From contig CAJYAN010000002.1 in the NCBI GenBank assembly GCA_913064945.1, positions 186,001-250,000 of the forward strand: 64,000 nucleotides of DNA, read 5' to 3'. Below are positions 1-64,000 of the stretch, in pieces. Position 1 is the stretch's first letter. Every line of letters starts with the position of its first letter. The notes under the pieces were generated by a model that searched no databases, had not been told where the DNA came from, and worked only from the letters and a program-made list of their open reading frames with translations. This stretch comes from an uncultured Gammaproteobacteria bacterium. GTDB taxonomy: Bacteria > Pseudomonadota > Gammaproteobacteria > UBA6429 > Thiohalophilaceae. The translations under genes and the position numbers were made by a program.

Positions 1-801
1 CTGATGCGGGTCCGTGGCTTTACCCAGGATGACGCCCACATTTTCTGCACCGAGGACCAGATCCAGCCAGAGGTCTCGGCCTTCATTGACCTGCTTTTCG
101 AGGTCTATAAAGACTTTGGTTTTACCGAGGTACTGGTCAAGCTCTCGACCCGCCCGGAGCAGCGCGTCGGCTCGGATGAGGTCTGGGACAAGGCGGAAAA
201 GGCCCTGGAGACTGCGCTGAATGCCAAGGGGCTCGACTGGCAGTTACAGCCGGGTGAAGGCGCCTTCTACGGGCCCAAGATCGAATTCTCGTTGAAGGAC
301 TGTATCGGTCGTGTCTGGCAGTGTGGCACTATCCAGGTCGATTTTTCCATGCCGGGACGACTGGGGGCGGAATATGTAGCCGAGGATGGTAATCGTCATA
401 CCCCCGTGATGCTGCACCGTGCTATTCTGGGTTCGCTGGAGCGTTTTATCGGCATTTTGATCGAAAACTATGCCGGTGCCTTTCCGCTCTGGCTGGCGCC
501 GGTACAGGTCGCGATACTCAATATTACTGACAGTCAGGCTGAATATTGCCAGAATGTGACTAATTCTTTGCTCAAACAGGGATTTAGGGTCATTTCAGAC
601 TTGAGAAATGAGAAAATCGGCTTTAAGATCCGCGAGCATACGCTACAGCGTGTCCCGTACCTGATTGTTATCGGGGATAGGGAGAAAGAGAATGGTACTG
701 TGGCCGTGCGTACACGAGAAGGCGAGGACCTGGGTGTGATGTCGCTTGAGGCATTTACCGCCAGGCTCGGCGAAGAAGTCGTGTGCCACGGCCACAGTTA
801 G
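1..801 (+). CDS. thrS: Threonyl-tRNA synthetase, C-terminal part (5' end outside window)
   Basis: Threonine-tRNA ligase charges tRNA-Thr in the cytoplasm. The reading frame is already open at base 1, so only the last ~266 residues of a protein usually ~640 long are here. Visible are class II motif 2 ([15 protein letters not shown]) at the very start, the catalytic core with motif 3 ([10 protein letters not shown], about residue 144 of the fragment), and the C-terminal anticodon-binding domain (from about [10 protein letters not shown] to the end). It is the first gene of the thrS-infC-rpmI-rplT-pheST order and stops 26 nt before infC. Identity is certain from motifs and context; the missing N-terminal TGS and editing domains cannot be judged. 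Confidence 0.97.
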
Positions 802-814
802 TTTTTAATTACTT

Positions 815-830
815 GGAGGATTAAAATATC
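815..830 (+). promoter_or_regulatory. infC ribosome binding site with AUC start codon
   Basis: A strong Shine-Dalgarno GGAGGA (815-820) lies 7 nt before an in-frame ATC at 828. The first in-frame ATG is at 852, about 31 nt from this site and without its own. A TAA (822-824) closes the frame just upstream, so ATC is the only candidate that fits the spacing. IF3 genes are known for rare AUU/AUC/AUA starts, which let IF3 repress its own translation. Confidence 0.85.
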
Positions 831-1352
831 GCTACAGATAAAGATACACGCATGAACGACGACATTCGTGATGCTGAATTGCGTGTGATTGGTGCCGATG
901 GTGAGCAGCTGGGAATCATGTCTTCGGACGCGGCAAAAGCGATAGCCTACGAGGCTGAACTGGATTTGGTGGAGATATCTCCTGAGGCCAAGCCGCCGGT
1001 TTGTCGGATTATGAACCACGGCAAATATGTGTTTGAGCTCAACAAGAAAAAACACGCGGCCAAGAAGAAACAGAAACAGATCCAGGTCAAAGAAGTAAAG
1101 TTTCGACCAGGGACGGAAGAAGGGGACTATCAGGTAAAACTACGCAACCTGACACGTTTCTTAGAAAACGGTGACAAGGCCAAAGTGACCTTGCGCTTTC
1201 GCGGACGGGAAATGAGCCACCAGGAACTGGGGCTCAAATTGCTAAAACGGGTAGAGGCCGACTTAACAGAGTTGGCCGCCGTTGAGCAATTTCCAAGAGT
1301 CGAAGGGCGACAAATGGTCATGGTCTTAACACCAAAGAAAAAAGCCAAGTAA
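828..1352 (+). CDS. infC: Translation initiation factor IF-3, AUC start
   Basis: IF3 binds the 30S subunit, keeps subunits apart and proofreads start codons. With the ATC start at 828 the protein is 174 residues, close to the usual ~175-180. Starting at ATG 852 would remove eight N-terminal residues and leave the Shine-Dalgarno too far away. The N domain carries [18 protein letters not shown], the linker is Lys-rich ([12 protein letters not shown]), and the C domain has [16 protein letters not shown] and [15 protein letters not shown], all IF3 hallmarks. It sits between thrS and rpmI as in most Proteobacteria. The rare start codon implies the usual autoregulation, in which excess IF3 rejects its own start. 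Identity is seen directly; the regulation is inferred from the family. Confidence 0.96.
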
Positions 1353-1408
1353 GGCATATGGTGGGCAGCGAGTCTGTCCAAACATCAACAAATGCGGAGT
1401 GGTGAATA

Positions 1409-1606
1409 ATGCCAAAGATGAAAACAAACCGAGGCGCGGCCAAGCGCTTCAGCAAGACGTCTTCCGGACGTTTTAAGCGGGCTCAGTCCCATCGTCGTCA
1501 TATACTGACCAAGAAGAGCACCAAGCGTAAGCGCCATTTGCGTTCGCCTGAAGCGGTTCATGAGTCAGACAAGCGTGCCATCCAGCGCATGCTGCCTTAC
1601 GTGTAA
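1409..1606 (+). CDS. rpmI: 50S ribosomal protein L35
   Basis: A small, very basic protein of the large ribosomal subunit, 65 residues, the normal L35 length. It starts [14 protein letters not shown] and contains the typical [18 protein letters not shown] stretch. A GGAGTGGTGAATA leader gives the ribosome site. It lies 56 nt after infC and 15 nt before rplT. In enterics the three genes are co-transcribed and rpmI-rplT are repressed by L20 binding the mRNA; the conserved order makes the same coupling likely here, but I did not identify the L20 site. Confidence 0.97.
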
Positions 1607-1621
1607 ACGGGAGAGACGACA

Positions 1622-1981
1622 ATGGCAAGAGTTAAACGTGGTGTAACGGCACATGCCCGTCACAAAAAGATTATGGACAAGGCCAAGGGTTATCGTGGCC
1701 GTCGTAAGAATGTATTTCGCGTCGCAACACAGGCCGTCACCAAGGCAGGTCAGTATGCCTATCGTGACCGTCGGCAGAGGAAGCGTCAGTTCCGCGCCCT
1801 GTGGATTACACGTATCAATGCAGCGGCACGTGAATGCGGACTGTCTTATAGCCGATTTATTAACGGCTTAAAGAAAGGCGCCATCGAAATCGACCGTAAG
1901 GTGCTGGCGGATATCGCCGTTTTCGACAAGGCCGCCTTTGCCAAATTGGCAGAACAAGCCAAGGCCAGCCTGTCAGCATAA
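1622..1981 (+). CDS. rplT: 50S ribosomal protein L20
   Basis: L20 is an early-assembly 23S rRNA-binding protein and a translational repressor of its own operon in several bacteria. The product is 119 residues, as expected, starting [18 protein letters not shown]. The long basic N-terminal extension ([33 protein letters not shown]) and the globular C-terminal half ([21 protein letters not shown]) are both present. A GGGAGAGACG site precedes the ATG. It closes the ribosomal part of the operon; a hairpin and a rho-independent terminator follow before pheS. Confidence 0.97.
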
Positions 1982-1983
1982 TG

Positions 1984-2026
1984 TCACCCGGGTCGATGTC
2001 ATGACGTCGACAGTGACATCGGGTGA
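1984..2026 (+). other. Long hairpin in the rplT-pheS leader
   Basis: TCACCC (1984-1989) and GATGTCA (1995-2001) pair with TGACATC (2014-2020) and GGGTGA (2021-2026), giving a 13-bp stem with a 5-nt bulge, just upstream of the terminator at 2036. In enterics this spot holds the pheM leader peptide and attenuator for pheST. No phenylalanine-rich leader is visible here, so a regulatory role is only possible, not shown. Confidence 0.5.
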
Positions 2027-2035
2027 AAATATAAA

Positions 2036-2066
2036 AGGGAAGGCCTCCTTGGTCTTCCCTTTTTTT
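2036..2066 (+). terminator. Rho-independent terminator/attenuator between rplT and pheS
   Basis: A 10-bp stem AGGGAAGGCC / GGTCTTCCCT with one G-U pair and a 5-nt loop, followed by an uninterrupted run of T. It lies 55 nt after the rplT stop and 35 nt before pheS, so it either ends the ribosomal transcript or attenuates read-through into pheST. Confidence 0.85.
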
Positions 2067-2070
2067 ATGA

Positions 2071-3123
<1,053 letters not shown>

Positions 3124-3131
3124 AAATAATT

Positions 3132-3278
3132 AACGCAGAGGCGCGAAGGCGCAAAGAAAAAATTTAATGCTTTTGAAAAACGGGTTAGTGTGCAGCCCGA
3201 GAAATCAGGTAATTAATACAGATGACGTGGAATAACTTTAGTAATAATTCAACTTTGCGTTCTCTGCGCCTTTGCGTT
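3132..3278. repeat. Inverted-repeat element inserted between pheS and pheT
   Basis: The left arm at 3132-3156 (AACGCAGAGGCGC followed by GAAGGCGCAAAG) is nearly the reverse complement of the right arm at 3253-3278 (CTTTGCGTTCTCTG followed by CGCCTTTGCGTT). The arms are ~25 nt with about four differences and enclose ~96 AT-rich bases without an ORF. pheS and pheT are normally almost contiguous, so the whole 147-nt block looks like an inserted, non-autonomous repeat. Arms built from GCAAAG/GCAGAG-type units resemble intergenic repeats I recall from many environmental bacterial genomes; the family name is not known to me. Confidence 0.75.
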
Positions 3279-3294
3279 GAAAAAGGTTTAAAAA

Positions 3295-5676
3295 ATGAAA
3301 TTTAGTGAACAGTGGTTACGTGAGTGGGTCAACCCCGATGTCGATACCGAGACATTGGCGGCACAGTTGACGATGGCGGGGCTGGAAGTCGATGCCATCG
3401 AACCTGTTGCACCTGAGTTTGACGGTGTGGTTGTGGGTGAAATCAGTAGCATTGAGAAACATCCCGATGCAGATAAGCTGCGTGTTTGTCAGGTGGATAT
3501 TGGTGAGTCGGCTAAACTGCAAATTGTTTGTGGCGCGGCCAATGCACGTCAGGGATTAAAGGCGCCACTGGCAATAATGGGTGCGAAATTACCGGGCGGT
3601 CTGAAAATTAAAAAAGGTAAGTTGCGTGGTGTTGAGTCATTCGGCATGCTGTGTTCAGAAAAAGAGCTGGGGATTGCCGAGGATGCCAGTGGCCTGATGG
3701 AACTGGCAGCAGATGCACCCGTCGGAATCAGTATTCGCGATTACCTCAAGCTCGATGATAACGCCATCGAACTTGGTCTGACACCAAACCGCGGCGACTG
3801 CCTGAGTATTGCCGGGATTGCGCGTGAGACTGGCGTCCTGAATCGTCTGGCTGTTAACGGACCAAAAATTGAAGCGATCGCGGCAAAATGTGAGGCCACG
3901 TTTCCGATCCGGCTTGACGCCACTGACGACTGTCCTCAATACGCTGGCCGTGTTATTCGCAATATCAGACCGGATGCGACAACGCCGATCTGGATGCAGG
4001 AAAAGCTGCGCCGTTGTGGTATCCGCAGCCTGAGTCCCGTGGTCGATGTCACCAACTATGTGCTGCTGGAATTGGGTCAGCCCATGCATGCCTTTGACCT
4101 GAATAAGCTCAACGGTGGCATCGTCGTGCGACATGCAAACGCCGGTGAAAAACTCACGACGCTGGATGATGCCGAGCATGAATTACAAAAACAGACCCTG
4201 ATCATTGCTGACGACCATGGTCCATTAGCCATGGCTGGGATTATGGGTGGACTCAATTCGGCCGTCGAAGCTGGCCAGACCACGGATATTTTCCTTGAGA
4301 GCGCCTATTTCAATCCACTGGCCATTGCGGGAAAGGCGCGTGCCTACGGCCTGCACACGGATTCATCACACCGCTTTGAACGGGGTGTCTCGCCCGAACT
4401 TCAGGTCACGGCCATTGAGCGTGCCACGGCACTGTTACTGGATATTGTTGGTGGTGAACCCGGTCCTGTAATTATTGAAACCCACATGGCATCGATGCCA
4501 AGCCGGTCGTCTGTGAAACTGCGACAGCAACGTATTCAACGCGTTCTGGGGATGGACATCCCCACCGAGAGCATCGCTGAGATCATTGAGCGTTTGGGCA
4601 TGCAGGTGACAGGCGATGCAGAGGGCTGGCAAGTGATACCGCCGGCGTTCCGTTTTGATATCGAGCGCGAAGAAGACCTGATCGAAGAGGTCGCCCGCAT
4701 CCATGGCTACAACAATCTGCCCGATACCCATCCACGCGGTGCTATGGCGATTCAGCCGCAGACGGAAACAATGGTCTCCCTGAAACAGGTGCGACAGACC
4801 CTGGTCGACCTGGGTTATCAGGAGGCGATTACCTACAGCTTTGTTGAGCCCAGGTTGCAGGCGGAGCTGGCACCGGGTGATGAACCCTTCCCGCTGGCCA
4901 ATCCTATCTCAGCAGATCTGGCCGTGATGCGTACCAGCCTGTGGCCTGGATTGGTCGGGGCCGTCCACTATAACTTGAATCGTCAGCAGGATCGTATATG
5001 CTTATTCGAGTGTGGTCTTAACTTTGTTAAGCAAGATACTGAAATTAAACAGGTTCGTCACATTGGTGGTGCGGTCTCAGGGAGTCGTTTTCCGCTGCAG
5101 TGGTCAAATCAGACCGTGCCTGTGGACTTCTATGATCTAAAAGGACATGTCGAGGCCATACTGCGGATGACGGGTGATATGCAGGCGTTTCGGTTTGTCG
5201 CCGAGGCACATCCTGCCTTACACCCGGGACAAACGGCGGCGATTTATCGTGGTGAACAGCATGTTGGTTGGCTGGGAATGCTACATCCAGGCCGCCAGAA
5301 GGCGCTGGGGCTAAGCCACTCGGTCTATTTGTTTGAAATGGCATTAGCGCCAATTTTACAGCGAAATGTTGTCAAATATTCGCAACTGTCTCGATTTCCT
5401 GCCATCAAGCGTGATCTTGCTATTGTGGTGGATGAGGAAATCAGTGCGGAAAAGGTCATGCAATGCATGAAAAAGGCGGCGCCGGAGTATCTGCAGGAGT
5501 TAGAGTTGTTTGATGTATATATGGGCAAAGGTATTGATTCTGGTAGAAAAAGTCTCGCTTTGGGCTTGACCTTACAGGATCTTTCACGCACTCTTACAGA
5601 AGAAGATGTGGAGCAGTCGATGAATAATATCCTGCACACATTACAAGAAGAATTAAAAGCGACATTGCGAGAATAA
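3295..5676 (+). CDS. pheT: Phenylalanyl-tRNA synthetase beta subunit
   Basis: The beta chain of phenylalanine-tRNA ligase, which handles tRNA recognition and editing of mischarged Tyr. 793 residues, typical length. Domain order: N-terminal segment [16 protein letters not shown]-fold tRNA-binding domain at about 40-150 ([21 protein letters not shown]), B3/B4 editing domain around 210-400 ([29 protein letters not shown]), B5 domain about 405-475, catalytic-like core 480-690, and a C-terminal anticodon-binding FDX-ACB domain ([18 protein letters not shown]). It is followed after 13 nt by ihfA. The weak AAGG ribosome site before the ATG sits immediately beyond the inverted-repeat element. Confidence 0.97.
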
Positions 5677-5689
5677 AGAGAGTAAGAGT

Positions 5690-5992
5690 ATGGCGCTGAC
5701 CAAAGCCGAAATGGCTGAACGGCTATTTGAAGAACTGGGGCTCAATAAACGTGAAGCCAAAGAACTGGTGGAAATGTTCTTTGAGGAAATCCGTGGTGCC
5801 CTGGAAAATGGCAAGCAGGTCAAGCTCTCCGGTTTTGGCAATTTCGATTTACGTGATAAAAAGCAACGCCCCGGACGTAACCCTAAAACGGGTGAGGAGA
5901 TACCGATTACCGCACGACGGGTGGTGACGTTCCGTCCAGGTCAAAAATTAAAGGCGAGAGTTGAAGCTTATGCTGGAACCCAGCAACAATAA
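5690..5992 (+). CDS. ihfA: Integration host factor alpha subunit
   Basis: IHF-alpha pairs with IHF-beta to bend DNA sharply at specific sites, helping recombination, replication and sigma-54 promoters. 100 residues, matching the family. It shows the start [20 protein letters not shown], the core [20 protein letters not shown] and the beta-arm with the intercalating proline ([18 protein letters not shown]). Position directly after pheT is conserved across Gammaproteobacteria. It overlaps the following MerR-type gene by 23 nt, implying co-translation. IHF is a usual cofactor of sigma-54 promoters such as those proposed at 18251 and 58829. Confidence 0.97.
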
Positions 5993-6329
5993 CGAATTAC
6001 CCCCAATACCGACCAAACGCTACTTCACCATTGGCGAGGTCAGCGAGCTATGTCAGGTGAAACCGCATGTGCTGCGTTATTGGGAGCAGGAATTTCCTCA
6101 GTTAAAACCCGTCAAACGTCGGGGTAACCGTCGTTATTATCAACGTCAGGATGTCATGATGATTCGTGAAATCCGCAGCCTGTTGTATGAGCAGGGCTAT
6201 ACCATCGGTGGCGCACGTCTGCAGTTGTCAGAGACGGCCAAACCGGATACGGCCAAGACGACACATGTTGAGACCCTTCGCCAGTTACGCATGGAGCTGG
6301 AGGCGGTCGTCGAAATTCTAAAGCGCTAG
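5970..6329 (+). CDS. MerR-family transcriptional regulator
   Basis: A small DNA-binding protein of 119 residues with an N-terminal MerR winged helix: [40 protein letters not shown], then a short C-terminal helix (about residues 80-119) that would form the dimer coiled coil. There is no effector domain and no metal-binding cysteine cluster, so the ligand is unknown. ATG 5970, inside the ihfA end, is preferred because GAGAG lies 9 nt upstream; a TTG at 5961 would add three residues. The ihfA - MerR-type gene - tRNA-Pro order is the one known from Pseudomonas, so it is a conserved housekeeping neighbour rather than an acquired gene. Confidence 0.9.
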
Positions 6330-6389
6330 TCAGGGCTCTTCAGCTGCGGTACTATACGCGGCCTTCAAATCTCAGAAAATTGTCTTAAA

Positions 6390-6614
<225 letters not shown>

Positions 6615-6683
6615 AATAAAACAAGGGATGAGCATCTAGGGATTAGGGCTGAGATAGGAAATTTCGCCTCGGCCACAATTTTG

Positions 6684-6746
6684 AGTTCCTAGTTCCTAGT
6701 TCCTAGTTCCTAGTTCCTAGTTCCTAGTTCCTGGTTCCCAATTCCT
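6684..6746. repeat. Heptamer tandem repeat (AGTTCCT)n
   Basis: Seven perfect head-to-tail copies of AGTTCCT (6684-6732), then two degenerate copies (GGTTCCC, AATTCCT) up to 6746. The last copy runs into the stop codon of the minus-strand epimerase. A 7-nt unit keeps no reading frame, so if the array grows it would extend or change the end of that gene or its 3' UTR. The copy number may vary by slippage. Confidence 0.9.
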
Positions 6747-7752
6747 AGACCTTATAATAATCCCGATACCATTCCACAAATCTGGCAATCCCATCCTCAA
6801 CACTGGTATCCGGCTTGTAGCCAACATCATTCATTAAATCGTCGGTATTGGCATACGTATAAGGCACATCGCCGGGCTGTAGCGGCAGCATGTTCTTGAT
6901 GGCTTTTTTGCCCAGGCATTCTTCAAGGACTTCGATATAGCGCATCAGAGTACAGGGATTGTTGTTGCCGATATTATAAATCCGCCAGGGTGCCTGACTG
7001 GTACCCGGATCGGGATTATCCCCTGTCCATTCAGGGCTGGCAGAAGCGACATGATCCAGGGTTCGAATGACGCCTTCGACAATATCCTCGATATAGGTAA
7101 AGTCACGCTTATGGTCGCCATAGTTAAACACATCTATCGGCTCGCCAGCGAGGATCTTCTTGGTGAACATAAACAAGGCCATATCAGGTCGTCCCCAGGG
7201 GCCATAGACAGTAAAAAAGCGCAGTCCCGTTGTCGGCAAGTTGAAAAGGTGGCTATAGGTATGTGCCATCAATTCATTTGATTTTTTGGAGGCGGCGTAC
7301 AGGCTAACGGGGTGGTCAACATTGTTGTGAATGGAGAAGGGATAGTTGGTGTTGGCACCATAAACAGAGCTACTGGACGCATAGACCAGGTGCTTGACAT
7401 TATTATGGCGACAGCCTTCGAGAATATTCACAAAACCGACAATATTGGTATCGACATAGGCGTGTGGGTTTTCCAGCGAATAGCGTACCCCGGCCTGAGC
7501 AGCAAGATTGACGACGCGGTCAGGCTGATGTGTTTTGAAAACATCCTCGATAATGGACCGATCTTCAATGTTTTCCCGGACTTCGGTAAATCCGGGGTAG
7601 GCCTTAACACGTTCAAGTCGCGCCTTTTTCAGGCTGACATCATAATAATCGTTGAGATTATCGATGCCGACAACTTCATCTCCGCGTTCAAGGAGACGAA
7701 TTGCCAGATTGGAGCCAATAAATCCTGCCGTACCTGTAATGAGAACTTTCAT
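6745..7752 (-). CDS. NAD-dependent epimerase, UDP-glucuronate 4-epimerase type
   Basis: A short-chain dehydrogenase-fold sugar epimerase of 335 residues, the normal length. The Rossmann motif [11 protein letters not shown] is at residues 7-17. The catalytic SSSSVYG and YxxxK (YAASKKSNE, about residues 152-160) are present, and the family's C-terminal part follows ([15 protein letters not shown]). It is most like the CapI/LpsL group that interconverts UDP-glucuronate and UDP-galacturonate, making an acidic sugar donor. It lies 27 nt after the TviB-type dehydrogenase on the same strand, so the two probably form one operon that makes a uronic-acid nucleotide for the polysaccharide next door. Exact substrate is inferred, not visible. 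Confidence 0.85.
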
Positions 7753-7779
7753 GTTTTATTCCAGAATTGTCTTTGTTTT

Positions 7780-9057
7780 TTATAAGCGGCCGTCAACACT
7801 CTCTTTGGGGAGGGTGTATTTAACATCAAAGAGGATATGCTCTGATTTCCCCAGGGCATGAATACCGTCGGCCCCCATTTGACGGAACTCGTCATGGGCG
7901 ACCGCGAGGATAATGGCGTCATAGTGATTTTGCTTTAAGTCAGTAATCGGGGTGATGCCGTACTCATGCTGCGCTTCCTTGGTGTCCACCCAGGGGTCAT
8001 AGACATCGACATTGGCATGATAGGTTTCAAATTCTTTGATTATGTCGATAACCCGTGTATTACGCAGATCGGGACAGTTTTCCTTGAAGGTAAGTCCCAG
8101 GATCAGGACATTCGATTCAACGACGTGAATTTGCTTCCTGGTCATCATTTTGACAACGCGGCCGGTGACATAGCCACCCATGCTGTCATTGATACGCCGT
8201 CCGGCGAGGATTATCTCCGGGTTGTAGCCAATTTCCTGCGCCTTTTGCGTCAGATAATAAGGGTCGACACTAATACAGTGTCCTCCAACCAGTCCGGGCC
8301 TGAAGGGCAGGAAATTCCATTTAGTTCCAGCCGCTTCGAGTACCTCTAAGGTATCAATACCGAGTTTGGTAAAGATCAGGGATAATTCATTGATCAGGGC
8401 AATATTGAGATCGCGCTGTGTATTCTCGATGACCTTGGCGGCTTCAGCGACTTTAATGCTACTGGCCTTGTGGGTGCCCGCGGTAATGATCGTTCTGTAT
8501 AAGGTGTCCACAAAATCAGCGATATCTGGGGTAGACCCCGATGTTACCTTCAAGATAGTGGTAACGCGGTGTTCTTTATCACCGGGATTGATGCGTTCCG
8601 GGCTGTAACCGGCAAAAAAGTCCTGATTGAATCTCAGGCCGGAGGTCTGTTCAAGAATGGGGATACAGACCTCTTCGGTGGCGCCAGGGTAAACAGTAGA
8701 CTCATAAATGACGATATCGCCTTTGCTTAGGACCTGACCGACGCTGTGGCTGGCCTTTTCCAGAGGTGTCAGGTCTGGGCGGTTGTATTTATCGATCGGT
8801 GTGGGGACGGTAACGATATAGACATTACAGTCACGTAGTTTTTTCAGGTCTGTCGTGAAGGACAGTTGTGTCGCTTCAGCGAGAAGTTCAGGTTCCACCT
8901 CAAGGGTACTATCCTGACCACTCAATAATTCCTCAATTCGAGCCTCATTTATGTCAAAGCCAGTGGTTGACATCTTTTTGCCAAATTCAACGGCTAACGG
9001 CAATCCCACATATCCAAGCCCAATGATGGCCAGTTTGGTATTATTTAGTTCAGGCAT
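7780..9057 (-). CDS. tviB: Nucleotide-sugar 6-dehydrogenase, TviB/WbpO type
   Basis: Oxidises the C6 of a UDP-N-acetylhexosamine (TviB: UDP-GlcNAc; WbpO: UDP-GalNAc) with NAD to the uronic acid. 425 residues, full length. N-terminal Rossmann motif [17 protein letters not shown] (about residues 10-26), central helix with [17 protein letters not shown], the catalytic cysteine loop [18 protein letters not shown], and C-terminal UDP-binding domain with [18 protein letters not shown]. The run of identities to TviB is strong, hence the symbol, but TviB and WbpO are hard to tell apart by eye. Transcribed away from epsB with a shared 210-nt upstream region, and followed by the epimerase. Confidence 0.88.
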
Positions 9058-9087
9058 CGCTTATGTATCCTTAAAATGATGTTTTTA

Positions 9088-9124
9088 TTCATGCAGGTAT
9101 GCATCAAATTTATACGTGCATGAA
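9088..9124. promoter_or_regulatory. Inverted repeat in the tviB-epsB divergent region
   Basis: TTCATGCA (9088-9095) and TGCATGAA (9117-9124) form a perfect 8-nt inverted repeat 21 nt apart, 31 nt upstream of the tviB-type start. It could be an operator or a 5' UTR hairpin for the minus-strand pair. The rest of 9125-9267 is strongly AT-rich, with a TATAAT-like hexamer before epsB. Confidence 0.4.
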
Positions 9125-9267
9125 ATAATAATTCCCTATCTATTATCACAATAATATAATAAATTGGATTGTAACAAAATGACTATATGTATATATTTTT
9201 ATTAGAATTTTAATATAATTTTGCATATTCACAGGGATTCCACTCCTGAAACTGTAGGGGATGTTTT

Positions 9268-10665
9268 TTGACCACAATTCGTTTGTTCAAACATTACGTC
9301 AGAGTGCCGTTTTTATTAATGGGGCTAACAGAGGCCGTAATACTGCTCCTGTCAGTCTATCTTGGCATATACATTCGTCTGGACGTCGTATCGCTGACGA
9401 CGCCAGATAACGCTCCGTTGATCGTCAGGGCCCTGGTTTTTTCGGTTGTGCTGATCTTTAGCATGATAGCGGTTGGCCTCTATCAAGCAAGACTCAGAGA
9501 AGGAATCCTGGGCTTTCTCCTCAGAATGATCGCCAGTTTTTTTCTTGGTATTATTGGCTTATCTGCCGTATTTTATATTATCCCCAGTTTATTTTTAGGG
9601 CGAGGAACCATCGCCATCGCAATGTTATCGGCCTTTATTGGAATTGCCCTGTTTCGACAAATCATTTACTGGAAAGAACCGAGTATTTTTAAGCGTCGAG
9701 TCCTGGTACTTGGCGCGGGGGAAAAGGCAAAAGCAATTACAGAATTGCGTCGAAAATCCGATCAATTTGGCTTTGCTATTATTGGTTTTGCACATTTGCG
9801 TGGAGAAAAAGATGCCGTTGAACAGGACAAGATTATTTATCTGGATCGACCATTAAAAGAATTTGCGCTTCATAATGACATTGATGAAATTGTACTTGCG
9901 GTAAATGACAGACGAAAGTCATTGCCGATTCATGATTTATTAGAATGCAAAATGAGCGGTATCGATATTCTGGATATGTTGAGTTTCTTTGAGCGTGAGA
10001 CCAGTAAAATTCGGCTGGATCAATTGCATCCTAGCTGGTTGGTCTTTTCGGATGGTTTCGCACAGAATCCATTTCGTCTTGGCTCTAAACGTCTATTCGA
10101 TATTATCTGTAGTTTATGTCTATTAGCCATTTCCTGGCCGTTTATGTTACTGACGGTGATAGCGATATGGATGGAAGACAGCTGGAAGTCATCAATTTTA
10201 TATCGGCAGGTTAGAGTGGGTGAGTTTGGCCGACCCTTCCAGGTATTAAAGTTTCGTAGTATGCGTGAAGATGCAGAAAAAAATGGTGTCGCCCAATGGG
10301 CCAAGAAGAATGATTCACGTGTCACGCTGGTCGGCGGACTGATACGTAAAACGCGAATTGATGAACTACCTCAAATTTTCAATGTGTTAAGAGGTGACAT
10401 GAGTTTTGTCGGGCCGCGTCCTGAGCGTCCTCAGTTTGTTGTACAGCTCTGTGAAAAAATCCCTTATTATGAAGAAAGACATCGCGTTAAACCGGGTATT
10501 ACCGGTTGGGCACAGCTTCTCTATCCATATGGGTCTTCTGAAAAAGATGCGATGGAAAAACTTCAATATGATCTCTATTACGTCAAAAATCACAGCCTGT
10601 TTCTAGATTTCCTGATAATGCTGCAGACCGCAGAAGTCATATTATTTGGCAAAGGCGCTCGCTAA
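9268..10665 (+). CDS. epsB: Undecaprenyl-phosphate sugar phosphotransferase, XrtA/PEP-CTERM EpsB type
   Basis: The initiating transferase that puts the first sugar-phosphate on undecaprenyl phosphate at the inner membrane. 465 residues: four predicted N-terminal membrane segments (about 15-130), a cytoplasmic CoA-binding-like Rossmann part (VLVLGAGEKAKAI, ~150), a fifth membrane segment near 280, and the bacterial sugar transferase domain. That domain includes KRLFDIICSLCLLAISWPF, QVRVGEFGRPFQVLKFRSM, the basic RIDELPQIFNVLRGDMSFVG and GPRPERPQFV. The start is TTG at 9268 with GTAGGGG 7 nt upstream; no better ATG exists. This family heads exosortase A loci and is followed here by prsK-prsR-prsT as in known systems. 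Confidence 0.93.
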   Translation: MTTIRLFKHYVRVPFLLMGLTEAVILLLSVYLGIYIRLDVVSLTTPDNAPLIVRALVFSVVLIFSMIAVGLYQARLREGILGFLLRMIASFFLGIIGLSAVFYIIPSLFLGRGTIAIAMLSAFIGIALFRQIIYWKEPSIFKRRVLVLGAGEKAKAITELRRKSDQFGFAIIGFAHLRGEKDAVEQDKIIYLDRPLKEFALHNDIDEIVLAVNDRRKSLPIHDLLECKMSGIDILDMLSFFERETSKIRLDQLHPSWLVFSDGFAQNPFRLGSKRLFDIICSLCLLAISWPFMLLTVIAIWMEDSWKSSILYRQVRVGEFGRPFQVLKFRSMREDAEKNGVAQWAKKNDSRVTLVGGLIRKTRIDELPQIFNVLRGDMSFVGPRPERPQFVVQLCEKIPYYEERHRVKPGITGWAQLLYPYGSSEKDAMEKLQYDLYYVKNHSLFLDFLIMLQTAEVILFGKGAR

Positions 10666-10671
10666 GCTGCT

Positions 10672-12768
10672 GTGGATTATATTTCTCATATGAAGGTGCT
10701 GGCATTTACTTCTTTTGGCTTAGCGGGTATTGCCTATGTTGTTCTGACTTTAATACTGGTGGCAAGCTGGCGCGGTAAACGACAGGGCATATTGTTAATT
10801 GCTGTGTCTGTTGTTCAGGTAGTCTGGGCGGTAGTCAATATTGCGGCTTATTGGGGCGGCGATCAATTTGTCTTATATGTATTTCTTGCAGAAATACTAC
10901 GTACGGCTTCCTGGTATTTTTTTATTGGCCAGGTATTTGATATGAGTGGCCGCTCTCGGATACAAACGATTTTGGGGGGCGGCGCATATATACTGCCTGC
11001 AGTAATTCTGGCGCTTGGCTTTTATTATGATTATGCGGATTTTTTCTCGCAGACATATTATGTCCAGAACACGACATTCGTATTTGATTTGATGCTCTAT
11101 AGCCTGTTTGGCATGGTACTGTTGGAGCAGTTTTATCGAAATAGCAGTGAAGACAATCGCTGGCGCATTAAGTTTCTGGTTTTCTCGCTTGGGGTGATTT
11201 TTGCCTATGACTTCTTCTTATATACCTATGCCTATCTCATGCAGGAAGTTGAACCCGGGTTATGGATTGCAAAAGGGATTGTCAATGCCGTCATTGTTCC
11301 CTTTATCGCAATTTCAGCTGCGCGCAATCCAAATTGGTCGCTTGATGTTTTTATCTCACGAAAATTTGCCTTCTATACCACCAGTTTCATGGCGGCGGGT
11401 ATATATCTACTATTTATGGGGGTGGGAGGGTACTACGTCCGACAATTAGGTGGTACCTGGGGGGTCTTTTTACAGGCCATTTTTCTTACTTTTGCGGCGT
11501 TATTGTTGTTTGTTATGATGTTTTCAGGCAGTGTTAGAGCCTGGATCAAAGTATTTGTCAGTAAGAATTTTTATAACTATAAATATGATTATCGTGATGA
11601 GTGGATGCGTTTAATGCGTATTCTCTCAACCAAAGACGACAATCAAAGTGTGAACGATAAAGCGATTAAATCACTAGCTCAAATTGTGGAGAGTCCTGGG
11701 GGGGCACTATGGTATTTGGCTGAAGATAATTGTTATCGTCATCTGTGTGACTGGAATATCCTAATTAAGGAAAAAGACAGTTTTGAAATGTCCAGCTCAT
11801 TGGTTAGTTATTTGCTAACCACTGGCTGGATTATAGACCTGGATGAATATCGGCAACAGCCTGAGAAATATGGTGAGTTGATATTGCCAGAGACTGTCAC
11901 TTCAATTCCTGATGCCTGGTTGATTATTCCTTTATCTCAAAATGAACAGCTTGATGGTGTGGTTGTACTAATGCATCCACGAACAAAAATTACAAGGACA
12001 TGGGAAGATTTAGATCTTCTCAAAACGGTAGCCACACTTGTCGCTAGTTATCTGGCACAACACGAGGCATCTCGAAAACTTGTGGAGACACAGCAATTTG
12101 CTGCATTTAACCGCTTATCTGCTTTTGTCGTTCATGATTTGAATAATCTGGTTGCACAACTCAGTCTGGTCGTGAAAAATGCTGAAAAGCATAAAGCTAA
12201 CCCTGACTTTATGGATGATGTAGTTAAAACGATAGAAAACGCAGTTAACAAAATGGATCGATTGTTAGCACAGTTACGTAAGGGGCGTTTTGAAAAGCAC
12301 TCAACAAATCAATTCGAATTAAACAGCGCAATCAAACAATCAATCGCGAGACAGGCAAACAAGCTGCCGGTGCCTGTTTTCTCTAGCGATGTCTCTGAAG
12401 CAATTATAGAAGTTGAGCGAGAACGATTTTGCTCGGTCCTAGAGCATTTGATAAGAAACGCACAGGAAGCGACCACAGAGGTTGATGGAAGAATTGATCT
12501 TCGTGTAAGAACGCAAGAAAATGTTGTCTACATTGAGATTGAAGACAATGGCTGTGGTATGGATGCCGAGTTTATTCGAGAACGCTTGTATAAGCCTTTT
12601 GAGACAACCAAAGGAAATGCTGGAATGGGTATCGGTGTTTATGAAAGTAAACAGTTCATTCAGGATGCCGGAGGTAGTTTAATGGTTAAGAGTGAAGTCG
12701 GCAGGGGGACCATCTTTACATTAAAATTACCTTTGGTAAAGATGGCCCATGAATTAGGAAATGTATAA
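10672..12768 (+). CDS. prsK: PEP-CTERM system histidine kinase PrsK
   Basis: Membrane sensor kinase of the exosortase A regulatory pair. 698 residues if it starts at GTG 10672; ATG 10690 would give 692, and neither has a clear ribosome site. About eight to nine hydrophobic segments fill residues 1-290, then a GAF-like domain (about 320-465), then the dimerisation/phospho-acceptor helix with His near residue 488 (FVVHDLNNLVAQLSL), and an HATPase domain with N box HLIRNAQEATTE, G1 EIEDNGCGMD and G2 GNAGMGIGVYES. It begins 6 nt after epsB and overlaps prsR by one base (TAATG), so the pair is co-translated. The signal sensed is unknown. Confidence 0.93.
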   Translation: MDYISHMKVLAFTSFGLAGIAYVVLTLILVASWRGKRQGILLIAVSVVQVVWAVVNIAAYWGGDQFVLYVFLAEILRTASWYFFIGQVFDMSGRSRIQTILGGGAYILPAVILALGFYYDYADFFSQTYYVQNTTFVFDLMLYSLFGMVLLEQFYRNSSEDNRWRIKFLVFSLGVIFAYDFFLYTYAYLMQEVEPGLWIAKGIVNAVIVPFIAISAARNPNWSLDVFISRKFAFYTTSFMAAGIYLLFMGVGGYYVRQLGGTWGVFLQAIFLTFAALLLFVMMFSGSVRAWIKVFVSKNFYNYKYDYRDEWMRLMRILSTKDDNQSVNDKAIKSLAQIVESPGGALWYLAEDNCYRHLCDWNILIKEKDSFEMSSSLVSYLLTTGWIIDLDEYRQQPEKYGELILPETVTSIPDAWLIIPLSQNEQLDGVVVLMHPRTKITRTWEDLDLLKTVATLVASYLAQHEASRKLVETQQFAAFNRLSAFVVHDLNNLVAQLSLVVKNAEKHKANPDFMDDVVKTIENAVNKMDRLLAQLRKGRFEKHSTNQFELNSAIKQSIARQANKLPVPVFSSDVSEAIIEVERERFCSVLEHLIRNAQEATTEVDGRIDLRVRTQENVVYIEIEDNGCGMDAEFIRERLYKPFETTKGNAGMGIGVYESKQFIQDAGGSLMVKSEVGRGTIFTLKLPLVKMAHELGNV

Positions 12769-14138
12769 TGGCCACAGTAGAAATGCAGAATAGAACGTTA
12801 CTGATTATCGAAGATGATGAAGGAATAAATAGTCAATTAAAATGGACTTTTGATGATTATGATACTCAGTTTGCAGGAGATCGCGCATCGGCGCTTGCTA
12901 CCGCACGACGTCACTCGCCATCCGTAATTACACTGGACCTGGGTTTGCCGCCTGACCCGGCAAACGCTAGTGAAGGTTTTCTAATTCTACATGAATTGAT
13001 TACATTACTTCCGTCCTCAAAAATAATAGTAGTTACCGGTAGCGATGATCGAGAGCATGCAATTCATGCGATTGGGGAGGGAGCCTATGATTTTTATCAA
13101 AAGCCAATTGACCCTGAGGTACTTAAGGTAATCGTAGCTAGAGCTTTTCATGTGTTTGACCTGGAAATGGAAAATCAGCGGTTGCTTCAGGGGCGCTTGA
13201 ATTTCCCGCTCGAAGGGATTATCGCTTCAAGTCCAGAGATGTTGAGGATTTGCCAAAATATAGAAAAAATTGCTCCAGCAGACGTTACAACGATGCTATT
13301 AGGGGATAGTGGCACAGGCAAGGAATTATTAGCAAAAGCGCTTCATCAGAATAGTTCTCGTAGTAAATGTCCATTTGTTGCAATTAACTGTGCAGCCATT
13401 CCGGAGAATTTACTTGAAAGTGAATTATTTGGTTATGAAAAAGGTGCCTTCACGGGGGCGTCTAAGCAAACCCTGGGGAAATTCGAGCTGGCGAATAGTG
13501 GGACTTTGTTTCTTGATGAAATCGGAGACCTGCCCCTATCTTTACAGGCAAAATTACTTAGGTTTTTACAGGAGCGAGTGATCGAACGTGTTGGCGGGCG
13601 CAAAGAAATTCCGGTCGACGTACGAGTTGTTTGTGCGACGCATCGCAATATACCTGAGATGGTAAAAAGCGGCGAATTTAGAGAAGATTTGTTTTATCGC
13701 CTGAGCGAGATTTCGATTGAAATTCCGCCATTAAGAGAACGGACAGGTGACGCAGTCTTATTGGCTCGAGCATTTCTTAGTCAGTATGCTGATAAGCATA
13801 ATAATAAAGTAAAAGGCTTTACGAAAGAGGCAATTATGGCTATTGATAGATACTCATGGCCGGGGAATGTTAGAGAATTAGAAAACAAGGTGAAGCGTGC
13901 AGCGATAATGGCTGAAGGCTCACGGATTACACCAGATGAACTTGACTTGATTTTAGATGAGAATTTGGAATCCGTTGCACCTCTGAACTTGAGAGCGGTA
14001 CGCGAGAGTGCAGAGAGAAGCGCTGTCGTACGAGCTTTAAGTTGCACGGGTAACAATGTAGCTCAGGCAGCCGAACTACTGGGTGTTACGCGCCCGACAT
14101 TATATGACCTGGTAAAGAAATTAGAAATAGTAGTTTGA
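12768..14138 (+). CDS. prsR: PEP-CTERM system sigma-54 response regulator PrsR
   Basis: A bacterial enhancer-binding protein that activates sigma-54 RNA polymerase when phosphorylated by PrsK. 456 residues: receiver domain 1-125 with acidic pocket E15-D16-D17 and phospho-acceptor D57 (TLDLGLPP); AAA+ domain 150-385 with Walker A GDSGTGKELLAKAL, the sigma-54-contacting loop GAFTGA (in ELFGYEKGAFTGA), Walker B GTLFLDEIGDL and arginine finger region; C-terminal Fis-type helix-turn-helix (NVAQAAELLGVTRPTLYDLV). All parts needed for sigma-54 activation are intact. Likely targets within the window are the sigma-54-type promoters at 18251-18266 and 58829-58844. Confidence 0.95.
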   Translation: MATVEMQNRTLLIIEDDEGINSQLKWTFDDYDTQFAGDRASALATARRHSPSVITLDLGLPPDPANASEGFLILHELITLLPSSKIIVVTGSDDREHAIHAIGEGAYDFYQKPIDPEVLKVIVARAFHVFDLEMENQRLLQGRLNFPLEGIIASSPEMLRICQNIEKIAPADVTTMLLGDSGTGKELLAKALHQNSSRSKCPFVAINCAAIPENLLESELFGYEKGAFTGASKQTLGKFELANSGTLFLDEIGDLPLSLQAKLLRFLQERVIERVGGRKEIPVDVRVVCATHRNIPEMVKSGEFREDLFYRLSEISIEIPPLRERTGDAVLLARAFLSQYADKHNNKVKGFTKEAIMAIDRYSWPGNVRELENKVKRAAIMAEGSRITPDELDLILDENLESVAPLNLRAVRESAERSAVVRALSCTGNNVAQAAELLGVTRPTLYDLVKKLEIVV

Positions 14139-14240
14139 ATTTGTGAAAATTTTTCTCTCAGTGTTATTTTAATCACACTATGCTGGTGGCTTGCATGAGT
14201 GTCATATTTTACGTAAACAGAAGGTGTATGGAGTAAATCT

Positions 14241-17027
14241 ATGAAGGGAAATCAATATTTCAATTATATTCTGCTTGTATTGTTTTTGGCTGTAAGTATA
14301 GGTTGCAGTAAAGACCTGACGGATGCGGAATATTATAAGAATGCACAAGAGCATTATCAAAAAGGCGAGATAGATGCTGCAATAATTCAGTTGAAAAATG
14401 CCCTGCAAAAAAATGCTTCAAACCTTAAGGCGCGAGAATTGTTGGGCATGATATATGCTGACCTAGGCTTTGGCGCAGTCGCTGAGAAAGAACTTCGACG
14501 AGCAATTATCCTTGGCGCGGACGAAACTAAGCTCGATATGTATTTGGCTGAATCACTTTTTCAGCAAAAAAAATATCAGGATGTTTTTGATGATTTCTCA
14601 AAAACTTCTGGTCTGGATGCCAAAACCATATCAGAACATAATATTATTTTAACAAGAGCCTCGCTCGCTCTTCGCAAGCCAGAGGAGGCGAAGCGATATT
14701 TTGCAAAAATTTCAGACAGTGACAAAGAGACAGTTCCTGGCTTATATGTCTCTATCGACATGTCTTTGTTGTCACACGATTTAACAAATGCAAAAAAATT
14801 AGTTGAGAAAATAATATCTGAAAAACCAGACGAAGTACGAGCCTGGATGATAAAAGGGATGATTTCATATGACGAAGGCAATCTGCTAGAAGCGGAGACA
14901 AATTATAAAGAGGCGCTGCAGCACTATAAATCGAGACAGGCATCAAGTCTTATGTTGCAGGCTTCCACAGGCCTGTTTTATGCCGAATTAAAACAAAAAA
15001 AATATAATGAAGCCCTAGAAACATCAAAGAAATTGCTTTCGATGGCAAAAAATAGTCCGCAACCAAAATATCTACGTGGCTTATTGGCTTTTGAGCAGAA
15101 AGATTTCGATACTGCACAGAATTATCTTGAGGAGGTTTACAGTATCGTCCCCAATCATATACCAACAGTGATGCTACTAGGAAGTATCAATTATTTTAAA
15201 AAGAATTATGAACAAGCAAATAATTATTTAAGTTTCGTTATAAGTGAGAACCCGGAAAATATACAAGCACGCAAGTTGCTTGCTGCTACGCGAATGCATT
15301 TATATAAATCAGAAGATGCACTCAAAATTCTCGATCCGGTCGTTAGTAAAAAAACCACTGATAGCCAACTGCTTTCGATGGTGGCGGCCGCTGCTATTCA
15401 ATCTGGAAAAATTGATGTGGGCGAAAGTTATCTTAGGCGCGCACAGAAATCTAATCCTGACAATCCTTCAATACGCACTGAGCTTGCAAAAGTTTACATG
15501 CAAAAGGGAGAGTATGATGAGGCGATTAGTGAATTAGATAAAATCAAAAGTGACGACACTGATAGCACGAACATATTAAAGATAATGACCTATGTGCAGA
15601 AAAAAGATTTTGCGAGCGCAAGAAAGCTGGCTCAGGAAGTTAATCAACGGCGTGATGATGAACGTTCCCTGTCTTTGTTAGGAGGAGTTGAAAGGGCTGC
15701 GGGCAATTCAGATAAGGCTCGTATTTATTTTTCCCGGGCGCTGAAGAAAAATCCTGATTTTACACCTGCCTTACTCAATCTCGGAAAGCTTGAATTGCAG
15801 GAGGATAAGGTCACCGCAGCAAAAAATGATTTTAATAAGGTACTAAATAAGCAGCCTTCTAATGTTGCAGCGCTCCTGGGACTTGCACAAATAAGTGAAA
15901 AAGAAGGGGATAACAAGTCTGCATTAAACTATATAAAGATCGCGAGCGATAAAAATTCTAAAGCAATCCTGCCAAGAATACTGCTTGCGCGGTATTATAT
16001 TAAAGAGCGTAAATTGCCATCAGCATTACAATATGCAAAAGAAGCATACAATATAGCGCCAAAAGATGCTGGCCTGGCTATTTCCCTGGCGAATATCTAT
16101 ATCGTAAATCAGGATATTTTAAGTGCGCTGGGAGTTTTGGAGGATCTAAAGCAACAGCAACCTGACAATCCTACTGTTGCGCTGGAGATTGCGCGGGCCT
16201 ACATTAAAGACGAACGCACTGATGATGCGAAGAGTGAGCTAAGGCGGGCGATTTCACTAAAACCAGATTTCTATATTGCACAAATCACACTGGCTCGACT
16301 GCAGATTGCAGATGGCGAGTATGATAAGGCGATCAAGGAAGCAAAAATACTACAAAAACGTTATCCACTGGCAGCTATGGGTTACTTGCTCGAAGGTGAT
16401 GTTTATTCAGCGCAGAAAGCTTATCTAAAAGCTGAAGGCATGTATCAGAAGGCGACAAAAATAAAGGCATCGCCACTAACGTATATGAAGTCGGCCGAAG
16501 CACAAGTTCTACATAAAAATTCTGATAAGGCAATTGCGGAGTTGCAGGCAGGAATTAAAGCTTTTCCAAATGCAACTATCTTACAAATGCAAGTTGCCAC
16601 ATTATATCAGGCTGTTGGTCATCTTGATGAAGCTCAGACCACGTATGAAACATTGGTCAATAAATACCCGGAGAATATTGCCGTATTAAATAATCTGGCA
16701 TTGATTTATCTGGATAAAAAAGACAATCGAGCCGTAAAGTTAGCTGAAGCTGCTCATAATCTGGATCCTGAAAACCAGGCGGTTGCAGATACATTGGGTT
16801 GGATATATGTACAGTTGGGCCACACGAATAAAGGAACGCCATTATTAAAAGCAGCCGCCGATAAGACAGGCAATCCTTCCATTCAGTATCATTATGCCGT
16901 AGCACTTTCAGTGATTAAAAATGATGCTGCCGCGATTATGATGCTGAAAAAGGCCCTGGCGTCAGCGCACAATTTTGTTGAAAGAAAAGATGCTGAGGCG
17001 CTGCTTGAAAAACTCAATAAAAAATGA
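14241..17027 (+). CDS. prsT: PEP-CTERM system TPR-repeat lipoprotein PrsT
   Basis: A very large (928-residue) exported lipoprotein made almost wholly of tetratricopeptide repeats. The signal peptide ends in lipobox VSIGC with Cys22 as the lipidation site. Repeats start about residue 30 (AEYYKNAQEHYQKGEIDAAI) and run to the C-terminus, with typical units such as PDFTPALLNLGKLELQEDK. In exosortase A systems this protein accompanies PrsK/PrsR and probably scaffolds polysaccharide export or assembly in the periplasm; its exact role is not established. It lies 102 nt after prsR, so it may have its own promoter. Confidence 0.92.
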   Translation: MKGNQYFNYILLVLFLAVSIGCSKDLTDAEYYKNAQEHYQKGEIDAAIIQLKNALQKNASNLKARELLGMIYADLGFGAVAEKELRRAIILGADETKLDMYLAESLFQQKKYQDVFDDFSKTSGLDAKTISEHNIILTRASLALRKPEEAKRYFAKISDSDKETVPGLYVSIDMSLLSHDLTNAKKLVEKIISEKPDEVRAWMIKGMISYDEGNLLEAETNYKEALQHYKSRQASSLMLQASTGLFYAELKQKKYNEALETSKKLLSMAKNSPQPKYLRGLLAFEQKDFDTAQNYLEEVYSIVPNHIPTVMLLGSINYFKKNYEQANNYLSFVISENPENIQARKLLAATRMHLYKSEDALKILDPVVSKKTTDSQLLSMVAAAAIQSGKIDVGESYLRRAQKSNPDNPSIRTELAKVYMQKGEYDEAISELDKIKSDDTDSTNILKIMTYVQKKDFASARKLAQEVNQRRDDERSLSLLGGVERAAGNSDKARIYFSRALKKNPDFTPALLNLGKLELQEDKVTAAKNDFNKVLNKQPSNVAALLGLAQISEKEGDNKSALNYIKIASDKNSKAILPRILLARYYIKERKLPSALQYAKEAYNIAPKDAGLAISLANIYIVNQDILSALGVLEDLKQQQPDNPTVALEIARAYIKDERTDDAKSELRRAISLKPDFYIAQITLARLQIADGEYDKAIKEAKILQKRYPLAAMGYLLEGDVYSAQKAYLKAEGMYQKATKIKASPLTYMKSAEAQVLHKNSDKAIAELQAGIKAFPNATILQMQVATLYQAVGHLDEAQTTYETLVNKYPENIAVLNNLALIYLDKKDNRAVKLAEAAHNLDPENQAVADTLGWIYVQLGHTNKGTPLLKAAADKTGNPSIQYHYAVALSVIKNDAAAIMMLKKALASAHNFVERKDAEALLEKLNKK

Positions 17028-17260
17028 CGTTATTCTGAGTCACCGCTTGATAGATCTCTATACTGTCGTTTTAACATCGATGTACCTGTATTTGGAGCAT
17101 ATACAATACGGGTACACGTGGTAGTAGAGAACTTAAATCCTGGAAGCAGGCTCGGTCGCGTCGCAGACCAATATCAGTATGCTATGAATATACTATGGGT
17201 AAACATTAAACTACTCTGAGAATGGCTGAGGCCAGTGCAGGGCGGAAATTCCCCACCAGG
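17028..17260. other. Non-coding stretch after prsT
   Basis: No ORF with a ribosome site and no RNA motif is convincing here. The part at 17232-17260 (around GGGCGGAAATTCCCC) recalls the 5' segment of an FMN riboswitch, but the rest of that fold is missing. Confidence 0.4.
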
Positions 17261-17416
17261 AAAGGAGGCTTTGTTGTGCAAAAAAGGCTGTATCGCTATT
17301 CGTGGAACTGTTTCAGCATTGTTCTTGGCGACGGTATGACTCTATAAGCAGGTTGCGATGAAGCGCCTCAGAAAGCGATTTCATATTTCGATGCGATGCA
17401 GGCAGAACCATATTAA
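17261..17416 (+). pseudogene. Decayed small lipoprotein gene (frameshifted)
   Basis: A near-perfect Shine-Dalgarno (AAAGGAGG, 17261-17268) is followed by a start (TTG 17274 or GTG 17276) and pieces of a lipoprotein in different frames. KKGCIAIRGTVSALFLATV from the TTG frame resembles a signal peptide and ends at TGA 17337. Then, in another frame just after a TAA at 17345-17347, comes a lipobox-like AGC and DEAPQKAISYFDAMQAEPY up to TAA 17414. One or two small indels would join them into a ~45-residue lipoprotein. No family recognised. A chance coincidence is possible, but the strong ribosome site argues for a former gene. Confidence 0.45.
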
Positions 17417-17512
17417 TAATAGGTATTAATCACTGTGCAGGAGTCAATCTCAGCTCTCGGTCCATTATTGCTTGCCAGTGTAATGAGTTTGTAACCACTA
17501 AAATTTAGAAAT

Positions 17513-17538
17513 AAAAAAACCCCCTTGCGGGGGTTTTT
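17513..17538. terminator. Bidirectional rho-independent terminator
   Basis: AAAAACCCCC-TTGC-GGGGGTTTTT: a GC stem of five pairs extended by A/T pairs, with T runs in both directions. It sits 16 nt beyond the stop of the minus-strand PEP-CTERM gene and also closes the plus-strand prsT region. Confidence 0.9.
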
Positions 17539-17553
17539 CCGGTTCACCTGTGA

Positions 17554-18207
17554 TTACTGCTTACGACGTTTTGCCGAGTAACCCAGGCCGAGCAGGCCAA
17601 GGCCCAGTAGACCAAGTGTTGCAGGTTCTGGAACGTTATGGAATGTCATTGTGCTGAGATAAAACTCTTCATCAACATAGGCGATATCCAGTGTCGTGCC
17701 CGCTGCTACATCCCAGGAGCCGGCTGAATAATCTACCTTCTGACCCAGGTTTGTTGTGAACTGATAATTAACGCCACCAATCATGATGTGATTCATATAC
17801 AGGCTATAATCTGCGTCATGATTATCATTAAAGGTGATATCGTCGATTTTTGTGTCGTACATGAAGGTCAAATGCAGTGTTTCACCTTTGACATCGACAT
17901 TATCATCACTACTTGGGTTACACAGATTGGCTTTACTACCTGGGTATTTAGTATTTGCTAGTGTAGGGTTGTATAATCCACCGCAGACACCGAGACCGGC
18001 ATTACCGCTATCCAAGTAGGCGTATCCTGTACCACCAGAAGATGAGGTTGCAGTAATACTCAGCCCGCCACTCAGGTTTAGTGTTGTCCAGGCACTCTCG
18101 CCATAACTTCCGTCGGCCATTGTCTTGAAGTTGTAACTGTAGGCATGTGCTGAAACCGCCGCAAAGCTGAGCACAGTCCCTAATGCTATTTTGTTAAGTT
18201 TGTTCAT
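17554..18207 (-). CDS. PEP-CTERM sorting domain protein (exosortase substrate)
   Basis: A 217-residue secreted protein with both export signals of the exosortase system. There is an N-terminal signal peptide (residues 1-22, ending SAHA) and a C-terminal tripartite PEP-CTERM signal from about residue 192: VPEPATLG, a Leu/Gly hydrophobic stretch, then a basic tail AKRRKQ. The body is rich in Gly, Ser, Asn and Asp with two Cys (GVCGG, ANLC) and no recognised enzyme motif. XrtA, encoded at 28445, is expected to cleave at the PEP motif and pass the protein to the cell surface or matrix. Good ribosome site AGGGGA. Its promoter is a sigma-54 type, linking it to PrsR. Confidence 0.95.
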   Translation of the reverse strand: MNKLNKIALGTVLSFAAVSAHAYSYNFKTMADGSYGESAWTTLNLSGGLSITATSSSGGTGYAYLDSGNAGLGVCGGLYNPTLANTKYPGSKANLCNPSSDDNVDVKGETLHLTFMYDTKIDDITFNDNHDADYSLYMNHIMIGGVNYQFTTNLGQKVDYSAGSWDVAAGTTLDIAYVDEEFYLSTMTFHNVPEPATLGLLGLGLLGLGYSAKRRKQ

Positions 18208-18250
18208 TTACGTCCCCTCGGGTTAGATACTTTGCATTTGTATATGTGTA

Positions 18251-18266
18251 AGCAATTGCCATGCCA
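18251..18266 (-). promoter_or_regulatory. Sigma-54 promoter of the PEP-CTERM gene
   Basis: Read on the minus strand: TGGCAT-GGCAA-TTGCT, matching the -24/-12 consensus TGGCAC-N5-TTGCW at all but one position, with the invariant GG and GC ten bases apart. Predicted transcription start is near 18240, about 33 nt before the ATG at 18207. Confidence 0.85.
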
Positions 18267-18288
18267 GGCAATAAGAAACATAATAAAA

Positions 18289-18436
18289 TCAATATAAACA
18301 ATAAGTTACACATTATTCGGGTTTTGGTAAAAGTTATGTTTGACTAGATATGTAAAATTTTCTGACTATGTTCAAAATATGCTGACAGGCTAATACAGAG
18401 CAGAGCATAAATAATTCAATATAAACAATACGTTAC
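18289..18436. promoter_or_regulatory. Direct repeat upstream of the sigma-54 promoter (possible PrsR sites)
   Basis: TCAATATAAACAATA occurs at 18289-18303 and again at 18416-18430, each followed by one variable base and GTTAC. On the minus strand they read GTAAC(T/G)TATTG and so on. The near copy lies 32 nt upstream of the -24 element and the far copy ~127 nt further, positions where an enhancer-binding protein could bind. The rest of 18437-18757 is AT-rich with no gene; no clear sigma-70 promoter for the plus-strand operon was identified. Confidence 0.5.
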
Positions 18437-18757
18437 GCAATATTTATTAGTGTAAAATTTCTCGAACAACATTGTGCCCCGACTTCATTTGTCGTATTGA
18501 TAATGGCGCTTAGGCAGATATCGGGAATATCCGGGCAGCTGACGTTAGTGACGAAACACCTTAGATTAAGACGACGAACGGATGCATGTATTCTCCCCAG
18601 GCACGCCGCATGTGGAGCTACTGTCGGGAAGGTATCGTCATGTATTCAGTGTGCTAGTTAAATATCATTCCCAAATAAAATCAAAATGATATAGAATTAT
18701 CCTAGGGATAAACTTTAGTATCGTACACTCGAATTTTTCAAAAATGGGATATCAACC

Positions 18758-19378
18758 ATGAGAGCAGTACTCAGGAAGTCTTTAATAAGTTGTATTTGGT
18801 TATCTGTGATCGCCACGCTCATAGGTTGTAGTACCGGTGGCGTTTTAAAAGAAGCGACGTATCAAGGTCAGTCACCTGATTACATAATCGGTCCTGGCGA
18901 TAATATTAATGTTTTTGTCTGGGGCAATACTGAGCTTTCAACAACGGTCCCCGTTCGTCCTGATGGTAAAATAACGACCCCTCTGGTGGAAGATGTACAG
19001 GCTAGTGGTAAGACGCCTACAGAACTTGCTCGTGTTATGGAAAAGCGCCTGGCACGTTACATACGAAATCCTGTTGTGACAGTCATTGTGACCAATTTTG
19101 TTGGTCGCTATAAGGAACAAGTCCGAATCATTGGTGCAGCAGCAAAACCTCAGGCGCTTGCATATCGTGCCAATATGACCTTGTTAGATGTCATGATCGC
19201 TGCAGGTGGTCTTAACGAATACGCGGCGGGTAATTCCGCGCACCTGTTTCGTCAAATAGGCGGAAAACAGCAGCAATATTCATTAAGAATCGATGACCTG
19301 TTAAACAATGGAGATATTTCTGCAAATGTCGATATCCTGCCAGGTGATATTATTATCATTCCAGAGTCCTGGTTTTAG
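18758..19378 (+). CDS. XrtA-type polysaccharide export lipoprotein (Wza/GfcE-like)
   Basis: Outer-membrane-side polysaccharide export protein of 206 residues, short like other exosortase A-associated members. The signal peptide ends in lipobox TLIGC (Cys24). Then follow the Poly_export domain (YIIGPGDNINVFVWGNTELS, about residues 42-120) and a SLBB beta-grasp domain (VRIIGAAAKPQALAYRANMT, about 128-190). It starts the main XrtA operon, 24 nt before the chain-length gene. By family it forms the periplasmic/outer-membrane channel with Wzz and the kinase; here the separate outer-membrane barrel at 21874 may complete the pore. Confidence 0.93.
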   Translation: MRAVLRKSLISCIWLSVIATLIGCSTGGVLKEATYQGQSPDYIIGPGDNINVFVWGNTELSTTVPVRPDGKITTPLVEDVQASGKTPTELARVMEKRLARYIRNPVVTVIVTNFVGRYKEQVRIIGAAAKPQALAYRANMTLLDVMIAAGGLNEYAAGNSAHLFRQIGGKQQQYSLRIDDLLNNGDISANVDILPGDIIIIPESWF

Positions 19379-19401
19379 ACTGCCAATAGAAAAGCAATAA
19401 T

Positions 19402-20925
19402 ATGTATGAAATTTTCCAAGAAGTGTATTCGCACCTGCGTAGTATGTGGCGGTTTCGCTGGTATGCACTAGTACTGTCGTGGGTGATTGTCGTTGTCGGA
19501 TGGAGTGTAGTCTTCTTAATACCGAATGAATACACAGTTACTTCAAGGGTGCATGTCGATACAGAATCAGTTTTGCGTCCATTACTGCATGGTCTGGCGA
19601 TTGAGCCAAATGTCAGTCAACGTCTTAGGATCATGTCACGAACCTTGTTGAGTCGCCCCAATATGGAAAAGCTGGCGCGCATGACGGATCTGGATATTAA
19701 AGCCGATAATCAAAAAGACCTTGATAAGATTATAGATAAACTGGCCGCGAATACCACGCTCAACAGTGACCGGAGTAATAACAATCTATATCAATTATCG
19801 TATACCGGCACAGACCCAAAAGTTGCAAAAAATGTTGTGCAAAATCTTTTAACCATTTTTGTCGAAAGCAGCCTGGGTCAATCAAGAGAAAATACAGACA
19901 CTGCACAAAAATTCCTTGGCCAACAGATACAAGAATATGAATCTCGCATGCATGATGCGATCGTAAAACTTGAAGAATTTAAGAGTAAAAATTCGGATTT
20001 AATGCCGACGTTGCGTAACGGTTATTTCCAAACTATGCAGAAACTTGACCAGGACATAGAGGATTTAAGTACACAGATCAAAGAAACAAGAGCACGACGC
20101 GATGAACTGAGCCGGCAAATGAGTGGTGAAGAGCCGGTATTCGGAATTATGCAGGAAACCAATAGTAGTATTAGTACGCAATATGATGGGCGAATTGAAG
20201 CGCTTGAAAAACAGCTAAGTGAATTGTTATTGCAGTACACAGATCAGCATCCACAGGTTATTTCTATCCGCAGCACGTTAGAAAGGCTTAAGAAGCAGCG
20301 TAAAGCAGAAATTGCTTCGATGGCTCCTCAACAACGTAATCAGCCACTTTTGGATAAGAACCCGGTATATCAACAGTTAAAGATATCGCTCAATCAAGCT
20401 GATACAGATCTTTCAGTAATGAAGGCGCGTATGAAAGACCTGAAAAATAAGAAAAGTGAACTCAGTGCAAAAATGGGGGAACTGCCAAGGTTTGAGGCAC
20501 AATTGAATCAACTTAATCAGGAATATAATTCTAATCGAAAAAAATACGAGGAATTAACGCAGCGAAGTGATACGGCGAATTTATCAGCAAAGGCTGAGAA
20601 AGCGGGAGATTCCGTTAAGATAAAAATTATAGACCCGCCTAGAGTTCCATATAAGCCGTCAGGACCCAAGCGTCCATTGCTAAATGCAGCAGTACTAGCA
20701 GCGGGACTTGCTGCTGGATTGACATTAACCTTCCTGCTTGCTCAGTTAAAACCAGTTGTTTATGACATCAAGAAATTACGCGAGATATCAGGAATGCCTG
20801 TATTAGGTGGTGTATCACGAGTTTGGTCTGAAGAAATGCGTAAAAAGAAAAGAGTTGAATATGGTGGCTTTATTGCTGCAATCAGTATGATGTTCGTGGG
20901 CTATGGAGTGACTATTATTTTATGA
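19402..20925 (+). CDS. XrtA-associated chain-length determinant (Wzz/PCP family)
   Basis: Inner-membrane polysaccharide co-polymerase of 507 residues that sets polymer length. An N-terminal membrane helix (about 20-42, YALVLSWVIVVVGWSVVFLI) is followed by the Wzz domain. The long periplasmic coiled coil spans about residues 160-400 with many Lys/Glu/Gln heptads, then a proline-rich segment (DPPRVPYKPSGPKRP) leads into a second membrane helix (about 425-445). A third hydrophobic segment ends the protein, which is characteristic of the exosortase A type. It overlaps the tyrosine kinase by 4 nt (ATGA), as expected for partners. Confidence 0.92.
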   Translation: MYEIFQEVYSHLRSMWRFRWYALVLSWVIVVVGWSVVFLIPNEYTVTSRVHVDTESVLRPLLHGLAIEPNVSQRLRIMSRTLLSRPNMEKLARMTDLDIKADNQKDLDKIIDKLAANTTLNSDRSNNNLYQLSYTGTDPKVAKNVVQNLLTIFVESSLGQSRENTDTAQKFLGQQIQEYESRMHDAIVKLEEFKSKNSDLMPTLRNGYFQTMQKLDQDIEDLSTQIKETRARRDELSRQMSGEEPVFGIMQETNSSISTQYDGRIEALEKQLSELLLQYTDQHPQVISIRSTLERLKKQRKAEIASMAPQQRNQPLLDKNPVYQQLKISLNQADTDLSVMKARMKDLKNKKSELSAKMGELPRFEAQLNQLNQEYNSNRKKYEELTQRSDTANLSAKAEKAGDSVKIKIIDPPRVPYKPSGPKRPLLNAAVLAAGLAAGLTLTFLLAQLKPVVYDIKKLREISGMPVLGGVSRVWSEEMRKKKRVEYGGFIAAISMMFVGYGVTIIL

Positions 20926-21860
20926 AAGATAAGGATGATAAACAGACCAGGCCGATAAGCACTATTGAAAAAGCAATGCAGAGGCTGAAGTCTTCGGCAG
21001 ATGAAACCAAACAGGCGACAAAACCTGAAAGGCCGTCATCTGATGCGGTTGTGCAGACAATTCCGTCAAATAAGATAACTAAATCTGAAGCCACTAATAT
21101 CAATCGTCATGCAAACTACTGTGAACTGGATTTCAACGAATTAAACCGAAAAGGATTCCTAACCCCCGATATTATGAACGAATCTTTGCGTGAAGAATAT
21201 CGAGTTATTAAACGTCCTCTACTCAACAATATGCGGGGCAAATCTGTTGCGCCGATAGAACATGGTAATCTTCTTGTTGTAACCAGTGCGATGCCTGGGG
21301 AAGGCAAGACATATAATTCTCTGAATTTGGCCATGAGTTTTTCAATGGAGCATGATACCCATGTGCTGCTTATTGATAGCGATGTAATTAAACCTTCGTT
21401 GACGGCGATTCTTGGGCTCACTGATGTGCCGGGTTTAACAGATATGCTCTCAGGTAATGTAGAACACATGAGTGATATTCTTTATAAAACATCAATACCG
21501 AAATTAAATGTCATTCCCGCTGGCAGGCATTACGCACACGATACTGAATTACTTTCCAGTGATAAAATGAAACGCTTAACGGATGAGTTGGCAATCCGTT
21601 ATTCAGATCGCATTGTAATGTTTGATGCGCCACCAATGTTAGCGACTAGCCATGCCCGCGTAATGGCGCAGTATGCAGGTCAAATTGTAATGATTGTAGA
21701 GGCAGGTAAAACTCTAGACTATTCGATTAAAGATGCCATCTCTCATATAGGAAACGATAAAGTCGTCGGCATAATTCTAAACAAAGGCAGAGGTGCATTT
21801 GGGACGTCCTATTATGGCAGTTATGGAACCTATGGCGCTAATGCCCAGAAATCTGATTAA
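20922..21860 (+). CDS. XrtA-associated tyrosine autokinase (BY-kinase)
   Basis: Cytoplasmic bacterial tyrosine kinase domain of 312 residues that controls polysaccharide polymerisation with the Wzz partner. The first ~90 residues are polar and low-complexity. Walker A is SAMPGEGKTYNSLNLA (about residues 127-142), Walker A' is VLLIDSDVIKPSLT and Walker B is IVMFDAPPML. The C-terminus has a short tyrosine cluster (SYYGSYGTYGANAQ), the usual autophosphorylation tail. Kinase and membrane parts are on separate genes, the arrangement known from CpsC/CpsD. Overlaps the Wzz gene by 4 nt. Confidence 0.93.
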   Translation: MKDKDDKQTRPISTIEKAMQRLKSSADETKQATKPERPSSDAVVQTIPSNKITKSEATNINRHANYCELDFNELNRKGFLTPDIMNESLREEYRVIKRPLLNNMRGKSVAPIEHGNLLVVTSAMPGEGKTYNSLNLAMSFSMEHDTHVLLIDSDVIKPSLTAILGLTDVPGLTDMLSGNVEHMSDILYKTSIPKLNVIPAGRHYAHDTELLSSDKMKRLTDELAIRYSDRIVMFDAPPMLATSHARVMAQYAGQIVMIVEAGKTLDYSIKDAISHIGNDKVVGIILNKGRGAFGTSYYGSYGTYGANAQKSD

Positions 21861-21873
21861 TTGTGTAATCACA

Positions 21874-23259
21874 ATGAATTATAAACTGTTTCTAAGATTT
21901 CTTTTTTTTTATCTATCATTAACAATGCCGGCGTTAACGTGGGCAGCCAAATGGGAAGTTACACCTTCGACGTCTGTTGATTATACATATAGCGATAATA
22001 TAAATTTGTCTCAGACAAATCGTGTTGGGGATGTTGCAATTACCGCGTCTCCTCAGGTACAGATTAAAGGTAAGGGTGGGCGCGTTGATCTCGATGCTCA
22101 TTATCAAATGCAGGTTGTACGTTACAGAGATAATACACAATCAAATCATATTTATAATTCCGCAAGTCTGGCTGCTAACTATAAAATTATCCCCGATAGC
22201 TTTAACGTCGAGACAAATGCTCGCTATGGTCAGCAGGCAATCTCACTGACGTCATCACCGGTACCGCAAAGTAATATTAATATTAGTAGTAATCGAACGA
22301 ATACGCTGACGTATCAACTCAAACCTGTGTATAAAGGGCGTATTGGAAATACAGCGCAATTTTTAGCTTCATTCAACTATGAAGCAATCGATTATGACAA
22401 TACGAGTATTCAGCAACGTCACGTCGTTAATACCAGATATAATGTCGCACTAAATAGTACACAGGCTTACAAAAATTTGAGTTGGTCATTGAGCCAGATG
22501 AGAAATAATTATGGCGTACAGGATAATGTCGATAATTATGATAGTAAAACAGATCTCACCTTATATTATCGTGTCGCAAATAAGCTATCATTAATTGCTG
22601 GTGGTGGTAACGAGCAAAATCATATTGTTGGTTCTCAGTTTGGCACCGGTGGATCGTACTGGAATGGTGGAATACTTTGGCAACCAACAATACACACCTC
22701 AATTGAAGTCAGACGATGGAAACGTTTCTTTGGTGATACGACTTCAGTTATTGCCACAAGACAAGGTAAACGTAGTCGCTTTAGCTTGACATATGATGAG
22801 AATTTCACAACGACATCTCGAATACAAGCGGATACGGCGCTGATTCCGGGGTATGTTGTTCTCGCCACAGTTGATGAATTTATTTTGCAAAAAGCATTGT
22901 ACGCCACACTTAGTGCACATACTGCCAGGACAGAACTTGGTTTGACAGGTGACAGAAGAAATCTTACATATCAGAAAACGCTTAAAACTGAAGAATATAC
23001 GTCGTATAGCCTATTTCTGAACTGGAATTTTACTAATCGTACTAGTGTGCGAATAAGTGGTTCGAGGCAAGTTAGCGGATTTATTGATACTCAAGAGCGA
23101 CTCACTTTGAATAGTCGGGAGATATCTTTTAATCGTTCAATAGGAAAAAAGAGTAGCAGTAGCTTTCGCTATATCAATTACAATAGTAAATCATTTACTG
23201 GAAATAATAAGTATACAGCAAACATATACGAACTTACTTTTAATTGGGTTTTTAAATAA
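21874..23259 (+). CDS. XrtA-associated outer-membrane beta-barrel protein
   Basis: A 461-residue exported protein that looks like an outer-membrane barrel: signal peptide 1-25 (FFYLSLTMPALTWA), then alternating hydrophobic/polar strands rich in Tyr, Asn, Ser and Thr, ending in an aromatic residue (LTFNWVFK, with Phe near the C-terminus). It matches the conserved hypothetical barrel of exosortase A loci and may form the exit pore for the polymer. ATG 21874 was chosen because it begins a clean signal peptide; longer starts would run back into the kinase gene. No strong ribosome site, so translation is probably coupled. Confidence 0.85.
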   Translation: MNYKLFLRFLFFYLSLTMPALTWAAKWEVTPSTSVDYTYSDNINLSQTNRVGDVAITASPQVQIKGKGGRVDLDAHYQMQVVRYRDNTQSNHIYNSASLAANYKIIPDSFNVETNARYGQQAISLTSSPVPQSNINISSNRTNTLTYQLKPVYKGRIGNTAQFLASFNYEAIDYDNTSIQQRHVVNTRYNVALNSTQAYKNLSWSLSQMRNNYGVQDNVDNYDSKTDLTLYYRVANKLSLIAGGGNEQNHIVGSQFGTGGSYWNGGILWQPTIHTSIEVRRWKRFFGDTTSVIATRQGKRSRFSLTYDENFTTTSRIQADTALIPGYVVLATVDEFILQKALYATLSAHTARTELGLTGDRRNLTYQKTLKTEEYTSYSLFLNWNFTNRTSVRISGSRQVSGFIDTQERLTLNSREISFNRSIGKKSSSSFRYINYNSKSFTGNNKYTANIYELTFNWVFK

Positions 23260-23262
23260 ATT

Positions 23263-24240
23263 ATGTACGAGGAAGTCTATAAGTTAAGTGGTAACCCGTT
23301 CAAGTTGACACCGAATCCGGAATTTTTCTACCCTAGCCGTATACATAAAAAAGTAATGGCCTATCTACAATACGGACTTGAACAAGGTGATGGGTTTATC
23401 GTGGTAACAGGAAATGTAGGTACGGGAAAAACAACTATTATTCAAACTTTAACGAATGAGCTTGAAAAAGAAAATGACATAATTCTATCTCAGATTACCT
23501 CTACGCAGCTAACTGAGGGTGAGTTAATACGGATGGTCTCAGTCTCATTTGGGTTGCCTATCAATAAGTTAAGCAAAGCCGCCTTAATAAAGAATTTAGA
23601 AAACTTCTTAAGGGAACAATCACATAACCATAAGCGTGTGTTACTTATAGTTGATGAAGTGCAGAATATGCCAAAGCGATCTCTTGAAGAATTGAGAATG
23701 CTATCAAACTTCCAGGAACAGGGTAGACAGTTGTTTCAAAGCTTTCTTGTCGGTCAGCAACAATTCAAAAAGATAATTAATCGCGCTGACATGGAACAAT
23801 TAAGGCAGCGCGTAATCGCCTCATATCATCTTGACCCTTTGGATATAGATGACACAAAAAATTATATTGAGTATCGACTAGAGTGCGTGGGCTGGCAGCG
23901 GGATCCTGAGTTTGATGCCGCAGCATACGATAAGATATTTAGTTTTTCGCAAGGTGTTCCACGCATAATTAATATTTTTTGCGGAAGATTGCTTTTATAT
24001 GCTGCGCTTGAGGATATACATACTATCACTGAAGAGGTTGTCAGTAATGTCATTTCAGAATTTGCAGATGAGAATATGCAAAAGAAATTCATAGCAAGGT
24101 CTGATAAAAAGTCTGATATTGATAATGTGTCGGACACAAACAGATTAGATGCAATGGATAAGCGATTGCGTATTATGGAGCGAAAATTAAAACGTATCGA
24201 AGTGTCTGTTGATACACTGGTTGATGACTTTAATTTATAA
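23263..24240 (+). CDS. XrtA-associated AAA ATPase (ExeA/GspA-like)
   Basis: An ATPase of 325 residues related to ExeA, which opens the cell wall for secretin assembly. It starts MYEEVYKLSGNPFKLTPNPE, the family signature, then Walker A GNVGTGKTTIIQ (about residues 49-60), Walker B VLLIVDEVQN (about 128-137), sensor region and arginine finger. The C-terminal ~40 residues form a Lys/Arg-rich coiled coil (RLDAMDKRLRIMERKLKRIE). It begins 3 nt after the barrel gene, supporting a role in building the envelope channel. Unlike full ExeA it has no peptidoglycan-binding domain. Confidence 0.9.
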   Translation: MYEEVYKLSGNPFKLTPNPEFFYPSRIHKKVMAYLQYGLEQGDGFIVVTGNVGTGKTTIIQTLTNELEKENDIILSQITSTQLTEGELIRMVSVSFGLPINKLSKAALIKNLENFLREQSHNHKRVLLIVDEVQNMPKRSLEELRMLSNFQEQGRQLFQSFLVGQQQFKKIINRADMEQLRQRVIASYHLDPLDIDDTKNYIEYRLECVGWQRDPEFDAAAYDKIFSFSQGVPRIINIFCGRLLLYAALEDIHTITEEVVSNVISEFADENMQKKFIARSDKKSDIDNVSDTNRLDAMDKRLRIMERKLKRIEVSVDTLVDDFNL

Positions 24241-24244
24241 GTAG

Positions 24245-25357
24245 ATGAAAATGAAAAACCTATATTGTATTGTCGGGGCTCGTCCGAATTTCATGAAGAT
24301 CGCACCAATTATGCGGGAATTAAAAGGATGCTCTGAAGAAATTACGCCGGTTCTTGTGCATACTGGGCAGCACTATGACAAGTCGATGAATGATACTTTT
24401 TTTACACAGCTTGAGATTCCAAAACCCGACATTCATTTGAATGTCGGCTCAGGTTCGCATGCTGTTCAAACTGCAGAAATCATGAAGGGATTTGAATCTG
24501 TTCTAATTAATAATAAAGTCGATGCTATTCTTGTTGTGGGTGATGTCAATTCAACGATCGCCTGTTCACTAGTTGCTGCAAAACTTGGTGTGCGAATTGT
24601 CCATGTTGAGGCAGGGCTGCGTAGTAACGATCGTACTATGCCTGAAGAAATAAATCGTATTTTGACCGATCAGTTATCAGATTTGCTTTTTATCACTGAA
24701 AAAGAGGCAAAAGTTAATCTTGTTAGAGAAGGTATTGATGCAAACAAAGTACACTTTGTCGGTAATGTTATGATTGATACGCTGTACCATAACCTGGAAA
24801 AAACAGCTCAGATCAAAGAAATCATGTCACACAATAACATTGACGCAAAAGGGGATGCTGGTTACGGTATTATTACATTGCATCGTCCGTCGAATGTTGA
24901 TAACCCGGTTGTATTAGGTGGGTTAATGTCAACGTTATGTGATATATCAAAGAAAATACCATTAATTTTCCCGGTTCATCCTCGTACGGCACAAAAGATC
25001 AAAACTTCAGAATTGCAGGAAATCATCAGTACTGGAAATATCATTTGTACAGCGCCATTAGCCTACCTCGATTTGTTGGGGTTAATGCGTAACGCAACTC
25101 TAGTATTGACTGATTCTGGCGGTATTCAGGAAGAGACAACGGCACTTGGTATTCCTTGCATCACCTTACGTGAAAATACCGAAAGACCAATCACCATTAC
25201 TAATGGTACGAACACACTGGCGGGTGTTGACCGACAGAAAATTTTAGCGGCGGCGGAAGACGTTCTCATTAACGGAGGTAAAGTAGGGCGCATTCCTGAA
25301 TTATGGGATGGACATGCGGCGACGAGAATTGTCAACATACTTCGCTCCTGGTTATGA
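24245..25357 (+). CDS. wecB: UDP-N-acetylglucosamine 2-epimerase (non-hydrolysing)
   Basis: Interconverts UDP-GlcNAc and UDP-ManNAc to supply an N-acetylmannosamine donor. 370 residues, full length. Motifs: GARPNFMKIAPIMREL at the start, VLVHTGQHYDKSMNDTFF, HVEAGLRSNDRTMPEEINR, TLHRPSNVDN, PVHPRTAQKI and TDSGGIQEETTALGIPCITLRENTERP, all conserved in WecB/MnaA. ATG 24245 or ATG 24251 are both possible. It overlaps the next gene by 4 nt. A dedicated wecB is a normal member of exosortase A loci. Confidence 0.95.
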   Translation: MKMKNLYCIVGARPNFMKIAPIMRELKGCSEEITPVLVHTGQHYDKSMNDTFFTQLEIPKPDIHLNVGSGSHAVQTAEIMKGFESVLINNKVDAILVVGDVNSTIACSLVAAKLGVRIVHVEAGLRSNDRTMPEEINRILTDQLSDLLFITEKEAKVNLVREGIDANKVHFVGNVMIDTLYHNLEKTAQIKEIMSHNNIDAKGDAGYGIITLHRPSNVDNPVVLGGLMSTLCDISKKIPLIFPVHPRTAQKIKTSELQEIISTGNIICTAPLAYLDLLGLMRNATLVLTDSGGIQEETTALGIPCITLRENTERPITITNGTNTLAGVDRQKILAAAEDVLINGGKVGRIPELWDGHAATRIVNILRSWL

Positions 25358-26208
25358 TGATGGACAATAACCTAAGAAATGCAATGACTGTTGATGTGGA
25401 AGACTATTTTCAGGTTTCAGCATTTGAAAAAACAGTCAGTCGAAGTGATTGGGACACTTTTCCCTGCAGGGTGGAAAATAACACACATCGCATATTAGAT
25501 ATTTTTTCTGAAGCAAATGTAAAGGCAACATTTTTTATGCTTGCCTGGGTTGCACAAAGATATCCGTCTCTAGTAAAACGTATTGTTGATGAAGGGCATG
25601 AACTCGCCAGTCATGGGCTTGAACATATACGGGTAACACAGCAAACTCCTGAGGAGTTTCGGATAGATGTGTCTAAGACAAAGTCTATTCTCGAAGATAT
25701 GAGCGGGGTTGAAATTAAAGGGTACCGTGCCGCGAGTTACTCGATTGGAGCTGCGAATATCTGGGCGATCGATGTGCTTGCCGAGACTGGCCATCAATAT
25801 AGCTCAAGCATATATCCTATCAAACATGATTTATATGGGATGCCTGAGGCACCACGATTTACGTTTCGCCATGAGAATTCTGGTCTTCTGGAAATCCCAA
25901 TAACAACTGTTGAAATTGCGAATAAAAAACTCCCCTGCGGCGGCGGCGGCTTCTTTCGTTTGTTTCCCTATGCATATTCTAAATGGGCTATAAAGCGAAT
26001 AAACATAAAAGAAAAAGAATCTGCATTATTTTATTTTCATCCCTGGGAAATAGACAAGGACCAACCAAGATTTAATGATGCCCCCTGGCGTTCAAAATTC
26101 AGGCATTATCTTAATCTTCATAAAACAGAGAGTCGGCTTGTGCGTCTGTTGACGGATTTCAACTGGGGGCGAATGGATAATATTTTCCTGGATAAAGATG
26201 ACAAATAA
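25354..26208 (+). CDS. XrtA-associated polysaccharide deacetylase (CE4)
   Basis: A NodB-fold deacetylase of 284 residues that removes N-acetyl groups from the polysaccharide or precursor. Metal/catalytic motifs: TVDVEDYFQVSAFE near the start (catalytic Asp and metal ligand), ATFFMLAWVAQRYP, HELASHGLEH (metal His pair), and YRAASYSIG. The C-terminal DUF3473-like part has YFHPWEIDKDQPR, found in the exosortase A group. ATG 25354 overlaps the wecB stop (ATGA); longer frames run into wecB and are not needed. No signal peptide, so it acts in the cytoplasm or is peripheral. Confidence 0.92.
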   Translation: MMMDNNLRNAMTVDVEDYFQVSAFEKTVSRSDWDTFPCRVENNTHRILDIFSEANVKATFFMLAWVAQRYPSLVKRIVDEGHELASHGLEHIRVTQQTPEEFRIDVSKTKSILEDMSGVEIKGYRAASYSIGAANIWAIDVLAETGHQYSSSIYPIKHDLYGMPEAPRFTFRHENSGLLEIPITTVEIANKKLPCGGGGFFRLFPYAYSKWAIKRINIKEKESALFYFHPWEIDKDQPRFNDAPWRSKFRHYLNLHKTESRLVRLLTDFNWGRMDNIFLDKDDK

Positions 26209-27232
26209 CGTAGTTATAAAGAAACTAACGTCTGAGCGTTTTGCTGAATGGGACAGTTATGTAAATCAGCATGAAGAAGGCACTTTTTTCCATCTGTCTG
26301 GCTGGAAATCAGTGATTGAAAGGGCATACGGTCACAACACATACTATTTTTTTGCAGAGGAAGAGGGGCGGATTGTTGGTCTTATACCATTGACGCAGAT
26401 TAAAAGCAGGCTTTTTGGAAATGCCCTAATTTCAAATCCTTTTTGTGTATACGGGGGAGCAATTGCTGAAAATTCTGATATTAGATCGATGCTGGAAACC
26501 GTAGCTGAAGAAGCGTCAATCACTCTTAAAGTAGATTATCTTGAACTGCGGAATATGGCTCAAACGAACAGTGAATGGCCAGTAAAAGAACTATATGTGA
26601 CCTTTAGAAAGGAACTGGCTCCCGAGCCGGAGGCCAATCTTAATGCGATACCTCGCCGTCAAAGACGTATGGTTAGGCAAGGTATTAAAGCTGGTCTTAA
26701 ATCTGTTGTTTTAAATGATATACAACAATTTTTTAGTATTTATTCCTACAGCGTGCGTAATCATGGGACTCCAGTGTTTCCTAAAAAGTACTTTACTATT
26801 TTAAAAGAAATATTTGGTGACAAGTGTGAGATACGTGTTGTTTATCATGGCGAGAATGCCGTTTCAACGGTAATGAGTTTTTATTTTCGTGATGAGGTAC
26901 TTCCATATTATGCGGGTGGAACTCTTGACGCACGAAAATATAGTGCTTTTGATTTCATGTATTGGGATTTGATGCAAGATGCCTGTCTGCGTGGCATCAG
27001 AATTTTTGATTATGGGCGAAGCAAGATTGGTACTGGACCGTATAATTTTAAAAAGAATTGGGGGTTCAGTCCACAACCACTTATGTATCAATATAAATTG
27101 GTTGCTGCAAAATCGGTACCTGAGGTGAATCCACTAAATCCAAAGTATCAGCATTTTATAAAAATGTGGCGCCGATTACCCGTACCAATAGCTAATGTTA
27201 TTGGTCCGTGGCTGGCTCGCAGCTTGGGTTAA
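26198..27232 (+). CDS. FemAB-related protein of the PEP-CTERM/XrtA system
   Basis: A GNAT-fold (FemAB/CelD-like) transferase of 344 residues. The double-GNAT pattern is visible: WDSYVNQHEEGTFFHLSGWK at the start, FFAEEEGRIVGLIPL, then the basic RRQRRMVRQGIKAGLKS and VMSFYFRDEVLPYYAGGTL and FDYGRSKIGTGPYNFKKNWG near the end. FemAB proteins add amino acids from aminoacyl-tRNA to peptidoglycan peptides; whether this one acylates a sugar or a peptide is unknown. It overlaps the deacetylase by 11 nt and is a marker gene of exosortase A loci. Confidence 0.9.
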   Translation: MTNNVVIKKLTSERFAEWDSYVNQHEEGTFFHLSGWKSVIERAYGHNTYYFFAEEEGRIVGLIPLTQIKSRLFGNALISNPFCVYGGAIAENSDIRSMLETVAEEASITLKVDYLELRNMAQTNSEWPVKELYVTFRKELAPEPEANLNAIPRRQRRMVRQGIKAGLKSVVLNDIQQFFSIYSYSVRNHGTPVFPKKYFTILKEIFGDKCEIRVVYHGENAVSTVMSFYFRDEVLPYYAGGTLDARKYSAFDFMYWDLMQDACLRGIRIFDYGRSKIGTGPYNFKKNWGFSPQPLMYQYKLVAAKSVPEVNPLNPKYQHFIKMWRRLPVPIANVIGPWLARSLG

Positions 27233-27234
27233 GA

Positions 27235-28452
27235 ATGCGACCGGCCCTCATCATGCTTGTTCACCGTATTCCTTTTCCACCTGATAAAGGTGATAAGGTA
27301 CGCTCCTTTCATTTATTAAAAAAATTATCGTTAGAGTTTGATGTCTATTTAGGTGCCTTTGTCGATAATCCACGTGACTGGCAGTATGTGTCTGACCTGC
27401 AACCATACTGTAAAGAGGTAAAACTTTATCCGTTAAAACCTTTAAAAAGCAAACTATATAGTTTGCTTGGTTTTTTCCGTGGCCAACCACTGAGCATTCC
27501 ATATTACTGGAGTAATGCACTAAATAAATGGGTGGCTAAAACGGTGAGTCGTGTGTCTGTCAAATATGGCATCATCTACTCATCACAAATGGCTCAATAT
27601 CTGCAGTCTGTCGGTGAATCGATTGATATCAGAATTGCAGATTTCGTTGATATTGACTCTGATAAATGGACGCAGTATGCCACGATGAAATCATTTCCAA
27701 TGAGCTGGATCTTTCGTCGCGAAGGATATCTATTACAAAGGTACGAAACTAAAATCTCACGTGATTTTTCTAAAACATATTTTGTTTCTGAAACAGAAAA
27801 AAATGACTTCGCACGAATTTCCCCAGAGTCTAGTAGTAAAATCGATTACTATAATAATGGCGTAGATTACGAATATTTTGATCCTTCGATAACATATGAA
27901 AATCCGTATGACCCTGTATTTAAGAATATCGTTTTCACAGGTGCAATGGATTACTGGGCCAATGTCGATGCCGTGGTATGGTTCAGCGAGTCAATCTTTC
28001 CACTGATAAAAAGTCATATAAAAAATATACGATTCTACATCGTTGGCGGAAATCCTGTCGAACAGGTTCTTAAATTGAGTGGAATTGATGGCGTAGTTGT
28101 AACAGGTCGAGTGGATGATATCCGGCCATACATGAGATTTTCCGATTTAATGGTTGCGCCAATGAGAATTGCACGAGGAATACAGAATAAAGTCCTTGAG
28201 GCTATGTCGATGGCACGTCCGCTCGTAGTAACAAGTCTCGCCTATGATGGTATTGTAAGTTGCACTAACTATCAGCCTGACATAGCTGATAGTGCCAAGG
28301 ATTTCGCTGAGCTTTGCATTTCGTCACTGAGAAATACAGAGCAGGGCAATTTATTAGATTCAAGAGAATGTATAAAGAATAATTACAATTGGGATTTAAA
28401 TATTGAGAAAGTCATTACTTTTTTGCATAAAGGCATGATAGAGCATGTTTAA
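27235..28452 (+). CDS. XrtA-associated glycosyltransferase, stp1 type
   Basis: A GT4-like glycosyltransferase of 405 residues. Start MRPALIMLVHRIPFPPDKGD, with the family's N-terminal loop DKGDKVRSFHLLKKLS; the C-terminal donor domain contains FTGAMDYWANVDAVVWF, VVTGRVDDIRPYM and the E-x7-E region GIQNKVLEAMSMARPLVV. ATG 27235 is 2 nt after the femAB stop; an upstream in-frame start at 27208 would overlap it and is less likely. It overlaps xrtA by 8 nt. Works on the cytoplasmic face to extend the repeat unit; sugar donor unknown. Confidence 0.9.
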   Translation: MRPALIMLVHRIPFPPDKGDKVRSFHLLKKLSLEFDVYLGAFVDNPRDWQYVSDLQPYCKEVKLYPLKPLKSKLYSLLGFFRGQPLSIPYYWSNALNKWVAKTVSRVSVKYGIIYSSQMAQYLQSVGESIDIRIADFVDIDSDKWTQYATMKSFPMSWIFRREGYLLQRYETKISRDFSKTYFVSETEKNDFARISPESSSKIDYYNNGVDYEYFDPSITYENPYDPVFKNIVFTGAMDYWANVDAVVWFSESIFPLIKSHIKNIRFYIVGGNPVEQVLKLSGIDGVVVTGRVDDIRPYMRFSDLMVAPMRIARGIQNKVLEAMSMARPLVVTSLAYDGIVSCTNYQPDIADSAKDFAELCISSLRNTEQGNLLDSRECIKNNYNWDLNIEKVITFLHKGMIEHV

Positions 28453-29986
28453 TATTAAAAAATCTATTCAGCAATTTTATCCCGAGAAGCAGTGGCGTGG
28501 CGCTGTTGCCCAGCTGATTGTCGCTTTATTGATCTGTTTCTACATATATTCAGATACTGTCGCCAGTATTACCGGGATTTGGTGGAGGTCGGAGACATTT
28601 GCTCATGGCGCACTCATAATCCCTTTTACACTTTATATGATATGGCTTCGCAGGGACAGGCTTGTGAATTTATATCCCGCGAAGTGGTGGCCTGGGTTGA
28701 TATTGCTTTGCATGGCAATGTTATCATGGTTGTTAGGTAGTGTTGTAGATGTCCAGGTACTTCAGCAATTATCGTTGCTTGGTATGGTATGGTCACTAAT
28801 AGTCATATTTCTAGGTGATAAAGTTGTTCGTCGAATCGCCTATCCACTAGCATTTTTATTCTTTGCGATTCCAGTTGGTGAGGGTCTGATTCCATATCTT
28901 ATGGATTTTACTGCCTACTTCACTGTATCGGCTCTGAAAATCAGCGGCTTTCCTGTCCTGTGGGAGGGCATGTCTTTTTCAATTCCATCCGGGAATTTCC
29001 AGGTTGCGACAGCTTGTAGTGGCGTTCGCTATTTATTTGCATCATTAACGTTAGGTAGCCTATTTGCGTATATCAATTATCAAAGCCCATGGCGAAGAAT
29101 TGTTTTTATTTTATTTTCTATCATATTGCCCATTATCGCAAACGGCCTACGTGCGTATGGGATTGTCTTGATCGCACATTTTAGTGATATGAAATATGCG
29201 GTAGGTTTCGATCATATTATTTATGGGTGGCTTTTCTTTGGATTGATAATGTTTGTACTATTTTATATTGGCAGCCTTTGGCGAGAAAATGCCCAGCCCT
29301 TTATATCTGATGCTTCAATTGTAACTGTACCCAAAGTGTCTCCCTCATATGAAATTTCCGTTATCGCAGTAACCGTTGTGATAATGGTGTTTGGGCCAAT
29401 GTGGAAATCTCATGTATTGAATATCAGTCCACCTTCCCTGGAAATGAATATTGCTCTGCCACAAACATTATCCAAATGGAATCAGGTTGCCTGGAATGGA
29501 ACTGACTGGAGACCTGATTTTAAAGGGGCTAACAAAGTAATAAAGCAAAAATATGTGCATAACAATAAGACTATTATGATATATATTGCGACTTATGTGA
29601 AAGAGTCACAAGGTGCAGAGTTAATTAATCAGGATAACGTATTGTTCGACGGAAACGACTGGACAAAAGTCGCAGGCAGGTCACTTGCGATTAGCAATGC
29701 TGCCTCTGGATTAAACGTAAGTGAAACAATCGTCAAGCATGGCAGCATTAAGCGCATATTACTCTCATGGTATGAAATTAATGGACTTTCTATAACTAAT
29801 ATATATAAAGGAAAACTATATCAGGCACTGCTTCGTTTGCAAGGTAAGTTTAATGGTGGGTCAATGATTGCTATTGCAATGGATGTGGATAGTGATGTGC
29901 CGGTTGATGATCGTGAACTGATTAATTTTGTTAAAAATAACAATGTTGCAATTCAAACGTATTTGCAAAAATCGATAATCGAATAA
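28445..29986 (+). CDS. xrtA: Exosortase A (with fused EpsI domain)
   Basis: The membrane cysteine transpeptidase that recognises PEP-CTERM signals, analogous to sortase. 513 residues. About eight membrane segments (residues 20-290) carry the catalytic residues: Cys191 (ATACSGVRY), Arg236 (NGLRAYG) and His257 (FDHIIYGWLFFG), with exosortase spacing. After ~residue 310 comes one more membrane helix and a periplasmic EpsI-type domain (SKWNQVAWNGTDWRPDFKGA to the end), a fusion usual for XrtA. It overlaps the upstream glycosyltransferase by 8 nt and is 8 nt before the next. The PEP-CTERM protein at 17554 is its visible substrate. Confidence 0.95.
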   Translation: MFNIKKSIQQFYPEKQWRGAVAQLIVALLICFYIYSDTVASITGIWWRSETFAHGALIIPFTLYMIWLRRDRLVNLYPAKWWPGLILLCMAMLSWLLGSVVDVQVLQQLSLLGMVWSLIVIFLGDKVVRRIAYPLAFLFFAIPVGEGLIPYLMDFTAYFTVSALKISGFPVLWEGMSFSIPSGNFQVATACSGVRYLFASLTLGSLFAYINYQSPWRRIVFILFSIILPIIANGLRAYGIVLIAHFSDMKYAVGFDHIIYGWLFFGLIMFVLFYIGSLWRENAQPFISDASIVTVPKVSPSYEISVIAVTVVIMVFGPMWKSHVLNISPPSLEMNIALPQTLSKWNQVAWNGTDWRPDFKGANKVIKQKYVHNNKTIMIYIATYVKESQGAELINQDNVLFDGNDWTKVAGRSLAISNAASGLNVSETIVKHGSIKRILLSWYEINGLSITNIYKGKLYQALLRLQGKFNGGSMIAIAMDVDSDVPVDDRELINFVKNNNVAIQTYLQKSIIE

Positions 29987-29994
29987 TAACTCGT

Positions 29995-31143
29995 ATGAGT
30001 GTAGTAAAACGCCCATTAATCGTTCATATTATTTATCGTTTGCAAGTGGGCGGCCTGGAGAACGGTCTTGTAAATATTATAAACTACCTGCCTCATGATA
30101 AGTATCGGCATGCAATTGTATGTCTGACGACATCATCCGGTTTTGCCAAAAGAATCAATTATGATGATGTTGAGATATATGAATTACACAAAAAGGAAGG
30201 TAAGGATGTTGGGTTGTATTTTAGACTCTGGAAGCTACTACGACAGTTAAAGCCTGATATTGTGCATAGCCGTAATATTGCCACCATAGAGTCATCCATG
30301 CTTGCCTACTTTGCGGGGGTTCAAACACGTATACATGGTGAACATGGTCGGGATATTTACGATGTTAAAGGCGATAATTTAAAATACCAGAGATTAAGGC
30401 GTATGCTTTCTCTATTTATTCATTGCTTTGTGCCAATGTCTCAGGATCTTAAAAGCTGGCTAATTAATGAAGTCCGTATACCACCAGGAAAAATCCACCA
30501 ATTGTACAATGGTGTTGATATTTCACGCTTTAAGCCATTTGATATTCAATATAACAAGGGGCAACGATTTCCGCCTAATTTTATTTCAGATGACAGTATC
30601 ATTATTGGAACAGTCGGCCGACTGGAACCGATCAAAGACCAGCTGACCCTTGTTAAGGCGTTCCTGGAACTACAACAAGAATACCCTGATTTGCGCGGCA
30701 AAATCCGCCTGGTGTTACTTGGTGATGGGAGTTTGCGTTCTGATATCGAGCATCTGCTTAGTAGCGCTGGATCAACTGACGAGGTCTGGTTAGCTGGAAA
30801 TCGTGATGATGTAGCGGAGATCTTACCTGCTTTAGACATATTTGTACTGCCTTCGTTAGGAGAAGGTATTTCTAACACGATACTCGAAGCAATGGCGTGC
30901 CAGCTCCCGGTCATTGCGACTGATGTCGGAGGCAATGCCGAATTAGTGTTAGATGGACTTACAGGGATGCTCGTGCCCTCCAATGAACCTGTCAAAATGG
31001 CAAAGGCACTATATCATTATATTGACGACTCGGAATTACGAGACCGTCATGGACTTGCCGGGCGTAAGCGTGTTGAGGAGTATTTTAGTATTGAGTCAAT
31101 GGTAGAGAATTATAGTAAACTCTATGCTCAATATCTAATATAA
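29995..31143 (+). CDS. XrtA-associated glycosyltransferase, stp2 type (GT4)
   Basis: A GT-B glycosyltransferase of 382 residues. N-terminal acceptor loop IIYRLQVGGLENGLVNIINY, GEHGRDIYDVKGDN, linker QLYNGVDISRFKPF, donor domain IIIGTVGRLEPIKDQLTLVK, and nucleotide-binding E-x7-E segment PSLGEGISNTILEAMACQLP. The GGLENGLVN motif and position right after xrtA fit the second exosortase A-specific transferase. It extends the lipid-linked repeat unit; the sugar is not predictable by eye. Confidence 0.92.
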   Translation: MSVVKRPLIVHIIYRLQVGGLENGLVNIINYLPHDKYRHAIVCLTTSSGFAKRINYDDVEIYELHKKEGKDVGLYFRLWKLLRQLKPDIVHSRNIATIESSMLAYFAGVQTRIHGEHGRDIYDVKGDNLKYQRLRRMLSLFIHCFVPMSQDLKSWLINEVRIPPGKIHQLYNGVDISRFKPFDIQYNKGQRFPPNFISDDSIIIGTVGRLEPIKDQLTLVKAFLELQQEYPDLRGKIRLVLLGDGSLRSDIEHLLSSAGSTDEVWLAGNRDDVAEILPALDIFVLPSLGEGISNTILEAMACQLPVIATDVGGNAELVLDGLTGMLVPSNEPVKMAKALYHYIDDSELRDRHGLAGRKRVEEYFSIESMVENYSKLYAQYLI

Positions 31144-31237
31144 AGATAATAATAGTGGATGAAAACAAAATACTATATGGCCATCGCTATATAATACATG
31201 AGATTTTGGGGGCGAGTATCAGTATGGAGTTTTGTGT

Positions 31238-33133
31238 ATGTGCGGGATAGTAGGCATTCTCGATCTCACTGAAACAGGTGAGATCGACCATGACATTCTA
31301 AATCAAATGAATGAGGCTCAATTCCATCGTGGCCCCGATGCCGGAGGACTCCATATTGAACCAGGGGTCGGTCTTGGCCATCGCCGTCTGTCGATCATTG
31401 ACCTTTCCAGTGGCCAGCAGCCAATGGAAAATGAAGATGGCAGTGTCATTGTCACATATAACGGTGAGATTTATAATTTCGCAGCACTCAGCTCTGAACT
31501 TAAAGCCGCAGGGCATATCTTTAAGACACACTCCGATACAGAGGTCATTGTCCACGCCTGGGAACAATGGGGTGTAGATTGCGTGCAACGCTTTAGGGGT
31601 ATGTTTGCCTTTGCTATATGGGATAGAAATAAAAGAAGTCTTTTTTTAGCACGTGATCGGCTTGGTAAAAAACCGCTTCACTATACCACCCTGGAGAATG
31701 GGCAGTTTATATTTTCCTCCGAGCTCAAGGCATTGTATGCACATCCACTATTACAGAAAGAAATTGAACCAACGGCGGTAGAGGAGTATTTTGCCCTTGG
31801 TTATGTCCCTGAACCAAAAACAATTTTTAAGAACATCTATAAACTTTCTCCAGCTCACGTTATTCTGATTCAACAGGGGCAGACAGATGTTCAGCCAACC
31901 CCATACTGGGACATAACGTTTGCAACGACGAGTCAGCAAACTGAACAGCTCATCGCCGAGGAACTGACCACTCGCTTCAAAGATGCCGTCAATATCCGCA
32001 TGATCTCTGAGGTTCCCCTGGGCGCCTTTCTCTCAGGAGGGGTTGATTCCAGCGCCGTCGTCGCGATGATGGCTAGGCTATCTTCTGATCCAGTAAATAC
32101 CTGTTCCATTGCCTTCGCCAGTAAAAAGTTTAATGAATCGGAATATGCGCTAAAAGTAGCAGATCAATACAAGACTAATCATTTCGTGGAAACCATCGAC
32201 CCTGATGATTTCAGTCTGGTGGATAAGCTAGCAAGTATTTATGATGAACCCTATGCAGATAGTTCTGCCATCCCTACCTATCGTGTTTGCGAATTGGCTC
32301 GAAAACGAGTAACAGTGGCTCTGTCTGGTGATGGTGCTGATGAATATTTTTCAGGTTATCGTCGACATCGTTGGCATATGAATGAAGAAAAAATACGTCA
32401 TTTGCTACCGTATGCCATACGTAAATCTGTATTTGGAGTTCTCGGCGCAATTTATCCAAAACTTGACTGGGCACCACAGTTTCTCAGAGCCAAGACGACA
32501 TTTCAGGCGATCGCGCGTGATAGCGTAGCATCCTATTTTCATACTGTTTCAATCTTATCTGATGAGATGAGACAAAAACTATTTTCCAAGGAATTCAAAA
32601 AGACTTTAAAAGGATATAATGCCGTCGAGGTATTTCGTCGACATGCAGATAGTTGTCCAGTCAATGAGCCATTATCCCTAATACAGTATCTTGATCTAAA
32701 AACCTATCTGGTCGGCGATATTCATACAAAAGTGGATCGAGCCAGTATGGCAAATTCACTGGAAGTTCGTGCACCATTTTTAGACTATGAGCTCGTCGAA
32801 TGGGTTACAGGCTTGGCACCAAACTTAAAACTCCATGGGCAGGAAGGGAAATACATCCTTAAAAAAGCTATGGAGCCCTATTTACCAAATGATGTTTTAT
32901 ATCGTAGTAAAATGGGCTTTGCTGTACCGCTGGCTGAATGGTTTAGAGGTCCGCTAAAAGAAAAAGTCAAAGAATCATTGCTAGGTGAATCAATGGAACA
33001 ATGTGGTTTTTTTAACATGGGCTATATAAAAAAAATAATAACCGATCACCAGGCTGGTATAAGAGATTATAGTTCAGCCATATGGACGCTCCTGATGTTT
33101 GATGCATTTACAAAAAACGTCTGGAACCCATAA
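31238..33133 (+). CDS. XrtA-associated amidotransferase 1 (asparagine-synthase family)
   Basis: Glutamine-dependent amidotransferase of 631 residues, class II type. The start ATG 31238 was chosen because it makes Cys the second residue (MCGIVGIL), the N-terminal nucleophile that releases ammonia from glutamine. A TTG two codons earlier would bury it. Glutaminase domain residues 2-210 (RGPDAGG, YNGEIYN), then a synthetase domain with PP-loop LSGGVDSSAVVAMM (about 266) and SGDGADEYFSGY. Exosortase A loci carry this protein with an unproven role, probably amidating or aminating a sugar acid. A second, altered homologue lies at 37777. Confidence 0.93.
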   Translation: MCGIVGILDLTETGEIDHDILNQMNEAQFHRGPDAGGLHIEPGVGLGHRRLSIIDLSSGQQPMENEDGSVIVTYNGEIYNFAALSSELKAAGHIFKTHSDTEVIVHAWEQWGVDCVQRFRGMFAFAIWDRNKRSLFLARDRLGKKPLHYTTLENGQFIFSSELKALYAHPLLQKEIEPTAVEEYFALGYVPEPKTIFKNIYKLSPAHVILIQQGQTDVQPTPYWDITFATTSQQTEQLIAEELTTRFKDAVNIRMISEVPLGAFLSGGVDSSAVVAMMARLSSDPVNTCSIAFASKKFNESEYALKVADQYKTNHFVETIDPDDFSLVDKLASIYDEPYADSSAIPTYRVCELARKRVTVALSGDGADEYFSGYRRHRWHMNEEKIRHLLPYAIRKSVFGVLGAIYPKLDWAPQFLRAKTTFQAIARDSVASYFHTVSILSDEMRQKLFSKEFKKTLKGYNAVEVFRRHADSCPVNEPLSLIQYLDLKTYLVGDIHTKVDRASMANSLEVRAPFLDYELVEWVTGLAPNLKLHGQEGKYILKKAMEPYLPNDVLYRSKMGFAVPLAEWFRGPLKEKVKESLLGESMEQCGFFNMGYIKKIITDHQAGIRDYSSAIWTLLMFDAFTKNVWNP

Positions 33134-33160
33134 AAATCCCAAATAATTAAAGGTGCAAGG

Positions 33161-34369
33161 ATGAAAATATTACATGTCTTTGATCATTCGATCCCATTAC
33201 ATAGTGGATACACTTTTCGATCAAAAGCTATTCTTGAGCATCAGCATGCACTGGGATGGAAAACTGATCATATCACAAGCTCTAAACACAATTTAGCTGC
33301 AATGCCCGATAGCGATGAGGAAATAGTCAATGGTCTTCATTTTTTTCGTACCAAGGTTAATTCAGGAATATTCAGTCGCCTACCACTACTGAAACATTTG
33401 GCAATTATATCAACGCTAGAGAAACGCCTTACTGAGATTATACCTGTTGTTAAACCTGATATTATTCATGCTCATTCACCGGCGCTCAATGGACGTGCGG
33501 CGGTGAATATCGGTAAACGGTATAAGATTCCTGTTGTATATGAAATACGAGCTTTTTGGGAAGATGCTGCAGTCGATCATGGAACAACTCGCGAAGGTAG
33601 CTTGCGATATCGGCTGACTCGGGCAATGGAGACACGTGTTGTTAGAGAAGCAAATGCGGTGACAACAATATGTAACGGACTAAAAAATGATCTGATCGAA
33701 AGAGGGATTCCTGATAGTAAAATTACTGTTATACCCAATGCTGTTGATATTTCACGATTCAAGCTTGAACGTCAACCTGACAAAGGATTGGCTGAGGAGT
33801 TAGGGATTATGAACAAGGTGGTCGTTGGCTTTATAGGCTCGTTTTATGCTTATGAAGGCCTGCCATTATTAATTGAAGCCATAGAGATTCTTAAATCACG
33901 ACAGCCAAATGTAATTGTAATGCTAATTGGTGGTGGACCACAGGAACATCTACTGAAGTCAATGGTGAAACAGAAAAATTTAGACTCTCAGGTCATATTT
34001 ACGGGGAGGGTACCTCATGATGAAATAGAGGCCTATTATGACCTTGTAGATATCTTTACCTACCCGCGTCTATCCATGCGACTAACTGACCTGGTAACCC
34101 CGCTCAAGCCTCTTGAGGCTATGGCTAAAGGACGAATTGTTCTCGCCTCTGATGTTGGAGGGCATAAGGAACTTATTACTGATGGTGTAAATGGAGTTTT
34201 GTTTCCGGCTGGAGATAAGTATGCTCTGGCTGATAAAATTTCAGAATTAATTAATGACCGATCAATCTGGCAAAATTTTAGTATAGCCGGACGCAAATAT
34301 GTTGAAGACGTACGTAATTGGAAAACGAGTATCGATAATTACATCGCCGTCTATGAAGGGTTAATGTGA
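33161..34369 (+). CDS. XrtA-associated glycosyltransferase, stp3 type (GT4)
   Basis: A GT-B glycosyltransferase of 402 residues starting MKILHVFDHSIPLHSGYTFR, the signature of the third exosortase A-associated transferase group. Other motifs: HAHSPALNGRAAVNIGKRY, VVYEIRAFWEDAAVDHGTT, PNAVDISRFK and the donor-binding PLKPLEAMAKGRIVLASDVG. Ribosome site AAAGGTGCAAGG lies just before the ATG. It overlaps the following transferase by 4 nt. Confidence 0.92.
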   Translation: MKILHVFDHSIPLHSGYTFRSKAILEHQHALGWKTDHITSSKHNLAAMPDSDEEIVNGLHFFRTKVNSGIFSRLPLLKHLAIISTLEKRLTEIIPVVKPDIIHAHSPALNGRAAVNIGKRYKIPVVYEIRAFWEDAAVDHGTTREGSLRYRLTRAMETRVVREANAVTTICNGLKNDLIERGIPDSKITVIPNAVDISRFKLERQPDKGLAEELGIMNKVVVGFIGSFYAYEGLPLLIEAIEILKSRQPNVIVMLIGGGPQEHLLKSMVKQKNLDSQVIFTGRVPHDEIEAYYDLVDIFTYPRLSMRLTDLVTPLKPLEAMAKGRIVLASDVGGHKELITDGVNGVLFPAGDKYALADKISELINDRSIWQNFSIAGRKYVEDVRNWKTSIDNYIAVYEGLM

Positions 34370-35541
34370 AAACGCTGTTGTTTTCGACACTTTATCCAAA
34401 TCAAATCCAACCGAATTTTAGTATATTCGTTGAGAATCGCCTGCAGCAATTATTGGCTAGTGGTGAGGCGGATACAAAAATAATTGCACCAGTACCCTGG
34501 TTCCCTTTTAAAAATAATAGCTTCGGTAAATACGCAAAATATGCACAAGTCGCTAGTCAGGAGAATCGCCATGGTGTTGATGTTTTTCATCCACGTTATC
34601 TTGTTATTCCAAGAATTGGCATGAATCTGGCGCCAGAAACATTATTCAGAAGTGCTCTCCCCGTTGCCAGGAAGATTCTTGATAGTGGTTTTGATTTCGA
34701 TCTGATTGACGCACACTATTTTTACCCTGATGGTGTTGCCGCCATTAAACTGGGTAACGTATTAAATAAACCGGTAGTAATTACTGCACGAGGTACCGAT
34801 CTAAATCTTATCCCGGAATACAAAAAAGCCAGGGAGAAGATTATATGGGCAGCTCAAAATGCAAAAGCATTAATTACCGTTTGTCAGGCATTAAAAGATG
34901 TGCTTGTCAATTTTGGCATTGCTAACGACAAAATTACCGTGTTACGTAACGGTGTAGATTTAGAAAAATTCAAGCCTTCAGAAAGCCGTGATCTATTGCG
35001 GAAAGAGCTAGGCATTACGGGGAGGACGCTTCTTAGTGTTGGACATCTGGTCGAAAGGAAGGGGCATCATCTCATTATAAAAGCAATGGCATCGCTTCCC
35101 GATTTTTCATTACTGATTGCCGGTGATGGCGAAGAAATGATTGCCCTCGCATCATTAGTGAAAGAACTTAAACTGGGAAATCGAGTAACCATGTTAGGTT
35201 CAATTAGCCATGCTGACCTGGCAAAGTACTATGCTGCCGTAGATGCTCTGGTGCTTGCTTCAAGTCGTGAAGGCTGGGCTAACGTATTGCTAGAGTCAAT
35301 GGCATGTGGTACGCCTGTTGCGGCAACCAATATTTGGGGGACGCCTGAGGTTGTTAATACACCTGAAGCTGGTGTCTTAATAAGAGACAGAGAACCAAAT
35401 TCAATTGCCGCTAGTGTCCTTAAGCTATTTGAAAATTATCCAGACAGAGAGAAAACGCGCCAATATGCAGAAAGATTTGACTGGACTGAAACTACACAGG
35501 GACAATTAAAAATATTTAATAAGGTATTATCCCGTGCGTGA
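34366..35541 (+). CDS. Glycosyltransferase family 4
   Basis: A GT-B glycosyltransferase of 391 residues with a GTG start inside the previous stop (GTGA). Motifs: STLYPNQIQPNFSIFVENR at the N-terminus, DLIDAHYFYPDGVAAIKLG, TARGTDLNLIPEY, NGVDLEKFKP, LLSVGHLVERKGHHLIIKA, and E-x7-E SSREGWANVLLESMACGTPV. This kind often follows stp3 in exosortase A operons. It overlaps the ligase gene by 8 nt. Donor and acceptor are unknown. Confidence 0.9.
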   Translation: MKTLLFSTLYPNQIQPNFSIFVENRLQQLLASGEADTKIIAPVPWFPFKNNSFGKYAKYAQVASQENRHGVDVFHPRYLVIPRIGMNLAPETLFRSALPVARKILDSGFDFDLIDAHYFYPDGVAAIKLGNVLNKPVVITARGTDLNLIPEYKKAREKIIWAAQNAKALITVCQALKDVLVNFGIANDKITVLRNGVDLEKFKPSESRDLLRKELGITGRTLLSVGHLVERKGHHLIIKAMASLPDFSLLIAGDGEEMIALASLVKELKLGNRVTMLGSISHADLAKYYAAVDALVLASSREGWANVLLESMACGTPVAATNIWGTPEVVNTPEAGVLIRDREPNSIAASVLKLFENYPDREKTRQYAERFDWTETTQGQLKIFNKVLSRA

Positions 35542-36811
35542 TATTGTTGTGACGCTTATTATTTTTGGTGCCATACCTTTTGTCTTAATACGACCTTACA
35601 TTGGAACATATTTGTGGGCCTGGATTTCTTATATGAATCCACATCGACTGGCCTATGGTTTTGCTGTCACTATGCCATTCGCAATGGTGACTGGTATCAC
35701 CATGATAATCGGATTTTTGTTTACGAAAGACAAGCAAAAGTTGCATATGACACCTGTTACTGTTGTGTGGCTGGCATTAGTAACGTGGTTCTTTGTGACT
35801 ACAATATTTTCCATAGATTTTGCTGTTTCATATCCTGGCCTTATACGCACCGCAAAAATACAGCTTGTCACACTTTTAACAATGTTGTTGATTAATAGCA
35901 GAAAAAAACTCGATGGTCTTATATGGATTATTTGTTTGTCTCTTGGATTTTTTGGCATTAAAGGTGGATTATTTGTTTTGTTAACAGGTGGAAGTTATCG
36001 TGTCTGGGGGCCACCTGATTCATTTGTTGCAGGTAACAATGAAATTGCATTAGCTTTGCTTATGATAGTACCTTTTTTCTGGTATCTTCGTGAGCAAGTT
36101 CAACGACGCTGGATAAAGCATTTGATACTTGTTTGCATATTATTATGTATATTATCGATTATAAGCTCCTATTCAAGAGGAGCATTTCTTGCAGCAGCTT
36201 CACTTCTAATCGTATTCTGGCTAAAGAGTGATAAGAAGGTGATTATTGGGGGCTTTTTAATAATTTTGATTGCAGGCATAGGTACATTTATGCCAGAGAA
36301 ATATTTTCATCGTATGGATACTATAGAATCTTACCAGTCTGATGATTCTGCAATGGGGAGAATAAATGCCTGGCATTTTGCATATAATCTTGCCTTAGAT
36401 CACCCATTTACTGGAGGTGGATTTTATACGTTTACCAGAAAATTATTTCTATTATATGCACCTGATCCTAATAATTTTCATGATGCCCACAGTATTTATT
36501 TTCAAATGTTAGGTGAGCAGGGTTTTGTCGGTCTTATCTTATTTCTAATATTATGGTGGCTGACATATCGCCTGTGCAATAGTATAAAGAAAAAGACAAG
36601 CAATATTGAGGAATTAAAATGGGCTGGCAATCTTGCAGCGATGTCGCAAGTAAGTATTGTTGCATATTGTGTTGGCGGTGCGTTTCTAGGCTTGGGTTAT
36701 TTTGATCTCCCGTACGGTATTATGGCGATTTGTGTATTAACAAATATTTTCGTTGATGAGAAGATTATGAAAAAAAATGAAACAGGCATAGGTGTGACTG
36801 CAGATGGCTAA
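35534..36811 (+). CDS. XrtA-associated O-antigen ligase/polymerase (Wzy_C family)
   Basis: A polytopic membrane protein of 425 residues with about eleven hydrophobic segments, starting at GTG 35534 (VRDIVVTLIIFGAIPFVLI). The O-antigen ligase signature region is the periplasmic loop with GRINAWHFAYNLALDHPFTGGG, FHDAHSIYFQMLGEQGFVGLI, carrying the conserved Arg and His. It either polymerises the repeat unit or joins polymer to an acceptor. Exosortase A loci normally have one. Gene overlaps with both neighbours are 8 nt, so it is firmly in the operon. Confidence 0.9.
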   Translation: MRDIVVTLIIFGAIPFVLIRPYIGTYLWAWISYMNPHRLAYGFAVTMPFAMVTGITMIIGFLFTKDKQKLHMTPVTVVWLALVTWFFVTTIFSIDFAVSYPGLIRTAKIQLVTLLTMLLINSRKKLDGLIWIICLSLGFFGIKGGLFVLLTGGSYRVWGPPDSFVAGNNEIALALLMIVPFFWYLREQVQRRWIKHLILVCILLCILSIISSYSRGAFLAAASLLIVFWLKSDKKVIIGGFLIILIAGIGTFMPEKYFHRMDTIESYQSDDSAMGRINAWHFAYNLALDHPFTGGGFYTFTRKLFLLYAPDPNNFHDAHSIYFQMLGEQGFVGLILFLILWWLTYRLCNSIKKKTSNIEELKWAGNLAAMSQVSIVAYCVGGAFLGLGYFDLPYGIMAICVLTNIFVDEKIMKKNETGIGVTADG

Positions 36812-37733
36812 GAACCTATTAAATATACTTATTTATCATAGAGTACTGCCTGCGAATGACGAGTTGAACCCTGGTGATGTGGATATATATACATTCACAA
36901 AGCAAATGAAATGGGTAAGCAAACTATTTAATGTACTAAGCCTTGAAGAAGCTGTGCAGAAAATTTCAACGAATTCATTGCCTCAGCGAGCATTGTGTAT
37001 TACTTTTGATGATGGATATCGAGATAATTATACAAATGCATTGCCCATATTGAAAGCATTTGGTTTGACGGCTACTTTCTTTGTTGCAACTGGTTTCCTT
37101 AATGGAGGCATTATGTGGAATGACGTGGTGATTGAAAGTATACGAAATACAGAATCTAATAACCTTGATCTTACTAAATTTGACATGAATGTGTATCACT
37201 TTGATAAAGGGAAAAACTCAGCAATTAAGGAGATATTACAGGATCTAAAATACCTTCCGTTAGAAAAACGCTCATCTGTTGTCGAATCTTTACCAATTAT
37301 TCTTGATTCAAAAGTCCCTGATAATCTTATGATGAATGATGGTGACGTTAAAGAAATGTATCAATCAGGAATGGGAGTTGGTGGACATACTAAGAGTCAT
37401 CCTATTCTGTCCAGCCTTGACATCAAAAATGCAGAAAACGAAATTGTTGAAGGCAAGAACTACCTTGAAAATTTACTGGATGCACGTGTTGACTTATTTG
37501 CATATCCTAATGGGAAACCATATCATGACTACGGCTACGATCATATTACTATATTAAAAAAATATGGATTTAAGGCGGCTGTTAGTACTTCCTGGGGTGT
37601 AGCTTCTCCGGATAGCGATTTATATCAGCTTCCGCGCTTTACGCCATGGGATACTTTGCTACCAAAATTTTTGGCAAGGCTAGTAATAACTCGATTTTCT
37701 AAACAAAAAAATATTGTTAAATCGTACGCTTAG
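36804..37733 (+). CDS. Second polysaccharide deacetylase family protein (CE4)
   Basis: A NodB-fold protein of 309 residues: ILIYHRVLPANDELNP at the start, catalytic RALCITFDDGYRDNYTNALP (Asp-Asp), ATFFVATGFLNGGIMW, metal-binding GGHTKSHPILS and the late FAYPNGKPYHDYGYDH. It has no signal peptide, so like the first deacetylase it would act in the cytoplasm. It ends the tightly overlapping XrtA operon; a 43-nt gap follows. Base composition becomes more A+T-rich from here on. Confidence 0.88.
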   Translation: MAKNLLNILIYHRVLPANDELNPGDVDIYTFTKQMKWVSKLFNVLSLEEAVQKISTNSLPQRALCITFDDGYRDNYTNALPILKAFGLTATFFVATGFLNGGIMWNDVVIESIRNTESNNLDLTKFDMNVYHFDKGKNSAIKEILQDLKYLPLEKRSSVVESLPIILDSKVPDNLMMNDGDVKEMYQSGMGVGGHTKSHPILSSLDIKNAENEIVEGKNYLENLLDARVDLFAYPNGKPYHDYGYDHITILKKYGFKAAVSTSWGVASPDSDLYQLPRFTPWDTLLPKFLARLVITRFSKQKNIVKSYA

Positions 37734-37776
37734 TGAATCATGGTAGTGTATAAGCTATATATAAAAAGAGAATTAC

Positions 37777-39606
37777 ATGTCAAATAATGGAATGGTTTGT
37801 GGATGGTATGAAACTAGTGAAGGTGGTTTCGATAGCCAGCTGGTTATTAAAAATATGCTGCAGTTCTTTAATAAAAATATAGATACAGCCAAGTCAATCT
37901 CTAGTTATTCATGTATAGCTTCGAATGGTGATATCGATAAAAACACTAATGGTATTGTTACAGCTATTAGTGGTAGACCTTCCTGGAATAACCGAAAATA
38001 TGCCAACATTGCGGTCGATTGTGGTCATGCGACTTCGCTGCGTATAGCTTATCAAGAATTAGGTCTGGAATTATTTGATGTAATTTCTGGTCAGTTTACG
38101 ATTTGCATTTTAGACCCAGAGAATGAAAGACTGGTCCTTGCTGTGGATAAAATTGGTTTGCAACATTGTTTTTATGCGAAAAGTAAAAATGGGATTGTCT
38201 TTGCATCGCGCGCCGATGCTGTGGTCGCACATCCATCAATTAAAAAGGAAATCAATACGCAAAGTATTTATAATTATATCTACTTTCACACAATCCCTAG
38301 CCCAGATTCTATTTATACTGACGTAAGAAAAATTATTAATGGCGAGTATTTATTATTTGAAAAAAATAAAATTATTACTCGTAAGTATTGGAAGCCAAAA
38401 TTTAATGAAGATAATGAGCAATCTATAGATGCCCTAGGAAAAGAAATGTTATCTATTATTGAAAGTAGTGTATCAAAGTGTTGCGATACTCCTTCAGTTG
38501 GTGCATTTTTAAGTGGTGGACTTGATAGCTCAACAGTTGCTGGAATGATGTCAAAAGTAACGAAGTCCCCTGTTAACACATTTTCAATTGGATTTAGGGA
38601 AAAAGATTATGATGAAATAGCATATGCGCGTATTGCCTCAAATCATTTCAAAACAAAACAATATGAATATTATGTCACCCCTGATGATGTTCTTGATGAA
38701 ATCGCTGATATTGCATCATACTTTGACGAGCCCTTTGGTAATTCATCAGCATTACCAGCATATTTTTGTGCAAAAATGGCAAAAAAAGAAGGTGTCGAAA
38801 GATTGCTGGCAGGTGATGGTGGTGACGAGTTATTTGGTGGTAATGAACGGTATGCTAAACAAGCCATTTTCGAAAAATATCAACATATTCCTGCATTCTT
38901 ACGCGAACTAGTTATCGAGCCTTTATTTTTGACTAATACGATTTCTCAAAAGATCCCTGTTGTTAAAAAGATATACAGTTATATAATTCAGGCAAAAACA
39001 CCATTACCTGATCGTCTCGAAACATATAATTTTCTTCATCGTCATACTGCGAATGAAATATTTGATAATAACTTTCTAATGGAAGTAGATACTGAAGCAC
39101 CAATAATGAATATTAGGGATACTTATGGTGAAATTGAAGATGCATCTTCATTAAATAATATGTTATATCTAGATTGGAAGAAAACGTTGCATGACAATGA
39201 TATAGTGAAAGTAAATAGAATGTGTGAAAAGGCAGGTATTCAAGTTGCTTACCCTCTTCTTGATGATGACTTAATAAACTTCTCCTGCCGTGTGCCTTCG
39301 AATTTAAAGATCAATAAAAATGGTCTTAGGTGGTTTTATAAGCAAGCAATAAGTGGTTTTCTACCTACCGAGATCATCAATAAGTCCAAACATGGTTTTG
39401 GTTTGCCATTTGGTATTTGGACAAGTGAGCATGCCGGGTTGCAAGATTTTGCATACAATACATTAAACGAACTTAAAAAACGCCAAATTTTTGCTGATGA
39501 ATTTATTGATACTACAATAAAAATGCACAAGTCTATACACGCAAAATTCTATGGTGAGCTTGTATGGATATTGATGATGCTAGAGTTATGGTTAAGAAAA
39601 TTATAG
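37777..39606 (+). CDS. Asparagine-synthase-like protein lacking the N-terminal Cys nucleophile
   Basis: A 609-residue homologue of the amidotransferase at 31238. The synthetase half is intact: PP-loop FLSGGLDSSTVAGMM (about residue 246), FSIGFREKDYDE, FGNSSALPAY, LLAGDGGDELFGGNERY, YPLLDDDLINFS and KHGFGLPFGIW. The glutaminase half is eroded: the N-terminus reads MSNNGMVCGWYE, so the only early Cys is residue 8, not residue 2, and RGPD/YNGEIYN motifs are replaced (SGRPSW). It probably cannot use glutamine in the usual way and may take free ammonia or a different amine, or act as an adenylating ligase. 68 nt before the next gene. Confidence 0.85.
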   Translation: MSNNGMVCGWYETSEGGFDSQLVIKNMLQFFNKNIDTAKSISSYSCIASNGDIDKNTNGIVTAISGRPSWNNRKYANIAVDCGHATSLRIAYQELGLELFDVISGQFTICILDPENERLVLAVDKIGLQHCFYAKSKNGIVFASRADAVVAHPSIKKEINTQSIYNYIYFHTIPSPDSIYTDVRKIINGEYLLFEKNKIITRKYWKPKFNEDNEQSIDALGKEMLSIIESSVSKCCDTPSVGAFLSGGLDSSTVAGMMSKVTKSPVNTFSIGFREKDYDEIAYARIASNHFKTKQYEYYVTPDDVLDEIADIASYFDEPFGNSSALPAYFCAKMAKKEGVERLLAGDGGDELFGGNERYAKQAIFEKYQHIPAFLRELVIEPLFLTNTISQKIPVVKKIYSYIIQAKTPLPDRLETYNFLHRHTANEIFDNNFLMEVDTEAPIMNIRDTYGEIEDASSLNNMLYLDWKKTLHDNDIVKVNRMCEKAGIQVAYPLLDDDLINFSCRVPSNLKINKNGLRWFYKQAISGFLPTEIINKSKHGFGLPFGIWTSEHAGLQDFAYNTLNELKKRQIFADEFIDTTIKMHKSIHAKFYGELVWILMMLELWLRKL

Positions 39607-39673
39607 AAATTTTTTAGTAAACAATAAAACTTGTGAAGTTTAAATTATTTGAAAGGTAATAAAAGATTCTACT

Positions 39674-40666
39674 ATGACGAAACTATTAATCACTGGTGGA
39701 CAGGAACGAGAAAATGGCTTTGAACTTGGTGAGGGTAAGTATTATAAAGCCGCACGCCTCATGATGCTGAACACCGAAACGGGTGAGTTCAAAGAATTAT
39801 TGAGCAAAACTGACGGAGGCGAGAATTATCCTCACGAATACCCGAATCTTCAGTATACAGCAGGGTGGGTAGAGGGTAATGAGTTGTGGTTACCAACTGA
39901 TACTGAGGTGATGTTGTATTCGTATCCTGCAATGACACTAATTAGAAAGTGCTCGTATCCTTTTTTTCATAATATCCATCATGTTCGACCATTTGGAGAT
40001 AAAATTGCTGTCATATCGACAGGTCTGGATATGGTGGTTTTTTTAGATCGAATCACCCTTGAGCCACTGGAATTTGTAAATGTTGAGGGAAAATCTCCAT
40101 GGCACAGATTCTCACAAGATATTGATTATCGACAGCATTATTCAACAAGACCTCATGATGGGCATCCGAACTTTATCTTTATGTTAAATGACGAGTATTG
40201 GGTAACACGCTGTACTCAAGAAGATGCTGTATCCTTATCTGATGTTAGTAAGCGGATTGATATAAGCAGAAAAAAAAGTATAAGTGTTCATGATGGGCAT
40301 ATTAATAACAATTGTATATATTTCACTAGTGTTGATGGTGTCATTATAATTGCAGATGCTGTGACAGGTAATATCATTGAAGATTTTGATGTGGTTTCAT
40401 TGGAAGAAAAACGAATTGCAAAAGGCTGGTGTCGTGGTCTTTTAATAGATGGTGATACTATATATGTCGGTTTCTCAAGATTACGTCCAACACGGAACAG
40501 GAAAAAACTAAGCTGGCTGACAAATTTTTCTTCAGGACCTAAAAATGGTTTTCCGGCGCATATTTCTTCCTATAGTCTATCAAAAAAAATAAAAATCAAT
40601 GAATGGAATTTACCGGAAAATAGTATTGATGCAATATATAGCATTCTTTCTGAACCTGATGCATAA
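39674..40666 (+). CDS. Conserved hypothetical protein, beta-propeller-like
   Basis: A 330-residue cytoplasmic protein with no signal peptide and no recognised family, though it recalls the DUF4915-type propellers found near polysaccharide genes. The sequence consists of repeated short strands (ELWLPTDTEVMLYSYP, KIAVISTGLDMVVFLDR, NNCIYFTSVDGVIIIAD, TIYVGFSRLRPTRNRKK) and conspicuous His clusters: HNIHHVRPFG, HDGHPNFIFM and HDGHINNN, which could bind a metal. A role linked to the neighbouring Asn-synthase-like protein is possible from position only. Confidence 0.6.
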   Translation: MTKLLITGGQERENGFELGEGKYYKAARLMMLNTETGEFKELLSKTDGGENYPHEYPNLQYTAGWVEGNELWLPTDTEVMLYSYPAMTLIRKCSYPFFHNIHHVRPFGDKIAVISTGLDMVVFLDRITLEPLEFVNVEGKSPWHRFSQDIDYRQHYSTRPHDGHPNFIFMLNDEYWVTRCTQEDAVSLSDVSKRIDISRKKSISVHDGHINNNCIYFTSVDGVIIIADAVTGNIIEDFDVVSLEEKRIAKGWCRGLLIDGDTIYVGFSRLRPTRNRKKLSWLTNFSSGPKNGFPAHISSYSLSKKIKINEWNLPENSIDAIYSILSEPDA

Positions 40667-40712
40667 GCAATTAACGTTGGGGGTTCTGTAAATTAATATT
40701 TCATGTTATAGG

Positions 40713-41711
40713 TTATTGTCGTAGTCGATTGAGAATAGCAGATCGAACGAAGTCCTGATGATAGAGTATCCTTATTTCTTTCGACCATTTGGTATGCCAT
40801 TCCATTAATCGACCATAAAATTCTATAACTTTAAAATTGGTTTCAAAAATTTCTTTAAAATAATCTTGTTTAAGTAGTAATGCAGGAGAAAGATTTTTGA
40901 ACGATTCGTCGTAGGTTGTTTTAAGAATAATGATTTGATCTTTATTATTGATGCAAAGATCTATGGCGACAATTTTTTCGTTAAATTTGTATGCATATAT
41001 TCTTGCCTCATTCTGTCCGGATAGGGCCCTTATTAAATCTCTATAAAACTTACCTTGGGCATTATCTACCCGGACAGCTGTTCCTTTTTTATTTTTCCAT
41101 CCGGACGCTTCTAGTTCACCATAGTTGATAATTGCGATGTCAATTTCATTTGGCGTATTAATGCATTCGAGTTTAACTTCGATATTTTCCTTGGTTAATT
41201 TGTTACGTTGCTTCTTAAGGTTTGAGCGTAGGTTTTTTCCTCTGTCATTCCAGTAGTCTTCAAAATTAGAAGAGATGGTTATGCGAGCAGTTTCAATATA
41301 GTCCATTGTGCGAGATCGTGAGCTTTTTTCTGTTCGAGCATACATATCGGGATCTATCTGTGTGATATCTAATAGCAAGCAAAATGGAGACAGTGTTTTT
41401 TGCAAGCTATTTACTAATTGTTCAATGCTGAAATGATTGCTAATCCATAACCCAATTGGTGCCTGAGATGGCTGGAATGTTTGCCAGGAAAAGATACTCT
41501 TTTTTTTGATTACTGTAGCTGCAACTGGTTTAGAATCAACAGTAGCAATAGCGAGTATTTCAGAACCGACACCAAAATGCTTGATAAGAAGACTCACGAA
41601 AATAGAACTGAGTAAGGGTGAATTAAATTTCTGATTATTGAGTTCGTCCCATATCATTTTATGTGCATCAAATTCCGAGGCTGGGTAAGTTTTCCAAACT
41701 ATATTATTCAT
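40713..41711 (-). CDS. GNAT/FemAB-like acyltransferase (CelD/BcsL type)
   Basis: A 332-residue protein of the GNAT superfamily group used in polysaccharide loci. Features: YWNDRGKNLRSNLKKQRNKL (basic segment typical of this group), ELEASGWKNKKGTAV, RIYAYKFNEKIVAIDLCI and the late FYGRLMEWHTKWSKEIR. It lies 19 nt after the aminotransferase on the minus strand, so the two form a convergent unit within the plus-strand locus. A plausible job is acylation of the amino group made by that aminotransferase; this is inferred from order. Confidence 0.75.
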   Translation of the reverse strand: MNNIVWKTYPASEFDAHKMIWDELNNQKFNSPLLSSIFVSLLIKHFGVGSEILAIATVDSKPVAATVIKKKSIFSWQTFQPSQAPIGLWISNHFSIEQLVNSLQKTLSPFCLLLDITQIDPDMYARTEKSSRSRTMDYIETARITISSNFEDYWNDRGKNLRSNLKKQRNKLTKENIEVKLECINTPNEIDIAIINYGELEASGWKNKKGTAVRVDNAQGKFYRDLIRALSGQNEARIYAYKFNEKIVAIDLCINNKDQIIILKTTYDESFKNLSPALLLKQDYFKEIFETNFKVIEFYGRLMEWHTKWSKEIRILYHQDFVRSAILNRLRQ

Positions 41712-41730
41712 AATAATGCTTTTCTCATTT

Positions 41731-42927
41731 TTAAGCGTGCTCGGATAATACTGATTTAACGGTAGTAATTGCCCAATCTAATTCAGCAGGGGATAGTTCC
41801 TGATGGCATGGAAATTGAAAACAATGTTTCGATAAGTAATTTGTAAGTGGGCAAACCTTGTAAAGAGTATCATCCCACAAAAATTCTCCAAATCTGAGAA
41901 TTGGTACGCCAAGATTTTTTAGTATAGGAAAAATTATCTCGGGTTGGTCTACAAGAAAAGGGAATACATGAGGAACTGTGAAAATGCTAAGCTCATCAAA
42001 AAGCGCCTTTCCGCCTTCAACATTTTTTAGTTCCTGATGCCACTTCATGTAATTTTTTCGCCTTAACTTGACTAGACGTCCATCATTTGTCAGAAATGCA
42101 ATTAAGCGTGAGGTAATTGACATTGGCTTATATACCCAATTAGGATCAAAGCCAAAACCACCTTCTGCTGCTGCAGGGCTATAAGAAGTAGCTGTGCTTT
42201 TTTTCTTAACTTTATTCCAAAGATAATCTTTAAGCGATAGAAGTGGAGCAAGAAAATAGGAGATTAATAATAGTCGCTTGTAGTGTAGTGATCTTTCTAG
42301 ACAATTGACTAATGATTTTATTTCAAATTTAACATTTCTTGTAGAAAAAATATTTTTTGGTAGTTTGTGGGTGTTTGAGCATAAGCAACCACCATCGAAC
42401 ATTGCATAAAACTTAAGTGCGCTGCCAATGACAAAATCTGAATACTGGCCTATGGCACTATTTGTATCGCCTCCAAAGTACATGTGTGCGCAATCTTCTA
42501 TTATACGAATTTTTTTTTCTTTGCATAGTGCGTATAAGGCACTTATTTCCTGCATTTGTCCAAAGTAGTGTGCAACGATTAGTGCTTTAGTATTTGGAGT
42601 GATTAGTTTTTTAATGGAAGCAATGCTAGCCTTTAGCAAAGTTTTTTCATGATTTATTTCAATAGTATAAAATACTGGTTTTGCCTCAAGCCATATGACG
42701 GGATCAACCATACTTGTACAGTGGAACGTAGGTACGAGGACCTCATCATTGGAACCAACTTCAAAATATTTTAAAGCAATGGCGATCGCGCTTCTTCCGC
42801 TGGTCGTGTAAAGCGTATATTTTAAGTCTGAGATTTTAGCTATGGTTGATTTATTTAACCCAAATGACTTTGCTGAGAGTACAGGTGAAATTGGTATACG
42901 TGGTTGTTGATAATATTTTTGTTCCAT
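41731..42927 (-). CDS. DegT/DnrJ/EryC1/StrS-type PLP aminotransferase
   Basis: A 398-residue sugar aminotransferase family protein. Fold type I features: TSGRSAIAIALKYFEVG (phosphate/PLP cup), VLVPTFHCTSMVDPV, IIEDCAHMYFG (Asp that binds the PLP ring) and SALKFYAMFDGGCL, where Lys would hold PLP. The family transfers an amino group from glutamate to a keto-sugar nucleotide, for example to make a 3- or 4-amino sugar. Ribosome site AAGGATG before the ATG. No matching dehydratase for the keto-sugar is visible in the window, so the substrate must come from elsewhere or differ. Confidence 0.83.
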   Translation of the reverse strand: MEQKYYQQPRIPISPVLSAKSFGLNKSTIAKISDLKYTLYTTSGRSAIAIALKYFEVGSNDEVLVPTFHCTSMVDPVIWLEAKPVFYTIEINHEKTLLKASIASIKKLITPNTKALIVAHYFGQMQEISALYALCKEKKIRIIEDCAHMYFGGDTNSAIGQYSDFVIGSALKFYAMFDGGCLCSNTHKLPKNIFSTRNVKFEIKSLVNCLERSLHYKRLLLISYFLAPLLSLKDYLWNKVKKKSTATSYSPAAAEGGFGFDPNWVYKPMSITSRLIAFLTNDGRLVKLRRKNYMKWHQELKNVEGGKALFDELSIFTVPHVFPFLVDQPEIIFPILKNLGVPILRFGEFLWDDTLYKVCPLTNYLSKHCFQFPCHQELSPAELDWAITTVKSVLSEHA

Positions 42928-43138
42928 ACATCCTTGCTCATTTATTAACCGTTATTCATCCTCAATTTGGCAGAACTGCGATGGTATAAAGTTTTACTAC
43001 AGAAACCTTTGGTAAGTGGTAAACTAATAAATAAAAAATATGCCCTAATAAATATTACTCAACCGAATAAATAAACACAGCCAAATAATTATCAATAATA
43101 TCAATCACTTAAATAATAATAATGCTAATAAATTTTAG

Positions 43139-43164
43139 TATTTGTATTATAATGGATACAAATA
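43139..43164 (+). promoter_or_regulatory. Palindrome enclosing a perfect -10 box, upstream of the GT2 gene
   Basis: TATTTGTAT (43139-43147) and ATACAAATA (43156-43164) are perfect 9-nt inverted arms around an 8-nt centre that contains TATAAT (43148-43153). It lies 15 nt before the ATG at 43180. A repressor bound here would cover the promoter. The rest of 42928-43138 is AT-rich without features. Confidence 0.5.
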
Positions 43165-43179
43165 AACAAGGCCAAAATA

Positions 43180-44169
43180 ATGGATTTAACCATGACTTCA
43201 GTGGTGGCGATAATACCACATTACCAGAAAGAAGCTGGGCTTTTGTCAAGAGCTGTTAATTCGGTGCTCAAGCAGACTTGTGCTGAGAAAATTTCGATTA
43301 TTATTTCTGATGATGAATCACCTATACCTGCGCTCGACGACTTAAAGGCTAATGGAATAGAACAGAACGATAAAATTCGTGTCATACGTAATCAAAATGG
43401 TGGAGCAGGTCCTGCAAGAAATCGAGCACTCGACATTGTTCCTGACGGTACGGATTATGTCGCCTTTCTTGATTCAGACGATGTCTGGATGCCGGGTCAT
43501 ATCGAAACGGCTATTAAAGCATTAGAGTATGGTTACGATTTTTATTTTTCGGACTATATGGCATGTGATCATCGTGATACTAGTAATTTTGTCAGGATTG
43601 GTTCGATAAAAACTGAAGAGCATGAATTACTAGAATCAAAGTTGCATATTTATGCATTTAAACATACGGCGCTGGATCATATTATTAGACGTGGTAACGT
43701 TATCCAGACATCAACGGCGATGTATCGTTTTGCTAAATTCTCAAAACTAAGATTTAGAGAAGAATTTTACAATGGCCAAGATTTCTTTTTTTGGATGGAT
43801 ATAGAGCAGTTAGGTGCAACATTTGTGTTCTCTACAAATGTTGAGTGCGATTGCGGACTAGGCTTTAACATCTATTCTGGCGCTGGCTGGGGTACAAGAC
43901 GCTCTTTGCAGCGTACAAAAAATGAGCTGAAAATATGGTCGTCTGCAGAAAAAATTTACCCAATGAACCAATTGCAAAAGAAATCTAATAAGGCGAAGCT
44001 TGCTGGTCTTCAGAAAATTGTTGTTCAGGATATTATACATCGTATTATCAGAAGAAAACCAGTGGACATGAAAATATTGTCAGATATTGTCAAGCTTCAA
44101 CCAATGTTCCTAGTGAATGCACCATTCTTTTTTTTGAATATCATGATTAATAAATTACTTTCCAGATAA
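43180..44169 (+). CDS. Glycosyltransferase family 2
   Basis: A GT-A glycosyltransferase of 329 residues. The nucleotide-binding start is VVAIIPHYQKEAGLLSRAVN; SIIISDDESP and GGAGPARNRALD follow, with the metal-binding DSDDVW at about residue 99 (FLDSDDVWMPGH) and a likely catalytic GQDFFFWMDIEQLG. It has a short hydrophobic C-terminus. It starts a plus-strand unit of four genes (to 47175) with gaps of only 6-36 nt, probably from the promoter at 43139. Confidence 0.9.
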   Translation: MDLTMTSVVAIIPHYQKEAGLLSRAVNSVLKQTCAEKISIIISDDESPIPALDDLKANGIEQNDKIRVIRNQNGGAGPARNRALDIVPDGTDYVAFLDSDDVWMPGHIETAIKALEYGYDFYFSDYMACDHRDTSNFVRIGSIKTEEHELLESKLHIYAFKHTALDHIIRRGNVIQTSTAMYRFAKFSKLRFREEFYNGQDFFFWMDIEQLGATFVFSTNVECDCGLGFNIYSGAGWGTRRSLQRTKNELKIWSSAEKIYPMNQLQKKSNKAKLAGLQKIVVQDIIHRIIRRKPVDMKILSDIVKLQPMFLVNAPFFFLNIMINKLLSR

Positions 44170-44175
44170 TACTTT

Positions 44176-44931
44176 ATGAAAACTTTTATATTTACAGCTA
44201 TTTTTTTGATGTCAACTGTTAATGTTTATGCGGCCAGGAATGGTGACAAGTTAATTGGCTGGCCTGGGTCGACTCTGGATGGAAGAACATGTTTTGGTCG
44301 CCTTCAAGCATTTGGTCCATTTGATTATACAGATAAAACATATTCGATTCCTGGTTTATATACAGAACATGGCTCCTCTCAAGAGTCACCTTTGCGCTTT
44401 GTTGAAAAAGCACATTTTACTCACAATGTTGAAATGCTAATTAAAGGTCGAACCGGCGTTTTACCAACGGATATTGATTATACGATAAGGGCGTTCCCGA
44501 ATCACCACAGGGCTTTATGGGCAATGATTAAATTTGAGCTAATGTTTCTCAAAAAAGGAGCTGGACGAAACGCCATTATTCAGATTACGAAACCTTATAA
44601 TCCGACAAAAATCCCGCCACCAGAATGTTATTTAAATAGAGCGATTAAATTCGACCCGGAAGATCCGGTGCTCTATATGCTTTATGGGCTTTATTTGCAT
44701 AAACGTGGGCTACTCACGGATGCACTGAAATACTATAAAGAATCGGAAAGAGTATATAAAGAGTCAGATGGTTCAGTAAAAGAGAATGCGGAACTATATT
44801 ATGATATGGGCCTTTTATACGTTGACATGAAAAACTATAAAGAAGCGAAAAAATATGCGAAAAAGGCTTATATACTTCATTATCCATTGATGGGACTAAA
44901 AAAAGCTCTAGATGACCATAATAAAAAGTAA
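44176..44931 (+). CDS. Exported TPR-containing protein, function unknown
   Basis: A 251-residue protein with a signal peptide (residues 1-20, MKTFIFTAIFLMSTVNVYAA). An N-terminal part carries a Cys (DGRTCFGRLQAFGPFDYTD) and the rest forms TPR-like helices (DPVLYMLYGLYLHKRGLLTD, NAELYYDMGLLYVDMKNYKE). It starts 6 nt after the GT2 gene. No family is recognised; periplasmic TPR proteins often scaffold envelope complexes, so a link to polysaccharide assembly is possible. Confidence 0.65.
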   Translation: MKTFIFTAIFLMSTVNVYAARNGDKLIGWPGSTLDGRTCFGRLQAFGPFDYTDKTYSIPGLYTEHGSSQESPLRFVEKAHFTHNVEMLIKGRTGVLPTDIDYTIRAFPNHHRALWAMIKFELMFLKKGAGRNAIIQITKPYNPTKIPPPECYLNRAIKFDPEDPVLYMLYGLYLHKRGLLTDALKYYKESERVYKESDGSVKENAELYYDMGLLYVDMKNYKEAKKYAKKAYILHYPLMGLKKALDDHNKK

Positions 44932-44967
44932 TAAATATTAATAACATAACCATTCCTGATTTAAAAA

Positions 44968-46410
44968 ATGATAATAAAAAATAAGGTGATGTCTGCTATT
45001 GGTTGGTCTAGTGGCACTAAACTTATTGGCCAGTTAGCAACCTGGGTGACAACGATTTTTGTCATGAGATTACTGTCACCAGAAGATTATGGTTTGATTG
45101 CACTGGCCATGATGTTTATAACTATATTTGGAATACTCAGCGATATGGGTATGGGTGCAGTCATTGTGCATGCAACCGAAATAGATGATAGGAAACTACA
45201 GCGAATTTTTGGGTTCGTACTTTTTATTAATTTTATAATTTTTGTGGTTTTATATTTTGCGGCACCTATTATCGCATATTTTTTTACGGAGCCAAGATTA
45301 ATTCTTATGGTTCGATTGCTTTCGTTACAGTTTTTATTATTAGCATTTGAAACTATTCCACGAGCACTTCTTGTTAGAGAAATGGAGTTCAAGAAATTAT
45401 CTATACTTAATCTGGCGTCGGTAGTAGCAGGTGGATTCGTTAGTTTATATTTCGCATATAATGGTTATGGTGCTATGTCTCTTGTTTATGCATTTCTCTT
45501 TACTGCAAGCGCCAGAGTAATAGGGACAAATTTAATAAACATCAAATTTATTCTTCCGATATTTTCAATTAAAGAAGGCTTGGGCGACTTAAAGTTCGGT
45601 AGCCTTGTTAGTATGGACAAAGTACTTTTAGCTTTTCAAAATAATTCCGATGTATTTGTTATTGGTAAACTATTAGGGAATGAAATACTTGGTTACTACT
45701 CAGTTGCAATGCATTTTGCTTCTTTGCCTATGCAGCGTGCGATGGGAACAATAAACCCAATTACGATGTCTGCTTTTTCAAAAGTAAAATCAAGCAAAGA
45801 AGAAATTTCTTACTACTTTCTCAAAGTGGTGCGGATTAGTAGTTTTTTTACGTTACCAATATTTCTTGGTATCTCCGTGATCTCTCCTCAATTGATAAAT
45901 GTAGTACTTGGTAGTAAATGGAGCTTGGCGATCCTGCCAATGCAAGTATTATGCTTCATTATGCCGTTAAGGGTGGTTGCAAATTTATTGCCAATCGTTT
46001 TAAAAGGAATAGGTTCTCCTGGCATCAGTATCGGGAATACTTTTTTCTCCATGTCAGTAATGGTTGTATCATTCATAATTGCCGGAAATTGGGGGATTCT
46101 CGGGGTGTGTATGGTATGGTTGTGCGTCTACCCCATTATTTTTATTGTGGTAATGATGCGTTCAAAAAAGGTGATTGGTGTCGACGCGTTTGGCGTAAGT
46201 AAAGTTATGAGTCGCCCACTTGTCTGTGCATTAATGATGTATGCTGGTGTGTGGCTATTTCGGAGTTATTTTCTTGCTAAAATTCCGGGTATTCAAATAT
46301 TGATACTCGATATCCTTATTGGTGCTGCGATATATATAGTGACCTCACTTCTTATACAAAAAGAAACATTTTCTGAGACAATAAATCTTTTAAGAAAGCC
46401 TAAAGGATAG
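44968..46410 (+). CDS. Polysaccharide flippase, WzxC-like (MOP superfamily)
   Basis: A 480-residue membrane protein with 12-14 hydrophobic segments from start (GWSSGTKLIGQLATWVTTIF) to end, without soluble domains. Features of the WzxC-type flippases are the SPEDYGLIALAMMF motif and RALLVREMEFKKLSILNL. It moves the lipid-linked repeat unit across the inner membrane. It pairs naturally with the initiating EpsB and the Wzy/ligase encoded upstream. Confidence 0.9.
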   Translation: MIIKNKVMSAIGWSSGTKLIGQLATWVTTIFVMRLLSPEDYGLIALAMMFITIFGILSDMGMGAVIVHATEIDDRKLQRIFGFVLFINFIIFVVLYFAAPIIAYFFTEPRLILMVRLLSLQFLLLAFETIPRALLVREMEFKKLSILNLASVVAGGFVSLYFAYNGYGAMSLVYAFLFTASARVIGTNLINIKFILPIFSIKEGLGDLKFGSLVSMDKVLLAFQNNSDVFVIGKLLGNEILGYYSVAMHFASLPMQRAMGTINPITMSAFSKVKSSKEEISYYFLKVVRISSFFTLPIFLGISVISPQLINVVLGSKWSLAILPMQVLCFIMPLRVVANLLPIVLKGIGSPGISIGNTFFSMSVMVVSFIIAGNWGILGVCMVWLCVYPIIFIVVMMRSKKVIGVDAFGVSKVMSRPLVCALMMYAGVWLFRSYFLAKIPGIQILILDILIGAAIYIVTSLLIQKETFSETINLLRKPKG

Positions 46411-46416
46411 AAAATT

Positions 46417-47175
46417 ATGGAGAACCTCGATTATATACAGTATCTAATAATTGTGTCTCTATTTCTGTCTGTGCTGTACCTGATAATAAAATTAAGAAAA
46501 ATTCATTTATATTTATATGATATAAAAAGCAGTTTTTTTAGAGAATTATCACTTACATTTGATCAAACGCAATGTCTACATGCACTATATTTAGATTTGA
46601 ATTTCGAAAAAAGTTTTCCTAAAACAAGGTTATGGGCAGGCTCCCCAGATTTTCTTATGACTCTAAAAGAGTTAATCGAGGAAAATAAGCCTATGATTAT
46701 CGTTGAATGTAGCAGTGGGGTCTCAACTATTATTATTGCAAAAACGCTTAAAATTCTTGGCTGTGGTCATGTATATAGTCTTGAGCATAATCTTGACTAT
46801 AAAGTAAAAACTGATGAGCAATTACATAGGCATGATTTATGCGACTGGGCTACAGTTATTCATGCCCCACTAAAAGATTATTTTATCGAAGATGAGGCTT
46901 GGCTTTGGTATGATATTGATGAAATTGGTACTAGGCAGATCGATATGCTGGTTATTGATGGACCTCCAGCAACAATTAACAAGCTCGCAAGATTTCCTGC
47001 CTATCCGTTGCTCAGTAATAACTTTTCAGCTGAAATTAAAATTATTCTCGATGATGCGAATAGAGTTGGCGAACAAGAAATCGTTAAAAGCTGGCGAGAG
47101 AAAACTTCTCTAGATGTAGAATCAAAATTTTGTGAAAAAGGTTGTATTGTATTATCCCCTGTTACTTCTGCTTAA
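46417..47175 (+). CDS. Class I SAM-dependent methyltransferase-like protein with membrane anchor
   Basis: A 252-residue protein. An N-terminal membrane helix (about residues 8-26, YLIIVSLFLSVLYLIIKL) is followed by a domain with a SAM-binding-like pattern: IIVECSSGVSTIIIAKTL (motif I, with SSG replacing the usual GxG), HVYSLEHN (acidic ribose contact) and MLVIDGPPAT (motif IV). It resembles the Methyltransf_24 group. It may methylate the glycan or lipid at the membrane. It begins 6 nt after the flippase and ends the plus-strand unit. Confidence 0.7.
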   Translation: MENLDYIQYLIIVSLFLSVLYLIIKLRKIHLYLYDIKSSFFRELSLTFDQTQCLHALYLDLNFEKSFPKTRLWAGSPDFLMTLKELIEENKPMIIVECSSGVSTIIIAKTLKILGCGHVYSLEHNLDYKVKTDEQLHRHDLCDWATVIHAPLKDYFIEDEAWLWYDIDEIGTRQIDMLVIDGPPATINKLARFPAYPLLSNNFSAEIKIILDDANRVGEQEIVKSWREKTSLDVESKFCEKGCIVLSPVTSA

Positions 47176-47265
47176 TATGAAGACAGCACTTTAACTTGAT
47201 TATAAGGTGCAGTCAGCATTGAAAATCATATCTCTGATTATCTGAATCATAAGATTGCTCTAACA

Positions 47266-48444
47266 CTACAAGGGATTAACTGTTTCTGATGGCTTGCCGG
47301 GTGTATTTGGTTTTCCTAATACTGAATTACTATTTAGTTTGTAAAAATAGACATTACCAGTTGTGCTGTTGACCAAGATATAGGCATTCTTTGACGGAAT
47401 ATAGCGAAAACGTCCAAAAGTACCATTTGGTGCAGCAGTTGGCGTTACCGCGTTATCACTACTTGCCGCCATTTTCGTCCACACCCAGGTAGTTGGATCA
47501 AGTACATATACATCGGTGCCATCTAACCAACCAACAAATTTATTGATTGTTGGGTCATACTGGAATCCCATATTTTTATTATATTCTAAGGTGGTATCAC
47601 CCGATGTGGTAGGAACAAATCCATATCCGGTATCTTTTGTCAGATCCCAGACAACTATCTGACGTTTACCACCATAGCCACCAACAGCTACCATTAAACG
47701 TTTAATGGGATCAATTGCCGCAGTTGAACCAATTTCAAGATATTCACTACTTGATTTAATCTTCCATGTATCTTTCAGCGGGTTATATTCAATTAATCTA
47801 CTTCCACCATATGTTCCGTGTGAGTAAATTAAACCAGTTGCTGGGTCGACGGCTGAAATTCTATCAATAGTCCCACCTGAGGCTGGTTGTAAGCTACCTT
47901 TTCCCCAGGTATTCGTTGATATCTTAAATAAATCTGTCGTGGTGTCTCGATTAACAATTGTGCCGCAATTTGATCCATAGCCACCACCCATTACAGATAT
48001 AAAGGAGTCAATTAGGCCGCTGTATTGCAAAGTATTATATGTATGGTGTATGCCAGGTTGACCGTCTGACATATATAAAGTACATGCAACCAGAGTAGGG
48101 CTTGGATCTGTAATACGACTCCAAGTCATGGTAGAAATATCAAATGCATACATTTCGTTTCCAAAATAGTCCATATGTCCACCGCCCCACACCATAAGAC
48201 GATTCCGTTTGGTGTCAAAGGCTCCGCCGTTCCATGTGCTCATTATTGAACTCGGACCAGTGTTACCGCCGGGTGTAGGTGAAGGGTAGACTGATGATAA
48301 ATTGGTGTTGGATATTTCTAACCAGTGTCCTGGTTGAAGGCTATCAATGACATCTGCTGATGCAATTGATAAGTATGTAGTACTTAGCCCGAGGCTGATA
48401 GCAATTATACTTTTACAAACGTAATTTTTTAATGTGCAGTACAT
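47266..48444 (-). CDS. Exported kelch/galactose-oxidase-like propeller protein
   Basis: A 392-residue protein with a signal peptide (residues 1-30, CKSIIAISLGLSTTYLSIASA) and kelch-like repeats, each with strands such as RNRLMVWGGGHMDYFGNEMYAF, AVGGYGGKRQIVVWDL and NTLQYSGLIDSFISVMGGGY. No copper-binding residues of galactose oxidase could be assigned. ATG 48444 was chosen because it gives a clean signal peptide and has GAGG 6 nt upstream, 16 nt after the preceding gene's stop; a longer frame runs into that gene. It is the last of three exported proteins in one minus-strand operon. Confidence 0.75.
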   Translation of the reverse strand: MYCTLKNYVCKSIIAISLGLSTTYLSIASADVIDSLQPGHWLEISNTNLSSVYPSPTPGGNTGPSSIMSTWNGGAFDTKRNRLMVWGGGHMDYFGNEMYAFDISTMTWSRITDPSPTLVACTLYMSDGQPGIHHTYNTLQYSGLIDSFISVMGGGYGSNCGTIVNRDTTTDLFKISTNTWGKGSLQPASGGTIDRISAVDPATGLIYSHGTYGGSRLIEYNPLKDTWKIKSSSEYLEIGSTAAIDPIKRLMVAVGGYGGKRQIVVWDLTKDTGYGFVPTTSGDTTLEYNKNMGFQYDPTINKFVGWLDGTDVYVLDPTTWVWTKMAASSDNAVTPTAAPNGTFGRFRYIPSKNAYILVNSTTGNVYFYKLNSNSVLGKPNTPGKPSETVNPL

Positions 48445-48460
48445 GTTGACCTCGATAAAA

Positions 48461-50632
48461 TTAATTTCTTGGTACAATTGCGAAAGTTGGATCGGTTGAA
48501 TAGTCCGGTTTAACACTTCTGCTAATGAACTTAGACCATGCAGCAATTCCGCCTGTGATATCTGTTCTGGCACTTACAGCCAATGCTGGTTGTAGATTCG
48601 AAGGATATCCTGTAGTTGAAGTTGGATATCCGACCATTTCACCAAGATTGAGATGCAAGGCCGTTGCCATCTCCTGACTACCACATGAATAAGAAGTAAT
48701 GCTGGCATTTACTGACGGAGCATTGTAATGACCATTATTCGCTGAATAGACCTGATTCCAATTGGTAAAGGTGACTGGAGTTGATAAATCATCTCTTAAG
48801 ATAAGGCTGTAGTTTGATGCGACAATCCAGCAAAAATTAGTATCTACCATCCTGCTTACAGGAAATTTTGCTTTCCATGTGAGTAGTTTTAGGGCGTTGG
48901 GGATATTGAGGTCGGTAAGATGACCGATGCTGGCAGTAAAAAAGTCATCCTGCCATGGTGCTAGGCCCAATAAATTACTTGTATATGTGGAAGAGCGATC
49001 ATAGATATATGCATAACCATTTTGAATGGCACCGAGGTTATTTGAATATGAATTAGAGGTATTATCAATGTACGTGTTGTTATACCAATCGATATTGTTC
49101 TTCAGTATAGATGAGTAATACGTCTTCAACGGTGAATCATCGGGAGTAATATAAGCCGCATTTCCTAATGTGCGCATGGACCATGCCTGTCCCCTTACTT
49201 GTGCCCAATAGAATAGTCCTTTCTCATGTTCACGTTTATATGGGTTACTCCGAAAAATATTATAGTCGGTCCAAAATTGTAATTCTTCCAGATAGTACTG
49301 ATCGCCAGTCACGATATAGGAAACGTAAGCAAAAGAGGGCTGATGAGAGGCATCAGGGGAAAATGGTGTAGTGCAATCGCCACCACAGGCTGGGAACGAC
49401 TCATATTTTCCAGTCGTAGAGTTGTACGTGTCACTTGTGCTACCCAGTAACGTCATATAAGGATAATCCGCTGTAGTAACTGGTAAATCCGTGTTTTTAT
49501 TCCGATAGTGTATAGGCCAACTGCCGGCAAGATTGTCAGTACCGAGCATGACATCTTTTGCTCGCTGATCCTGACTTAGAATATAACGGACTGTCCAGCG
49601 TGGTAACAAACCAATATCAGGTCTGGCACCTGTGCCGGGCATGTAAGTGTTGGCAGCACCTGCTCCCATGGGCTCAATTTTACTACCAGACCAGCTACTC
49701 GCCATGCTTGCCAAACTGGACTCGGGAATGGTTAAACTTCTGTCGTAGTTCGGTATGGCCTTGCTATCTAAAAGATAAGCCACATCGTGTTTAATACTGA
49801 TGGAGGGTTGTTTTCCACACCAAAAAGTTTTGCGCCAGCGAGCTTGATGATAATGTGTGAGGGCAGAGACGTTGTAGACCGTTTTTCCGCAAAGCGTCAC
49901 TGTTGCATCATAGACATAATTTTGTGGAGCAGCCACATAAGCCCAGTCATTTTCTATGACGACATCAACTCGTACACTATCGTAGCCTGAATAAGCGCGC
50001 ACATTAAATCGTGCCGTTAGGTGTGGGTGTTTGGTGCCATCAGCTTTTGCCAGCGGTGCAGACACCATCCATTCAGTCGCAACAGGACCCTGTATCCAGG
50101 TTTTAGGTGTGGCGCTTTGTAACAACGTTTTCATTGATGCACTATAAGTTTCGCTGCTCAGGTTAATCGAAACATTACCATCAAAACCACTGCCGATGAG
50201 TCCACTTACGGTTAGCGGTGTAGTAGAGGAAGGTGTATCGACGACAATAATTTCAAGCACCTGTGAGCTATTTGCAGCAAGACTTGGGATGCGTGTTGAA
50301 ATGATGGCGTGACGTAACGAACCATCCGCATGGGTAGCTTTTTTAATGACCTGACTTGGAAGTATCTGGCCACTGCCTGAAAGTCGCACCCCCAGATTTG
50401 TGCTGGCCTTGACAGCACCTTCGGGAAACACCTGACCAAAAGTAACAGGTACTGAGGTCTGGTCGCTTCCGGAAGTATCTTTTACCGTCACGGTGACAAT
50501 CGTTGAACCAACTTGATTCTGTACTGTAGTGGTTGTGCTGGTTGTTGTACTACCGCCACCACCACCGCCACATGCCGTCAGCAGGCCTGCTATCAGTATG
50601 AACAGAATAGTTTTGAGCTGAATTGAATGCAT
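48461..50632 (-). CDS. Secreted lipoprotein, rhamnogalacturonan-lyase-like (RIFT barrel) candidate
   Basis: A 723-residue lipoprotein: lipobox LLTAC with Cys21, then a Gly/Ser/Thr-rich linker. Next comes a domain whose sequence PVTFGQVFPEGAVKAST, GQILPSQVIKKATHADGSLR resembles the N-terminal RIFT barrel of PcRGLX/YetA-type exo-lyases, where an aromatic/DGS motif is conserved. The large C-terminal part (about 380-723) looks helical with Trp/Tyr-rich stretches (QFWTDYNIFRSNPYKREHEK, WAQVRGQAWSMRTLGNAAYI) as in (alpha/alpha)-barrel polysaccharide-active enzymes. Likely cleaves or binds a surface polysaccharide. ATG 50632 precedes a clean lipoprotein signal; upstream starts are less likely. Confidence 0.65.
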   Translation of the reverse strand: MHSIQLKTILFILIAGLLTACGGGGGGSTTTSTTTTVQNQVGSTIVTVTVKDTSGSDQTSVPVTFGQVFPEGAVKASTNLGVRLSGSGQILPSQVIKKATHADGSLRHAIISTRIPSLAANSSQVLEIIVVDTPSSTTPLTVSGLIGSGFDGNVSINLSSETYSASMKTLLQSATPKTWIQGPVATEWMVSAPLAKADGTKHPHLTARFNVRAYSGYDSVRVDVVIENDWAYVAAPQNYVYDATVTLCGKTVYNVSALTHYHQARWRKTFWCGKQPSISIKHDVAYLLDSKAIPNYDRSLTIPESSLASMASSWSGSKIEPMGAGAANTYMPGTGARPDIGLLPRWTVRYILSQDQRAKDVMLGTDNLAGSWPIHYRNKNTDLPVTTADYPYMTLLGSTSDTYNSTTGKYESFPACGGDCTTPFSPDASHQPSFAYVSYIVTGDQYYLEELQFWTDYNIFRSNPYKREHEKGLFYWAQVRGQAWSMRTLGNAAYITPDDSPLKTYYSSILKNNIDWYNNTYIDNTSNSYSNNLGAIQNGYAYIYDRSSTYTSNLLGLAPWQDDFFTASIGHLTDLNIPNALKLLTWKAKFPVSRMVDTNFCWIVASNYSLILRDDLSTPVTFTNWNQVYSANNGHYNAPSVNASITSYSCGSQEMATALHLNLGEMVGYPTSTTGYPSNLQPALAVSARTDITGGIAAWSKFISRSVKPDYSTDPTFAIVPRN

Positions 50633-50666
50633 GAATGTTCTCTTTGTCGTGTGGGTCGGCATTGCG

Positions 50667-51368
50667 TTAAGGAAGCGTGATACAGCTTGAGGATGAAGCA
50701 TCAGATGCGCTCACACCATTGTAGGCTTTAATCGCGAAGCACGCCTGAGTGCTGCCAACTGGAATTGCATTCAAGATGGTATAGCCGCCAATCACCTTGC
50801 TGGGCGCGGCGGTGTTCCAACTTGAATCGCCTTTGATCAAGACGCTGACCGGGGTATTGATTGCACTGCTATTCGCCCCAACCAATATTGTATAACCAGC
50901 AGGGGAGTCTGAATTCGCAGGCCATGAAACAGTGACATTAAATGTACTGGCGACAACCGTTGCCGTGACAGGGGTGCTGTCATACTGGCCATCGTTAACA
51001 ATGAGCTGTACCAGATAATTGCCGCCAATATCGGTGGTAAAAGAGGGGGTTGCGGTATTAGAGTTTGCTAATGTTGCCTGGCTTCCGCTTGGGCGGCTCA
51101 GGAGTGTCCATTGGTATGTAATCGTATCGTTATTGGCATCATAACTGCTGCTACCGTCGAGCGACGCAAGGCTGTTTATTGCGACAGCATCTGCACGCGT
51201 AATTTTGGCGACGGGGGCCACATTACCCTGTGGGGGGTTATTATTGGTTGCACTAGTAGAGCTACTTGAAGCCCCACTACTACCACCACCGCCACAGCCC
51301 TGTAAGGTAAGTAAAACCATGGCGAGTAGCATGTAACTGAACAGGCTTTGTAATGGATATTTACTCAT
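50667..51368 (-). CDS. Exported lipoprotein with PKD-like and FnIII-like domains
   Basis: A 233-residue lipoprotein: lipobox TLQGC with Cys25 and a Gly/Ser/Asn linker. A PKD-type beta-sandwich follows (about 60-150; VAINSLASLDGSSSYDANND, TYQWTLLSRPSGS, NYLVQLIVNDGQ), then a second beta-sandwich (about 152-233; VSWPANSDSPAGYTILVG, FAIKAYNGVSASDAS). These domains are non-catalytic binding modules on cell-surface proteins. It is the first of the minus-strand trio, 34 nt before the lyase-like gene, and has a CRP-type site upstream at 51501. Confidence 0.8.
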   Translation of the reverse strand: MSKYPLQSLFSYMLLAMVLLTLQGCGGGGSSGASSSSTSATNNNPPQGNVAPVAKITRADAVAINSLASLDGSSSYDANNDTITYQWTLLSRPSGSQATLANSNTATPSFTTDIGGNYLVQLIVNDGQYDSTPVTATVVASTFNVTVSWPANSDSPAGYTILVGANSSAINTPVSVLIKGDSSWNTAAPSKVIGGYTILNAIPVGSTQACFAIKAYNGVSASDASSSSCITLP

Positions 51369-51500
51369 CAAAAGCCCCGTATGTGTGACGCTGTTTGTCC
51401 AGTAATTGCTCATGCTGTCCGCTTCCCGTGTTCGCTTTTGTGCAGTAATGCATCAGTCTTATCGGTATCTGAGAATATTCATAAAATTATTATCTTGCTT

Positions 51501-51518
51501 ATGTGAGCAACATCACAT
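51501..51518 (-). promoter_or_regulatory. CRP-like site facing the PKD lipoprotein operon
   Basis: ATGTGA-GCAACA-TCACAT, an exact match to the CRP consensus TGTGA-N6-TCACA, with palindromic flanks. It lies 133 nt upstream of the lipoprotein start. A GAATAT hexamer lies about 20 nt downstream on the minus strand, where a -10 box would be for a site centred near -41. Confidence 0.7.
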
Positions 51519-51605
51519 GATGTCGGGGAAGGGGCTCAGCAAAGTCGATTTCTTACTCAATAAATCTTACCCAATGAAGTGCAGACAGCATCACGGAAAC
51601 CACTG

Positions 51606-51615
51606 TAACTTATTG
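51606..51615. promoter_or_regulatory. TAACTTATTG box, identical to the PEP-CTERM promoter box
   Basis: Same ten bases as the near box upstream of the PEP-CTERM sigma-54 promoter. Here no convincing -24/-12 promoter is spaced to match, so chance is possible. The surrounding 51369-51914 intergenic region holds otherwise only the two CRP-like sites and no gene that I trust. Confidence 0.3.
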
Positions 51616-51759
51616 AAAAATATTAAATTAATTGTCTGCCGAGCTGATATTATGCTTATCATTTTTCCACAATTCAAAGGTAAATCCACAACTTTATAGT
51701 ATCTAGTATCGCAGCTGAAAGAACAGTGTGTACAGGTATAAGATACTTTACTTTATTTA

Positions 51760-51777
51760 TTGTGAAACCCTTCACAA
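51760..51777 (+). promoter_or_regulatory. CRP-like site facing the ACP gene
   Basis: TTGTGA-AACCCT-TCACAA, again TGTGA-N6-TCACA, 138 nt upstream of the ACP start. GATAAT (51795-51800) downstream could be its -10 box, putting the site near -40. Confidence 0.7.
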
Positions 51778-51914
51778 GTTATTGGCCGATAAAGGATAAT
51801 GTGCTGATATAGGTGGCCGTTTAGCCACTGAAAATATGCGGTGGTACGGACTTTTTATGCTGCGAAGGCATAGTGAATGTTCTGATGTGAAAAATGATAA
51901 AAATAGGGGTTTAA

Positions 51915-52160
51915 ATGGCTTTGCTGGATGAAATTAAAGTGATCTTGGGTGATGTCTTACAGCTAGGCGACAAAGTCCAGGGGTTTACTGCCACAACACG
52001 AATATTAGGGGATATACCCGAATTTGATTCCATGGCCGTGGTTAGCACCATTACCGCCATCGAAGAGGCATACGGTTTTGTCGTCGATGATGATGAAATA
52101 GATGCCGATACCTTTGAAACGCTGGGAAGCCTGACTGATTTTGTCGCTAGTAAAATCTGA
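51915..52160 (+). CDS. XrtA-associated acyl carrier protein
   Basis: An 81-residue carrier protein whose phosphopantetheine site is Ser39 (in EFDSMAVVSTITAIEEAYG; the usual DSL is DSM). Helix I has LLDEIKVILGDVLQLGDKV and the acidic C-terminus is typical. Ribosome site AGGGG at 6 nt. Exosortase A loci carry a dedicated ACP with two hydrolases, an acyl-CoA ligase-like enzyme and a PLP decarboxylase, all found here (51915-57856). It would carry an acyl or aminoacyl group that the ligase loads and something in the locus transfers; the product is unknown. Confidence 0.93.
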   Translation: MALLDEIKVILGDVLQLGDKVQGFTATTRILGDIPEFDSMAVVSTITAIEEAYGFVVDDDEIDADTFETLGSLTDFVASKI

Positions 52161-52177
52161 TATTTATCGGAAATCTG

Positions 52178-53002
52178 ATGCCAACATTGTCACCATTTTA
52201 CTTCAAAGGCAGTCGAGGGCACCTCTTTTGTCAACACCTGCAGCCTGACGAGCAGACAGACCCCGCCAGGGCCGTTCTCATACTCCCACCTTTTGCTGAC
52301 GAGATGAATAAATCCCGCCGTATGCTGTCCCAGCAGTGCTGGAGACTTGCTGAACGTGGCTACAGTGTTTATTTCCCTGATCTCTATGGTACCGGTGATA
52401 GTGAAGGAAATTTTGAGGAGGCGAGCTGGGATATCTGGCACGATGACCTGGTTAGATTGCTCCACTTGATAGCAGAAAATCAGGCGATAAGGATTTCGGT
52501 GTTAGCGATGCGAATGGGGGCGCTACTCCTGAAAGCGGTTTTAAACCATCGGCCGTCAAGCATTGACAGGATCGTCTTGTGGCAGCCTGTTCTGAATGGG
52601 GAATTGTTACTTAGCCAGTTTTATCGACTGAAACTGGCAGCCGATATGATCGGTGATCACGAAAGTCGTATGACCGCCGCTGATATTAAAAAGCTGTTAG
52701 CCGAGGGCAAGACGGTAGAAATTGCCGGATATACACTAAACCCGTTACTGGCAGAGGGGTTAGCGACTTGTAAGCTTGAAAATTTTTCATTTCCAGTAGA
52801 CGTGAGAATCGACTGGTATGAGATTGTGCCCGGAGAGGAACGCTCCATACCAATCCCAGGTCTGAAATTGGCTGAACGCATTATCAATTCAGGGGTAGAG
52901 GTCAATCAGCAAAAAATTGTTGGCGCCCCGTTCTGGTCTACTGTAGAACTTGTTGATGTGCCGGAGTTATTAAATCTTACGACAGGTCTATTTGGCAATT
53001 AA
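52178..53002 (+). CDS. XrtA-associated alpha/beta-hydrolase 2
   Basis: A 274-residue alpha/beta-hydrolase-fold protein, 17 nt after the ACP gene. Features: AVLILPPFADEMNKSRRMLS (oxyanion region) and GYSVYFPDLYGTGDSEGNFE. At the nucleophile elbow, where GxSxG is expected, the sequence is VLAMRMGALLL, so Arg replaces the Ser. This is recalled as normal for the exosortase A hydrolase 2 family, and means that classical esterase chemistry is doubtful. It may bind or present an acyl-ACP instead. Confidence 0.87.
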   Translation: MPTLSPFYFKGSRGHLFCQHLQPDEQTDPARAVLILPPFADEMNKSRRMLSQQCWRLAERGYSVYFPDLYGTGDSEGNFEEASWDIWHDDLVRLLHLIAENQAIRISVLAMRMGALLLKAVLNHRPSSIDRIVLWQPVLNGELLLSQFYRLKLAADMIGDHESRMTAADIKKLLAEGKTVEIAGYTLNPLLAEGLATCKLENFSFPVDVRIDWYEIVPGEERSIPIPGLKLAERIINSGVEVNQQKIVGAPFWSTVELVDVPELLNLTTGLFGN

Positions 53003-53003
53003 C

Positions 53004-53873
53004 ATGACAGAATCTTTTAATGAAATACCAAAGGTGTTCGCGTGTCAGGGCGAATCACTGATGGGGGTTTTGCATCATGTTTCTAATGATCAAAAAATTG
53101 GTGTTGTCATTATTGTCGGTGGTCCACAGTATCGTGTTGGTAGTCATCGTCAATTTGTACTGCTGGCGAGATATCTGGCGAAACAGAAAATACCTGTGTT
53201 GAGGTTTGATTATCGGGGCATGGGTGATAGCAGTGGCACTCTGCATGATTTTGATAGTGTCAAAGACGATATCCGTGCGGCCATTGATGTGTTGATGAAT
53301 GCACAGCCATCACTTGAAAAGGTGGTGTTGTGGGGGCTATGTGACGCTGCGTCAGCCAGCTTAATGTATGCCGGTAGTGATAAGCGAGTGAGTGGCCTGA
53401 TTTTATTAAATCCCTGGGTTAGGACTGAAGCCGGTGAAGCCAGGGCTTATTTAAAACACTACTATATTAAAAGGTTTCTGACAAAAGCGTTCTGGGCCAA
53501 GGTCTTTTCTGGAAAATTTAATCTATACGCTTCCTTGAGGTCTTTTCTGAGTCTAACTAAAGCGGTTCGACAGAGTTCCGAAAAATTATCAGCGGCGAAC
53601 CAGGATGATGATGCTCGGCCGTTACCGGAACGGATGTTGTCCGGTTTAAAACAGTTCGCCGGACAAAGCCTGGTGATATTGAGTGGTCAGGATTTGACGG
53701 CGGATCAATTCCGGGATTTAGTGGCCTCATCAGCAGATTGGCGAAATACACTAAAGCAGAAGTCGGTAGAGTTGAAAAACGTTGAGGAAGCCAATCATAC
53801 TTTCTCTTCAGAAAACTGGCGTGGCCTGGTCGAAAAGATGTCATGTGAATGGATAAAAGGACTTAAACGATGA
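53004..53873 (+). CDS. XrtA-associated alpha/beta-hydrolase 1
   Basis: A 289-residue alpha/beta-hydrolase. Features: VVIIVGGPQYRVGSHRQFVLL, VLRFDYRGMGDSSGTLHDFD, and the nucleophile elbow LWGLCDAASASL, where Cys replaces Ser. A late Glu-Ala-Asn-His (EEANHTFSSENW) supplies a candidate catalytic His. The Cys would give thioesterase or acyl-transfer chemistry. ATG 53004 is 1 nt after hydrolase 2's stop and is preferred to an in-frame TTG at 52992. Overlaps the beta-helix gene by 4 nt. Confidence 0.88.
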   Translation: MTESFNEIPKVFACQGESLMGVLHHVSNDQKIGVVIIVGGPQYRVGSHRQFVLLARYLAKQKIPVLRFDYRGMGDSSGTLHDFDSVKDDIRAAIDVLMNAQPSLEKVVLWGLCDAASASLMYAGSDKRVSGLILLNPWVRTEAGEARAYLKHYYIKRFLTKAFWAKVFSGKFNLYASLRSFLSLTKAVRQSSEKLSAANQDDDARPLPERMLSGLKQFAGQSLVILSGQDLTADQFRDLVASSADWRNTLKQKSVELKNVEEANHTFSSENWRGLVEKMSCEWIKGLKR

Positions 53874-54997
53874 GAGCAAAATTAGGAATAGCTGTTTTAA
53901 GCTTGATTTGCACACCCGCCTATTCGGCTGTGCTTAAAGTAGGACCGGGCCAGATGTATACTACACCGTCCGCTGCAGCACGGGTTGCACACGATGGCGA
54001 TGTGGTAGAGATAAGTGCGAAGGGTCACTATGTCAATGACTATGCAACCTGGACTGCAAATCGCCTAACGATAAAAGGCATCGGCGGTAAGCCCAAAATT
54101 CAAAGTGATGCAGTAATTCCAAACGGCAAAGGAATCTGGATTATTCGGGGAGACGATATTACGATATCCAATATCGAGTTTTCCGGTGCTAGAGTGAGGG
54201 ATAAAAATGGCGCGGCACTGCGCCTTGAAGGTAAAAAGTTTTCCATTCTCAATTCTTATATTCATCATAATGAAGATGGTATTCTTTCCAGTAATAATGC
54301 GGCAGCAACGATTTATATCGCTGACTGCGAGTTCGCTTATAACGGACATGGCAAAGGTCAAACCCATAATGTTTATATTGGCCGTTCAGCCTCGTTGGTG
54401 TTTATCGGGAATTTCAGTCATCACGCCATTATTGGTCATTTACTAAAGAGCCGCGCAAAAAAGAATTTGATTCTTTATAACCGCTTTATGGATGGAACGG
54501 ATGGAAAATCAAGCTATTTAATCGATCTGCCCAATGGAGGCAATGCAAGAATTATCGGCAATATACTTCAGCAGGGACCCCATACAGATAACTGGGCCAT
54601 GGTTTCATATGGCGCTGAAGGTGTCGACGCCAAAGCAAATAATTATCTTTATGTCGCCTTCAATACATTTGTAAATAATCGAAGTTCGGGGTTATTTTTA
54701 CAGTCTAAGGGACTGACAAACGGTACGGTGACGAATAATATTTTCTCGGGACCGGGTAAATTTCGTTTACCCGCTGGCATATTGAAAGACAATCAGCTTA
54801 ATTATGCCGTTAAGTACTTCGTTGACCCGGAACTTTTTGATTACCATATTACAAAGAATTCGCCTGCACGTGATTCTGCGGTAGCTGTACCCAGTGAATT
54901 CGAAACGACACTACCGGCATGGCAGCTGGAGTTTTATGGCATGGTCAAGCGAAAGAAAAGAGGCGCCGCTTACGATATGGGGGCCTTTGAATACTGA
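53870..54997 (+). CDS. Secreted right-handed beta-helix protein (polysaccharide lyase/epimerase-like)
   Basis: A 375-residue exported protein: signal peptide 1-19 (IAVLSLICTPAYS), then short repeating strands of a parallel beta-helix (ILNSYIHHNEDGILSSNNA, LYNRFMDGTDGKSSYLIDLP, VAFNTFVNNRSSGLFLQSKG), with Asn/His ladders and GAFEY at the end, as in AlgG- or pectate-lyase-type proteins. The candidate catalytic residues could not be fixed. Overlaps hydrolase 1 by 4 nt, so it is part of the ACP operon. Probably modifies or trims the exopolysaccharide outside the cell. Confidence 0.8.
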   Translation: MRAKLGIAVLSLICTPAYSAVLKVGPGQMYTTPSAAARVAHDGDVVEISAKGHYVNDYATWTANRLTIKGIGGKPKIQSDAVIPNGKGIWIIRGDDITISNIEFSGARVRDKNGAALRLEGKKFSILNSYIHHNEDGILSSNNAAATIYIADCEFAYNGHGKGQTHNVYIGRSASLVFIGNFSHHAIIGHLLKSRAKKNLILYNRFMDGTDGKSSYLIDLPNGGNARIIGNILQQGPHTDNWAMVSYGAEGVDAKANNYLYVAFNTFVNNRSSGLFLQSKGLTNGTVTNNIFSGPGKFRLPAGILKDNQLNYAVKYFVDPELFDYHITKNSPARDSAVAVPSEFETTLPAWQLEFYGMVKRKKRGAAYDMGAFEY

Positions 54998-55009
54998 GCT
55001 ATCGAAACG

Positions 55010-56248
55010 CTATACCAATATCTCTCGGCACATCGGATGACTCAGAAAGGCAGTTGGACTCGCTGTCATTCCATAGGCACCGGACTGGTATACGCAGACC
55101 AGGTCACCAACATCTGCCTGGGATAATTCCATTTTGTTCGCGAGGATATCCAGTGGTGTGCAGAGGGGGCCTACGATATTAACGACTTCTGAGACTTTGC
55201 TATGCATTTTGTTGGCGATGGCAACAGGATAATTTTTACGGATGACCTGTCCAAAATTTCCCGATGCAGCAAGGTGGTGATGGAGGCCGCCATCCGTCAC
55301 AAGGAAAGTTTCACCTCGGGATATTTTTTTATCAATTACCTTACATATATAGACTCCCGCCTCACCAACAATGAATCGACCAAGTTCGGTCGCGATCTCT
55401 GCATCCGGTAAGTGTGATTTGAGCGTGGGCAATAGCCTGTGCAGATTGTCAGATATCGGCTTCAGGTCAAGGCGTTTTTCACCTGGAAAGTAGGGGATAC
55501 CTAAACCGCCGCCAATATTCAATAATTTCACCGCAGAAGGTACGTGCTCATTCAGGCGAATCGCGAGATTAAAGGTTTTTTCGTGTGCTTCCATGATGGC
55601 TGCTTCACTCAGGTTCTGGGAACCCCAGAATATATGAAAGCCATTGAAATCAAGGTTCAGCGATTTTAGCTCTTGTAGTGTTTCAGGCACGATTTCGGCA
55701 TCAATACCAAACTGTTTTGGACCACCGCCCATTTTCATGCCGGAGGCTTTTAATTCATAATCAGGATTGACACGGATGGCGACTTTAGGGGTCGTACCAA
55801 GTTCATCAGCATGACGTGCAATACGCCGCATCTCTCCAGGCGATTCCATGTTAATAATAATACCCGCGGAGATGGCCTGCTTTAGCTCTTCATCTGTTTT
55901 TCCGGGGCCGGCGAAACTAATGAGATGAGACGGCATGTCTGTCCCAAGCGCTACTTCCAGCTCACCAATAGAGGCAAGGTCAAAACCATCCACCAGTCCC
56001 GCAAGGTGTTGTACGACTTCCGGCATGGGGTTGGCTTTAATGGCGTAGTGAAGGTGGATATCTGCAGGTAGAAACTGTCGCAGCAACTGGACTCGTTCGG
56101 TAATTAACTGGCGGTCATAAGCATAGAAGGGAGTCCGTCCCAGTTGCTGGCTTAGCGTTGTTGCCGTAATGCCGCCAATAAGCAATTCACCGTTTTGTAC
56201 CGGAAATTGATCCATTTGTGCATGTACAGGTTTTGCTTTAATCGTCAT
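55010..56248 (-). CDS. XrtA-associated PLP-dependent decarboxylase
   Basis: A 412-residue fold type III enzyme of the ornithine/diaminopimelate decarboxylase family. Features: FYAYDRQLITERVQLLRQFL, then HYAIKANPMPEVV with the PLP Lys, the PLP phosphate loop NIGGGLGIPYFPGEKRLD, TELGRFIVGEAGVYICKVID, and the late GPLCTPLDILANKME, YQSGAYGMTASPTAFLSHP. It would decarboxylate an amino acid to an amine. It is 12 nt after the acyl-CoA ligase on the minus strand, so the pair may deliver an activated amino group or acyl group to the ACP on the opposite strand. Confidence 0.9.
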   Translation of the reverse strand: MTIKAKPVHAQMDQFPVQNGELLIGGITATTLSQQLGRTPFYAYDRQLITERVQLLRQFLPADIHLHYAIKANPMPEVVQHLAGLVDGFDLASIGELEVALGTDMPSHLISFAGPGKTDEELKQAISAGIIINMESPGEMRRIARHADELGTTPKVAIRVNPDYELKASGMKMGGGPKQFGIDAEIVPETLQELKSLNLDFNGFHIFWGSQNLSEAAIMEAHEKTFNLAIRLNEHVPSAVKLLNIGGGLGIPYFPGEKRLDLKPISDNLHRLLPTLKSHLPDAEIATELGRFIVGEAGVYICKVIDKKISRGETFLVTDGGLHHHLAASGNFGQVIRKNYPVAIANKMHSKVSEVVNIVGPLCTPLDILANKMELSQADVGDLVCVYQSGAYGMTASPTAFLSHPMCREILV

Positions 56249-56260
56249 AGATAAAATTCG

Positions 56261-57856
56261 TCAGGCTGTTTGAAAAAATTGATTGAATTCTGTGACAAGT
56301 GATTTCCGGTCAATCTTGCCGTTCGGGTTTCGTGGTAATGCGGCCTGTTCTATGAAGGCTGCAGGGACCATAAAGTTCGGTAGTTCCTGTTTGCAATAGT
56401 TCGTCAGGGCCTGGTGATCTAGCTGCATACCGGTCTTCGGTGTCGCCACAATCAGTATGGCCTGTCCTAACTCAGGATGCGGGATTCCCAACGCTACCGC
56501 CTCAGTAACCAGTCCACTGGTATAAATGATTTCTTCCACCTCAGTCGGGCTTACCCGGTAGCCGGAGGTTTTGATCATTTCATCTTTGCGGCTAACAAAA
56601 TAAAGATAGCCTTGCGCATCCATTTTTACAGTATCACCTGACCAGACGGCGATTTCAGTTAACGGAATAGCGGTGTTTGCTGATGGTACAGGTTTAAAGC
56701 GTTCGGCAGTTTTGGCCGGGTCGTTCCAGTATCCTAAGGCGACCAATGAGCCTCGGTGTACGAGCTCGCCCGGTTCACCTACCGCACAGGGACTGCCATC
56801 TTCACGTACCACCATGATCTCGGCATTGGGAATCGCCTTGCCCATGGAGTCGGGACGTTGATCGATTTCCTCCGGGGGCAGGTAGGTAGACCGAAAGGCC
56901 TCGGTTAGACCGTACATCAGGTAAAACTGAGATTTTGGTAACATCGTTCGCAGGCTGGCCAGGGTGGTCTTTGGCATCGCACCGCCGGAGTTGGTCATAT
57001 AACGAAGATGTTCCGTCACGGCCTTTGGCCAATCCAGTTCAGCGAGTTTGATCCATAGTGGAGGTACCGCTGCCAGACCGGTAATCTTTTCACGTTCAAT
57101 CGCACGCACGACATCACGGGGTAAAAGATAGTCCATCATAATGACCGTCGCCCCAACGTGAAAGGCGGTGGTTAACTGACTAAAGCCATAATCAAAGCTA
57201 AATGGTAGAACGGCAAGAATACGGTCATCTGCCGTGTTTTTTAGATAGCTGGCAACACTCTTTGCACCGGAGAGCATGTTTTTATTTGTAAGTACCACGC
57301 CTTTGGGTTTGCCCGTACTACCGGAGGTATAGAGGATGGCGGCCATGTCGATATCAATACTGGGTACAGGCTTGTTATGAACGCTGTTATTTTCAAGTTC
57401 CGGCCAGCGGTAGAACGTAATGCCTGGCAGGTCATTCTGGATTGAAGTGAGATTTTTATCATCGATTACGATGACAGACTGCAGGTCGTGGCATGTTGAA
57501 ACGTCGTTTGACAGGTCTTCAAGACGGGTCGATGAAGTGATGAGTATTCGCGCATTACAATCTTTAAGGATATGGGCAACTTGTTGTGATTTAAGAAGTG
57601 GATTAACAGGCACAAATACACCTGCCGCCATATTGCTGCCAAAGCAGCTCAGGACGTGTTCAAAACACTTTGGTAAATAGATGGCAACACGTTCAAAACG
57701 ACTCAGTCCAATGGTCTGTAAACCTGCGGCGACGGAACCGATACGATCAGCCAGTTCTTTGTAAGTTAAGCTCGCCTTTTTAAATTTTAAAGCTTCTGCA
57801 TCAGGATAAAGATCGGCCGTATTCGTGATAAGTTGGTAAAGGAGTTCGCTGTCCAT
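56261..57856 (-). CDS. XrtA-associated AMP-forming acyl-CoA ligase-like enzyme
   Basis: A 531-residue adenylate-forming enzyme. Core motifs: A3 ILYTSGSTGKPKGVVLTN (about residues 172-189), A5 YLMYGLTEAFRSTYLPPEE, A8 region GYLYFVSRKDEMIKTSGYRV and A10 NPNGKIDRKSLV with the catalytic Lys. It would activate a carboxylic acid as acyl-AMP and pass it to CoA or the ACP. Forms an operon with the PLP decarboxylase; its start faces the protease gene at 57976 across a 119-nt divergent region. Confidence 0.92.
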   Translation of the reverse strand: MDSELLYQLITNTADLYPDAEALKFKKASLTYKELADRIGSVAAGLQTIGLSRFERVAIYLPKCFEHVLSCFGSNMAAGVFVPVNPLLKSQQVAHILKDCNARILITSSTRLEDLSNDVSTCHDLQSVIVIDDKNLTSIQNDLPGITFYRWPELENNSVHNKPVPSIDIDMAAILYTSGSTGKPKGVVLTNKNMLSGAKSVASYLKNTADDRILAVLPFSFDYGFSQLTTAFHVGATVIMMDYLLPRDVVRAIEREKITGLAAVPPLWIKLAELDWPKAVTEHLRYMTNSGGAMPKTTLASLRTMLPKSQFYLMYGLTEAFRSTYLPPEEIDQRPDSMGKAIPNAEIMVVREDGSPCAVGEPGELVHRGSLVALGYWNDPAKTAERFKPVPSANTAIPLTEIAVWSGDTVKMDAQGYLYFVSRKDEMIKTSGYRVSPTEVEEIIYTSGLVTEAVALGIPHPELGQAILIVATPKTGMQLDHQALTNYCKQELPNFMVPAAFIEQAALPRNPNGKIDRKSLVTEFNQFFQTA

Positions 57857-57975
57857 ATATGGCTACATTTATATTTTTGATCTGGATTATATCTTATGTT
57901 TTTTCAGTATGTTATTGAAGTATTTTCGACAAGTTTTGCACTTTTGCCTATTCACGATGATTGAGAGGAAGAAAT

Positions 57976-58752
57976 ATGAATCAAAGATTAGTACACCTGG
58001 CGGTCTTAATGACTTTCTGGGTATTTAGCGTTGCCAGGGCAGGTTTACCGGAGACGATTGAGAAAATTCGGCCCTCGATAGTCGCAATTGGTACTTATCA
58101 GGCAACCCGTTCACAGCCTTTGAAGGTGCAGGGAACGGGATTTATCGTGATGAATGGCCGCTACATTGCGACTAATTATCATGTCGTCTCGAAGGAAATC
58201 AAATTTGCCAAAGAAGAATATCGGGTTGTGCTAATTGGCCATGGACGCAATGTAAAATTCTATCGTTTGCATGAGGCCGCTCTGGATAGAGACCATGACC
58301 TGGCGCTGTACTCGTTTTCTGGTCCAAAACAACCGACGATGCGAATTCGTCAACACGGACAGGTGAGGGAAGGCGAGCGTTATGCCTTCACGGGTTATCC
58401 TATTGCGCCTATCCTGGGTTTGTATCCTGTGACTCATCGCGCCATTATATCCGCGATAACACCGATGGTGGCGAGGAGTAACAACAGTAACACCTTGACA
58501 GCAAAGCAAATTATTAAATTACGTTCAGGTTCGTATCAAGTCTACCAGCTGGATGCCATTGCTTTTCCTGGGAATAGTGGAAGCCCCGTTTATGACCCCG
58601 AGACTGGCCAGGTGATCGCCATACTGAATAGTGTCTATGTTAAGGGCTATCGTGAAAATGCGCTTCGTCATCCCAGCGGTATCAGCTATGCTATACCCGT
58701 CAGATATCTCGATGCCCTGATAGCGCAGGTAACGTCGAATTTGTCGAAATAA
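57976..58752 (+). CDS. Secreted trypsin-like serine protease
   Basis: A 258-residue exported protein: signal peptide 1-22 (VLMTFWVFSVARA), then a chymotrypsin fold. The triad is His69 (ATNYHVV), Asp108 (DRDHDLALY) and Ser201 (FPGNSGSPVYD), with spacing as in DegP-type or V8-type proteases. No PDZ domain. ATG 57976 with GAGAGGAAG upstream; a TTG at 57961 is less likely. It stands alone, but immediately precedes the Tat-exported GGYSPGYW protein, so it could process envelope proteins of that cassette. Confidence 0.9.
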   Translation: MNQRLVHLAVLMTFWVFSVARAGLPETIEKIRPSIVAIGTYQATRSQPLKVQGTGFIVMNGRYIATNYHVVSKEIKFAKEEYRVVLIGHGRNVKFYRLHEAALDRDHDLALYSFSGPKQPTMRIRQHGQVREGERYAFTGYPIAPILGLYPVTHRAIISAITPMVARSNNSNTLTAKQIIKLRSGSYQVYQLDAIAFPGNSGSPVYDPETGQVIAILNSVYVKGYRENALRHPSGISYAIPVRYLDALIAQVTSNLSK

Positions 58753-58788
58753 TTTACATAATATTATTTGGTCTTTATTTATCTCGTA

Positions 58789-58844
58789 TAACTCATTGAA
58801 TTATAACATAATATAATCCATGTCTATATGGTACAAATATTGCT
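58789..58844 (+). promoter_or_regulatory. Sigma-54 promoter (58829-58844) with upstream TAACTCATTG box
   Basis: TGGTAC-AAATA-TTGCT matches the -24/-12 consensus TGGYAC-N5-TTGCW exactly, with GG and GC ten bases apart. Predicted start of transcription is near 58856, 74 nt before the ATG at 58930. The box TAACTCATTG (58789-58798) lies 30 nt upstream of the -24 element. The PEP-CTERM gene has TAACTTATTG 32 nt upstream of its own, in the same orientation. Confidence 0.82.
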
Positions 58845-58929
58845 TTTAGATTGTGAAATACAGCAAATTTGTATGCGTGACATGGACATCGTTGCTACAA
58901 TCAGCTTGGATTAATCGAAGGTTCATAAG

Positions 58930-59532
58930 ATGTCAGAAAAGCAGATCGAAAATAGTACAAAACAGAGTGTCAGTCCGTTAAATTCCCGACGAAACCTTGT
59001 TAAAGGCGTTGTCGCCGCCCCTCTGTTAATGACCATTGCCAGTCGACCTGTGCTTGCCAAAGGGATCTGCACGCCATCTGCCTGGGTGTCGGGGAATTTA
59101 TCAGATACAAGCAGACTAAGAGAATGTGGTGGTTACAGTCCAGGTTACTGGAAGAAGAAGACCGATCAATGGCCAGCACCTTATCAGACGGGTACCTGTA
59201 AGCCGGGTGGATATAGTGGAAATAACGGAACCTGTACCGATTACAATAGTGACGGTACCAAGTTTCATGATGTTTTCAATGGTACCCAGTACGGCAGTGA
59301 TACCCTGATGCAGGTGTTATGGCGTACGGGAAATCAAGACTACAATAGATTAGGTTTTCACATTGTGGCTGCCTTATTGAATGCAGCCTCTATCTCTGAT
59401 TATGGTATGACGACTACTCAGGTGATTGATATGTATAATCAGTTACAGAGTACAGGCATGTATACTACCTCTGCTGGTGATCTCACAATTGACCAAGTCG
59501 TTGAGTATATTAAACAGACGTATAGTTATTAA
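58930..59532 (+). CDS. Tat-exported GGYSPGYW-motif protein, HPr-rel-A-type cassette
   Basis: A 200-residue secreted protein of unknown function. The N-terminus has a twin-arginine signal (NSRRNLVKG, Arg20-Arg21), a hydrophobic stretch and a cleavage site near residue 43 (RPVLA). The mature part has four Cys (47, 66, 90, 102) and the motif ECGGYSPGYWKKK (65-77). The C-terminal half contains helices and IVAALLNAASISDYG. Proteins with a CGGYSPGYW motif are known to sit with the PqqD-like and HprK-like genes that follow here, which suggests it is their target or is co-matured. Tat export implies folding or cofactor insertion in the cytoplasm. A 44-nt gap separates it from the PqqD-like gene. Confidence 0.75.
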   Translation: MSEKQIENSTKQSVSPLNSRRNLVKGVVAAPLLMTIASRPVLAKGICTPSAWVSGNLSDTSRLRECGGYSPGYWKKKTDQWPAPYQTGTCKPGGYSGNNGTCTDYNSDGTKFHDVFNGTQYGSDTLMQVLWRTGNQDYNRLGFHIVAALLNAASISDYGMTTTQVIDMYNQLQSTGMYTTSAGDLTIDQVVEYIKQTYSY

Positions 59533-59576
59533 ACGTACAATAATTATAAAAATACTTTTATATCGACATAGATGAT

Positions 59577-59846
59577 ATGGTCTGGGCACTCTATGCGAAC
59601 ACCACTCTTCATACCCGTATCATCGATGGCGACATACTCGCTTATCAGGAAGAGTCAGGTGATACCCACTTATTCCATCCGGTAACGTATGAATTATTGC
59701 AGTTATTAGCTCAAGGTCCTGTAGAGCAAGCGGATATTGTTGAAGGACTCCAGCATAAATTCGAATTTGATCGTACGGTGCTCAGCGAGTTACTAACAGA
59801 AGTACTACAAAACCTGGAACGGAATGGTATTTTAGAAAGACGCTAA
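59577..59846 (+). CDS. PqqD-family peptide-binding protein, HPr-rel-A type
   Basis: An 89-residue PqqD-like protein. The domain reads LHTRIIDGDILAYQEESGDTHLFHPVTYELLQLL, then two helices (VEQADIVEGLQHKFEFD, SELLTEVLQNLERNGILE), a compact winged-helix-like fold. PqqD proteins bind a precursor peptide and hand it to a modifying enzyme. Here it lies 3 nt before the HprK-like kinase and after the GGYSPGYW protein, so it may present that protein or a peptide to the kinase; this is inferred from order and the family's known role. Confidence 0.83.
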   Translation: MVWALYANTTLHTRIIDGDILAYQEESGDTHLFHPVTYELLQLLAQGPVEQADIVEGLQHKFEFDRTVLSELLTEVLQNLERNGILERR

Positions 59847-59849
59847 ATT

Positions 59850-60761
59850 TTGATACTCTCTGAACTTTCCAAAAAAGATTATATCAGGTTAATTTGCGAT
59901 CAGGGTGTCTCGTTAAAGACTGGACCATTTGTTGTCCGTATTCAATCATCAATTCAGGCCTTACAGGACAATTTGTATAGTCTGTATCGATACAATCATA
60001 TCGCACAATCTGCAGACTTTATTGATTTTAATATTCGTATAGCCCCCCCGGGAAATCTGCGTGCAGTTTGGCGGCCACAGGCCTATTTTTACCTGGATGA
60101 ACGGGTACCCTTTAAACCGCTACCTTATTCACAGGCATTTCCAATGCTCGAGTGGGGGATGAACTGGTGTATTTCCAATCATGCACATCAGTATTTAATA
60201 ATCCATGCCGCCGTGGCGGAACGAAATGGTCAGGGGATATTATTTCCTGCCCCGCCTGGCTCAGGAAAAAGTACATTGTGTGCCGCTTTAGTCAGTAAAG
60301 GCTGGCATCTTTTGTCCGATGAACTTGCCCTGTTTTCGCTCGAGACAGGTAAGCTGGTACCGCTTGCACGTCCTGTAAATCTTAAAAATGAATCCATCGA
60401 CGTCATGCAAGCTTATGCGCCTGAGGCAATATTTTCAGGGCGATTTCTTGATACCAGCAAAGGGACTGTCTCGCTTATGGCGGCACCCAAGGATAGCGTT
60501 GAGAAGTCACAGGAGGAGATATCACTACGGCATGTGATATTCCCACATTATGTGAAACAGTCATCAATGCAATATCGTGAGATAGGCCAGGGAGAGGGGA
60601 TTTTAAAGGTTATAGATAATGCCTTTAACTATAGCGTTTTAGGATTACAGGGGTTTGAATTTTTAAGCCGGATAATGGAAAAAGTAAATATAGCATCCTT
60701 TGAATATAGTGAGCTTGATGATGCGATAGGCTATTTTAATGGTTTGGTGAATGACGAATAA
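59850..60761 (+). CDS. HprK-related kinase A
   Basis: A 303-residue ATPase/kinase distantly related to HPr kinase/phosphorylase. Walker A is APPGSGKST (about 134-142, Lys140), and an acidic segment LLSDELAL follows. The HprK signature loop is not clear, and no PTS HPr is encoded nearby, so the substrate is unlikely to be classical HPr. Start is TTG 59850 with a weak ribosome site; translation is probably coupled to the PqqD-like gene 3 nt upstream. It overlaps the nucleotidyltransferase by 11 nt. In the HPr-rel-A gene set this kinase is always with a PqqD-like protein, as I recall. Confidence 0.82.
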   Translation: MILSELSKKDYIRLICDQGVSLKTGPFVVRIQSSIQALQDNLYSLYRYNHIAQSADFIDFNIRIAPPGNLRAVWRPQAYFYLDERVPFKPLPYSQAFPMLEWGMNWCISNHAHQYLIIHAAVAERNGQGILFPAPPGSGKSTLCAALVSKGWHLLSDELALFSLETGKLVPLARPVNLKNESIDVMQAYAPEAIFSGRFLDTSKGTVSLMAAPKDSVEKSQEEISLRHVIFPHYVKQSSMQYREIGQGEGILKVIDNAFNYSVLGLQGFEFLSRIMEKVNIASFEYSELDDAIGYFNGLVNDE

Positions 60762-61839
60762 AGTCAGCAACAAAAGATGTCTGATATTTGAGGTAATGCT
60801 TTCTCCTGAGAAAGTGTCGACATTCGACGTGCGTGACTGGGAAGTCTTAATTCGTCAGGCCCGTCAGGAGCGTTTATTAGCCCGTCTGTATTATCACCTA
60901 AGCTCATCAGATTTTATTTCCTATGCACCGGAAAAAGCGCAATTACACATGCAGTCGGCCTGGAAAGTTGCGGAGAAACATGAATTGAGTGTGCGCTGGG
61001 AGGTGGACCGTATTCTTTATGCGCTTCGCGATATTGATAGTGAGATTATCCTGCTCAAAGGCGCTGCGTATTTATTTGCCAACCGCACATGCGCGCCAGG
61101 TCGGTTATATACGGATGTAGATATCCTGGTAGATAAAATGCAGATGCCGGATGTTGAAAAGGCATTGATGATTCAGGGATGGGTTCAGGAAGAACTGGAT
61201 GAGTATGACCAGCATTATTATCGAAAATGGACGCATGAAATTCCGCCGCTTCGGCATCGACGTCGTAATACCCTGTTAGATGTCCATCACTCTATCACGC
61301 CCAATATTTTTCATTACGATATCGGTGCGGAAGATCTACTACCAGATAGTATTGAAATTGCGCGTGGTGTGCGTGTCCTTTCAAACGAGGACATGCTATT
61401 GCACGTCATCGTTCACCTGGTGAATGAAGAAGATTTTTCGAGTGGATACCGTGACCTATTGGATATTGCTTTTTTAATACAGGATTTTTCTGATATAAAA
61501 GAGTTTTGGGACAGGCTATTACAACGAGCGCAGGACCTGGATTTCGAGTTACCGCTGTTTTACGGCCTTAAGCTTGTGGCGCATTATAAGTTACAAAAAA
61601 TTGATGCCCTTGTCATTAGGCAGCTGGAAAAGCGTCTTGGTATTCTAAAGTGGCTGGTTCGTAGTATAGTGTGTTATCTGCTGGTAAAAGTAGTTTTTCC
61701 AAAAGATAGTCAATGCCAACAAAAAGGATTGTTTTTCTCTCGATGGTTATTATATGTCCGTGGACATTATCTGAGGATGCCTCTATATTTGCTTGTGCCT
61801 CATTTAATACGCAAGTCATTTAAGCAAAAAGAATACTAA
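60751..61839 (+). CDS. Nucleotidyltransferase family protein (NTP_transf_5-like)
   Basis: A 362-residue protein with the minimal nucleotidyltransferase signature: LLKGAAYLF, then GRLYTDVDILVDK with metal ligands Asp122 and Asp124, and a third acidic position near DVHHSITP. The C-terminal half is helical and ends with a basic hydrophobic stretch (LVPHLIRKSFKQK). It would attach a nucleotide or nucleotide-sugar to a protein or small molecule. It overlaps the HprK-like gene by 11 nt, which makes a functional link likely. Confidence 0.82.
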   Translation: MTNKVSNKRCLIFEVMLSPEKVSTFDVRDWEVLIRQARQERLLARLYYHLSSSDFISYAPEKAQLHMQSAWKVAEKHELSVRWEVDRILYALRDIDSEIILLKGAAYLFANRTCAPGRLYTDVDILVDKMQMPDVEKALMIQGWVQEELDEYDQHYYRKWTHEIPPLRHRRRNTLLDVHHSITPNIFHYDIGAEDLLPDSIEIARGVRVLSNEDMLLHVIVHLVNEEDFSSGYRDLLDIAFLIQDFSDIKEFWDRLLQRAQDLDFELPLFYGLKLVAHYKLQKIDALVIRQLEKRLGILKWLVRSIVCYLLVKVVFPKDSQCQQKGLFFSRWLLYVRGHYLRMPLYLLVPHLIRKSFKQKEY

Positions 61840-61855
61840 AAAAGGAGAAGTGTGA

Positions 61856-62050
61856 ATGGACAAGTTACTGAAGTTGGTTGGCGATCTGGCTGCAATTATT
61901 GGAATAATTGTTTGTATTGTCGCGGGTGTATCACGCATAAGTGGCCATTATCATTTGGCCGGCTTCGAAACGGTCACTTTGTTTATTGCGGGAATTGCAA
62001 TTATGCTGGTTGCGAGCCTGATTAAACTCTACCGCATCGAAAATAGATAA
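61856..62050 (+). CDS. Small two-helix membrane protein
   Basis: A 64-residue protein with two hydrophobic segments (about 10-28, LAAIIGIIVCIVAGVS; about 37-57, TVTLFIAGIAIMLVASLI). It has a strong ribosome site (AAAGGAGAAG) and starts 16 nt after the nucleotidyltransferase, so it belongs to the same transcript. No family recognised. It could anchor the cassette's cytoplasmic enzymes to the membrane, but that is a guess. Confidence 0.65.
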   Translation: MDKLLKLVGDLAAIIGIIVCIVAGVSRISGHYHLAGFETVTLFIAGIAIMLVASLIKLYRIENR

Positions 62051-62055
62051 AAACA

Positions 62056-63060
62056 TCAGGTTTTTTGGTAGCCACCTCCTGCGGCGATCTTTTTCTCCCA
62101 GTTGAGGGCGGACTGGACGATTTTCTCCAGGTTGTCATACCTGGGTTTCCAGTTGAGGGTGCCATGAATCTTATCGACAATTGCGATTAATTGAGGTGGG
62201 TCACCCGCACGCCGTGCTTCTTCAATAATGGTAATTGGTTTGTCGCTGACGTTGTTTACCATATCGAGAACATCACGCACACTATAACCATGCCCGTATC
62301 CACAATTTAGTGTTGTTGAAACACCGCCCTTACGCAAATAATCCAGGGCACTGATATGTGCACTGGCCAGGTCTTCAACGTGAATATAGTCTCGGATCCC
62401 GGTGCCATCCGGCGTCGGGTAATCTGTGCCAAAAATATAAATTTTGTCTCGTTTGCCGACGGCGGCTTCACAGGCAACCTTGATCAACAACGTGGCTTCC
62501 GGTGTAGACTGGCCGATATTGCCTTCAGGATCGCAGCCCGCGACATTAAAATAGCGCAGGGCGACATAACGTAGATCACTGGCATGCGCTACGTCTCTCA
62601 GCATCCATTCGGTCATTAGTTTAGATGTGCCATAGGCATTGATCGGCTGCAGTGGTGTTTCTTCTGTCACGGCGGGGGAATCGGGCTCACCATAGACCGC
62701 AGCCGTAGAAGAGAAAATAAAATGTTTCACCTTGGATGCTTCGCAGCACTCAAGTAAGTTTCTCGAGCTGCAGGTATTGTTACTGTAATATTTTAGAGGG
62801 TTGGAAACTGATTCTGGTACAATCGTATGTGCTGCAAAGTGCATGACGGTATCGACATTGTGTTCGGCCAAAATACGCATAATCAGGTCTTTATCAGCGG
62901 TGTCTCCGACAATCAGCTCGCCATAACGTACGGCTTCTTTGTAGCCCTTTGATAAGTTGTCCAAAATAACAATGTTTTCACCAGCCTTGCCCAGTTGATT
63001 TACAACATGGCTGCCGATGTAACCCGCACCGCCGGTAACTAGAATCGAAGTCTTAGACAT
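62056..63060 (-). CDS. galE: UDP-glucose 4-epimerase
   Basis: Interconverts UDP-glucose and UDP-galactose with bound NAD. 334 residues, normal length. Rossmann motif VTGGAGYIGSHV near the start, HFAAHTIVPESVSNPLKYY, catalytic STAAVYG and YGTSK, then the substrate segment YFNVAGCDPEGNIGQ, DGTGIRDYIHVEDLA and the C-terminal LNCGYGHGYSVRDVLDMV. It follows cysC by 31 nt on the minus strand and supplies UDP-galactose (and maybe UDP-GalNAc) to the polysaccharide pathway. Confidence 0.95.
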   Translation of the reverse strand: MSKTSILVTGGAGYIGSHVVNQLGKAGENIVILDNLSKGYKEAVRYGELIVGDTADKDLIMRILAEHNVDTVMHFAAHTIVPESVSNPLKYYSNNTCSSRNLLECCEASKVKHFIFSSTAAVYGEPDSPAVTEETPLQPINAYGTSKLMTEWMLRDVAHASDLRYVALRYFNVAGCDPEGNIGQSTPEATLLIKVACEAAVGKRDKIYIFGTDYPTPDGTGIRDYIHVEDLASAHISALDYLRKGGVSTTLNCGYGHGYSVRDVLDMVNNVSDKPITIIEEARRAGDPPQLIAIVDKIHGTLNWKPRYDNLEKIVQSALNWEKKIAAGGGYQKT

Positions 63061-63091
63061 TATTTTGCGCCAGATTAAAAGTGAAATTGAT

Positions 63092-63712
63092 TTAATTGAT
63101 GATATTACGAATCGTGAGCAAATTAATTACCTGACTCACACAATTTTCAAGCACTTCGGTGCCGGTATTCGTGGTAAGTTCCGGGTTGCCTGGTATTTCG
63201 TACGGTGACGTAATTCCAGTGAACTCCTTTATCTCTCCTTGACGCGCTTTTTTGTACAGTCCTTTCACATCTCTTTGTTCACAGACCTCAACAGGGGAGT
63301 TGCAATAAATCTCGAGAAAATCACCCGGAGTTACCATATTCCTGACGAGTTGCCGATCCGCCATAAAAGGTGAAATAAAGGCACTAAGGACAATGACGCC
63401 AGCATCGAGAAAGAGCTTTGATACATTACCGACGCGTCGAATGTTCTCCTTTCGATCTTCTTCGGAAAAACCGAGGTCTCCACATAGCCCATGCCGCACA
63501 TTATCGCCATCCAGGACATAAGTTCTGCAGCCCATTTGATGTAATCGTTCTTCCACCGCATGCGCCAGCGTGGATTTGCCTGCGCCGGATAGTCCGGTGA
63601 ACCACAAGATACAGCTCTTGTGTTGGTTCTGCTGTTCACGGCGAAGACGATTGACCGTGGCATGGTGCCAAACGGTGTTGCTGCTCCTGGTGTTTGTATC
63701 ATCCTGATTCAT
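63092..63712 (-). CDS. cysC: Adenylylsulfate (APS) kinase
   Basis: Phosphorylates APS to PAPS, the donor for sulfotransferases and for sulfate reduction. 206 residues. P-loop [15 protein letters not shown] (about residues 40-54), then [21 protein letters not shown] and [14 protein letters not shown] with the APS-binding residues, [15 protein letters not shown], and [20 protein letters not shown]. No cysN/cysD lies beside it in the window, although in assimilation operons they usually do. With galE next to it, it may serve polysaccharide sulfation, but no sulfotransferase is visible. Confidence 0.95.
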
Positions 63713-63786
63713 TATCCAACTTTTCCTACTTATATTTATCTCATAATGATAGAATTTTTATATGATGACTACAAACAATAAATATT

Positions 63787-64000
63787 GTGACTGACTACGA
63801 TATCTTTAATGGTGATGCCGATGGTCTGTGTGCGTTGCAGCAATTACGATTGTCTGAACCACGTGAGGCACAGCTGGTCACGGGGATTAAACGGGATATT
63901 GCACTGCTGACAAAGGTGTCGGTCAAGGCTGATGATTTCTTAACCGTTCTGGATATTTCCTTTGATAAGAATCGGCATGCGGTGATGTCCATATTATCGA
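63787..64000 (+). CDS. DHH-family phosphoesterase, N-terminal part (runs off the window)
   Basis: From GTG 63787 the frame reads DYDIFNGDADGLCALQQLRL, with the metal-binding NGDADG motif of the DHH/exopolyphosphatase superfamily, then VTGIKRDIALLTKVS and FLTVLDISFDKNRHAV. 71 codons are present and the frame is still open at the window end. A TGA at 63766-63768 closes it upstream and no ATG lies before 63787. Product could be an oligoribonuclease, exopolyphosphatase or related phosphatase. Divergent from cysC. Confidence 0.82.
   Translation, partial: MTDYDIFNGDADGLCALQQLRLSEPREAQLVTGIKRDIALLTKVSVKADDFLTVLDISFDKNRHAVMSILS

Follow-up and report, generated by a model that had tools for sequence, protein, structure and literature searches.

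The closest described counterparts of this locus fall into two groups, one regulatory and one enzymatic. Most proteobacterial PEP-CTERM genes have been reported to be preceded by motif 1, a 17-nt element ending in TTTACA that was predicted to be a response-regulator site, which is followed by a spacer of 62.8 nt on average (32-92) and then by a sigma-54 element (Haft 2006, PMC1569441). A few additional sites before other genes were reported in the same work, although these genes are not named in its accessible text. In Aquincola tertiaricarbonis, high transcription of the PEP-CTERM gene pepA requires rpoN1, and -24/-12 motifs are found at the mapped start (PMC9850573). The accessible texts characterise the PrsK-PrsR regulon through PEP-CTERM genes.

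The enzymatic counterpart comes from lasso peptide clusters, where a PqqD-like protein binds the leader, a homologue of HPr kinase phosphorylates a C-terminal serine and, in the case of pseudomycoidin, the phosphate is extended with one or two hexoses by a nucleotidyltransferase (PMC8498205; PMC7533575). Within the open-access literature searched, neither the term HPr-rel-A nor the phrase 'HprK-related kinase' together with PqqD was found, and the open-access titles and abstracts searched describe no link of exosortase or PEP-CTERM to a cassette of HprK, PqqD and twin-arginine proteins.

The stretch of DNA analysed here, 64 kb long and referred to below as the window, carries the prsK, prsR and prsT genes, a PEP-CTERM gene and a cassette encoding a Tat-signal protein, a PqqD-like protein, an HprK-related kinase and a nucleotidyltransferase (Table 1). 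Its promoter sequence suggests that the operon at 58930-61839 very likely belongs to the PrsK-PrsR/sigma-54 regulon that drives PEP-CTERM genes, and that the cassette and the genes for PEP-CTERM surface proteins are probably switched on together. This would give an unstudied kinase/transferase cassette its first biological context, the building of an exopolysaccharide surface, and PrsR a target beyond the PEP-CTERM genes; it also leads to a proposal for what HPr-rel-A proteins act on.

Table 1. Coordinates of the genes and promoter elements in the window.
Feature	Position	Strand	Detail
prsK	10672..12768	+	TIGR02916, 752.4 bits, cut-off 300
prsR	12768..14138	+	TIGR02915, 702.9 bits, cut-off 502.6; GAFTGA present
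prsT	14241..17027	+	TIGR02917, 629.2 bits, cut-off 312.2
PEP-CTERM protein gene	17554..18207	-	
sigma-54 element of PEP-CTERM gene, TGGCAT-GGCAA-TTGCT	18251..18266	-	
IHF-like site of PEP-CTERM gene, TAACTTATTGTTT	18296..18308	-	covers second box of the initial annotation
motif 1 of PEP-CTERM gene, AGTCAGAAAATTTTACA	18351..18367	-	84 nt before -24 element
HtrA/trypsin-like protease gene, upstream of cassette promoter	57961..58752	+	family scores below curated cut-offs
motif-1 element of cassette, TGTCGAAATAATTTACA, predicted PrsR site	58742..58758	+	2 mismatches to TGTCGGAAAAATTTACA
IHF-like site of cassette, TAACTCATTGAAT	58789..58801	+	1 mismatch to YAAN4TTGATW; includes TAACnnATTG box 58789-58798
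sigma-54 -24/-12 element of cassette, TGGTACAAATATTGCT (TGGTAC-AAATA-TTGCT)	58829..58844	+	
Tat-like-signal protein with GGYSPGYW, first cassette gene	58930..59532	+	200 aa; signal judged by eye
PqqD-like protein, HPr-rel-A system	59577..59846	+	TIGR04353, 45.5 bits, cut-off 35
HprK-related kinase A	59850..60761	+	TIGR04352, 352.3 bits, cut-off 200
nucleotidyltransferase	60751..61839	+	PF14907, 167.9 bits, cut-off 31.2
membrane-protein-like ORF	61856..62050	+	64 aa; behind AAGGAG

Promoter elements before the cassette

The initial annotation had described sigma-54 elements before the first cassette gene and, on the minus strand, before the PEP-CTERM gene, each with a TAACnnATTG box 30-32 nt upstream, and the sequence reads as it had said: the box TAACTCATTG lies 30 nt from the -24 TGG of the cassette (+), and TAACTTATTG, at 18308-18299 (-), lies 32 nt from that of the PEP-CTERM gene. 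PrsR, encoded at 12768-14138, contains GAFTGA and scores above its family cut-off, and rpoN is present in the genome. What the initial annotation had missed is motif 1, and the likely PrsR site, judged by sequence, is 58742-58758.

In agreement with the textual description of motif 1, this element is 17 nt long and ends in TTTACA; its spacer of 70 nt to the -24 element falls within the published range, and a -24/-12 element of the published type stands downstream, so that the window shares with the described PEP-CTERM system both its motifs 1 and 2 and its PrsK/R/T genes (Haft 2006, PMC1569441). It differs in that the genes of that report encode PEP-CTERM proteins, whereas the cassette genes are without PEP-CTERM. 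The additional sites are said in the accessible text never to lie in coding regions, while the cassette motif 1 shares the last 11 nt of the upstream ORF 57961-58752. Likewise, the RpoN1-dependent pepA, which adjoins prsT and has a predicted enhancer upstream, has -24/-12 motifs in common with the cassette, but it is a PEP-CTERM gene, whereas the cassette encodes a Tat-signal protein and putative modification enzymes (PMC9850573).

In the genome from which the window comes (3.21 Mb), the cassette motif is the second-best match to the 17-mer TGTCGGAAAAATTTACA. This seed consensus was chosen once upstream regions, among them that of the cassette, had been compared by eye, and it is identical to the site before the PEP-CTERM gene at C7. 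Taken by itself, motif 1 is a poor discriminator (23 matches with at most 3 mismatches against 11 in the reversed control); it is the pair of motif 1 and sigma-54 element that carries the argument. The pattern TTTACA N58-88 TGGYNYRN4TTGCW has five matches in this genome and none in the reversed control. Three of the matches precede PEP-CTERM genes and one the cassette; at the fifth, C1:353184, no gene was recognised. The genome has four PEP-CTERM genes that exceed the Pfam cut-off, and the one outside this set has a weaker pair. When 30 of the 31 sites with a sigma-54 pattern in the genome were examined, motif 1 (at most 4 mismatches) was found within 130 nt upstream of five, again those of three PEP-CTERM genes and of the cassette, plus one with no recognised gene behind it.

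Two further observations concern this genome. The fifth PrsR-type promoter, at C1:353173-353267, scores 41.5 with the matrix described below and has no recognised gene behind it; from the expected start, 157 nt run through a hairpin, which is followed by a T-run. Together with the roughly 160 bases behind it (L004, L042, L132), it is a candidate for a PrsR-dependent small RNA, as far as its sequence goes. Farther upstream of the PEP-CTERM gene in the window, at about 18420-18480 (-), there are a second TAACGTATTGTTTATATTG and a stretch of AAATTTTACAC, which resemble a repeated enhancer.

Recurrence of the promoter and its spacing

A two-part matrix for motif 1 and the sigma-54 element was trained on the regions of PEP-CTERM genes, with 39 of 55 region-strands accepted (two of which are one place) and no cassette region included, although the training regions and the cassettes of set 1 come from the same genomes. 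Two of the 55 reverse-complement controls in training scored above 17 (19.8 and 32.2). With this matrix, the cassette promoter of the window scores 39.5, and on both strands of the 64 kb just two sites reach 18, namely those of the cassette and of the PEP-CTERM gene.

Many genomes have this promoter ahead of the cassette. The 39 relatives in which HprK-related kinase A exceeds its cut-off supplied the cassette loci, and their usual gene order is Tat-signal protein, PqqD-like protein, kinase and nucleotidyltransferase in succession. Set 1 comprised 39 scored cassettes, those of 38 relatives and the window; L122, whose contig is cut before the first gene, was left out, L113 was scored with little upstream sequence, and the position of the first gene was set by hand in L111, L115, L116, L119 and L120. 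At least 20 was reached by 30 of the 39 and at least 25 by 27, compared with a null of 7800 sequences in which the rate at 20 or more was 0.00013, none reached 25 and the maximum was 24.0. Over 308,660 bases of the 39 relatives' loci, read on both strands, 29 pairs scoring at least 22 coincide with the cassette promoter, against 3 at other places. The nine cassettes below 20 are L100, L105, L113, L119, L120, L121, L124, L126 and L129; of these, L124 comes from the sole kinase genome in which PrsK was not found (G008, 75% complete), and L119 and L121 have a promoter pair farther upstream, before a protease-like gene and the cassette. A second set was drawn from 80 named loci of a contig scan, many of them betaproteobacterial by title, of which 74 were scored after four duplicates of set 1 and two short loci had been left out. 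Here, 57 of 74 scored at least 20 (hence 17 below), 55 at least 22 and 54 at least 25, while the null of 3200 sequences gave a rate of 0.0009 at 20 or more and none at 22 or more; one of 160 controls exceeded 25 (L227, 38.3).

Some loci depart from the usual layout. L116, L118, L126 and L128-L130 have their nucleotidyltransferase match upstream, on the opposite strand, and the Tat-signal protein of these same six loci looks to be of another type. Malonomonas rubra, which lies outside the beta- and gammaproteobacteria, has a cassette (L217) with a PrsR-type promoter scoring 36.2. In a Zoogloea isolate (L213), the score of the cassette promoter is 29.7.

Spacers between motif 1 and the -24 element follow a periodicity of about 10.8 bp, both at PEP-CTERM promoters (n = 38, R 0.70) and at cassettes (set 1, n = 30, R 0.61; set 2, n = 57, R 0.64), and jittered controls equalled this phase in 0, 1 and 0 of 2000 trials, respectively. 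Spacers of both kinds of promoter cluster near 52, 63, 74, 85 and 95 nt. In an initial phase test, seven of the 39 training spacings had been omitted deliberately or as a duplicate and one inadvertently, leaving 31; the result holds when repeated with 38, the duplicate being removed. The accessible text of Haft 2006 gives the mean, SD and range of the spacer and makes no mention of phasing at about 10.8 bp (PMC1569441). Matrix and spacing rule together allow further members of the regulon to be searched for. At 70 nt, the spacer of the window is out of phase (0.42 against a mean of 0.78 turn at 10.9 bp, about 0.36 turn off), which speaks against this promoter copy being at full strength, the phase being a trend (R 0.64) and not a published criterion.

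The off-phase spacing, the overlap of motif 1 with the end of the protease ORF, and the promoters of L119 and L121 ahead of a protease-like gene and the cassette would all suit a reading in which 58742-58844 is a decayed or chance promoter and expression of the cassette comes from the upstream protease gene or from another promoter. This reading is regarded as quite improbable, given that the score of the window exceeds those of all 7800 null sequences and that the only other site of at least 18 in the window belongs to the PEP-CTERM gene.

The distribution of the kinase is nested, with one exception, in that of PrsK, which was used as the marker in other genomes instead of PrsR, with at most three candidates scored per genome. 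Of 369 genomes of the class, 40 have HprK-related kinase A above its cut-off (27 family labels) and 108 have PrsK above its own; PrsK was found in 39 of the 40 kinase genomes and in 69 of the 329 others (Fisher 1.5e-22, kinship ignored), and PEP-CTERM was found in 37 of the 40. A strict promoter pattern, which misses the genome of the window and was applied solely for contrasting genomes that have PrsK with those that lack it, matches in 44 of the 369 genomes and, in reversed form, in none; 40 of these 44 have PrsK. Of the remaining four, G351 has one match, and G099, G215 and G299 have two or three apiece, perhaps because their PrsK genes were missed. A second alternative, in which a different NtrC-type activator with a similar site reads the cassette promoter and co-regulation with PEP-CTERM genes is merely apparent, is regarded as unlikely: it could draw on the off-phase spacing of the window and on PrsR binding to motif 1 being a prediction in the accessible texts, but a matrix trained on PEP-CTERM promoters fits most cassettes, and PrsK accompanies the kinase in 39 of 40 genomes and the strict promoter in 40 of 44. 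The suggestion of the initial annotation that the cassette is controlled together with exosortase sorting is supported as far as the PEP-CTERM-type promoter and the presence of PrsK in 39 of 40 kinase genomes are concerned, while a role of the box as the shared regulator site is not.

The TAACnnATTG box and IHF-like sites

The box does occur at both promoters, and TAACNNATTG N22-44 TGGYAYRN4TTGCW has three matches in the genome of the window against none in the reversed control, for which reason the observation is more than chance. Two of these are the pairs already mentioned, and the third precedes a gene that by eye is substrate-binding-protein-like. Among the cassette promoters, the exact box is present in 7 of 87 (null mean 0.14, maximum 2). 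That TAACnnATTG is itself the PrsR site linking both promoters is nevertheless very hard to maintain and was rejected, as the other 80 of the 87 are without an exact box and the box fits an IHF consensus that is common in cassette promoters. The exact box stands within 60 nt upstream of 5 of the 30 sigma-54-pattern sites examined; only two of the five are the PEP-CTERM gene and the cassette, so that, on the terms set by the initial annotation, its link to these genes is refuted in part, and the other three have no motif 1, two of them lying, by eye, before substrate-binding-protein-like and soxY-like genes.

Box sites were scored with YAAN4TTGATW, which we take to be the IHF consensus, and both boxes match it with one mismatch. 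In the interval that separates motif 1 from the -24 element, 58 of the 87 cassette promoters carry an IHF-like site with at most one mismatch (null mean 11, maximum 22) and 13 an exact one (null mean 0.57, maximum 4). Counted from the -24 element, many of these sites lie near -19/-20, -31/-33 or -42/-44. Because of the consensus match and the three exact-box sites without motif 1, the box more likely marks a bend, as an IHF-like site, than the regulon. A homologue of ihfA lies at 5693-5977, about 4.7 kb before prsK (174.2 bits, cut-off 120.25).

Taking these elements together, activated PrsR would bind motif 1 (58742-58758), a bend formed by IHF or a similar protein at 58789-58801 would carry it to the sigma-54 RNA polymerase at 58829-58844, and transcription of the operon would coincide with the production of exosortase substrates. 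The sequence itself shows how the promoter is built, its recurrence ahead of the cassette and the nested co-occurrence with PrsK; binding by PrsR and by IHF and the reading of the four genes as one transcript are what we infer from this arrangement.

Cassette proteins and their possible function

The adjacent PqqD_rel_X and HprK_rel_A proteins both score over their cut-offs, as expected of an HPr-rel-A system; the two families (TIGR04352 and TIGR04353, NCBIfam) were compared by their names and one-line descriptions. The kinase is related to HPr kinase by profile and, in its model, by fold, but it is not an HPr(Ser) kinase/phosphatase proper (TIGR00679, 20.7 bits, cut-off 240). Its P-loop residues G137, G139, K140 and T142 are invariant in both alignments. 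The model (mean pLDDT 94.4) indicates an HprK/PEPCK-like fold, with best matches to PEP carboxykinases (Z 16.6, rmsd 5.0, 283 residues) that span nearly the whole length of the kinase; HPr kinases appear lower among its Foldseek matches (best E 3e-5) and are absent from the 50 VIA entries listed.

The first protein was called a Tat-signal protein from an RR pair and a hydrophobic stretch, judged by eye. It falls in no Pfam or NCBIfam family at E 0.01 and hence has no PEP-CTERM domain, its profile finds solved structures at best at E 0.6 and 0.98, and its model (mean pLDDT 77.6) yields neither a Foldseek match at E<=0.001 nor, among 205 chains, a VIA-align match at Z>=2. In an alignment of 34 chosen Tat-signal proteins, two serines just behind the signal peptide, S50 and S54, do not vary, and S58 is conserved in at least 90%; these three serines are candidate targets of modification. 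A permissive serine pattern is found in 85 of 102 first proteins, in a search that requires a twin-arginine pair and from which 12 proteins were left out by name. Several of the 17 that fail belong to another subtype; either the target differs, then, or the modification model is wrong.

The PqqD-like protein, HPr kinase homologue and nucleotidyltransferase of paeninodin and pseudomycoidin are the same three kinds of protein as in the cassette, yet lasso phosphorylation takes place on a C-terminal serine, with which the window protein does not end, and lasso substrates are peptides, whereas the candidate substrate of the cassette is a Tat-signal protein of 200 aa (PMC8498205; PMC7533575). In addition, a Pfam scan of the four cassette proteins found no lasso cyclase or B2 protease family. 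The family of the fourth protein, PF14907, is presumably that of the lasso nucleotidyltransferase.

By analogy, it is tentatively proposed that the PqqD-like protein might recruit the Tat-signal protein in the cytoplasm, where the HprK-like kinase would phosphorylate it and the nucleotidyltransferase would attach a sugar or a nucleotide moiety to the phosphate, and that the folded protein would then be exported by Tat to the same exopolysaccharide layer. Modification in the cytoplasm would be feasible, since Tat export would leave time for it. It is rather doubtful, if conceivable, that the cassette forms a conserved second arm of the exosortase/exopolysaccharide programme, dedicated under PrsR to phosphorylating a folded protein and then glycosylating or nucleotidylating it before Tat exports it; such an arm would employ the enzyme trio of phosphoglycosylated lasso peptides but act on a whole protein.

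Two neighbouring genes may be mentioned. The HtrA/trypsin-like protease recurs beside the cassette, with tblastn matches in 37 of 119 fetched loci, a count in which L093 and L194 are one place and L130 is weak. At the other end, the 64-aa ORF is possibly the last gene of the operon.
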